Assembly (NCBI GenBank): GCA_007693915.1
Contig: RECS01000082.1
Location: 1-32,280 of the forward strand
DNA length: 32,280 bases
Reading direction: 5' to 3'
Source of the DNA: Saprospirales bacterium
GTDB lineage: Bacteria; Bacteroidota; Bacteroidia; Chitinophagales; Saprospiraceae
Shown here: positions 1-32,280 of the stretch, piece after piece
Layout of the letters: the number at the start of each line of letters is the position of its first letter
Position numbering within the stretch: position 1 is the stretch's first letter
Program-made: the position numbers and the translations under genes
The notes under the pieces: generated by a model
Seen by the model: only the letters and a program-made list of their open reading frames with translations
Databases searched by the model: none
Told to the model about the DNA's origin: nothing

Positions 1-2
1 AA

Positions 3-578
3 CAATCCTATGTGCTCTCACAACCCGATCCTTTGATGGTCGATATTGAGGCGCCACTCAGCGTACAGATTAATGAAATGGCTACGATCGAAGCAGTCAC
101 CAATATTGATAGAGATTCTATAGTTTTGATATCGTGGTCAGTAAATGAACTCGCTGTCTGTGACCCTTGTGATGACTTGCGATTAACTTTCCAAGGGGAT
201 GTACCTTCCACTATCTCTGTTACCATTACTGATATAAATGGATGTACAGCTTCCGCGCAGGTCTTCCTCAATGTCGTCTTTGAACGAAGGGTTTATATAC
301 CCAATGCCTTCTCCCCCAATAACGATGGAATTAATGATCTGTTTATGATTTACGGAACGGAAACTGTAGATGAAGTGGAAGTACTCATGGTCTTCGATCG
401 CTGGGGTGAAAAAGTTTTTGAACGCCTCAATTTCCCCGTAAGTGATCAGATTTACGGTTGGGATGGGACTTTTAATAATGAAAAACTCAATCCCGCTGTG
501 TTTATCTACTTCGCAAGGGTTAGATTTGTAGACGGTGTGACTGAGGAGTTTATCGGGGAAGTCTTATTGGTTGATTAA
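3..578 (+). CDS. T9SS-sorted surface protein, C-terminal part (5' truncated by window edge)
   Basis: The reading frame is open from the first bases of the window, so the GTG at 12 is only an internal codon and the true start lies to the left. The first ~90 visible residues look like a PKD/SprB-type adhesin module, with CDPCDD followed by STISVTITDINGC. The last ~95 residues form a typical T9SS type B sorting domain (CHU_C / gliding-motility C-terminal family): YIPNAFSPNNDGIND, then FDRWGEKVF, GWDGTFN and a short terminal beta strand. Family knowledge says such domains direct export through the type IX system, often of large adhesins or gliding proteins. The domain call is secure. The function of the whole protein cannot be judged from this fragment. 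A strong terminator follows at once. Confidence 0.9.
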   Translation, partial: QSYVLSQPDPLMVDIEAPLSVQINEMATIEAVTNIDRDSIVLISWSVNELAVCDPCDDLRLTFQGDVPSTISVTITDINGCTASAQVFLNVVFERRVYIPNAFSPNNDGINDLFMIYGTETVDEVEVLMVFDRWGEKVFERLNFPVSDQIYGWDGTFNNEKLNPAVFIYFARVRFVDGVTEEFIGEVLLVD

Positions 579-586
579 AAATATAA

Positions 587-627
587 AAGCTGTGGTTCAT
601 TATCAGAACCACAGCTTCCATTTTTAT
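587..627 (+). terminator. Rho-independent terminator after the T9SS protein gene
   Basis: A perfect 12-bp stem (AAGCTGTGGTTC, 587-598, with GAACCACAGCTT, 606-617) encloses a 7-nt loop and is followed by CCATTTTTAT. It begins 9 nt after the stop codon of the upstream gene and separates it from the GH3 gene. Confidence 0.85.
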
Positions 628-709
628 AAAATAGTAACCTTTTTTTGACCTAACAAAACTATCGTTTGTAATCAAAGTTATATCTTTATGCTAAAATAAC
701 AACCCATCC

Positions 710-2239
710 ATGCGAGGCCTCCTCAATCTCTTGGTTAAAAAAATCCTGGAAAGGAATTATCGAAAGTTGGAATATGCTTTGGAGAATCCAATTGAAACTC
801 AGCATAAGTGGTTCAAGTCCAATCTTGAAGCTGCAAAAAATACTAAATTCGGCAAACAGCATGATTTCAAAACGATAAGTAATTTTGAAACTTTCAGAAA
901 GCGATTACAAGTGAATGAGTATGAAGATCTAAGATCTTCAATTGAGGAGATGATGAAGGGGAAACCGGATGTTTTGTGGAGAGGGGTAGTTAACTGGTAT
1001 TCTAAATCTTCGGGTACTACAGGCGGAAGAAGTAAATACATTCCCGTCCCCAAAGAGAACCTAAAACTTTGCCACACTAAGGGTTCTACCGATGTTTTGA
1101 GTTTTTTATACCATCACAACCCGGACATAGACATTTTCAAGAGGAAAAATCTCATTATGGGAGGAAGTCTTGAAAAGTATTCAGAGTCACGTCAGACAAG
1201 AATAGGTGACGTCTCCGCCGTAATGCTATATCATATGCCCTTTCTTGCCAGATTGGTTTTCACCCCGGATATTCCAACTGCTTTATTAAGCGATTGGGAG
1301 GAAAAAATTGAGAAAATCGCTCACCTGTCCATAAAGGAAGATGTCAGTTTTTTCGGTGGCGTACCTACCTGGACTATCGTTTTGTTTGAAAGAATTCTCG
1401 AGTTGACGGGAAAAAGCAATATGCTGGAAGTATGGCCTAATGCCAAAGCTTATGCACACGGTGGTGTTGGTTTTGAGCCCTACATACAACGCTTTAGGGA
1501 GTTTTTTCCATCTAACGACTTTTTGTATCAAGAGGTATATAATGCATCGGAAGGATTTTTTGCAGCGCAGGGAGATTTTTCACAAAAAGGAATGTACCTG
1601 CTTGTGGATAATGGGATGTATTATGAGTTCGCCCCGATGAAGGCAGATGGACCCGATCTGGTCAATACTGTTCCTCTTGAAGGTGTCAAAACAGATGTCA
1701 AATACAGTATCATCATCAACTCTAACGGTGGGCTTTGGAGATATATGCCCGGCGACGTTATACATTTTTCTTCTACCAACCCCTACATCCTTCATGTAAC
1801 AGGTAGGACGAGGCAATTTATAAATGCATTCGGTGAAGAACTGATGATAGGAAATACCGATCAGGCTCTTGCTACCTCTGCAGCTAAATTTGGGGTTGAA
1901 ATAGTGGACTACACCGTCGCTCCTATTTATATAGAAAAAGGAAAAAAAGGTGCCCATCAGTGGTTAATAGAATTTGTGACTGAACCGGCGAATATCAATG
2001 AGTTTAAAAAAGATCTGGATCAACAATTGAGGGCTTTAAATTCTGACTACGACGCTAAAAGGTCTTATGATCTCGCGCTGAAAGAATTACAATTAGAAGT
2101 AATGCCGTCTGGATCATTCCACAAATGGATGGAATCAAAAGGTAAGATGGGCGGACAGAATAAAGTCCCACGATTGTCTAATGACAGAAAGTATGTGGAG
2201 GAAATTATCAAATTCATAGGTAAAAACTTAGTCCGATAA
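710..2239 (+). CDS. GH3 auxin-responsive promoter family protein (acyl-adenylating enzyme)
   Basis: The 509-residue product matches the GH3 family of the ANL adenylating superfamily. Plant members conjugate amino acids to jasmonate or auxin; the substrates of bacterial members are mostly unknown. Visible motifs are the ATP loop YSKSSGTTGGRSKYIPV (about 97-113, core SSGTTGG at 100-106), a YNASEGFFAAQG motif in the middle (adenine/acyl site) and GDVIHFSS...HVTGRTRQFINAFGEEL, equivalent to the GR hinge motif, at about 345-385. Length is near the usual bacterial GH3 size, so the gene looks intact. The start is an ATG with no Shine-Dalgarno; a weak TATCTTTA box lies at 681-688. It is followed after 4 nt by a small gene and then recO, suggesting one transcript. 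Family is confident; substrate unknown. Confidence 0.88.
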   Translation: MRGLLNLLVKKILERNYRKLEYALENPIETQHKWFKSNLEAAKNTKFGKQHDFKTISNFETFRKRLQVNEYEDLRSSIEEMMKGKPDVLWRGVVNWYSKSSGTTGGRSKYIPVPKENLKLCHTKGSTDVLSFLYHHNPDIDIFKRKNLIMGGSLEKYSESRQTRIGDVSAVMLYHMPFLARLVFTPDIPTALLSDWEEKIEKIAHLSIKEDVSFFGGVPTWTIVLFERILELTGKSNMLEVWPNAKAYAHGGVGFEPYIQRFREFFPSNDFLYQEVYNASEGFFAAQGDFSQKGMYLLVDNGMYYEFAPMKADGPDLVNTVPLEGVKTDVKYSIIINSNGGLWRYMPGDVIHFSSTNPYILHVTGRTRQFINAFGEELMIGNTDQALATSAAKFGVEIVDYTVAPIYIEKGKKGAHQWLIEFVTEPANINEFKKDLDQQLRALNSDYDAKRSYDLALKELQLEVMPSGSFHKWMESKGKMGGQNKVPRLSNDRKYVEEIIKFIGKNLVR

Positions 2240-2243
2240 AATT

Positions 2244-2564
2244 ATGTTGTGCATGGAAACTGCGTTGAGCAAGGCACTCGGTGATGTAAGCTTACATCAG
2301 GTAGAAGAGAACGAAGAGGGAGTACTGGAAGTACTAATCGCTTCAATTGCTGAAATGCTGGAGAAGGAACCTAATTTATTATTGAGTTCCATGTATCGTA
2401 TGGATATTGATGAGCGAAAAATCCTTCAGATTCTCAATACTCATTCAGAGAATGATATCCCGACTGAATTTGCTAAACTGGTTCTTGAAAGACAGCGTGT
2501 TGCCCTTCAAACCCGGACAAAATTCCCCCAAAAGAAAATAAGCGACCCGGAAGCTTCATTCTGA
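2244..2564 (+). CDS. Small conserved-looking alpha-helical protein of unknown function
   Basis: I do not recognise this 106-residue protein by name. It is probably cytoplasmic: no signal peptide, no membrane segment, acidic N-terminal half (EENEEGVLEVLI), predicted helices throughout and a basic C-terminus (QTRTKFPQKK). A segment LLLSSMYRMDIDERKIL resembles small helical proteins often left as hypothetical in Bacteroidota. It sits 4 nt after the GH3 stop and 10 nt before recO on the same strand, so it is probably co-transcribed and real. The start could be the ATG at 2244 or the in-frame ATG at 2253 (MET-ALSKAL); nothing in the leader decides between them. Confidence 0.7.
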   Translation: MLCMETALSKALGDVSLHQVEENEEGVLEVLIASIAEMLEKEPNLLLSSMYRMDIDERKILQILNTHSENDIPTEFAKLVLERQRVALQTRTKFPQKKISDPEASF

Positions 2565-2574
2565 AAACTTTTTT

Positions 2575-3288
2575 ATGCTATTAAAAACAGAGGGCATCGT
2601 ATTGCGCACAATAAAATATCGGGAAACAAGTGTGATTTCCGATATTTATACAGCTGAAAAGGGCCTGTTGAGTGTACTTGCTAATGGTGTCCGTAAACAA
2701 AAATCGAGAATGGGTGCTGCGCTTTTCCAACCCTCCTCCATCGTTGATATTGTCCTCTATTATAAAGAGAGCAGTAAATTGCACCGCCTTAAAGAAATAA
2801 AAATCGCCACCCCTCTATTTTCCATAAACGAGAAAATAAAAAAAATTGCCATTGCTCAGTTTATAATTGAGATTAGTAAAAAAACAGCCACCAATCAGGA
2901 TCCCAGTCCACATCTTTTTTCGTTTATTAGGAATCATTTGATTCAACTCGAAAATACTCCTTCCCCTGACAGTTTGCAACCCCTTAAATTCTTACTGGAG
3001 TTGTGTCCTTTTCTCGGTATAACTCCTGACTTTGATCGTATCCGGAATGGTTTTTTTGATATGAAGGAGGGCACCACAGTAATTACACAGCCCAATCATC
3101 CTCATTTTTTAAGCCCTGAAAAAGCATCTATTCTTATGGATATCAGCAAAAGTGAAATCTGCCCATCGGTAAAGCTCGAGGACAGAAGAGAAATTTTATC
3201 TGCCATGTTAGACTATTACAAAATACATATAGATGGGATGAAGGAGCTCAACAGTCCGGAAATCCTGCGTATTATTTTGGAACGCTAA
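2575..3288 (+). CDS. recO: DNA repair protein RecO
   Basis: This 237-residue protein is RecO, the RecF-pathway mediator that anneals single strands and helps load RecA on SSB-coated DNA. The N-terminal OB fold (about 1-80) opens with the family pattern LLKTEGIVLRTIKYRETSVI and continues with EKGLLSVLANGVRKQKS. The remaining residues form the helical C-terminal domain with LELCPFLGITPDF. The paired CxxC zinc motif of some RecO proteins is absent; I see this as ordinary variation in the family. Length is normal (about 235-250). The gene starts at ATG 2575, 10 nt after the preceding small gene, and appears to end the GH3-unknown-recO transcript. No hairpin terminator is visible after it. Confidence 0.93.
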   Translation: MLLKTEGIVLRTIKYRETSVISDIYTAEKGLLSVLANGVRKQKSRMGAALFQPSSIVDIVLYYKESSKLHRLKEIKIATPLFSINEKIKKIAIAQFIIEISKKTATNQDPSPHLFSFIRNHLIQLENTPSPDSLQPLKFLLELCPFLGITPDFDRIRNGFFDMKEGTTVITQPNHPHFLSPEKASILMDISKSEICPSVKLEDRREILSAMLDYYKIHIDGMKELNSPEILRIILER

Positions 3289-3338
3289 ATCACTTTTCAG
3301 ACCACTACTTAAAACTTCCTCCAAAAGGTAAATATATT

Positions 3339-3346
3339 TATCTTTG
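3339..3346 (+). promoter_or_regulatory. Bacteroidota-type -7 box for the E1 dehydrogenase gene
   Basis: TATCTTTG matches the Bacteroidota sigma-factor -7 consensus TAnnTTTG exactly and is followed by CAACC. Transcription would start near 3353, giving a leader of about 15 nt before the ATG at 3368. I see no clear -33 TTTG at the right distance. The box overlaps a TTG codon at 3344 that could otherwise be taken as the gene start, so it argues for the ATG. Confidence 0.6.
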
Positions 3347-3367
3347 CAACCGCTTAATAAAAACGCA

Positions 3368-5368
3368 ATGTCTAGTAAAACAAAACAAGCCATGGAGTTT
3401 CAACCTAAAGATCTGACTAAAGACCAATTGGTTAGGCTTTATGAAGGAATGCTGATACCGAGAATGATTGAGGAGAGAATGCTACTACTTTTGAGGCAGG
3501 GGAAAATCAGCAAGTGGTTTAGTGGGATAGGTCAGGAAGCTATTTCAGTGGGAGCTACTATGGCTCTGCATGAGGATGAATACGTTTTTTCCATGCACAG
3601 AAATCTTGGGGTTTTTACCTCCCGAAATGTTCCCCTAAGCAAATTGGTCGCTCAGTGGCAGGGAAAGGCAACCGGTTTTACCAAAGGACGGGATCGCTCT
3701 TTTCACTTTGGAACTAATGAGCACCACATTGTAGGAATGATTAGTCATTTGGGTCCTCAGTTGTCTCTTGCCGGAGGTGTAGGATTGGCGCACAAGTTAC
3801 TGAAGGAAAAGAAAGTAGCTTTGGCTTTTACAGGCGAAGGGGGAACAAGTCAGGGAGAATTTCACGAAGCATTGAATGTCTCCTCTGTCTGGAATCTACC
3901 GGTCATTTTTATAATTGAAAACAATGGCTACGGACTATCCACTCCTGTAAATGAGCAGTACAAATGCGAGCAACTCGCCGATCGGGCTAAAGGCTATGGA
4001 ATGGAAGGCTACACCATAGACGGAAACAATATACTGGAGGTTTATCAAACCATCAAAGAGTTAGCTGAAAGCATGAGAAAAAACCCAAGACCGGTTCTCA
4101 TAGAATGCATGACTTTCAGGATGCGCGGTCATGAAGAGGCATCGGGAACTAAATATGTTCCTCAGCAACTTTTCGATTTATGGAGCGAAAAAGATCCCAT
4201 TCTTAATTTTGAAAAATACCTCATTAAGGTGGGTATTATTTCTGAGGGAGAGCTGCCCGATAAAAAAGAAAATCTCAAGAATCTCATCAAAAAGGAAGTT
4301 GCTACGGCTTTTGATGAGCCCGATCCCGAGGCGGATTTAGAATTGGAAACAAGGGACGTTTACCGCACTTTTGATTTTATCAAAGTTGATCCTGAAAAAG
4401 GCAATAGCAAGGAACTGCGATTCATAGATGCCATTTCAGAAGGATTGGATGAAGCGATGATGAAGCACGAAAATCTGGTCCTTATGGGGCAGGATATTGC
4501 GGATTATGGTGGAGTTTTTAAAATCACCAATGGTTTTACCGAAAAATACGGGGCCGACAGAGTGCGAAATACACCTCTTTGCGAAAGTGCTATATTAGGA
4601 ATCGGAATGGGTTTGTCGATCAAGGGCTTTAAATCCATGATCGAAATGCAATTTGCTGATTTTGTTAGTTGCGGTATGACACAGATTGCCAATAATCTGG
4701 CCAAAGCACACTACCGCTGGGACCAAAATGCAGATGTGGTAGTACGCATGCCTACAGGAGCGGGAACGGGTGCCGGCCCTTACCACTCTCAAAGCAATGA
4801 AGCCTGGTTTACCCATGTAGCCGGACTAAAAGTTTTTTATCCTTCAACCCCTGAGGATGCAAAAGGACTATTAATTTCCGCAATCGAAGATCCCAATCCG
4901 GTAATGTATTTTGAACACAAAGCGCTGTACAGAAAAATCAGCGGAAAGGTCCCCTCAGGCTACTATAATATAGAGCCGGGTGTGGCAAGACTCCACAGAG
5001 AAGGAGATGAAGTTTCCGTAATCACTTACGGATCAGGTGTCTACTGGGCTCAAGCAGCAATGGAGGAGCTCGGCATAACAGGAGACATACTGGATTTGAG
5101 GACTTTAGTTCCGCTTGATTACGATGGAATAGAAAAAACAGTAAGAAAAACAGGCAGGACAATAATCCTTCATGAGGATACTTTGTTCGGAGGGATTGGA
5201 GGTGAAATTTCTGCCTGGATAAGCGAAAATCTTTTTGAATTTTTAGATGCGCCCGTAATTCGGGTTGGCAGTTTAGATACACCCGTTCCATTTTCTTCTA
5301 ATCTGGAACGTCAATTTTTACCACAAGACCGTTTAAGAGACAGTCTTCTCAAACTAAAAAAATATTAA
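3368..5368 (+). CDS. Fused alpha/beta E1 of a branched-chain 2-oxoacid (or pyruvate-type) dehydrogenase
   Basis: The 666-residue product fuses thiamine-diphosphate-dependent E1 alpha and beta subunits, which decarboxylate a 2-oxoacid and pass the acyl group to lipoyl-E2. The alpha part (about 1-315) carries the TPP/Mg motif GEGGTSQGEFHEALN...ENNGYGLSTP; the beta part (about 345-666) has NTPLCESAILGIGMGLSIKG, RMPTGAGTGAGPYHSQSNEAW and EDTLFGGIGGEISAW. Single-chain fused E1 proteins of this size are common in Bacteroidota and are usually annotated as 2-oxoisovalerate dehydrogenase. No E2 or E3 gene lies in the window, so substrate is inferred. A frame extension to TTG 3344 is rejected because it falls in the promoter box. 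The next gene starts 2 nt after the stop, indicating co-transcription. Confidence 0.9.
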   Translation: MSSKTKQAMEFQPKDLTKDQLVRLYEGMLIPRMIEERMLLLLRQGKISKWFSGIGQEAISVGATMALHEDEYVFSMHRNLGVFTSRNVPLSKLVAQWQGKATGFTKGRDRSFHFGTNEHHIVGMISHLGPQLSLAGGVGLAHKLLKEKKVALAFTGEGGTSQGEFHEALNVSSVWNLPVIFIIENNGYGLSTPVNEQYKCEQLADRAKGYGMEGYTIDGNNILEVYQTIKELAESMRKNPRPVLIECMTFRMRGHEEASGTKYVPQQLFDLWSEKDPILNFEKYLIKVGIISEGELPDKKENLKNLIKKEVATAFDEPDPEADLELETRDVYRTFDFIKVDPEKGNSKELRFIDAISEGLDEAMMKHENLVLMGQDIADYGGVFKITNGFTEKYGADRVRNTPLCESAILGIGMGLSIKGFKSMIEMQFADFVSCGMTQIANNLAKAHYRWDQNADVVVRMPTGAGTGAGPYHSQSNEAWFTHVAGLKVFYPSTPEDAKGLLISAIEDPNPVMYFEHKALYRKISGKVPSGYYNIEPGVARLHREGDEVSVITYGSGVYWAQAAMEELGITGDILDLRTLVPLDYDGIEKTVRKTGRTIILHEDTLFGGIGGEISAWISENLFEFLDAPVIRVGSLDTPVPFSSNLERQFLPQDRLRDSLLKLKKY

Positions 5369-5370
5369 TC

Positions 5371-5796
5371 ATGTCAAAAGATATTAAAATAGACGAACTC
5401 ATAGCAGTCACTGGCTTACCCGGACTACATAAAATGGTAGCCAATCGTCCAAATGGACTAATCGTTGAAAACCCGGCTGACGGCAAGAGAAAGTTCTGCT
5501 CGGTTCGAAAGCACCAATTCACACCTATGGGCGGTGTTTCCATTTTTACGATAACGGATTCCACACCAATGCCCAAGGTCTTTCATGCTTTGTACTTATT
5601 GGAAACTGAAGGAGGTGAAACCATCAGTGCTAATCTGAGTAATGATGACCAAAAAGAAATTTTTCAAAAGGCAGTTCCCGATTACGATCCGGACAGAGTC
5701 ACTTCAGGAGACATCAAAAAAGTAATCAAATGGTATTGCTTTTTAAGAGATCAGGAAATAGTTGATCTCAGTAAAATTACTGAGGAAGAGGAGTAA
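5371..5796 (+). CDS. DUF5606 domain-containing protein
   Basis: The 141-residue product matches the Bacteroidota-restricted DUF5606 family: IDELIAVTGLPGLHKMV at the N-terminus, then NGLIVENP, a VRKHQFTPMGGVSIFTITD strand segment, a PMPKVFHAL helix and a C-terminal helical part around PDYDPDRVTSGDIKKVIKWY. There is no signal peptide or membrane segment, so it is expected in the cytoplasm. The N-terminal half has an SH3-like small beta-barrel look, followed by helices; that fold statement is inference. It begins 2 nt after the E1 stop and should be translated from the same mRNA. Its molecular role is not known. Acidic tail: ITEEEE. Confidence 0.85.
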   Translation: MSKDIKIDELIAVTGLPGLHKMVANRPNGLIVENPADGKRKFCSVRKHQFTPMGGVSIFTITDSTPMPKVFHALYLLETEGGETISANLSNDDQKEIFQKAVPDYDPDRVTSGDIKKVIKWYCFLRDQEIVDLSKITEEEE

Positions 5797-5800
5797 ATGC

Positions 5801-5820
5801 TTTTAAGAATAGCCTTAAAA
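5801..5820 (+). terminator. Weak AT-rich hairpin after the DUF5606 gene
   Basis: TTTTAAG (5801-5807) and CTTAAAA (5814-5820) form a 7-bp stem with a 6-nt loop, 4 nt after the stop. The stem is AT-rich and lacks a T run, so it is at best a weak terminator between two convergent transcripts. Confidence 0.3.
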
Positions 5821-5946
5821 TGGATTCAAATCAATCCCTATTAATTTGACATTTTCGTCAGCCATCAATTGTATCCCTAATAGGTTGCTCTCCAGCAGAC
5901 CCTATGTCCGTTTGACTTGATAATGCAAAGTTATAACACTACCCTT
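5815..5946 (-). pseudogene. Possible decayed ORF or repeat remnant in the convergent intergenic region
   Basis: Read on the minus strand, this stretch gives a protein-like frame of 14 codons (KGSVITLHYQVKRT), then an in-frame TAG (5904-5902), then 28 further codons starting GLLESNLLG and ending GIDLNPF before a TAA at 5817-5815. The composition looks more like coding sequence than like AT-rich spacer, but it is too short and interrupted to be a gene. A TAACTTTG box, an exact match to the -7 consensus, sits inside it at 5933-5926 (-). It may be the tail of a lost gene or a copy of a dispersed repeat. The rest of the 5797-6061 gap shows only an SD-like GGAG followed by a six-codon frame at 6030-6050 and an 8-bp inverted repeat (6037-6044 with 6068-6075). 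Confidence 0.3.
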
Positions 5947-6061
5947 GTTTAGAAAAAAACGAGTCAAAAAAATAGCAACCATTTTGTCTATTACATTTAG
6001 TCTTACAACAAACCAATAAAGGAGAAAAAATGATACGATTAAGGTGCTAAAGAAAAATCCC

Positions 6062-7171
6062 TTAATTCCTTAATCTATACATCTGGCCGGGTAGTGACTG
6101 AATAATACCTTTTAACTCTAGCTCGAGCAGTAAATTGGCTAACAATCCAGAACGGTACTTACTCAAGCCGGATAGTCTGTCAATATGTATTCTCCTACCC
6201 TCTTCGCGAATGATATCGACTAATCGAATTTCATCTTCGCTCATCTCGGTAAATAACAAACCTTGAGATGGTCCGCTTTCCTCCGGTCCCAAATCCCAAT
6301 TCAAAAGTTCTGCAATATCAGCAGTACCTTCGATAAGGGAAGCAACATGATTCTTTATTAACAGATTACAACCTTTGGACTTGTCATCGGTAGTCCTTCC
6401 GGGAAAGGCGAATACAAATCGGTTGTAATCAAAGGCTAACTGAGCTGTAATCATAGACCCCCCCTTCTCTTTTGATTCCACCACTACCAATGCATCTGAA
6501 AGGCCAGCAATAATGCGATTACGAACCGGAAAATTCTCCCTGATCATTTCCGTTTCATTGGAAAACTCAGTAAGCAAGCCGCCCATATCACACATCTTTT
6601 TTGCGAGATTAACATGGGTTGGAGGATATATATTAGACAAACCGCCAGCAAGAACTCCTACTGTAGGTATACCATTATCGAGCGATGCCTTATGCGCTGC
6701 ACCATCTACACCATAAGCAAGCCCACTTATAGTGATCACATTCAAAGATTTTAGCTCAGCTACCAGTTTTTTGACCTGATCCAATCCCTCTTCGGTGGGA
6801 TTTCTAGTACCTACTATTCCGACAGTACGACGGGGATTGAGATCCTGATTTCCTCTATAAAATAAGACAATTGGCCCGTCCGCCATACGACGCAACCGGG
6901 AAGGATAGGAAGGGTCAGCATAGGCGAGAACGCGTGCACCCTTATTGGATTCAGCTTTGTATATTTTTTCTGCCTCCTTAAGATTTAATTCATTATTTAT
7001 CAATCTTCCCAAATGTTGTCCAAAATTGGGTAAAGCAGCAATGTCCCTTAATTTTGCAGTCGCAATTTGCGAAGCAGAACCAAACTCCTTCAATAAGCGC
7101 TTAAAGTTCCTGCTTCCCAGTCCCTTTAATTTACTTAATGCTATGTGAAAAATTATTTCTTCTTCCTTCAT
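6062..7171 (-). CDS. dprA: DNA processing protein DprA (Smf)
   Basis: The 369-residue product is DprA, which binds incoming single-stranded DNA during natural transformation and loads RecA. An N-terminal helix-hairpin-helix-like part (1-70, with LSKLKGLGSRNFKRLL) precedes the Rossmann-like DprA core (about 80-290) with GIVGTRNPTEEG, TISGLAYGVDGAAHKASL, VGVLAGGLSNIYPPTH, FPVRNRIIAGLSDALVVVE and GGSMITAQLAFDY. A C-terminal winged-helix domain (about 305-369) ends in LLANLLLELELKGIIQSLPG. The frame runs on upstream to a TTG at 7243, inside the neighbouring gene; the ATG at 7171 gives the normal start (MKEEEIIFHIALSKL). It lies 1 nt after the stop of the upstream glycosyltransferase-like gene, so the two are co-transcribed. 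Whether the strain is competent cannot be told from this. Confidence 0.95.
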   Translation of the reverse strand: MKEEEIIFHIALSKLKGLGSRNFKRLLKEFGSASQIATAKLRDIAALPNFGQHLGRLINNELNLKEAEKIYKAESNKGARVLAYADPSYPSRLRRMADGPIVLFYRGNQDLNPRRTVGIVGTRNPTEEGLDQVKKLVAELKSLNVITISGLAYGVDGAAHKASLDNGIPTVGVLAGGLSNIYPPTHVNLAKKMCDMGGLLTEFSNETEMIRENFPVRNRIIAGLSDALVVVESKEKGGSMITAQLAFDYNRFVFAFPGRTTDDKSKGCNLLIKNHVASLIEGTADIAELLNWDLGPEESGPSQGLLFTEMSEDEIRLVDIIREEGRRIHIDRLSGLSKYRSGLLANLLLELELKGIIQSLPGQMYRLRN

Positions 7172-7172
7172 T

Positions 7173-9098
7173 TTACTGAAAAATTGTCGGATCAAGCTCG
7201 AAAGCACGTTGAAGATAAAAAGCACTTTCCTCCATTCTACCAACTTGTTCCATTACCATGCCTATGGCGTAATTTATCCTTGCATCTTCGCGACCGACTT
7301 CTAATCCATACTGAAGGTAAAATGCTGCCTCATTGACAAAGCCCGCAGGTAAAAGGTAGTTATAACTAAGATCATAGTAAAAGTCCGTAAGTTTATCTCT
7401 TGCCCAGGCACGCTGATTTAGGTATTCCATATATTCCCTTACAAATTGAATTCTGGGATTTACTACGAGGACTTCTTTAAACTCCATCAGCAAACGGTCT
7501 AAATCACTATGATTGCGATAGCGCTCTGCTGCAATACCTGCCCTCATTTGAAGTGCTTGATTATATGAAGGATGAACTTCAAGAGCACGGCCGATATAAT
7601 GATCAGCTTTATTTAAATATCGATTTTTCTCGTCCTGATCTGTAGCATCGCGATACTTATTGAACATGGCAGTACCGTAAAAAAGATTTGCTCTCGCACT
7701 ATTGGGATTGGCAATTACTGCACTACTATTCAGGGCTTCAGGACTACTCCAGGCAGGAATCCTGTACTGTGTATAAATTGCAAAACCTATAATGTGAATC
7801 GCCATAACGACTATACTTACCGGTTTTACCCAACCTCTACCGGATAGCATATTATCCGGCAAATCTTTCATGAAAAAATAGGTCAGAATGGCACAATAAG
7901 CGAGAGAAGATATGTAAATAAAACGCTCATTCATGAAGGTACCCACCGGGAAAAATATGTTTGAAACAATGGAAAGAGTGGCAAAAAAATAAATTATCCA
8001 AAAGGAATAGAAACTCCGTTTACGCAATCCTATTAGGGCAACTACAGCCATCAAAAGGTAAACCGCTAAACTAATTAACACCCAGGGATTTACCCACTCC
8101 TGAATAGCAATAGCATAAGGATAATAATCATGTGAAAGCGGATGTGGATTAAACAACAACTGAACGTATTTACCCAAAGTAAACATAATCGTAGCGGCTT
8201 TTTGAGGGCCATTCATCTCTATAAATGGATTATTCATAAGGTCTGTGATTTCCTGTCCACTCGACAAAAAATAACCAATGACAGAAGTACGAATAATCAA
8301 ATACAATGCGACTGCCAATAAACTAACCAAAAACACTGGCAAAATATATCTTATCGGTCGATCAGTGAAAAAGTAAAGTGCAGCTGGGATTACAGCCAGA
8401 AAAGTGATGGCGTTTTCTTTAGACATTAATCCAAGGAATAAAAATGCAAACACCCAGACCAAATGAGACAAGGACTTTTTGTCAACATACCTAAAAGAAA
8501 AATACAACGCAGCTAAAGCTCCCAAAAATGCCATTATTTCATCTCTGCCTTTGATATTAGCTACAACTTCGGTGTGGATGGGATGAACCGCAAAAAGCAA
8601 AGCTGTAAGGAAAGGTACTCCAATATACCATTTAGCCTTAATTCTGTTTTTCAAGGGAACAAGCAAAAACATCAGCCTGAATATCAAGACCATAGTGAGA
8701 CCATACAAAAGACCATTACCTATATGGTGAACCGTGGGATTGAGACCAAAAAACTCTACTTCCAAAGCAAAAGTCACTATACTCAAAGGTCGGTATCTTC
8801 CACCCTCAACCAAATCTTGTTGTTCACCCAGATACCCCTCAAAACTTTCGCGACTTAAAATATCCCAAATCCCGGAAATTCCTTCTTTAGTAAAATTATT
8901 CTCTGAAATTACAATTTTATCATCGAGAATATAATCGTAATCTAATGCGGGGAGGTATAAGACAAAGGATACAATAAACAGAGTGACAGCGGCTAGAACA
9001 TTCCCTCTTGTCCAGAACTGTCCATCAAAGAGAGTTAAGAGTTTAATTTTTCTCCCTTGACTCTTAGTTGCACCTTTATTTCTCTCTCTTTTTTTCAT
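7173..9098 (-). CDS. TMTC-like multipass membrane protein with C-terminal TPRs, probable GT-C glycosyltransferase
   Basis: The 641-residue product has a basic N-terminus (1-20), about ten hydrophobic segments between 32 and 450, and a C-terminal tetratricopeptide region (about 465-641, e.g. LNKADHYIGRALEVHPSYNQAL and AFYLQRAFELDP). The arrangement and motifs resemble TMTC proteins, animal O-mannosyltransferases of the GT-C fold: an acidic pair LDDK after the first membrane segment (59-61), RYRPL (101-105), HPIHTEVVANIKGRDE (172-187) and SKENA (226-230). By analogy it would use a lipid-linked sugar to glycosylate protein on the outer face of the inner membrane; that is inference. Start at ATG 9098, with a plausible promoter just upstream. 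The gene is followed after 1 nt by dprA. Confidence 0.75.
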   Translation of the reverse strand: MKKRERNKGATKSQGRKIKLLTLFDGQFWTRGNVLAAVTLFIVSFVLYLPALDYDYILDDKIVISENNFTKEGISGIWDILSRESFEGYLGEQQDLVEGGRYRPLSIVTFALEVEFFGLNPTVHHIGNGLLYGLTMVLIFRLMFLLVPLKNRIKAKWYIGVPFLTALLFAVHPIHTEVVANIKGRDEIMAFLGALAALYFSFRYVDKKSLSHLVWVFAFLFLGLMSKENAITFLAVIPAALYFFTDRPIRYILPVFLVSLLAVALYLIIRTSVIGYFLSSGQEITDLMNNPFIEMNGPQKAATIMFTLGKYVQLLFNPHPLSHDYYPYAIAIQEWVNPWVLISLAVYLLMAVVALIGLRKRSFYSFWIIYFFATLSIVSNIFFPVGTFMNERFIYISSLAYCAILTYFFMKDLPDNMLSGRGWVKPVSIVVMAIHIIGFAIYTQYRIPAWSSPEALNSSAVIANPNSARANLFYGTAMFNKYRDATDQDEKNRYLNKADHYIGRALEVHPSYNQALQMRAGIAAERYRNHSDLDRLLMEFKEVLVVNPRIQFVREYMEYLNQRAWARDKLTDFYYDLSYNYLLPAGFVNEAAFYLQYGLEVGREDARINYAIGMVMEQVGRMEESAFYLQRAFELDPTIFQ

Positions 9099-9118
9099 TT
9101 TTTATTGTCTGTCATTCA

Positions 9119-9153
9119 GAAAATTAACAACACCTGAATTTAGTATTCAAAAA
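9119..9153 (-). promoter_or_regulatory. Candidate promoter for the TMTC-like/dprA operon
   Basis: On the minus strand TTTTTG (9153-9148) resembles the -33 element, and after 21 nt TAATTTTC (9126-9119) resembles the -7 element TAnnTTTG with one mismatch. Transcription would begin about 14 nt before the ATG at 9098. Confidence 0.35.
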
Positions 9154-9349
9154 CACAATTGAGGTGGATTTAAAAAATGTAAAAATAGTAAAAACTTAAT
9201 TAACAAAATCGCTCCTTACTTATTTGTAATCAATAAAATTCTCATAAAATTTGCTATAATGATACCATTTTTTTTTAGATAAATAATGAGAATAGAAGAT
9301 TATTCATTGACCTTCTTTCTTTGTTGAAAACTGGATTTATTGCAAATAA

Positions 9350-9526
9350 TTGATCATTTTTATCAAAAAACCAAGATATCTAAACTTTGCAACCTATACC
9401 TATTCGAATGCCGTGCAAATACTTACAAAATACTTGATTTGCGTAGCTAAACAGCTCGACCTCTTAAAAAACAGAAATTGCTTAACATCAAGGAAATACT
9501 TTTTGATAGCTCTATTCAGCCTTTAA
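9350..9526 (+). other. Unassigned intergenic stretch with a short open frame and promoter-like box
   Basis: The gap 9099-9593 (495 bp) holds no convincing gene. Apart from the operon promoter at its left end, the notable part is a plus-strand frame of 58 codons from 9350 to a TAA at 9524-9526; its best-looking stretch reads SNAVQILTKYLICVAKQLDL (about 9401-9460). A TAAACTTTG sequence at 9381-9389, close to the -7 consensus but with one extra base, precedes it. GCAAAT/ATTTGC inverted repeats lie at about 9415-9441. It might be a decayed repeat or an unrecognised RNA. The remainder (9160-9345) is very AT-rich and I see nothing in it. Confidence 0.25.
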
Positions 9527-9593
9527 TTAGTATTAGAAGAGTGTTTTCTTAACAAACAGCGCTTTTTGTTTTTACTCGACTGAATAATCCGGG

Positions 9594-12323
9594 TTAAATA
9601 TCAAATGCTTGCTGAAGAATAGACTCCTGTTGCTTGTCATGCACCTTCTTAAATCCCGTTGCAGGTGAAGCACTTTGCGGCCTACTAATTACCTTAATAT
9701 TTCCGCATCCAAAGGTAGTTGCGACAAACCACCATGCTCCCATATTAAAAGGTTCTTCCTGAACCCAATAGAGTTCAGCGTTACCATACTTTTTGAAAAG
9801 CTCTTTAAGCTGATTCATCGGAAAGGGATACAACTGCTCTACACGAATAATAGGAATAGCCTTGATATCATGATCGTCTCTGTACTTTTTCAGATCATAA
9901 AAAACTTTTCCACTGCAAAGCAATATTCGCTTGGCTTTAACTTTTTTCCTTTCAGTGTAAATGGGGTCATCAAGTACCTCCTGAAACCTCTTATTACTGA
10001 AAAAATCACTCATATCACTGATACATTCGGGATGTCTCAAAAGTGATTTAGGAGCCATAATAATCAGCGGTTTTCTAAAATCCCAAGTTAGCTGTCTTCG
10101 CAATATATGGAAAAGGTTAGCGGGCGTAGTCATATTGGCTACCACAATATTATTGTTAGCACATGCCTGAAGAAAACGCTCCAGCCTCGCGCTGGAATGC
10201 TCAGGTCCCTGCCCTTCAAATCCATGTGGAAGCAGCATAACCAAACCACTCATCCGCTGCCATTTGCTTTCTGCTGCGGTAATGTATTGATCTACGATCA
10301 CTTGTGCGCCATTAAAAAAGTCACCAAACTGAGCCTCCCAAATGATGAGGCTTTCTGGTGTGGCAAGAGAATAACCATACTCAAACCCCAAAACAGCAAA
10401 TTCAGATAAAAGGGAATTATAGATTCGGAATTTTGCTTGATTATCGGAAAGATTACTTAGGCGATTGTATTCCTCATAGGTATCCTTATCGTAAAAAATA
10501 CTATGTCTGTGAGAAAAAGTTCCTCTTTTAACATCCTGACCGCTCATCCTGATGTCGCTACCATCTTCGAGTATAGAGGCATATGCCAATAGCTCAGCCA
10601 TACCCCAATCCAATGTATTGTCCTTTTTCAGTGTTTGCACTGCCTTAAGCAGACGGTTGACTTTGCCTAAGGGGGTAAATCCCTTCGGGACATTGATTAA
10701 TTTACGCAAGAGTTGTATGACTCTATCCTTTGTAATCCCAGTCCTTGGGGAGGACTCAAAATCAATATTTTCAACTTTTTTTCTTAGCATTCTCCATGCT
10801 TGCTCAGGCTCCTGATATTCATATGGCAAGGACTCCTCCTTAACTGATTCCAACCTTTTCTGCAAATCAGACCAAAACTTTTTCTCCAGAGATTCAGCCA
10901 ATTTGGTTTCCACATCTCCCCTTGAAGTAAGTCGATCAACGTATACTTTTCTAGGATTGGGATGCTTGTTGACAATATTGTACATTTCGGGTTGAGTGAA
11001 CTTGGGATCATCACCCTCATTATGTCCGTGCTTGCGATAACAGACCATATCGATAAAAACATCCACTTGGAATTTTTGTCTGAACTCCATCGCCAGCTTG
11101 ACGCAATACACCACGGCTTCCGGATCGTCTCCATTGACGTGAAAAATAGGTGCCTGAATCATATTTCCAACACCTGTGCTATAGGTTGAAGACCTCGCAT
11201 CGTCAAAATCTGTGGTAAAGCCAATCTGATTATTGATAACCAAGTGAACAGTACCGCCGGTAAAATAACCAGCCAACTGACTCATTTGTGCAGTTTCATA
11301 GACAACACCCTGTCCCGCAATAGCTGCATCACCATGAATAAGAACAGGACATATTTTTCTAAAATCTGTGTCATAAAGTATATCCGCTTTAGCTCTTGAG
11401 AAACCAATCACTACAGGATTTACAGATTCTAAGTGCGAAGGATTAGGCACCAACTTCAAATTGACTTGCTTACCTGCGGGAGTATCTACCAAAGAAGAAT
11501 AACCTAAATGATATTTGACATCACCATCGCCAAAACTCAAATCCGGCACCGCTGTACCCTCAAACTCATTAAAAATATGTTCATAGGTCTTACCCATAAT
11601 ATTCGCGAGCACATTCAACCTCCCTCTGTGAGCCATTCCAATCACAATTTCTTCAACTCCGGTTTTACTACCTTCATTAATAACGGCATCTAAGGCAGGT
11701 ATAGCAGATTCTCCACCTTCAAGAGAAAATCTTTTTTGCCCAATATATTTAGTATGTAAAAAGCGTTCAAAAACTTCTGCACCATTTAATTTTTCCAGAA
11801 TCCTTTTCTTTGTCTCTAAATCCAGACCGTAATCATCTACATTTCTTATGGATTCAATTTTTTCTTTCAACCACCTGCGTTCTTCTTTATTCTTTATGTG
11901 GGTAAACTCATAGCCAATGTTTCCACAATAAATTTTATTCAGGCGATCTAATATCTCTTTCAGACTTGAATTAGCCATGCCTATTTCAGTACCTGCATAA
12001 AACTTTTTATTCAAATCTTCATCCGACAAACCGTAATCTGACAAATCAAGATGCGGTTTACGGTCTTTCCTCTGTTTTATCGGATTAGTAGTCGAAAGCA
12101 AGTGTCCTCTCGCACGAAACCCCTGAATAATTGAAAAAACTGCTAATTCCTTTTTTAGGTCTCCACCATCCGGACTTTTTCCATTCCCTGACAGCGCAAA
12201 CTCAAAGCCCTCAAAAAACAAGCGCCAACCTTCCTCTATCGTAGAAGGCTCGTTCTTAAACTTTAAATACATAGTATCAATGTATTGCGGGTGTGCATTA
12301 AACACATAAGAATATTGGGACAT
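9594..12323 (-). CDS. sucA: 2-oxoglutarate dehydrogenase E1 component
   Basis: The 909-residue product is the TPP-dependent E1 of the 2-oxoglutarate dehydrogenase complex, the TCA step from 2-oxoglutarate to succinyl-CoA. The N-terminus (YSYVFNAHPQYIDTMYLKFK) is the E2-binding type segment. Catalytic and cofactor motifs include GMAHRGRLN (229-237), GDAAIAGQG (331-339), NNQIGFTT (364-371) and YRKHGHNEGDDP (429-440). The C-terminal transketolase-like half has WEAQFGDFFNGAQVIVDQY and HGFEGQGPEHSSAR, then the end domain ELYWVQEEPFNMGAWWF. Length is near the usual 920-940. The expected partner sucB is not downstream here: the next 495 bp are intergenic, so E2 must be encoded elsewhere. The ATG at 12323 gives the standard start. 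No convincing promoter box is visible. Confidence 0.97.
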   Translation of the reverse strand: MSQYSYVFNAHPQYIDTMYLKFKNEPSTIEEGWRLFFEGFEFALSGNGKSPDGGDLKKELAVFSIIQGFRARGHLLSTTNPIKQRKDRKPHLDLSDYGLSDEDLNKKFYAGTEIGMANSSLKEILDRLNKIYCGNIGYEFTHIKNKEERRWLKEKIESIRNVDDYGLDLETKKRILEKLNGAEVFERFLHTKYIGQKRFSLEGGESAIPALDAVINEGSKTGVEEIVIGMAHRGRLNVLANIMGKTYEHIFNEFEGTAVPDLSFGDGDVKYHLGYSSLVDTPAGKQVNLKLVPNPSHLESVNPVVIGFSRAKADILYDTDFRKICPVLIHGDAAIAGQGVVYETAQMSQLAGYFTGGTVHLVINNQIGFTTDFDDARSSTYSTGVGNMIQAPIFHVNGDDPEAVVYCVKLAMEFRQKFQVDVFIDMVCYRKHGHNEGDDPKFTQPEMYNIVNKHPNPRKVYVDRLTSRGDVETKLAESLEKKFWSDLQKRLESVKEESLPYEYQEPEQAWRMLRKKVENIDFESSPRTGITKDRVIQLLRKLINVPKGFTPLGKVNRLLKAVQTLKKDNTLDWGMAELLAYASILEDGSDIRMSGQDVKRGTFSHRHSIFYDKDTYEEYNRLSNLSDNQAKFRIYNSLLSEFAVLGFEYGYSLATPESLIIWEAQFGDFFNGAQVIVDQYITAAESKWQRMSGLVMLLPHGFEGQGPEHSSARLERFLQACANNNIVVANMTTPANLFHILRRQLTWDFRKPLIIMAPKSLLRHPECISDMSDFFSNKRFQEVLDDPIYTERKKVKAKRILLCSGKVFYDLKKYRDDHDIKAIPIIRVEQLYPFPMNQLKELFKKYGNAELYWVQEEPFNMGAWWFVATTFGCGNIKVISRPQSASPATGFKKVHDKQQESILQQAFDI

Positions 12324-12390
12324 TAGTTTTTAATTTTTATTATTTCAGCCAATCACAAACTTGAATAATTAGCGGGTTAACTCCAGAACC

Positions 12391-12545
12391 CCCTTTCTAT
12401 TGCAAATATCTGTAATATTTTATATTCAGGATAACTTAACCAAAACTTTATAGTTAACTTCAACAGAATTTATGTCAGCTAAGTTTATGTCTTTGGCATT
12501 CATAACTTGATGAGTCCACTCCGAAAATCCCTTTCTATTACAAAT
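12391..12545 (-). repeat. Pair of degenerate direct repeats, 138 bp apart
   Basis: CCCTTTCTATTGCAAAT (12391-12407) recurs as CCCTTTCTATTACAAAT (12529-12545), one mismatch in 17. Similarity continues to the left (ACTCC and AA matched at the same offsets). On the minus strand both copies fall in the same frame and encode ICNRKG; the right copy is inside the 84-codon ORF, while the left copy lies just past its stop and runs on as ICNRKGVLELTR followed by a stop. Confidence 0.7.
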
Positions 12546-12680
12546 TGCTACAAAATCCGATATCTTCGTTATCGGACAAAATCTTTCCTCAACGTCTCGT
12601 ACCGTCCCAAATGACGAGACTAGATATCTGCGAGACATTTCACCCTCTTCCTTGATATTGAATTTTTCGTTCATTTTCAT
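12426..12680 (-). CDS. Small repeat-associated ORF of uncertain coding status
   Basis: I do not recognise the 84-residue product. It has two candidate starts (MKM), no signal peptide or membrane segment, a mixed N-terminal half (SRRYLVSSFGTVRDVEERF) and a C-terminal half ICNRKGFSEWTHQ...VNYKVLVKLS. It may be a real orphan gene, or a frame that happens to be open across a repeat element: its codons 52-57 coincide exactly with one arm of an 18-bp inverted repeat whose other arm lies in its leader, and ICNRKG belongs to a direct repeat. A 10-codon upstream frame (ATG at 12709) ends in a TGA overlapping this ATG. Two small hairpins (12556-12576; arms 12594-12600 and 12614-12620) lie within it. 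Confidence 0.35.
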   Translation of the reverse strand: MKMNEKFNIKEEGEMSRRYLVSSFGTVRDVEERFCPITKISDFVAICNRKGFSEWTHQVMNAKDINLADINSVEVNYKVLVKLS

Positions 12681-12709
12681 GACGAAAATTGTTTTCGGAG
12701 TGGACTCAT
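12510..12709. repeat. Perfect 18-bp inverted repeat spanning 200 bp
   Basis: ATGAGTCCACTCCGAAAA (12510-12527) is the exact reverse complement of TTTTCGGAGTGGACTCAT (12692-12709). Pairing stops cleanly at both ends. The span covers the leader and first 57 codons of the small minus-strand ORF. No obvious target-site duplication flanks it, so it is not clearly a MITE; it could fold in RNA or mark a degenerate mobile element. Confidence 0.85.
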
Positions 12710-12741
12710 TGATTAAATTAGGTCAAAAAAACGCATCCTTT

Positions 12742-13071
12742 TTACAAGCTTTCAGGTGCTAATTTCACCTTTAAGCCATCAAGCTTTTCAGTGATTTTTA
12801 TCTGGCAGCCCAATCTGCTGTTCTCCATCACATCGAAAGCCTGATCAAGCATATCCTCTTCATCTTCTGTCGCCTCATTTAATTCATGCTCAGAAAGAAC
12901 ATAGACATGACAAGTAGAGCAAAGTGCCATACCACCGCAGGTTGCTTGTATATCGTATCCACTACCTTTCAGTACCTCCATAAGATTCAAGTTCATGTCA
13001 ACCGGTGCTTCCACTAAATTGTGTGCATCATCACGGTCTGTAACTTCAATTTTGATTAATCCGTTTTCCAT
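12742..13071 (-). CDS. Adrenodoxin-type [2Fe-2S] ferredoxin
   Basis: The 109-residue product is a soluble electron carrier of the adrenodoxin / ISC-type ferredoxin family. The cluster ligands are Cys45, Cys51, Cys54 (CGGMALCSTC, spacing C-x5-C-x2-C) and Cys89 (RLGCQI), as in the family. The N-terminal beta strands (LIKIEVTDRDDAHNLVEAPV) and an acidic helix (EATEDEEDML, about 66-75) expected to dock the reductase are visible. The gene begins 9 nt after the stop of the ferredoxin-NADP reductase gene on the same strand, so the two almost surely form one electron-transfer module fed by NADPH. No iron-sulfur assembly gene is near, so the final electron acceptor is unknown. Full length, ATG start. 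Confidence 0.93.
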   Translation of the reverse strand: MENGLIKIEVTDRDDAHNLVEAPVDMNLNLMEVLKGSGYDIQATCGGMALCSTCHVYVLSEHELNEATEDEEDMLDQAFDVMENSRLGCQIKITEKLDGLKVKLAPESL

Positions 13072-13080
13072 TACATTAAA

Positions 13081-14085
13081 TTATAATCCGTCAATTCCTG
13101 TAACGGTGGTGTATTTAAAAGATAACTTTTTATCCGGGTGAATAATTTTATAAGCAGATTGACACATCAGTGTAGCCTCATGAAATCCACATAGTATCAA
13201 TTTTAATTTGCCGGGATAGGTATTGATATCACCAATAGCAAAAATGCCTTCTATATTAGTAGAGTAATCAAAGGTGTTGACTCTAATGGCATTGTTTTCT
13301 ATTTCCAGCCCCCAGTCGCCAATAGGTCCAAGCTTGGGAAGTAATCCAAAAAGAGGAATAAAACTATCCGTCTCCAAATGTATTGCGCCCTCAGTCTTTT
13401 GATTGATAACTACCTTCTCTAATTGCTGTTCCCCTACCAAACCTACTACCTGAGCACTGGTAATTAATTTTATTTGTCCACTTTCGCTCAACGCTTTTAC
13501 TTTTGATACAGAATCCAGTGCACCTCTAAAACCCTCTCTCCGATGGACAAGAGTAACTTGCTCTGCAATTTCAGCTAAAATAATGGTCCAGTCCAATGCA
13601 GAATCTCCACCACCAGCAACCACTACTTTCTGTCCGCGAAACTGTTCCGGATCCTTAATCATGTAATATACACCATTATCTTCGTAATCCGCTATGTTGG
13701 GGATAGGTGGCTTTCTAGGCTCAAAGGATCCCAGTCCACCAGCGATAGCAACCACTGGTGCTTTGTGCGATGTGCCTTTATTGGTAGTAACTATAAAATT
13801 ACCATCTGTATCCCTTTCTATGGTTTCAGCACGTTCTCCAAGGGTAAAACCAGGTTTGAAGGGGGCAATTTGTTCCATCAAATTATTAACCAGTTCGCCG
13901 GCATCAACAGTCGGATAACCGGGTATGTCATAAATGGGCTTTTTTGGATAAATCTCTGTCAGCTGTCCTCCAGGTTGAGCTAAACTATCAATTAGGTGGC
14001 ATTTAAGCTTCAATAATCCTGCCTCAAAAACTGCAAAAAGTCCTGTAGGACCGGCACCGATGATAAGGATATCGGTTTGAATCAT
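13081..14085 (-). CDS. Thioredoxin-reductase-type ferredoxin-NADP(+) reductase
   Basis: The 334-residue flavoprotein matches the TrxR-like FNR family (YumC type): FAD-binding GAGPTG (10-15), GGQLTEIYPKKPIYDIPGYP (39-58), NAD(P)-binding GGGDSALD (158-165) followed by HRREGFRG (181-188), whose arginines favour NADPH, and the second FAD motif AIGDINTYPGK (283-293). The CxxC redox pair of true thioredoxin reductases is missing, which supports FNR over TrxR. It transfers electrons between NADPH and a ferredoxin, and the ferredoxin gene lies 9 nt downstream. Start is ATG 14085. The gene begins 52 nt after the enoyl-CoA hydratase stop and may be read with it. Confidence 0.92.
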   Translation of the reverse strand: MIQTDILIIGAGPTGLFAVFEAGLLKLKCHLIDSLAQPGGQLTEIYPKKPIYDIPGYPTVDAGELVNNLMEQIAPFKPGFTLGERAETIERDTDGNFIVTTNKGTSHKAPVVAIAGGLGSFEPRKPPIPNIADYEDNGVYYMIKDPEQFRGQKVVVAGGGDSALDWTIILAEIAEQVTLVHRREGFRGALDSVSKVKALSESGQIKLITSAQVVGLVGEQQLEKVVINQKTEGAIHLETDSFIPLFGLLPKLGPIGDWGLEIENNAIRVNTFDYSTNIEGIFAIGDINTYPGKLKLILCGFHEATLMCQSAYKIIHPDKKLSFKYTTVTGIDGL

Positions 14086-14137
14086 CTTTTTATTTTTTAA
14101 GTCGGTACAAATAATTGTATTATAGGTAAATTAAAAA

Positions 14138-14923
14138 TTACTGACCTTTAAAATTAGCAGATCTTTTTTCAACAAAAGCAGAAACGCCCTCCTGCAAATC
14201 CTCAGACCCCATACATCTGCCAAAAGCCTGAATCTCTTCTTCAAAACCATCCAACTCAGGATCGTAATATGCATTCACACAGTGAATTATTTCTTTAATA
14301 GCAAGGGGAGCCATTTTTGATACAGTTTGAATAATTGATTTTGCCCTGTCCAACAACTCTTCTTGCTTAACGACTTCGTTGACAAGACCTAATTGCTGTG
14401 CTTTTTCCGCATCAATCATTTCACAGGTCAATAGCAAATACATTGCCTGCGCCTTGCCAACATACCGCGCAAGGCGTTGGGTCGCAGAATATCCGGGTGT
14501 CAGTCCCAATTTTGCTTCAGGCTGACCAAAACGAGCATTCTCTGAAGCTATTCTCAGATGACAAGCCATAGCCAATTCCAACCCGCCTCCAAGCGCGAAT
14601 CCATTGATAGCAGCTATCACGGGAACGGGAGCTTTTTCAAAACGACCGAAAACTTCAACACCTTGGCGTGCTAGTTCAACACCCCCCTCCTTTGCTAAAT
14701 GAGGAAAATTTTTAATATCCGCACCGGCTGCAAAAGCCCGATCGCCCTCACCGGTAAGAATAATCCCGTGGAGCGTTTTATCCAAATTCAACAAATAGGC
14801 GAGTGCATTGTCCAGTTCATCTATCAATTCCGGGCTAAGTGCATTTAACGCTTTTGGTCTGTTGAGAAAAATGGTGGCTATACCCTCCTCTCGCTCTAAT
14901 CTAATATTTTTATATTCCTGCAT
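14138..14923 (-). CDS. Enoyl-CoA hydratase
   Basis: The 261-residue product is a crotonase-family enzyme that adds water to trans-2-enoyl-CoA. Oxyanion-hole segments AFAAGADIKNF (63-73) and NGFALGGGLELAMAC (107-121) and both catalytic glutamates (Glu116 in GGGLE and Glu136 in FGQPE) are present, which supports a hydratase rather than an isomerase or an inactive relative. Length is the usual ~260. The frame stays open upstream to 15022, but those 33 residues (many F, I, K) are not family-like and a consensus -7 box lies within them, so ATG 14923 (MQEYKNIRLE) is the start. Which pathway it serves, fatty-acid or amino-acid degradation, is not shown by its neighbours. Confidence 0.93.
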   Translation of the reverse strand: MQEYKNIRLEREEGIATIFLNRPKALNALSPELIDELDNALAYLLNLDKTLHGIILTGEGDRAFAAGADIKNFPHLAKEGGVELARQGVEVFGRFEKAPVPVIAAINGFALGGGLELAMACHLRIASENARFGQPEAKLGLTPGYSATQRLARYVGKAQAMYLLLTCEMIDAEKAQQLGLVNEVVKQEELLDRAKSIIQTVSKMAPLAIKEIIHCVNAYYDPELDGFEEEIQAFGRCMGSEDLQEGVSAFVEKRSANFKGQ

Positions 14924-14988
14924 GAGAGATTTTTTTATAAAAAAATGTAAGTTGGAAAAAAGAAAAAACCCTTTGTTCCTAAAGTCTG

Positions 14989-14996
14989 CAAAGATA
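14989..14996 (-). promoter_or_regulatory. Bacteroidota -7 box for the enoyl-CoA hydratase gene
   Basis: On the minus strand TATCTTTG (14996-14989), followed by CAGAC, is an exact TAnnTTTG match, with a TTTTTT tract about 24 nt upstream at the -33 position. It implies a leader of about 60 nt and excludes the longer open frame as coding. Confidence 0.6.
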
Positions 14997-15037
14997 AGGG
15001 AATAGGCTCTATTAAAAAACATTATTCAGGCAAAACC

Positions 15038-16441
15038 CTACAGCCATTCAAAAAATAAGACAGGGGGTATCAGCATTAACATGGCGACTATACTGAGTAG
15101 TAAAATAAACTTCCAAATCCATTTGAGCCACAAGTGATAAGGAATCTTGGCAATGGCCAGAATACCCATCATCACCCCTGAAGTAGGAACAATCAAATTG
15201 GATATTCCGTCCCCAAGCTGATAAGCGAGCACAGCTGTTTGTCTGGAAAAGCCAAGCAAGTCACTTAATGGTGCCATAATAGGCATAGTTAGTGCTGCCT
15301 GACCGGAACCTGAGGGAACAAAGAAGTTCAGAAAGGACTGCAGTATAAACATCATTTGTACGGAAATATAGGAAGGCAACCCATCTGCCAGACTTGCGGC
15401 GAAATCCAGCATGGTATGAATAATTTTTCCATCCGTTGCCAACACCTCAATTCCCCTTGCAAATCCAATAATCATTGCTGCATACACCATTTCTTCTGCC
15501 CCCTTGACAAAGGAATCAGACGCTTTTTTTACACTGAGTTTTCCCACCACTGCTGCAACTATTGCCAGAGCAAAAAACAAGGCTGAAATCTCTCCAATGT
15601 ACCAGTCGAATTGATTAACCCCTATAATCAGAATAACAATGGCTGCGAGCAAAAGGAATAAGACCAACTTGTGTCTGAGAGTAAAAGCAGTTGTTTGCCG
15701 ATCAAAATCACTCAGATCTCTTTCTTTATCTACAGCATACATGACACTCGACAAAGGGTTTCGACTGATTTTTGTCATATAAGAAAGTACAAACCAAATG
15801 GCTAGGCCGGTAAAAACTGCCCAAACCAGCAAGCGATACTCCCAACCACTAAACACCTGCACCTCAGCAATTCCCTGTGCAATTCCTATAGTAAATGGAT
15901 TCATAAATGCCCCGGCAAATCCCGCTCCTGCACCAATAAAAGGAATAGCTACCCCTGTAATGGAATCATATCCGAGTTTGAGTGCGAGCGGTATAGTTAT
16001 CAAAACAAAAACAATTACCTCCTCACTCATCCCAAAGGTAGCACCTGCGATGGAAAATAAAACAATCAAAAGTGCCATCATCACACCTTTATACCTTGGA
16101 AACCTCTCTGACAATCCTATCATAGACTTGAGACCAGCATTGATAGCTCCCGTAGCCTGTACCACCTTAAAAGCTGCCCCTACAATTAATACAAACGCAA
16201 TAATATTAGCAGCTGAGACCAAGCCCTTAAAGGGCGCCATCAAATAATGCTGTGGTCCTTGAGGATTAGACTCAACTTGGTGATAAGTCCCGGGCACTAC
16301 GACTGTTCTCCCAGTTTCCGTCAGTTCCGTTTCAAATTCACCTGCAGGGATAATCCAGGTCAGTAAAGCAATGAGAAACATAATCGCCAAAACTATAGTC
16401 AGCGCATCAGGAATATAATTCAGCCAGCCTTTCCTTTCCAT
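15038..16441 (-). CDS. YfcC-family membrane transporter
   Basis: The 467-residue protein is an integral inner-membrane transporter with about 11-12 hydrophobic segments. It matches the YfcC / DcuC-like family: N-terminal PDALTIVLAIMFLIALLTWIIPAGEF, then the paired signature FGMSEEVIVFVLITIPLALKLGYDS and GAGAGFAGAFMNPFTIGIAQGIAE, and a C-terminal repeat of the fold around FVPSGSGQAALTMPIMAPLSDLLGFSRQ. Substrates in the family are proposed to be short-chain organic acids, dicarboxylates or basic amino acids; none can be assigned here. Start ATG 16441. A weak TAACTTTA box lies on the minus strand near 16471. It lies 114 nt upstream of the hydratase start, on the same strand, but the hydratase appears to have its own promoter. 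The 138-bp gap to the divergent TPR gene carries no clear operator. Confidence 0.85.
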   Translation of the reverse strand: MERKGWLNYIPDALTIVLAIMFLIALLTWIIPAGEFETELTETGRTVVVPGTYHQVESNPQGPQHYLMAPFKGLVSAANIIAFVLIVGAAFKVVQATGAINAGLKSMIGLSERFPRYKGVMMALLIVLFSIAGATFGMSEEVIVFVLITIPLALKLGYDSITGVAIPFIGAGAGFAGAFMNPFTIGIAQGIAEVQVFSGWEYRLLVWAVFTGLAIWFVLSYMTKISRNPLSSVMYAVDKERDLSDFDRQTTAFTLRHKLVLFLLLAAIVILIIGVNQFDWYIGEISALFFALAIVAAVVGKLSVKKASDSFVKGAEEMVYAAMIIGFARGIEVLATDGKIIHTMLDFAASLADGLPSYISVQMMFILQSFLNFFVPSGSGQAALTMPIMAPLSDLLGFSRQTAVLAYQLGDGISNLIVPTSGVMMGILAIAKIPYHLWLKWIWKFILLLSIVAMLMLIPPVLFFEWL

Positions 16442-16579
16442 ATCGAAAATATTATAAAAAATGAGGTGGTAAAGTTAGAAAAAAAATACAGACCGGCTAA
16501 TATTAAAAAAATTTGTAATTTTATGGCAATATTCGGAGATTTGCATTGGTTATTCTCCTTCATAAGAACTATTTAAAAT

Positions 16580-19500
16580 ATGCCGGGAAAATATATTCGG
16601 ATACTTATCGTCGCTGCTGGTCTTTTGCTTTTTTTTCAAAGTCTTACAGCTCAGAAAACTGCACTTTTTTACGACATAGAACGTCATTATAAAAAGGGTA
16701 TGGAATTTTATGAAAAATCGCTCTTTGGCGCTGCCATTCATGAATTTAGAATGGCGCAGAATCAGGATTTTCCCATACATCGGGAAGCTAATATCCTTTT
16801 GGATGCTCAAGCCAGATTAATGGAGGCAGTAGCTATGGTGAGGATCGGACTACCTGAAGGTGAGCAAAAACTGGTAAGTCTCATCAGGGAAAATCCAAAT
16901 AATCCGGTAAGCATTCAGGCATTACTGGAAATAGCCAATTACCATTACAACAATAACAACCACCGGGAAGCTATTCGATTTTACGAAATGGTGGAAATGA
17001 GTGATTTACCGGAGTCCCTTCGATCGGAAGCTGCCTTTAAGGCGGGATACAGTCATTTTGCCCAAAAGGAATTTTCTCAGGCTATCGGATATTTTTCCCC
17101 CATACTCGACATAAAAGACATCTATTACTACCCTGCCAATTACTATTACGCCATGAGCCAGTATTTTTTGGGCAGAACGGAGCTGGCGCTTGAAGGATTT
17201 CAAAAGGTAAGCAGTTCAGGTTTTTATGGGAGATTGGTACCCTATTACATTGGTGCCATCTATTTTGCGGAGGGAAATTTTGCAAAAACTATCGAACAAC
17301 TAAAGGATCATGCTGGGGATCGCCAATCTAGATATTACGGTGAAATCAATTTACTTTTGGGGCAATCCTATTTTGAAGAAGAAAACTATAAAAATGCCGC
17401 CCGATTTTTACAAAAAGCCTACGAATCCGATCAAGGAACGGATAGCAGAAGCATAAGGTATCAACTTGGTTTTTCTCATTACAGTTTGGGCGATTGTGAT
17501 GAAGCACTTTACCATCTGCAAATGGTTAGTGCAGGAGATGATAAACTCAGTCAAAATGCCAATTTTTATCTGGCGGATTGTTTTTTACGGATAGGAGATA
17601 AAGAGTCAGCGCGAAACGCTTTTGCCAATGCAATGAGAGCAGACTTCAATAAAGAAATTAGCGAAGAAGCACAGTTCAATTACGGAAAACTAAGTGCTGA
17701 GCTGAATTATGACCGAGAGGCCGTTAATATACTTGCAGCTATATCCCCGTCTTCAATTTACCACGCTAAAGCTCAAGAAGTACTGGCTGATGTATTGCTG
17801 TCAAGTAGAGATTACGCCCGATCTATTGAAATTATTGAAAGCGTTGAAAACCCTTCCCCCACTATGCGAAGGGCTTATCAAAGAGTAACATTTAACAGGG
17901 CATTACAACTTTTTCTGGATGATGAGCGAGATGAAGCCAGAAAATACCTTAATAAGTCTCTGGAAAATCCACTCGATATGTCACTTCGTGCACAAGCACT
18001 TTTCTGGAAAGCTGAGATATCACACAGAAATAGGAATTTTACTCAGAGTATAGACGAGCTTAATCAATATTTCGCCATTGCCAGGAATGCCGGACAATTA
18101 CCGGAGAGCTCAAGTATTCCTATAGCCAACTATCTTCAGGGATACAATTATCTTAAATTGGAGCGATACGAAGTGGCATTAGGGTTTTTTCAGGATGCTG
18201 TCTCTTCTATTCGATTAAATACTGTAAATATCAGTGATCCCTATTTGAGAAGGCAGGTTTTGAGTGACGCTATGCTCAGAGCTGGTGACTGCCTGTTTAA
18301 AAATAATCGATATACACAAGCAATGCGCTTTTACAATGATGCAATTGAAATGGGTGAAAGCGGTCATGACTACGCAATTTTCCAGAAAGGACTAATATTA
18401 GGACTTACCGGAAAACCCATTGAAAAAATTATTTTACTCGAAGATTTAGTCGCAAAAATGCCTCAATCACCTTATGCAGATGATGCACTTTTACAGATGG
18501 GAATAACCTTTCAGGAGTTAGGAAGAAATCAGGAGGCTGTAAATGCACTTCAAAGATTGATCACCAATTACGGCAGCACCTCTCCGCTGGCAAATTCGGC
18601 CAGACTCCGATTGGGGTTAATCTACTACAATCAAGGAGACATTGCCAATGCCAAACATCAATACAAAGAGGTATTCAAGAACAATCCTGATAAAAGAGAA
18701 GCTCAAGATGCGATGGCTGCCCTTGAAGAAATTTACATCAACGATCTGGGTCGCCCTGACGACTATTTCCAATTGGTAGAATCTATTGAAGGAATCGACT
18801 TTACTGATTTTGCACGGGATTCACTTTCATTCAGGGCTGCTGAAATGCAGTATATGGCTGGCAATTGTGAAAGGGCAATACAATCCTACAGTGCCTATAT
18901 TTCCTCCTTTCAGAGGGGTGCTTTTTTGACTGAAGCATTTTATAACCGAGGTGAATGTCACTCTATTCTGAGACAATGGGATCAGGCGCTCAATGATTAC
19001 GAGGCAGTATTAAGTAGAGGTCAAAGTCAATACTTTGTAAGAGCACTGGAAAAAGCAGCAGCTATTAGTTTCCACCACTCAGAAGATTTCCACCGGGCTA
19101 TGGAGCATTACAGTTTATTAGAGACTAGAGCAACCAATGAAGAGCAGCGTTTTGAGGCACAGATGGGCACTTTGAGAAGTGCATACAGGATTAAGCATTA
19201 TGAGCAAGTAAAAACTTTTGGTAAAAAAGTAATTGACAATCCTAGATCTGGAGATGAACAAAAAGCAGCAGCTTGGTTCTTTATGGCAAAAATGGACTAT
19301 GAAAGAAAACTCTATGCAGATGCGCTAGAAAAGTTCAATGCAGTAACGCGTCTTACAGAAAACGTTCATGCGGCAGAGGCAAGGTATAAAATTGCCAATA
19401 TTTACCTACTGCAAAACGAAATTGAACTTGCCGGTGAACTTGCCAGATCAGCCGTTCAGGATAATGCTAATTACCCTATTTGGGTTGCGAAAGCTCTTGT

Positions 19501-19714
19501 CCTTTTAGCGGACATACTTGTGATTCAGGGAGATACCTTTAATGCGAGAGCTGCTCTCGCTGCTGTGGTAGAACACTTTGATGAAGACCCTATTCTGGTA
19601 AAAGAAGCTAAAGAAAAACTAGATAAGCTGATTAAAAAGGAAGAAAACCGGGGAGAGGAAAATGAAACGAAAGAGGAGGAAGATGGCTTTTTAAGAGAGG
19701 AGGGGCCGAGATAA
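16580..19714 (+). CDS. Exported tetratricopeptide-repeat protein (about 1,040 aa)
   Basis: The protein begins with a signal peptide (MPGKYIRILIVAAGLLLFFQSLTAQ, cleavage likely after residue 24-25, no lipobox cysteine) and then consists almost wholly of TPR-like helical hairpins from about residue 35 to 1005. Clear units include EFYEKSLFGAAIHEFRMAQ, LLGQSYFEEENYKNAARFLQ, QMGITFQELGRNQEAVNALQ and YNQGDIANAKHQYKEVF. The last ~30 residues are highly charged (LIKKEENRGEENETKEEEDG). It should lie in the periplasm as a scaffold. The start ATG is the only one compatible with the signal peptide. A gene for an outer-membrane barrel follows after 10 nt, so the two probably work together at the envelope. 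Such TPR-plus-barrel pairs recur in Bacteroidota, but I know of no assigned function; PorW/SprE-type T9SS proteins are lipoproteins and look different. Confidence 0.85.
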   Translation: MPGKYIRILIVAAGLLLFFQSLTAQKTALFYDIERHYKKGMEFYEKSLFGAAIHEFRMAQNQDFPIHREANILLDAQARLMEAVAMVRIGLPEGEQKLVSLIRENPNNPVSIQALLEIANYHYNNNNHREAIRFYEMVEMSDLPESLRSEAAFKAGYSHFAQKEFSQAIGYFSPILDIKDIYYYPANYYYAMSQYFLGRTELALEGFQKVSSSGFYGRLVPYYIGAIYFAEGNFAKTIEQLKDHAGDRQSRYYGEINLLLGQSYFEEENYKNAARFLQKAYESDQGTDSRSIRYQLGFSHYSLGDCDEALYHLQMVSAGDDKLSQNANFYLADCFLRIGDKESARNAFANAMRADFNKEISEEAQFNYGKLSAELNYDREAVNILAAISPSSIYHAKAQEVLADVLLSSRDYARSIEIIESVENPSPTMRRAYQRVTFNRALQLFLDDERDEARKYLNKSLENPLDMSLRAQALFWKAEISHRNRNFTQSIDELNQYFAIARNAGQLPESSSIPIANYLQGYNYLKLERYEVALGFFQDAVSSIRLNTVNISDPYLRRQVLSDAMLRAGDCLFKNNRYTQAMRFYNDAIEMGESGHDYAIFQKGLILGLTGKPIEKIILLEDLVAKMPQSPYADDALLQMGITFQELGRNQEAVNALQRLITNYGSTSPLANSARLRLGLIYYNQGDIANAKHQYKEVFKNNPDKREAQDAMAALEEIYINDLGRPDDYFQLVESIEGIDFTDFARDSLSFRAAEMQYMAGNCERAIQSYSAYISSFQRGAFLTEAFYNRGECHSILRQWDQALNDYEAVLSRGQSQYFVRALEKAAAISFHHSEDFHRAMEHYSLLETRATNEEQRFEAQMGTLRSAYRIKHYEQVKTFGKKVIDNPRSGDEQKAAAWFFMAKMDYERKLYADALEKFNAVTRLTENVHAAEARYKIANIYLLQNEIELAGELARSAVQDNANYPIWVAKALVLLADILVIQGDTFNARAALAAVVEHFDEDPILVKEAKEKLDKLIKKEENRGEENETKEEEDGFLREEGPR

Positions 19715-19724
19715 TTTATTTAAC

Positions 19725-21374
19725 TTGACAAAGAAACTTATGCAAAATATAGCTTTTCAAACAGGGATTTTAATTTTCGCTTTAATACTGGGTTTATTGG
19801 GTTTTTCCAATCGCGCCCAAGCTCAGGATTTGCCTTCCGAGCAAATTGAGGTTATCAGGAGTTTTGATGCTCGATTGATGGATGCAGAAAAATTGCGTTT
19901 GCGTCCCGCTCTACCAGGACCTGATACAAGCAGATCAAGAACTTATCAATACCGTCTGACTTCAAGACCATTTGAGGTAACTTACCGGGAGGCAGAAATC
20001 AGACCTATTGCCATGAGAACAGAATCATTACCTGATGGTTACAATGGCTTTCTCAGAGCAGGATATGGCTTTCCAAATTTTCCACTTTTCGAAGCCGGGT
20101 ATTACATTACGGAAAGCAACAATCTATCATTGGGAGTATCTGCAAGTCATCATCAGGCGAGAAAAAAAGATATAGACCATCAGCGCTTCAGAGATACACA
20201 TGTTGGTATTTACGGGCAGTTTGTTATCAATCCGGCTTTGACTTTGTCTGCCGACTTGTCATACGATGTCAATGACTATTACTACTACGCCATTAATTTC
20301 CTTCCCGATACCACTATTGATGAAAATGTATTAAAGCGATACAACAACTTCACTGCCGAAACGCGTCTTTTCAATTCCGAAACTACCTCCAATGGTCTTG
20401 ATTACTTTGCAGGTTTTAAAATCAACCACCTCACAGACAACCGGGCAAGCCGGGAACACAATATAAAGATTGATTTTGGCGGAAAAAAATGGATTAACGG
20501 CAAACATCCGGTTTCTGTAGAAATTATTTTAGATTTTACTAATCTGCGTGATACACTTGTCCGAAATCTAAATAATTTCTCACTGCGTCCTGACTTTACC
20601 TTTATTGGCGATAAGTTTACAGTCAAAGGTGGATTAAATCTCAGTTCAAGTAATGATGAGTTTTTCTTTTTTCCAATACTCCGTGCCGATTATAAACTCG
20701 CTGGACAAACCGTGGTACTTTTTGCAGGCGTGGACGGAGATTTGTATAAAAACAACTACACCAATCTGTCTTCTTATAATCCCTTCATCAACCATAGACT
20801 TGACACGCTTGGCAACAGTCAGAGAACCAAGATTTACGGAGGATTAAAAGGCTTGTATCAAAGTTTTCGTTACTCGGCTGAATTCCGCTATCAATCCATT
20901 GACAGAATGGCATTTTACCTTCCGAACAATGACCTCCAATACCTGTTCGATCCCATTTTTGACGAAACAAAAGTGTATAGCATTGAAGCTACGCTTTCTA
21001 AACAGCTCAATGAGAACATGCACCTTCAGACACATTTGACTTATAATTTCTTCAATTCGGATAATATTGAAGAAGCCTGGCATATTCCAGCCTTTGTGTG
21101 GAACTTTGGTGGACTGTACACCAGTCTTGATAAAAAATTACAGATTAGAGGTAACCTATTTGTTGAAAGTGGGGTGAACTATCGGAATGAGGAGGGAGAA
21201 GCTGAAAGCCTAAAAGGAATGGTCGACCTGAATCTCGGAGCTGACTACTTTTTTACAGAAAACATTGCTGCCTTCGCCAATGTCCAAAATATTTTCAATA
21301 ACAAGCGACAGAGGTGGCTCAATTATCCTTCATTTGGGATAAATGCCCAGGTCGGCGTTTTTGTAAGGTTTTAG
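19725..21374 (+). CDS. Outer-membrane beta-barrel protein (plug-less TonB-receptor-like)
   Basis: A 549-residue protein with a signal peptide (hydrophobic IAFQTGILIFALILGLLGF, cleavage near RAQAQ) and then a long series of alternating, aromatic-rich strands (e.g. GFLRAGYGFPNFPLFEAGYY, LSLGVSASHHQ, LQIRGNLFVESGVNY) ending FGINAQVGVFVRF, with the terminal Phe typical of barrel proteins. It resembles TonB-dependent receptor barrels but has no plug or TonB box. The frame starts at TTG 19725 (MTKKLMQN); an ATG at 19740 would remove the two lysines that suit a signal peptide, so I keep the TTG, with doubt. It follows the TPR gene after 10 nt. Role unknown; a structural or assembly partner of the TPR protein is a guess. 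Confidence 0.75.
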   Translation: MTKKLMQNIAFQTGILIFALILGLLGFSNRAQAQDLPSEQIEVIRSFDARLMDAEKLRLRPALPGPDTSRSRTYQYRLTSRPFEVTYREAEIRPIAMRTESLPDGYNGFLRAGYGFPNFPLFEAGYYITESNNLSLGVSASHHQARKKDIDHQRFRDTHVGIYGQFVINPALTLSADLSYDVNDYYYYAINFLPDTTIDENVLKRYNNFTAETRLFNSETTSNGLDYFAGFKINHLTDNRASREHNIKIDFGGKKWINGKHPVSVEIILDFTNLRDTLVRNLNNFSLRPDFTFIGDKFTVKGGLNLSSSNDEFFFFPILRADYKLAGQTVVLFAGVDGDLYKNNYTNLSSYNPFINHRLDTLGNSQRTKIYGGLKGLYQSFRYSAEFRYQSIDRMAFYLPNNDLQYLFDPIFDETKVYSIEATLSKQLNENMHLQTHLTYNFFNSDNIEEAWHIPAFVWNFGGLYTSLDKKLQIRGNLFVESGVNYRNEEGEAESLKGMVDLNLGADYFFTENIAAFANVQNIFNNKRQRWLNYPSFGINAQVGVFVRF

Positions 21375-21491
21375 GAAATTGGCTTTCTGTGCCCCTATGC
21401 TTGTGTTATGTGGTAGCAGTGCAGAACCAGATGGCGTAGAAAAGCTCTTAAGCCTGCTTAAGCATGTAATAAGTCAAAATGCTTTGAACAC

Positions 21492-22550
21492 TTAAATCTC
21501 AATCATCCCCTCATAATTCTCAGGTTGAATAATATTGACTTCTGGATGTAATAGAATTCCAAATTTTTCCTTGACAACTTTTTGAATCTGTCCACCGAGC
21601 GCAACTATTTCCTCAGGGCGAGCCTCTCCCCTATTTATCAATACAAGGGGTTGCTTTTCATAACAGCCGGCTTGACCAATATTTTTTCCTTTAAAACCGG
21701 ATCGGTCAATCAACCAGGCAGCAGGTATTTTTATCAAGCCTTTCTGTCCCGAAGGAAAAGAAACTATACCGGGATGTTTGCTTTTTAATTCTTGGAACAG
21801 TCTTTCGGAAACTACAGGGTTTTTGAAGAAGCTCCCGGCATTCCCAATAATAGCCGGATCTGGTAGTTTGGACTGTCTTATAAATATCACTGCTTCAAAA
21901 ACATCCTTTACCCCGGGCTTAAATATACCCTTTTTCTTCATATAATCTGCCAAGGCATAATAGCTATAATCTATTAGGTGATTCGATTTAGTGAGCCGGA
22001 GCCATATCTCAGAGATGATAAACTTTCCTTTTAGCTCATTTTTAAATATACTGTCTCTATACCCAAAGCGGCATTCCTCATTATTAAAACAACGAAAAAT
22101 TCCTTCCTTAGGAAAAAAAGCTTTCAGACAAACAAAAACATCTTTGAGTTCAGTCCCATATGCTCCAATATTTTGAATAGGGGCTGCACCCACTTTGCCG
22201 GGAATAAGTGCGAGATTTTGAATTCCGCCCCAGCCTCTTTCAACTGTATCCGCAACCAATTGGTGCCAATTATAGCCCGCACCAATACTAATCAACACAT
22301 CATTATGACTTTCCTTATAGTCAAACTTTTGGATATCTATTTCAATGACCAAACCATCAAAAAAAGCGGGCAAAAGGACATTACTGCCCCCACCGAGAAA
22401 CAAATGCCGGGGATACTTATCTAACAACTCAGGTAAGGCAAATAAATCCGCCTCTTTCTTGACTGACACGAAAGCAAGAGCTCGGCTATCTAGACCAAAG
22501 CTATTGAACCCCTTTAGGGAAAAATTATTCTTAACACTGAGCTCATTCAT
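21492..22550 (-). CDS. murB: UDP-N-acetylenolpyruvoylglucosamine reductase MurB
   Basis: The 352-residue flavoenzyme reduces UDP-GlcNAc-enolpyruvate to UDP-MurNAc in peptidoglycan synthesis. FAD-binding motifs are FLGGGSNVLL (51-60) and NLALIPGKVGAAPIQNIGAYG (112-132). Catalytic residues are present: Arg165 in FGYRDSIFK, Ser240 in GNAGSFFKNP and Glu337 in LHPEVNI. The loop and tyrosine-containing insert of the E. coli-like type I enzyme and the length support type I. Start ATG 22550. It is convergent with the barrel gene; the 117 bp between contain short inverted repeats (CTTAAG pair near 21448-21463; AAGCAT/ATGCTT just after) but no classic terminator. Not in a cell-wall cluster here. Confidence 0.95.
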   Translation of the reverse strand: MNELSVKNNFSLKGFNSFGLDSRALAFVSVKKEADLFALPELLDKYPRHLFLGGGSNVLLPAFFDGLVIEIDIQKFDYKESHNDVLISIGAGYNWHQLVADTVERGWGGIQNLALIPGKVGAAPIQNIGAYGTELKDVFVCLKAFFPKEGIFRCFNNEECRFGYRDSIFKNELKGKFIISEIWLRLTKSNHLIDYSYYALADYMKKKGIFKPGVKDVFEAVIFIRQSKLPDPAIIGNAGSFFKNPVVSERLFQELKSKHPGIVSFPSGQKGLIKIPAAWLIDRSGFKGKNIGQAGCYEKQPLVLINRGEARPEEIVALGGQIQKVVKEKFGILLHPEVNIIQPENYEGMIEI

Positions 22551-22622
22551 TTTTCATCTACTCATTCTGCTACAAAAGTAAAATTCTGACAGCTTAGTGC
22601 TGAATAAAACGAGGAAAACTTT

Positions 22623-22663
22623 TCAAAAAAAACAGGAGTTCAGCTTGGTGCCCAACTCCTGTT
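22623..22663 (-). terminator. Rho-independent terminator of the SusE/F-like gene
   Basis: On the minus strand a perfect 10-bp stem (AACAGGAGTT with AACTCCTGTT; arms 22663-22654 and 22640-22631) around a 13-nt loop is followed directly by a run of eight T. It lies 27 nt after the stop of the gene at 22690-24501. Confidence 0.9.
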
Positions 22664-22689
22664 AATCAATACTAAAATCAAAAAAGTAC

Positions 22690-24501
22690 TTATCTAATTA
22701 CACTTAACCTTTTTCCTGAGAAAAACTGACCATCAGTGATGTGTAAGATATAATTTCCGGTTTGGAGACCACTAACGTCAAAATTTATTTCATTAGTTGA
22801 GCTAAAACTGTAAATGGCTAGTTGTTTACCTGATAAATCATAAACTGAAACTGAAATCTCAGCACCCAAGTCTATTCCTTCAAGTTGAATATTTACAAAA
22901 TTACCAGTTGGATTTGGGAATACTTTAATCTGATCTGGATTTATAAAGTTCTCACGAACAGAAGTAGAGGGACTAAATACGTATTCACCGGTAACTGCAT
23001 TAAATACCACATCATAAACACCAGCTACGGGCTGGATATTAGGCCCATCTTGAGTTGCGGTACCTTCAGGAAAATCTTCTGCACCCCAATTAACCGTCCA
23101 TGCAGTATCTGCTCTGAATTTAACTCCACCATCGTCATCCGGATCGAAATCAAACAATTGTACTCCTGTAGTTGTCCAAATATTCCCATCGTTGGGATCT
23201 TTATCCATAAACCAATCAACAGCACCGCCATCATCTGTATCCGGCCATTCTCCAAAAGGACCTGATCTTCCCACAATACTAATCGAATTAAATTCCTCAA
23301 TTTCATCAAAGAAATAGGCTCCTGTGGTACTGTTAAAATATACGAAATACTCCCCGGCAGGAACAGGAATATTGGGTCCATCCTGGACTGCGGTACCCTC
23401 AGGAAATGTACCGGCACCCCAATTAATACCCCAATCGTTATTCGCTCGGAATTTCATTTCACCATCAGTCAGAACCACTCGGATACTCCACTGAGTTTTA
23501 TCATTAGGATCCTGCTCCATATCGGTATCATCAATCCATCCTCCAGGGGTAGCATCTCCTATAATACTCACGACATCAAACTCTTCTACCAAGAGAAAAT
23601 CATACTCCAGAGTTGAGCTATTGAAGGTTACGATGTACTCCCCTGCTTCATCAACGAAAATATTATCACCATTGGGCACAGCTACTCCTGTAGGAAAAGT
23701 GTCTCCACCCCAGTTTACAGCCCAATCGTTTTCAGCTCTGAATTTTAAATCACCTTCAACTAAATCTACAATACCTCTCCACAAATCTGTGTTATTAGCA
23801 TCTCTTTGGAGGTGAGTATCCTCATCCCATCCTCCAGGAGTTGCATCCCCAATAATGCTGATGGAATCATAACCTACTATTAATTCGAATTCATAATATG
23901 CAGCTTCAACATCAAAAGTAATCGAATACAAACCAGCTTGATCTACCGGAATATTGGGACCATCTAGCTCAGCCTGTCCTTCCGGAAAGTCTTCTCCACC
24001 CCAATTAATCGCCCAATCACCATCCTGCCTAAACTTAATATCCCCAGCCTCAAGCATTATAGTTAGGGAATAAAGAGTAAATGCATCATTAGGGAACATA
24101 AACACATCTCTATCCCAGCCAAATGGCGTTGCGGAACCAATAATACCAATAGTGCCATCATAATCAAAAAAATACTCACCGGTCTCGGAGTTAAAAGTAA
24201 TCAAGTAATCACCTTCAACAACTTGTAAATTAGGGCCATCTTGCTCACCTGTACCGAAAGGAAAACCGGTATCTCCCCAATTCACCTCCCAGTCATCATC
24301 TGCCCGGAATTTTAATTCTCCGTCAACTAAAGCGACTTCAAGGGTCCAAACATTGGGATCTTCATCATCTTGAACCATTGGCGTGCTTGCGTCCCAACCT
24401 TGGGGAGTGGCAGTACCAATGATACCGACAGTAGAAAACTGTCCGTAAGCAGTTGATCCAAAAACTGCTATCATCACAAAAAATAGTAAATGTCGCATCA
24501 T
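22690..24501 (-). CDS. T9SS-secreted protein with five SusE/F-like repeats
   Basis: The 603-residue product has a signal peptide (1-20, AYG|QF), five tandem repeats of about 93-97 residues starting near 25, 118, 214, 311 and 407, and a T9SS type A sorting domain (about 524-603: KVFPNPTGNFVNIQLEG, VYDLSGKQLAIY, LQTGNYILHI, GKRLSVIR). Each repeat opens with IIGxATPxGW, has a central KFRxxxxWxxNWG motif and closes with AGxYxxxFNxxTGEYxF, like the starch-binding immunoglobulin-like/CBM domains of SusE and SusF. It is expected to sit on the cell surface or be released and to bind glycan, perhaps alpha-glucan (inference). Unlike SusE/F it has no lipobox. It is divergent from susC/susD and probably shares their control region. 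Confidence 0.82.
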   Translation of the reverse strand: MMRHLLFFVMIAVFGSTAYGQFSTVGIIGTATPQGWDASTPMVQDDEDPNVWTLEVALVDGELKFRADDDWEVNWGDTGFPFGTGEQDGPNLQVVEGDYLITFNSETGEYFFDYDGTIGIIGSATPFGWDRDVFMFPNDAFTLYSLTIMLEAGDIKFRQDGDWAINWGGEDFPEGQAELDGPNIPVDQAGLYSITFDVEAAYYEFELIVGYDSISIIGDATPGGWDEDTHLQRDANNTDLWRGIVDLVEGDLKFRAENDWAVNWGGDTFPTGVAVPNGDNIFVDEAGEYIVTFNSSTLEYDFLLVEEFDVVSIIGDATPGGWIDDTDMEQDPNDKTQWSIRVVLTDGEMKFRANNDWGINWGAGTFPEGTAVQDGPNIPVPAGEYFVYFNSTTGAYFFDEIEEFNSISIVGRSGPFGEWPDTDDGGAVDWFMDKDPNDGNIWTTTGVQLFDFDPDDDGGVKFRADTAWTVNWGAEDFPEGTATQDGPNIQPVAGVYDVVFNAVTGEYVFSPSTSVRENFINPDQIKVFPNPTGNFVNIQLEGIDLGAEISVSVYDLSGKQLAIYSFSSTNEINFDVSGLQTGNYILHITDGQFFSGKRLSVIR

Positions 24502-24541
24502 AAGAAAACTTGTTATGGTTAAGAAAAATTAATTAGTGTAC

Positions 24542-24588
24542 AATATACACAAAGTTATAAAAAAATTATCTAACTTTGGTGTAATATT
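24542..24588. promoter_or_regulatory. Divergent promoter pair within an imperfect dyad
   Basis: TAACTTTG, an exact -7 consensus, occurs on the plus strand (24571-24578) towards susC and on the minus strand (24557-24550) towards the SusE/F-like gene. The likeness extends beyond the boxes: AATATACACAAAGTTA (24542-24557) matches the reverse complement of TAACTTTGGTGTAATATT (24571-24588) with only two single-base gaps, the arms being 13 nt apart. Inferred leaders are about 120 nt for susC and 40 nt for the minus gene. No -33 TTTG is clear on either side. Confidence 0.55.
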
Positions 24589-24705
24589 TCTGGATTCAAT
24601 TTAAGAATTCATTATGAAAAACTAGTCTATATACCGTATTTCATTTATTACGAATTAATAACAGATTAGTTTTAGTTTTAATGTTATGATAAAAAAATCT
24701 GCTAT

Positions 24706-27693
24706 ATGTTACAAAAAACAAAAAAATCCGGTATAACGGGCTTAAAACTTGAGAAGTATCTTCTATTATTTTTACTTTTCTCGTTTACCATCACCTCCAA
24801 CATAATTTCACAAAGGACGATAAGTGGTACTGTTATAGATACAGAATCAGGAGAGCCACTTATTGGGGCTACCGTTTTTGACCGAGAGGATCAATCGAGT
24901 GGAACCATTACTGACTTTGATGGTAATTTCAACTTAGAAATCAGTGATAATGCTCAAGTCCTTGTAATCAGGTATGTCGGGTTTGAATCGCTGGAACTCA
25001 GACTAAGTGAAGAGAATTTCTATTTAATTCGCCTTTCATCAGGAAGGACATTTGATGAAGTTGTTATCATAGGATATGGTACGGTTGAAAGAGAGGATGT
25101 AACCGGGTCTATACAAACTGTTAGTTCTTCAGATTTTAATCAGGGGGCTATCACAAGTGCTCAGGAACTTTTATCCGGCAAAGTACCCGGAGTGAATATT
25201 ACCACAGGGGGTGGTGGGCCAGATGAAGGAGCGAGAATACTTATCAGAGGAAGGTCGTCTCTCGATGCAACCAATGATCCATTAATCGTAGTTGATGGAG
25301 TACCTCTTGCAACGGGTGGGATCTCGGGAAATAGAAATCCGCTTAATGTAGTTAATCCTCAGGATATTGAAAGTATAACAGTGCTAAAAGATGCTTCAGC
25401 GACGGCAATATACGGTAGTCGGGCATCAGGTGGGGTAATATTAATTACCACCAAAAGAGGAACTGTCGGTCAGCCTTTGAGAATTAATTACAATGCAAAC
25501 GTTTCTTTTGGGAGTCACTATAATAAGGTAGATGTTTTAAGCGCATCGGAATTCCGTGAAGTAATGGCAGAACAGCACCCGGATCATGTCGATCTTATGG
25601 GTACAAACAACATAGACTGGCAAGATGAAATCTACAGGACAGCTACAGGAACAGATCACAATCTAAACTTTACGGGATCGGCAATGGAAATTATCCCTTA
25701 CAGGGTTTCACTTGGCTACACCTATAAGGAAGGAATTCTTCTAACTGATCATTTTCAGCGTTACACAGCCGGATTAAATGTAAGTCCTCAGTTTTTGGAG
25801 AACAGGCTGCAAGTCAATCTGGGTGCTCGCGGTATGTTTACTCAAAATCAATTTGCTGAGCGAGGTGCCATTGGAGCAGCACTGAGTTTTGACCCTACTC
25901 AGGATGTAATGGATCCCGAGAGTAAATTTAGTGGTTACTCTGTATGGACAGACACTGATGGCAATCCAAATGGTCTAGCACCAACCAATCCGCTTTCGCT
26001 TTTGGACAGAAGACTCAGGCAAGATGATTCAGAAGTAACCCGATATATATTAAATGCCTCAGCTGATTACCGTTTTTCTTTTTTTCCTGCATTAAGAGCC
26101 AACTTAAATCTAGGTTACGACTATTCCAAAGGTGAGGGAGGTGTAAATATTTTGGGAGAAAATCAAGTTGCATATGCATTTGATGCTGTTTTTGGTGGTG
26201 GAGTAAAAAACACTTACGAAGAAGTTAGAAAAAATACACTTTTGGAATTTTATCTCAATTATAGGGAGAGATTCGGGCAGCACAGATTAGATGCCATGGC
26301 AGGGTATTCCTGGCAACACTTTTTCGATGAAAATTCATTTTTCAGATCTGATGTAGCAGGGACCGAAGATTTTATCATTGATCAGCGAGGTTTGGCCAGA
26401 GAACTGTATTTACTATCTGTTTTTGGAAGAGTAAACTATGTTTTTGATGATCGATTACTTTTAACATTCACCCTAAGAGCAGATGCAACTTCGCGTTTTG
26501 CTCCTGAAAACAGATGGGGGTATTTTCCGGCTATAGCGACTGCTTACCGCATAATTGACAACGACAACACTTATTTCAACAACCTTCGTTTAAGGGCTGG
26601 TTGGGGATTAACAGGGCAGCAAGACATAGGTGGTTACTATATCTATCAAGCCGTTTATGAGGCAAGTCTTGACAATGCACGATACAGACTTGGAGATGAT
26701 TTTATTACCACCTTAAGGCCAAATGGTTATGATAGAAACATCAAATGGGAAGAAACTGAAACCTATAATATCGGACTGGATTTTACTATTATTGAAAACC
26801 GCCTTTCAGGTTCGTTAGATTTGTATAAAAGACTTACAGATGATTTATTGGGTTTTGTAGATGTTCCTGCCGGAACGAATCTTACCAACAGGGTATTTAC
26901 TAATGTTGGAAGCATGGAAAGTGAGGGACTTGAACTTTCACTGATTACCACCCCATTGTATACCCAAAATATCCGATGGGACCTCGCTGCTAATTTTGCC
27001 TACAACAAAAGTATCATTACCGGGCTTACGGCTACAGATGATGAAGATTTCCCGGGTATTCCTGTAGGTGGTATTTCTGGTGGTGTTGGTTCCTTAATTC
27101 AGATTCATAATGTGGGCAATGAACCTTCTTCTTTTTATGTACTCGAACAGCTTTACGATGAAAATGGTAGATTAATTGAAGGTGAGTTTGCAGATAGAAA
27201 CATGGATGGAACGGTAGGTCTGGCAGACAGGTATATTTTCAAAAGACCTGATCCAAGATGGACAATTGGTATTAGTAACAATATTAATTATCAAAACTGG
27301 GATTTCTCTTTTGCCGGAAGAGCGCACTTTGGAAATTATATATATAATAATGTCGCCACAAATCTGGGTAATTATAACCTAATGTACCACCCTACTAATT
27401 ATCTCGTAAATATTCACAGGTCTGCAGTTGAAAACAATATCAAAGATCAGGCAAATGTCACTTTTAGTGATCATTTTGTTACCAATGGTTCCTTTTTCAG
27501 AATGGACCACATTACACTTGGCTACACTTTTAATAATTTGATCGTAGATAATTTAAGAGTTTACGCTACTGTACAAAATGCTTTTGTAATTACAACATAT
27601 GATGGCTTAGACCCGGAAATACCCGGCGGAATTGACAATAATTTTTATCCAAGGCCCAGAACGATTTTAATGGGAGTATCCTTAACATTTTAA
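24706..27693 (+). CDS. SusC/RagA-family TonB-dependent outer-membrane transporter
   Basis: The 995-residue product is the pore half of a SusCD glycan importer. It has a signal peptide (to about residue 36, IISQ|R), a carboxypeptidase-regulatory-like domain (about 37-112, ISGTVIDTESGEPLIGATVF...ITDFDGNFNLEI), a TonB box region FDEVVIIGYGTV (116-127), the plug domain (about 128-250, SAQELLSGKVPGVNITTGGG, IRGRSSLDATNDPLIVVDGVP, TVLKDASATAIYGSRASGGVI) and a barrel ending in GVSLTF. TonB-powered movement of the plug admits substrate held by SusD. Length is normal. The SusD gene starts 12 nt later. Upstream is the shared divergent promoter region. Substrate inferred to be an oligosaccharide because of the SusE/F-like neighbours. 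Confidence 0.95.
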   Translation: MLQKTKKSGITGLKLEKYLLLFLLFSFTITSNIISQRTISGTVIDTESGEPLIGATVFDREDQSSGTITDFDGNFNLEISDNAQVLVIRYVGFESLELRLSEENFYLIRLSSGRTFDEVVIIGYGTVEREDVTGSIQTVSSSDFNQGAITSAQELLSGKVPGVNITTGGGGPDEGARILIRGRSSLDATNDPLIVVDGVPLATGGISGNRNPLNVVNPQDIESITVLKDASATAIYGSRASGGVILITTKRGTVGQPLRINYNANVSFGSHYNKVDVLSASEFREVMAEQHPDHVDLMGTNNIDWQDEIYRTATGTDHNLNFTGSAMEIIPYRVSLGYTYKEGILLTDHFQRYTAGLNVSPQFLENRLQVNLGARGMFTQNQFAERGAIGAALSFDPTQDVMDPESKFSGYSVWTDTDGNPNGLAPTNPLSLLDRRLRQDDSEVTRYILNASADYRFSFFPALRANLNLGYDYSKGEGGVNILGENQVAYAFDAVFGGGVKNTYEEVRKNTLLEFYLNYRERFGQHRLDAMAGYSWQHFFDENSFFRSDVAGTEDFIIDQRGLARELYLLSVFGRVNYVFDDRLLLTFTLRADATSRFAPENRWGYFPAIATAYRIIDNDNTYFNNLRLRAGWGLTGQQDIGGYYIYQAVYEASLDNARYRLGDDFITTLRPNGYDRNIKWEETETYNIGLDFTIIENRLSGSLDLYKRLTDDLLGFVDVPAGTNLTNRVFTNVGSMESEGLELSLITTPLYTQNIRWDLAANFAYNKSIITGLTATDDEDFPGIPVGGISGGVGSLIQIHNVGNEPSSFYVLEQLYDENGRLIEGEFADRNMDGTVGLADRYIFKRPDPRWTIGISNNINYQNWDFSFAGRAHFGNYIYNNVATNLGNYNLMYHPTNYLVNIHRSAVENNIKDQANVTFSDHFVTNGSFFRMDHITLGYTFNNLIVDNLRVYATVQNAFVITTYDGLDPEIPGGIDNNFYPRPRTILMGVSLTF

Positions 27694-27705
27694 ACTCAGT
27701 ATATC

Positions 27706-29892
27706 ATGAATAAAATTGGATTATATATTATAGCACTAGGTCTTGTTCTTTTTATCTCATCGTGTTTTAAGGATCTTGACACCATTCCTTTAGATCCGAA
27801 TCAATTTACTTCTGAGGTAGCTTATAATGAGCCGGAATCATATAAGCAAGTATTGGCAAAATTATATGCCGGCCTGGCAACAACTGGGCAGGAAGGTCCC
27901 GCAGGAAGACCGGATATTTCAGGTATTGATGAAGGTTTTTCTCAATATTTAAGGGGTTATTTTTATCTGCAGCAATTACCAACGGATGAAACTATTGTAG
28001 GTTGGAATGATCAAACCATAAAAGATTTTCACAATCAAAACTGGACAAGTTCAGACCCATTTATCTTCTCATTTTACAGCAGGATTTTTTATCAGATAGC
28101 TCTTGCAAATGAATTCCTTAGGGAAACCCAGTCAAGCAGACTTGATCTTAGAGATGTTTCAGCTGAGTTACGTGAAGAAATAGCGGGATTCAGAGCTGAG
28201 GCGCGGTTTTTGAGAGCCCTGAGTTACTGGCATGCTTTGGATCTATTCAGAAATGTACCATTTATCACAGAAAATGATCCCATTGGCAAGTTTTTTCCAC
28301 AAGCAACAAATGCTCAGAATCTATTCAATTTTATTGAGTCTGAATTACTGGATATAGAAGGTCAAATAGCAGCTCCAAGAACAAACGAATATGCCCGTGC
28401 AGACCAAGCGGCAGTCTGGATGCTACTGGCTAAGCTATATCTTAATGCAGAAGTTTACATTGGACAAAACAGATATGCAGATTGTTTTGAATACACAGAA
28501 AAAGTAATCAATGCAGGATATACACTTGAACAGGAATATGAACATTTATTTTTAGCTGACAATGACAGATCAAACGAAATCATTTTTCCAATTGCATTTG
28601 ATGGAATCAGCACCCAAACATTTGGTGGTACTACATTCATTATCTTTGCTTCAACTGGTGGTCAAATGAGTCCGTCCGCCCGCGGGATAGACAATGCCTG
28701 GGGAGGACTGCGCACAACACGCGAGTTTGTCTCACTTTTCCCTGAAGGACAAGGAGGTATAGTCTCAGAAAGAAACATAGGAAATACAGCTAATTATTCC
28801 AAGGTTTATGTGCCTGGTACACACCAGGGTAATGATCCTACAGATACCAGAAACTCAATAGCTGCTCCTGTTGGGACTCAATTCTTTTTTGGTCACAAAT
28901 ACTTTCCTGAACCCAATACGGAAATACGATTTACTAGAATACCTGCTCCTGGCGCACCTGTTTTTGGCGACAACCAGGGAGAAGGTACACTCGAAATGAA
29001 TGGAGCACCTATAGTTGTACCGGAAGCCGGTTTACACTATATTGAAGTTGACTTTAGTACCATGACTTATTCAATTGAAAGACGAGATTGGGAACTGCAA
29101 GGATCGGCGGTACCTGGCTCAGAGCCTGTTACCATGGGCTGGAATCACGATGAAAGAGCACTTGAAGTAGAGATAGAATTACATGCAGGTGAAATCAGTT
29201 TCATTGGCAACAGTGACCAAGACCTTGTTCTTGGTGATAATGGTGGTGATGGAATTCTGGAAATAGGTGGAGATCCAATTACAAAGATAGAGTTTGCCGG
29301 AACCTATAAAATCTATTTGTATATAGAACAACCGGATTACAGCTACAAAATCACCACAAATGTTTTTGACAGAAGAGGCTTGTTTTTTACCAGAGGTCAA
29401 ACACTAGACATTGAGGATGTTACTCCCTTCACTCAAGGCTATGCAATAACAAAGTTCAGCAATATTACTTCAACTGGTGCAGCAGGCAGTAATTTGTCAC
29501 ATGTGGATACAGACTTTCCTTTATTCAGACTAGCCGATACCTACTTAATGGCAGCGGAAGCAGCATTGAGAGGTGGAGGAAGTACCGCACAAGCAGTAGA
29601 ATATTTCAATCGGGTGAGGCAGAGAGCTTATCAGGGTTCACTTGGCAATGTCTCAGCAGAAGAGCTCACATTAGATTTGATTTTAGAAGAACGAGGTCGT
29701 GAGCTATACTGGGAATGTCACAGGAGAACAGACTTAATTCGATTTGACCAATTTACTGACGGTACTTATGTTTGGAATTGGAAAGGAGGAGTTATGGAAG
29801 GCCAGCAAGTACCTTCTTTCCGAAATATTTACCCCATACCTGAGCAAGATTTAAACGCCAATCCCAATCTAAGACAGAACGAAGGTTATTAA
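27706..29892 (+). CDS. SusD/RagB-family lipoprotein with an inserted SusE/F-like region
   Basis: The 728-residue product is the lid subunit of the SusCD importer: lipobox LFISSC with Cys20, followed by FKDLD, a lysine-acid signal typical for surface lipoproteins; SusD TPR-like helices (about 40-290, with IAGFRAEARFLRALSYWHALDLF and AVWMLLAKLYLNAEVYIG); and the conserved C-terminal part (about 553-728, FDRRGLFFTRGQTLDIED, AITKFSN, FRLADTYLMAAEAALR, RGRELYWECHRRTDLIRFD). It is about 150-200 residues longer than usual. The extra part (about 395-552) reads as one partial and one full SusE/F-like unit: EIRFTR...FGDNQGEG...PEAGLHYIEVDFSTMTYSIE, then GSAVPG...GWNHDERALEVEIELHAGEISF...FAGTYKIYL. A terminator closes the operon. 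Confidence 0.93.
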   Translation: MNKIGLYIIALGLVLFISSCFKDLDTIPLDPNQFTSEVAYNEPESYKQVLAKLYAGLATTGQEGPAGRPDISGIDEGFSQYLRGYFYLQQLPTDETIVGWNDQTIKDFHNQNWTSSDPFIFSFYSRIFYQIALANEFLRETQSSRLDLRDVSAELREEIAGFRAEARFLRALSYWHALDLFRNVPFITENDPIGKFFPQATNAQNLFNFIESELLDIEGQIAAPRTNEYARADQAAVWMLLAKLYLNAEVYIGQNRYADCFEYTEKVINAGYTLEQEYEHLFLADNDRSNEIIFPIAFDGISTQTFGGTTFIIFASTGGQMSPSARGIDNAWGGLRTTREFVSLFPEGQGGIVSERNIGNTANYSKVYVPGTHQGNDPTDTRNSIAAPVGTQFFFGHKYFPEPNTEIRFTRIPAPGAPVFGDNQGEGTLEMNGAPIVVPEAGLHYIEVDFSTMTYSIERRDWELQGSAVPGSEPVTMGWNHDERALEVEIELHAGEISFIGNSDQDLVLGDNGGDGILEIGGDPITKIEFAGTYKIYLYIEQPDYSYKITTNVFDRRGLFFTRGQTLDIEDVTPFTQGYAITKFSNITSTGAAGSNLSHVDTDFPLFRLADTYLMAAEAALRGGGSTAQAVEYFNRVRQRAYQGSLGNVSAEELTLDLILEERGRELYWECHRRTDLIRFDQFTDGTYVWNWKGGVMEGQQVPSFRNIYPIPEQDLNANPNLRQNEGY

Positions 29893-29910
29893 AAACCTGT
29901 TAGCACTATA

Positions 29911-29953
29911 AAAGGCTGATTAGTTAATTTACTTAATTAATCAGCCTTTTTCA
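29911..29953 (+). terminator. Rho-independent terminator of the susCD operon
   Basis: AAAGGCTGATTAGTTAA (29911-29927) pairs with TTAATTAATCAGCCTTT (29933-29949), 17 bp with one G-T, 5-nt loop, followed by TTC and preceded by A-rich sequence. It lies 18 nt after the susD stop and ends the operon without any glycoside hydrolase gene. Confidence 0.9.
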
Positions 29954-30050
29954 ATTTATTATGTTATGAAAAGATTGTCCATATAAAATGGATTGAGTAA
30001 ACACTTTTATGATTTCGGATATTTTAGTCATCAGAAATTTGAAATATTCC

Positions 30051-30058
30051 TAACTTTA
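30051..30058 (+). promoter_or_regulatory. Candidate -7 box for the PaaE-like gene
   Basis: TAACTTTA differs from TAnnTTTG only in the last base and lies 26 nt before the ATG at 30085. No -33 element is clear at the expected distance. Confidence 0.35.
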
Positions 30059-30084
30059 CCCTAAATTAAAATCAATAGCTTTAA

Positions 30085-31164
30085 ATGAGTAGCCAATTTT
30101 CATCTTACAACGTGAGTAAAATAAATAGGGAAACAGAAGATGCCGTGTCCGTTGAATTACAACCAGCTGACGGGAGCCAAATACCTGATTTCTTGCCGGG
30201 ACAGTACTTGACAATTAGGGCATTTTTTGACGGCGAGGAAATCAGGAGAAGTTATTCTATCTGTTCTTCACCTGCTGAAGGAATTCTCCGAGTGGGAATA
30301 AAACGGCTCAAAGGCGGGAAGTTTTCTACTTATGCAAATGATATATTAAAAGAAGGTGACACAGTAGAAGTCATGGAACCCATGGGTAAATTTACTCATA
30401 GCTGCAATCAAAACAATCAGAATCATTATATCGGATTTGCAGCCGGAAGTGGAATAACCCCTATTCTTTCCATTGTCAAAAGCATTTTAAGGGAGGAACC
30501 AAATAGTCGTTTCTCACTTTTTTATGGAAACAAAAGGACAGGGGACATCATGTTTAAAGAAGAAATTGAAGGCTTAAAAAACATCTATCTCAATAGATTT
30601 TCTGTATATCATATTTTATCGAAAGAGAAAAGTGACATACCTCTTTTTGAAGGTCGAATTGATCGACCAAAATTGGAAAAATTTGCGAAATTATTTTTTG
30701 ATCCGAAGAAAGTAAATTCTGCATTTATATGTGGTCCATTGCAAATGACTGAAAACATAGCTGAGTTTTTGAAAGAGCAGAAAATAGATGAAAATCAAGT
30801 GAAATTTGAGCTCTTTACAACAGAAGGAGTGAAGAAGAGAGCTGTCGATAAGGAGGAGATAGCAAAAAACATAGAGGCAGAATCGGTCGCAGTAAGTCTT
30901 AGAATTGACGGTGATATTTATGATTTCAACATGGACAAAAAGGGGGTAACCATACTTGATGGTGCTGCCAATACAGGAGCCGATGTGCCTTATGCCTGTA
31001 AAGGAGGAGTATGTTCAACCTGCAGAGCAAAATTAATCTCCGGTGAAGTACATATGGAGGTAAATTATGCACTTGAAAAAGATGAATTAGAACAAGGCTT
31101 TATATTAACCTGTCAGTCTTATCCGAAGACAGAGAAGGTGGAAGTTGATTTTGATATCAAATAA
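30085..31164 (+). CDS. PaaE-like NAD(P)H-dependent flavin/[2Fe-2S] reductase
   Basis: The 359-residue product has an FAD-binding FNR barrel (1-105, with RRSYSICSSPAEG at 54-66), an NAD(P)-binding domain (about 110-240, GFAAGSGITPILSI at 117-130 and CGPLQMTE at 216-223) and a C-terminal plant-type ferredoxin domain with ligands Cys305, Cys310, Cys313 and Cys343 (ACKGGVCSTC and LTCQS). This order matches PaaE, the reductase of phenylacetyl-CoA epoxidase, and related class IA oxygenase reductases. It would feed electrons from NAD(P)H to an oxygenase or desaturase. No paaABCD gene is next to it, so the partner is unknown; a role outside phenylacetate breakdown is quite possible. Complete and single in its transcript, convergent with the NadR-like gene. 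Confidence 0.88.
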   Translation: MSSQFSSYNVSKINRETEDAVSVELQPADGSQIPDFLPGQYLTIRAFFDGEEIRRSYSICSSPAEGILRVGIKRLKGGKFSTYANDILKEGDTVEVMEPMGKFTHSCNQNNQNHYIGFAAGSGITPILSIVKSILREEPNSRFSLFYGNKRTGDIMFKEEIEGLKNIYLNRFSVYHILSKEKSDIPLFEGRIDRPKLEKFAKLFFDPKKVNSAFICGPLQMTENIAEFLKEQKIDENQVKFELFTTEGVKKRAVDKEEIAKNIEAESVAVSLRIDGDIYDFNMDKKGVTILDGAANTGADVPYACKGGVCSTCRAKLISGEVHMEVNYALEKDELEQGFILTCQSYPKTEKVEVDFDIK

Positions 31165-31200
31165 ATTGATTACCAAGTAACCAAGGACAAGGAAAGCGTT

Positions 31201-31722
31201 TCAGTTATTAATTTTATGGTTGACAATTAAGCGAGAAAGTAAATTCCTGGCACTTCCCTCACCCTGAATTATAAAAAACTCACATTCGTTTTCTATTAAC
31301 CATTCCAGATATTGTTTAAAAAGATAGTTACGATCGTTTGGATTCTCTCTGTATGGCCCAGCCTCCCAATTAAGATCAGGTTTACAAAGTAAAAACAGCT
31401 CGCTTTGCCTTTCCTTAAGACCATCAGTTATAAATGGGTCAACCTTCCCAAAGCGGACAGATGACCAAATGTATAGGACTAAAAAAGAGGTGTCGCAGAT
31501 TAATACAGAATCAGAAGAGTTTATTGCATTATTTTCCATTTGATTCTGAACAACAGCTATCTGTTTTAGATCAAAGAAATCATAGGATCGTTGTACGTTA
31601 TTAAGGTATTGAATTGATAATTCATCCAGATGATTCAGACCAAATTGAACTGAAAGATATTTACAGAGAGAGGATTTACCGGAGCATTCGGGACCTGTTA
31701 TAATAATTCTGCGATAATTCAT
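31201..31722 (-). CDS. NadR/Ttd14-like P-loop ATPase (possible ribosylnicotinamide kinase domain)
   Basis: The 173-residue protein is a small P-loop NTPase of the AAA_28 / NadR C-terminal type. It has a Walker A GPECSGKSS (10-18), an acidic motif ICDTSFLVLYIWS (Walker B position) and the family segment LLCKPDLNWEAGPYREN with an FKQYLEWL helix after it. In NadR this domain phosphorylates nicotinamide riboside; the stand-alone forms in Bacteroidota are annotated as ATPases or NadR-like kinases without proof. The adenylyltransferase and HTH parts of NadR are absent, so this is a single-domain form. It lies just after the rRNA operon terminator on the same strand and has its own start at ATG 31722. 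Confidence 0.8.
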   Translation of the reverse strand: MNYRRIIITGPECSGKSSLCKYLSVQFGLNHLDELSIQYLNNVQRSYDFFDLKQIAVVQNQMENNAINSSDSVLICDTSFLVLYIWSSVRFGKVDPFITDGLKERQSELFLLCKPDLNWEAGPYRENPNDRNYLFKQYLEWLIENECEFFIIQGEGSARNLLSRLIVNHKINN

Positions 31723-31734
31723 AGGGGAGCAAAA

Positions 31735-31771
31735 ATAAAAAAACCCGATGCAACAGTAGTCACATCGGGTT
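31735..31771 (-). terminator. Terminator of the rRNA operon
   Basis: On the minus strand AACCCGATG (31771-31763) pairs with CATCGGGTT (31750-31742), 9 bp, 12-nt loop, followed by a T run broken by one A. It lies 16 nt beyond the 3' end of 5S rRNA. Confidence 0.85.
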
Positions 31772-31786
31772 ATGTTTCTAAAAAAA

Positions 31787-31894
31787 TTGGCAGCGACCTA
31801 CTCTCCCGGGAAATCCCAGTACCATCGGCGCTGAGGGGCTTAACCGCTCTGTTCGGAATGGGAAGAAGTGTTTCCCCCTCGCTATAACCACCAA
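31787..31894 (-). rRNA. rrf: 5S ribosomal RNA
   Basis: The minus strand reads TTGGTGGTTATAGCGAGGGG at the 5' end and ends GTAGGTCGCTGCCAA; the termini pair (TTGG with CCAA) as helix I of 5S rRNA. Internal landmarks are CCCATTCCGAACAGAG (loop B/helix III) and GATGGTACTG (loop E region). About 108 nt, complete; ends may be off by a few bases. Confidence 0.93.
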
Positions 31895-32042
31895 AATAAT
31901 CTTTTGTCACACCTTTGCGACATTTATTCTTTTAGGTTGTTCTTGGTGTTCTTTATTCTTAAAAAAAACAGGACGAGAGTAGTAAAACAAAAGCATCCGA
32001 ATAAAAGCTTTCGGAAATAAATTGAAGCTATAATATTAGTCA

Positions 32043-32058
32043 CCGGGATCGATCCCGG
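32043..32058. repeat. 16-bp perfect palindrome in the 23S-5S spacer
   Basis: CCGGGATCGATCCCGG reads the same on both strands. It lies in the ~205-bp spacer between 5S (ends 31894) and 23S. The spacer also has a CCGAA/TTCGG inverted repeat (around 32000-32015) and a TTCCTT/AAGGAA pair next to the 23S end; these are likely rRNA processing structures. No tRNA is present in the spacer. Confidence 0.7.
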
Positions 32059-32100
32059 ATCTACTGAACAGTTCCCCATTCAGCCTATTCCTTAAAAAAA

Positions 32101-32280
<180 letters not shown>

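Follow-up and report, generated by a model that had tools for sequence, protein, structure and literature searches.

The SusD lipoprotein encoded in the window (the whole stretch of 32,280 nucleotides from a Saprospirales bacterium that was analyzed here) has two SusE-type modules built into it, between the two parts of its SusD core. That SusE-type modules are built into the SusD lid protein stands; what follows about their origin and role is a proposal, as a whole about as likely to be right as wrong. The tandem Eb-Ec pair of binding modules of a SusE lipoprotein, without the membrane-proximal Ea domain, would have been copied into the SusD lid, entering at the loop just past the conserved tryptophan of the starch site (W332 in the window protein; W320 in Bt SusD). 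In relatives that also carry a SusE, the built-in modules would bind, adding α-glucan contacts to the lid in a fixed 1:1 ratio. In the clade to which the window belongs, capture would have passed to a T9SS protein and to the core site that SusD still has. The built-in modules would no longer bind but would have been kept because they assist in opening the lid or assembling the complex.

The gene (positions 27706 to 29892, plus strand) encodes a SusD/RagB lipoprotein of 728 amino acids that matched the SusD_RagB profile PF07980 (E = 1.4e-36), and Cys 20 ends a hydrophobic stretch whose FISSC motif, read by eye, is lipobox-like. Against the SusD model NF033071, the protein scored 435 bits, under the 725-bit cutoff, and we therefore regard it as a relative of that named starch-binding SusD, not as the protein itself. 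The original prediction, that an unusually long SusD has its conserved core split by an extra segment, was borne out by alignments that broke into two blocks, residues 38 to 346 and 551 to 728 against 3jys (E = 8e-109) and residues 23 to 335 and 567 to 728 against Bt SusD 3ck7 (E = 2e-87). From the alignment to Bt SusD and residue conservation, we place core block 1 at residues 1 to 346 (27706 to 28743, plus strand); core block 2, placed from PF07980 and the PDB sequence alignments, occupies residues 554 to 728 (29365 to 29892, plus strand). The predicted model of the full protein (mean pLDDT, 82.5; the linker at residues 349 to 375 was predicted poorly) has the SusD fold, with Z scores of 47.6 to 3jys over 455 residues and 44.6 to 3ck9. 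The residues that we take to bind starch in Bt SusD, in a numbering and offset that are likewise our assumption, are W98, D73, R81, Y296, and W320, and they align with W100, D75, R83, F306, and W332 of the window protein. Across the 72 aligned SusD rows, the equivalents of W98, D73, R81, and W320 were invariant and the Y296-equivalent position was always aromatic.

The core is interrupted past residue 346, and the whole insert covers approximately residues 363 to 552 (28792 to 29361). It had been predicted at residues 395 to 552, an interval that does hold the motifs described for it but starts ~30 residues late, so that what had been called the back half of one unit is in fact a whole unit, beginning near residue 363 and complete both in the ortholog alignment and against a SusE profile. 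Module 1 (residues 363 to 455; 28792 to 29070, plus strand) is an Eb-type β-sandwich that has lost its Trp/Lys signature and scored 47.0 bits over positions 2 to 93 of this SusE-tail profile; module 2 (residues 456 to 552; 29071 to 29361, plus strand) is an Ec-type β-sandwich that has lost its Trp/Lys/Arg signature and scored 47.5 bits over positions 95 to 189. The profile was made from 44 standalone SusE tails and zero SusD sequences; the tails were gathered with an insert-derived profile, so that the collection is not independent, although the scoring test itself is free of SusD. Residues 363 to 552 together scored 109 bits, compared with 6.7 for the best of 200 shuffles, and a run on the whole window SusD picked out residues 364 to 550.

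A profile search against SusE and SusF domains had been suggested as a check on the prediction. Pfam, including PF16411, gave no match to the window insert alone even at an E value of 5, and PDB sequences gave none at an E value of 10; it was the SusE-tail profile that found the relationship, and the link to SusE therefore needs relatives. PF16411 exceeded its curated cutoff inside 6 of 10 related SusDs scanned, three of them with two modules (L037, L101, and L102) and three with one (L039, L041, and L056). The remaining four all belong to the window's clade, L099 scoring under the PF16411 cutoff and L095, L098, and L100 giving no match. (The L041 SusD, from a Saprospiraceae record, groups with Flavobacteriaceae SusDs, which points to misbinning or transfer.) At the four loci compared (L036, L037, L101, and L102), the insert was 51 to 58% identical to the SusE tail of its own locus and about equally identical to the SusE tails of other loci. 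The insert runs from an Eb-type to an Ec-type module, the order of the SusE tail pair, and by this order the segment corresponds to SusE Eb plus Ec without Ea, in the domain nomenclature used in passages of PMC8211771.

Structure prediction agreed with this assignment. Modeled alone from a 22-row alignment, the insert formed two SusE/SusF-like β-sandwiches with a pLDDT of 89.6. Its best Foldseek match was SusF 4fe9 (E = 5e-5; Z score, 11.7), and it matched SusE 4fem and 4fch across both modules with Z scores of 11.2 and 10.9. The rmsd values to these three structures were high (5.2 to 9.5) and the Foldseek TM scores modest (0.38 to 0.50), suggesting that the angle between the modules in the model probably differs from that in the SusF and SusE structures. 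The ligand sites of Bt SusE presumably use about W192 and W336; in the 4fch alignment, the Bt SusE Trp falls at module-1 Trp1 and at module-2 Trp2.

The partner of the window SusD, a SusC/RagA TonB-dependent transporter (24706 to 27693, plus strand; TIGR04056, 719.9 bits against a cutoff of 368), ends 12 bases upstream of it. Divergent from susC is the gene for a 603-amino-acid protein (22690 to 24501, minus strand) that had been correctly identified as an exported SusE/F-like protein: PF16411 matched it in four stretches, it ends in a T9SS tail (PF18962 and TIGR04183), and a KFR..W..NWG motif recurs in each of its five modules. A simple origin of the insert from this neighbor was rejected: when aligned, its five modules all fall in the Ec-type second half of the SusE profile, but the insert pairs an Eb-type with an Ec-type module. 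The 603-amino-acid protein was the only match in a PF16411 search of its own genome, and no SusE lies beside the window SusD among the locus open reading frames inspected. Elsewhere in the window, a 549-amino-acid open reading frame (19725 to 21374, plus strand) beside a 1,044-amino-acid TPR protein had only subthreshold matches to outer-membrane barrel families. No glycoside hydrolase was found among the 16 larger open reading frames of the window that were scanned, and a different contig of the same genome (C145 of G000, catalogued as L104) carries three GH13 genes, one GH65 gene, and one MFS transporter gene. The L037 locus comprises SusC (assigned solely from position and size), SusD, SusE, a cyclomaltodextrinase-type GH13, and a T9SS-tailed GH13. 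At L149, a GH53 lies beside the insert-bearing SusD, and comparison with the GH13 enzymes of L037 suggests that substrates may differ between loci.

Comparison of 52 insert-bearing loci (the window, L034 to L037, L095 to L102, and L137 to L175) revealed two types. In type A (26 loci), a SusE-like protein of 345 to 430 amino acids is encoded directly downstream of SusD (that of L035, at 287 amino acids, is cut by a contig end). In type B (21 loci, including the window), there is no SusE, and a T9SS-tailed SusE/F protein of 593 to 637 amino acids (908 in L100) is encoded divergently upstream of SusC. SusE-like proteins were recognized here by the insert profile and T9SS tails by their similarity to the tail of the window protein; Pfam found PF14292 and PF16411 in the one SusE-like protein scanned, that of L102, and among the T9SS-tailed proteins, it was run on those of the window and L161. 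Between three and eight KFR..W..WG motifs were present in all 23 T9SS-tailed proteins. Five loci fit neither type. L034 and L097 are cut; L175 has neither a SusE nor a T9SS-tailed protein within ~8 kb on either side. L161 encodes a T9SS SusE/F-like protein (10191 to 11987) directly downstream of SusD, in the place of SusE, and L149 encodes one (12874 to 14652) downstream of SusD after SusE; these two loci are possible intermediates of a swap from SusE to the T9SS-tailed protein.

The two types also differ in the signature Trp, Lys, and Arg residues, which we take to contact ligand in SusE. Among the 26 type A inserts, module 1 has Trp1, Lys, and Trp2 in 25, 26, and 25 cases, respectively (the exception being L160), and module 2 has Lys, Arg, Asn, and Trp2 in every case. 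In type B, Trp1 and Trp2 of module 1 are absent from all 21 inserts and Lys is present in one; in module 2, Lys and Arg are each kept in 7 of the 21, Asn in 13, Trp1 in 5, and Trp2 in 4. The window insert has N376, R408, and P415 in place of the Trp, Lys, and Trp of module 1 and S498, I500, and Q505 in place of the Lys, Arg, and Trp of module 2. A GW at residues 479 and 480 is paired by one alignment with the conserved GW of the family and is placed by another two residues past the family's methionine, at the MTY; its position is ambiguous, and we prefer the latter placement. When near-copies were removed, leaving 22 type A and 20 type B inserts, the eight W/K/R columns conserved in type A were kept in type B at an average of 0.15, compared with 0.68 for the other 51 conserved columns (p = 1.5e-4, treating columns as independent). 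Position 125, one of these eight, probably holds a Trp of a core strand and not a ligand residue, and some columns of other kinds (50, 54, and 102) were lost as fully in type B. The Gly or Asp residues at positions 58, 59, 64, 70, 79, 149, and 150 (L037 numbering) were present in all 20 type B inserts.

Alignment with other SusDs, a further check proposed with the original prediction, revealed that the insert is widespread. Among 75 related SusDs, aligned after removal of duplicates and of frames shorter than 500 amino acids, the number of residues between the anchors (columns 347 to 553) was 0 to 10 in 55, 203 to 207 in 13, and 71 to 137 in 7. The distance from the conserved Trp (W332) to the D-x-R motif was 18 to 24 residues in four insertless SusDs (L013, L014, L038, and L083), 223 in the window and L037, 221 in L012, 112 to 125 in five one-module SusDs, 129 in L181, 101 in an Aquimarina SusD, and 153 in L022; L179, L180, and L182, which the simple pattern misread, are excluded from these values. 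The same loop can hold other inserts, of 85 residues in the Aquimarina SusD and 137 residues in L022 (1450 to 3453); L022 and L068, L069, and L072 carry those other inserts, with no Pfam match to that of L022 or L069.

A search of 60 genomes, the window's own included, with P0001 matched 27 at an E value of 1e-60, and besides its own genome, eight have a full two-module SusD, three in the same genus and five elsewhere in the family. Searching 396 genomes of the order with the L037 SusD, with at most two SusD candidates scored per genome, matched 182, of which 77 belong to the window's family and 105 to other families. At least 45 of the 77 (the window's own included) have a single frame of at least 727 amino acids spanning both core blocks, and two further frames of the family (G243 and G391) are cut by contig ends; among the matches listed for the 105 genomes of other families, none reaches 700 amino acids. 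Some other families of the order do have enlarged SusD frames, namely, G040, G060 (668 amino acids), G077, G090, and G111 (599 to 611 amino acids), and G040 carries the L022 insert. A search of 395 genomes of the phylum with a one-module SusD matched 90. Twelve matches outside the window's family have full-length frames of 623 to 670 amino acids, four in f25, a family of another order, and eight in f44, a family of another class. Seven of the 12 were inspected: L176 to L178 (f25) have an Ec-type module and L179 to L182 (f44) an Eb-type module, in each case in the same SusD loop as the window insert.

How often SusE modules entered this loop was examined with trees. In the SusD-core tree, the insertless L013 and L014 branch inside the insert-bearing group, as a result of which an AU test on a 33-row subset rejected strict monophyly of the two-module SusDs (p = 0.017); we read L013 and L014 as losses of the insert, though a second gain is also possible. 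In the module-pair tree (25 inserts and 27 SusE tails), one clade of inserts was not rejected (p = 0.45). A single ancient two-module insertion followed by loss of one or both modules is compatible with the single-module trees (96 and 101 columns), in which all inserts could form one clade (p-AU = 0.24 and 0.19). Against it, the four inspected inserts of f44 are Eb-type only and the three of f25 Ec-type only, the Ec-type one-module inserts group with SusE modules from their own loci or from close kin (95/81), and the SusD-core tree separates the two-module group from L039, L041, and L056 by insertless SusDs. We consider one ancient insertion somewhat unlikely relative to repeated captures at one site. 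A fuller statement, which we hold at somewhat less than even confidence, is that this SusD loop is a recurrent site of SusE capture, that the pair in the window is now a nonbinding part of the lid, and that capture has moved to the T9SS protein. On this view, the captured modules would be Eb plus Ec for the window's family and a single module elsewhere, Ec in f25 and Eb in f44.

The type B loci and three unassigned rows form one clade of 24 rows nested within type A in a quick tree (SH-aLRT, 99.9). Because type B is one clade, the disappearance of SusE and of the module-1 signature and the gain of the T9SS protein count as about one event, and their association is a correlation. The tree requires at least two changes at module-1 Trp2 and at least five at module-2 Trp2, with four needed within the window's clade alone, gain and loss not being told apart in these counts, and module-2 Trp2 is present in 5 of the 24 rows. 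The exchange of SusE for the T9SS protein would thus count as roughly one event, after which the signature decayed unevenly, in module 1 first. In the six of nine pairs for which it could be computed, dN/dS was 0.029 to 0.12 for the insert and 0.018 to 0.105 for the core, and it was higher for the insert in all six; two of the six pairs (L096/L097 and L162/L165) are from the window's clade, and dS exceeds 1.5 in four. The window-L095 pair was saturated in dS, and so the constraint on the window insert is taken from its kin.

These results bear on what the modules do. The view that the segment reflects the usual expansion of SusD loops, or an artifact of assembly or gene fusion, could appeal to Bt SusD being some tens of residues longer than 3jys at this place and to the other inserts that L022 and Aquimarina carry in the loop, but it is ruled out, with a residual probability that we consider negligible, by stop-free insert-bearing frames in at least 45 genomes, plus others, together with the module fold and the score against the SusE profile. 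It is also quite improbable that the modules serve as a passive spacer or are a mere relic, persisting only because exact excision seldom occurs: the decayed signature and a higher dN/dS in the insert than in the core would fit, and the position of the insertless L013 and L014 suggests that loss is tolerated, but the frame has stayed open in at least 45 of the 77 matching genomes of the family, the dN/dS of the insert is still only 0.029 to 0.12, and several Gly/Asp columns persist in 20 of 20 inserts of the window's type.

The original prediction had gone further, proposing that glycan capture and lid function are joined in one chain. This is plausible for the relatives that keep the signature, and type A inserts probably add α-glucan contacts to the lid; it is doubtful for the window copy, in which the signature has been replaced. 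Modules that still bind glycan there, through a remodeled site or with another substrate, would be in keeping with the retained predicted fold, the constraint on the insert in relatives, the intact SusD core site, the signature in nearly all inserts of the 26 SusE-bearing relatives, and the module-2 Trp2 of 5 of the 24 rows of the window's clade. We nonetheless judge continued binding unlikely, given that both window modules lack the Trp/Lys/Arg positions and that loss across the clade is much stronger at W/K/R than at other conserved columns. We consider it most likely that the window insert has no binding at SusE-type sites, and it would act in lid movement or assembly. A role in lid opening or assembly is our best guess because a passage of PMC9599597 reports that uptake can be restored by SusE without reliance on its starch-binding sites and because, according to passages of PMC12611786, a purified Flavobacterium johnsoniae complex contains SusE together with SusC and SusD. 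The latter complex also provides, as far as those passages describe it, a precedent for SusE next to the lid.

Among the titles and opening lines of abstracts listed from the openly accessible journal literature, a scope that makes this a weak negative, we found no description of a SusD-SusE fusion, of a domain inserted in SusD, or of a PF16411/PF07980 pair. The portions of PMC11345257 and PMC8636109 consulted describe no such SusD-SusE fusion, and the inserted domain treated in those of PMC11345257 belongs to a GH16 enzyme. Having SusE modules in one chain with the lid sets both where they sit and the ratio in which they occur. Recurrent capture followed by loss of binding, if true, would be a natural separation of the binding and uptake-promoting functions of SusE, and the modules of the window's clade, retained without their signature, allow a nonbinding role to be tested with the signature-keeping relatives as controls.

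Set against known systems, the window SusD shares the core fold and sequence of Bt SusD and 3jys, including the equivalents of W98, D73, R81, and W320, but it has ~190 extra residues, making up two SusE/F modules, between the core blocks, and N101 and W96 of Bt SusD align with Asp and Val, respectively. It has in common with the solved long SusDs 7bll (BT3013), 7nek, and 5cjz (BT4246) a SusD fold in a chain of more than 600 residues. Like the SusE/SusF lipoproteins (PF16411, with PF14292 as the SusE N-terminal domain), which are its best fold matches, the insert has both tail modules in order; unlike them, it has no lipid anchor of its own and no Ea/PF14292 domain and sits inside SusD, and the window copy lacks the Trp/Lys/Arg signature and is missed by Pfam. 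The SusCDE complex of F. johnsoniae likewise brings SusE together with SusC and SusD, but there, in the passages of PMC12611786 that describe it, SusE is described as a protein of its own with no structural relation to SusD, whereas in the window the modules lie within SusD itself.
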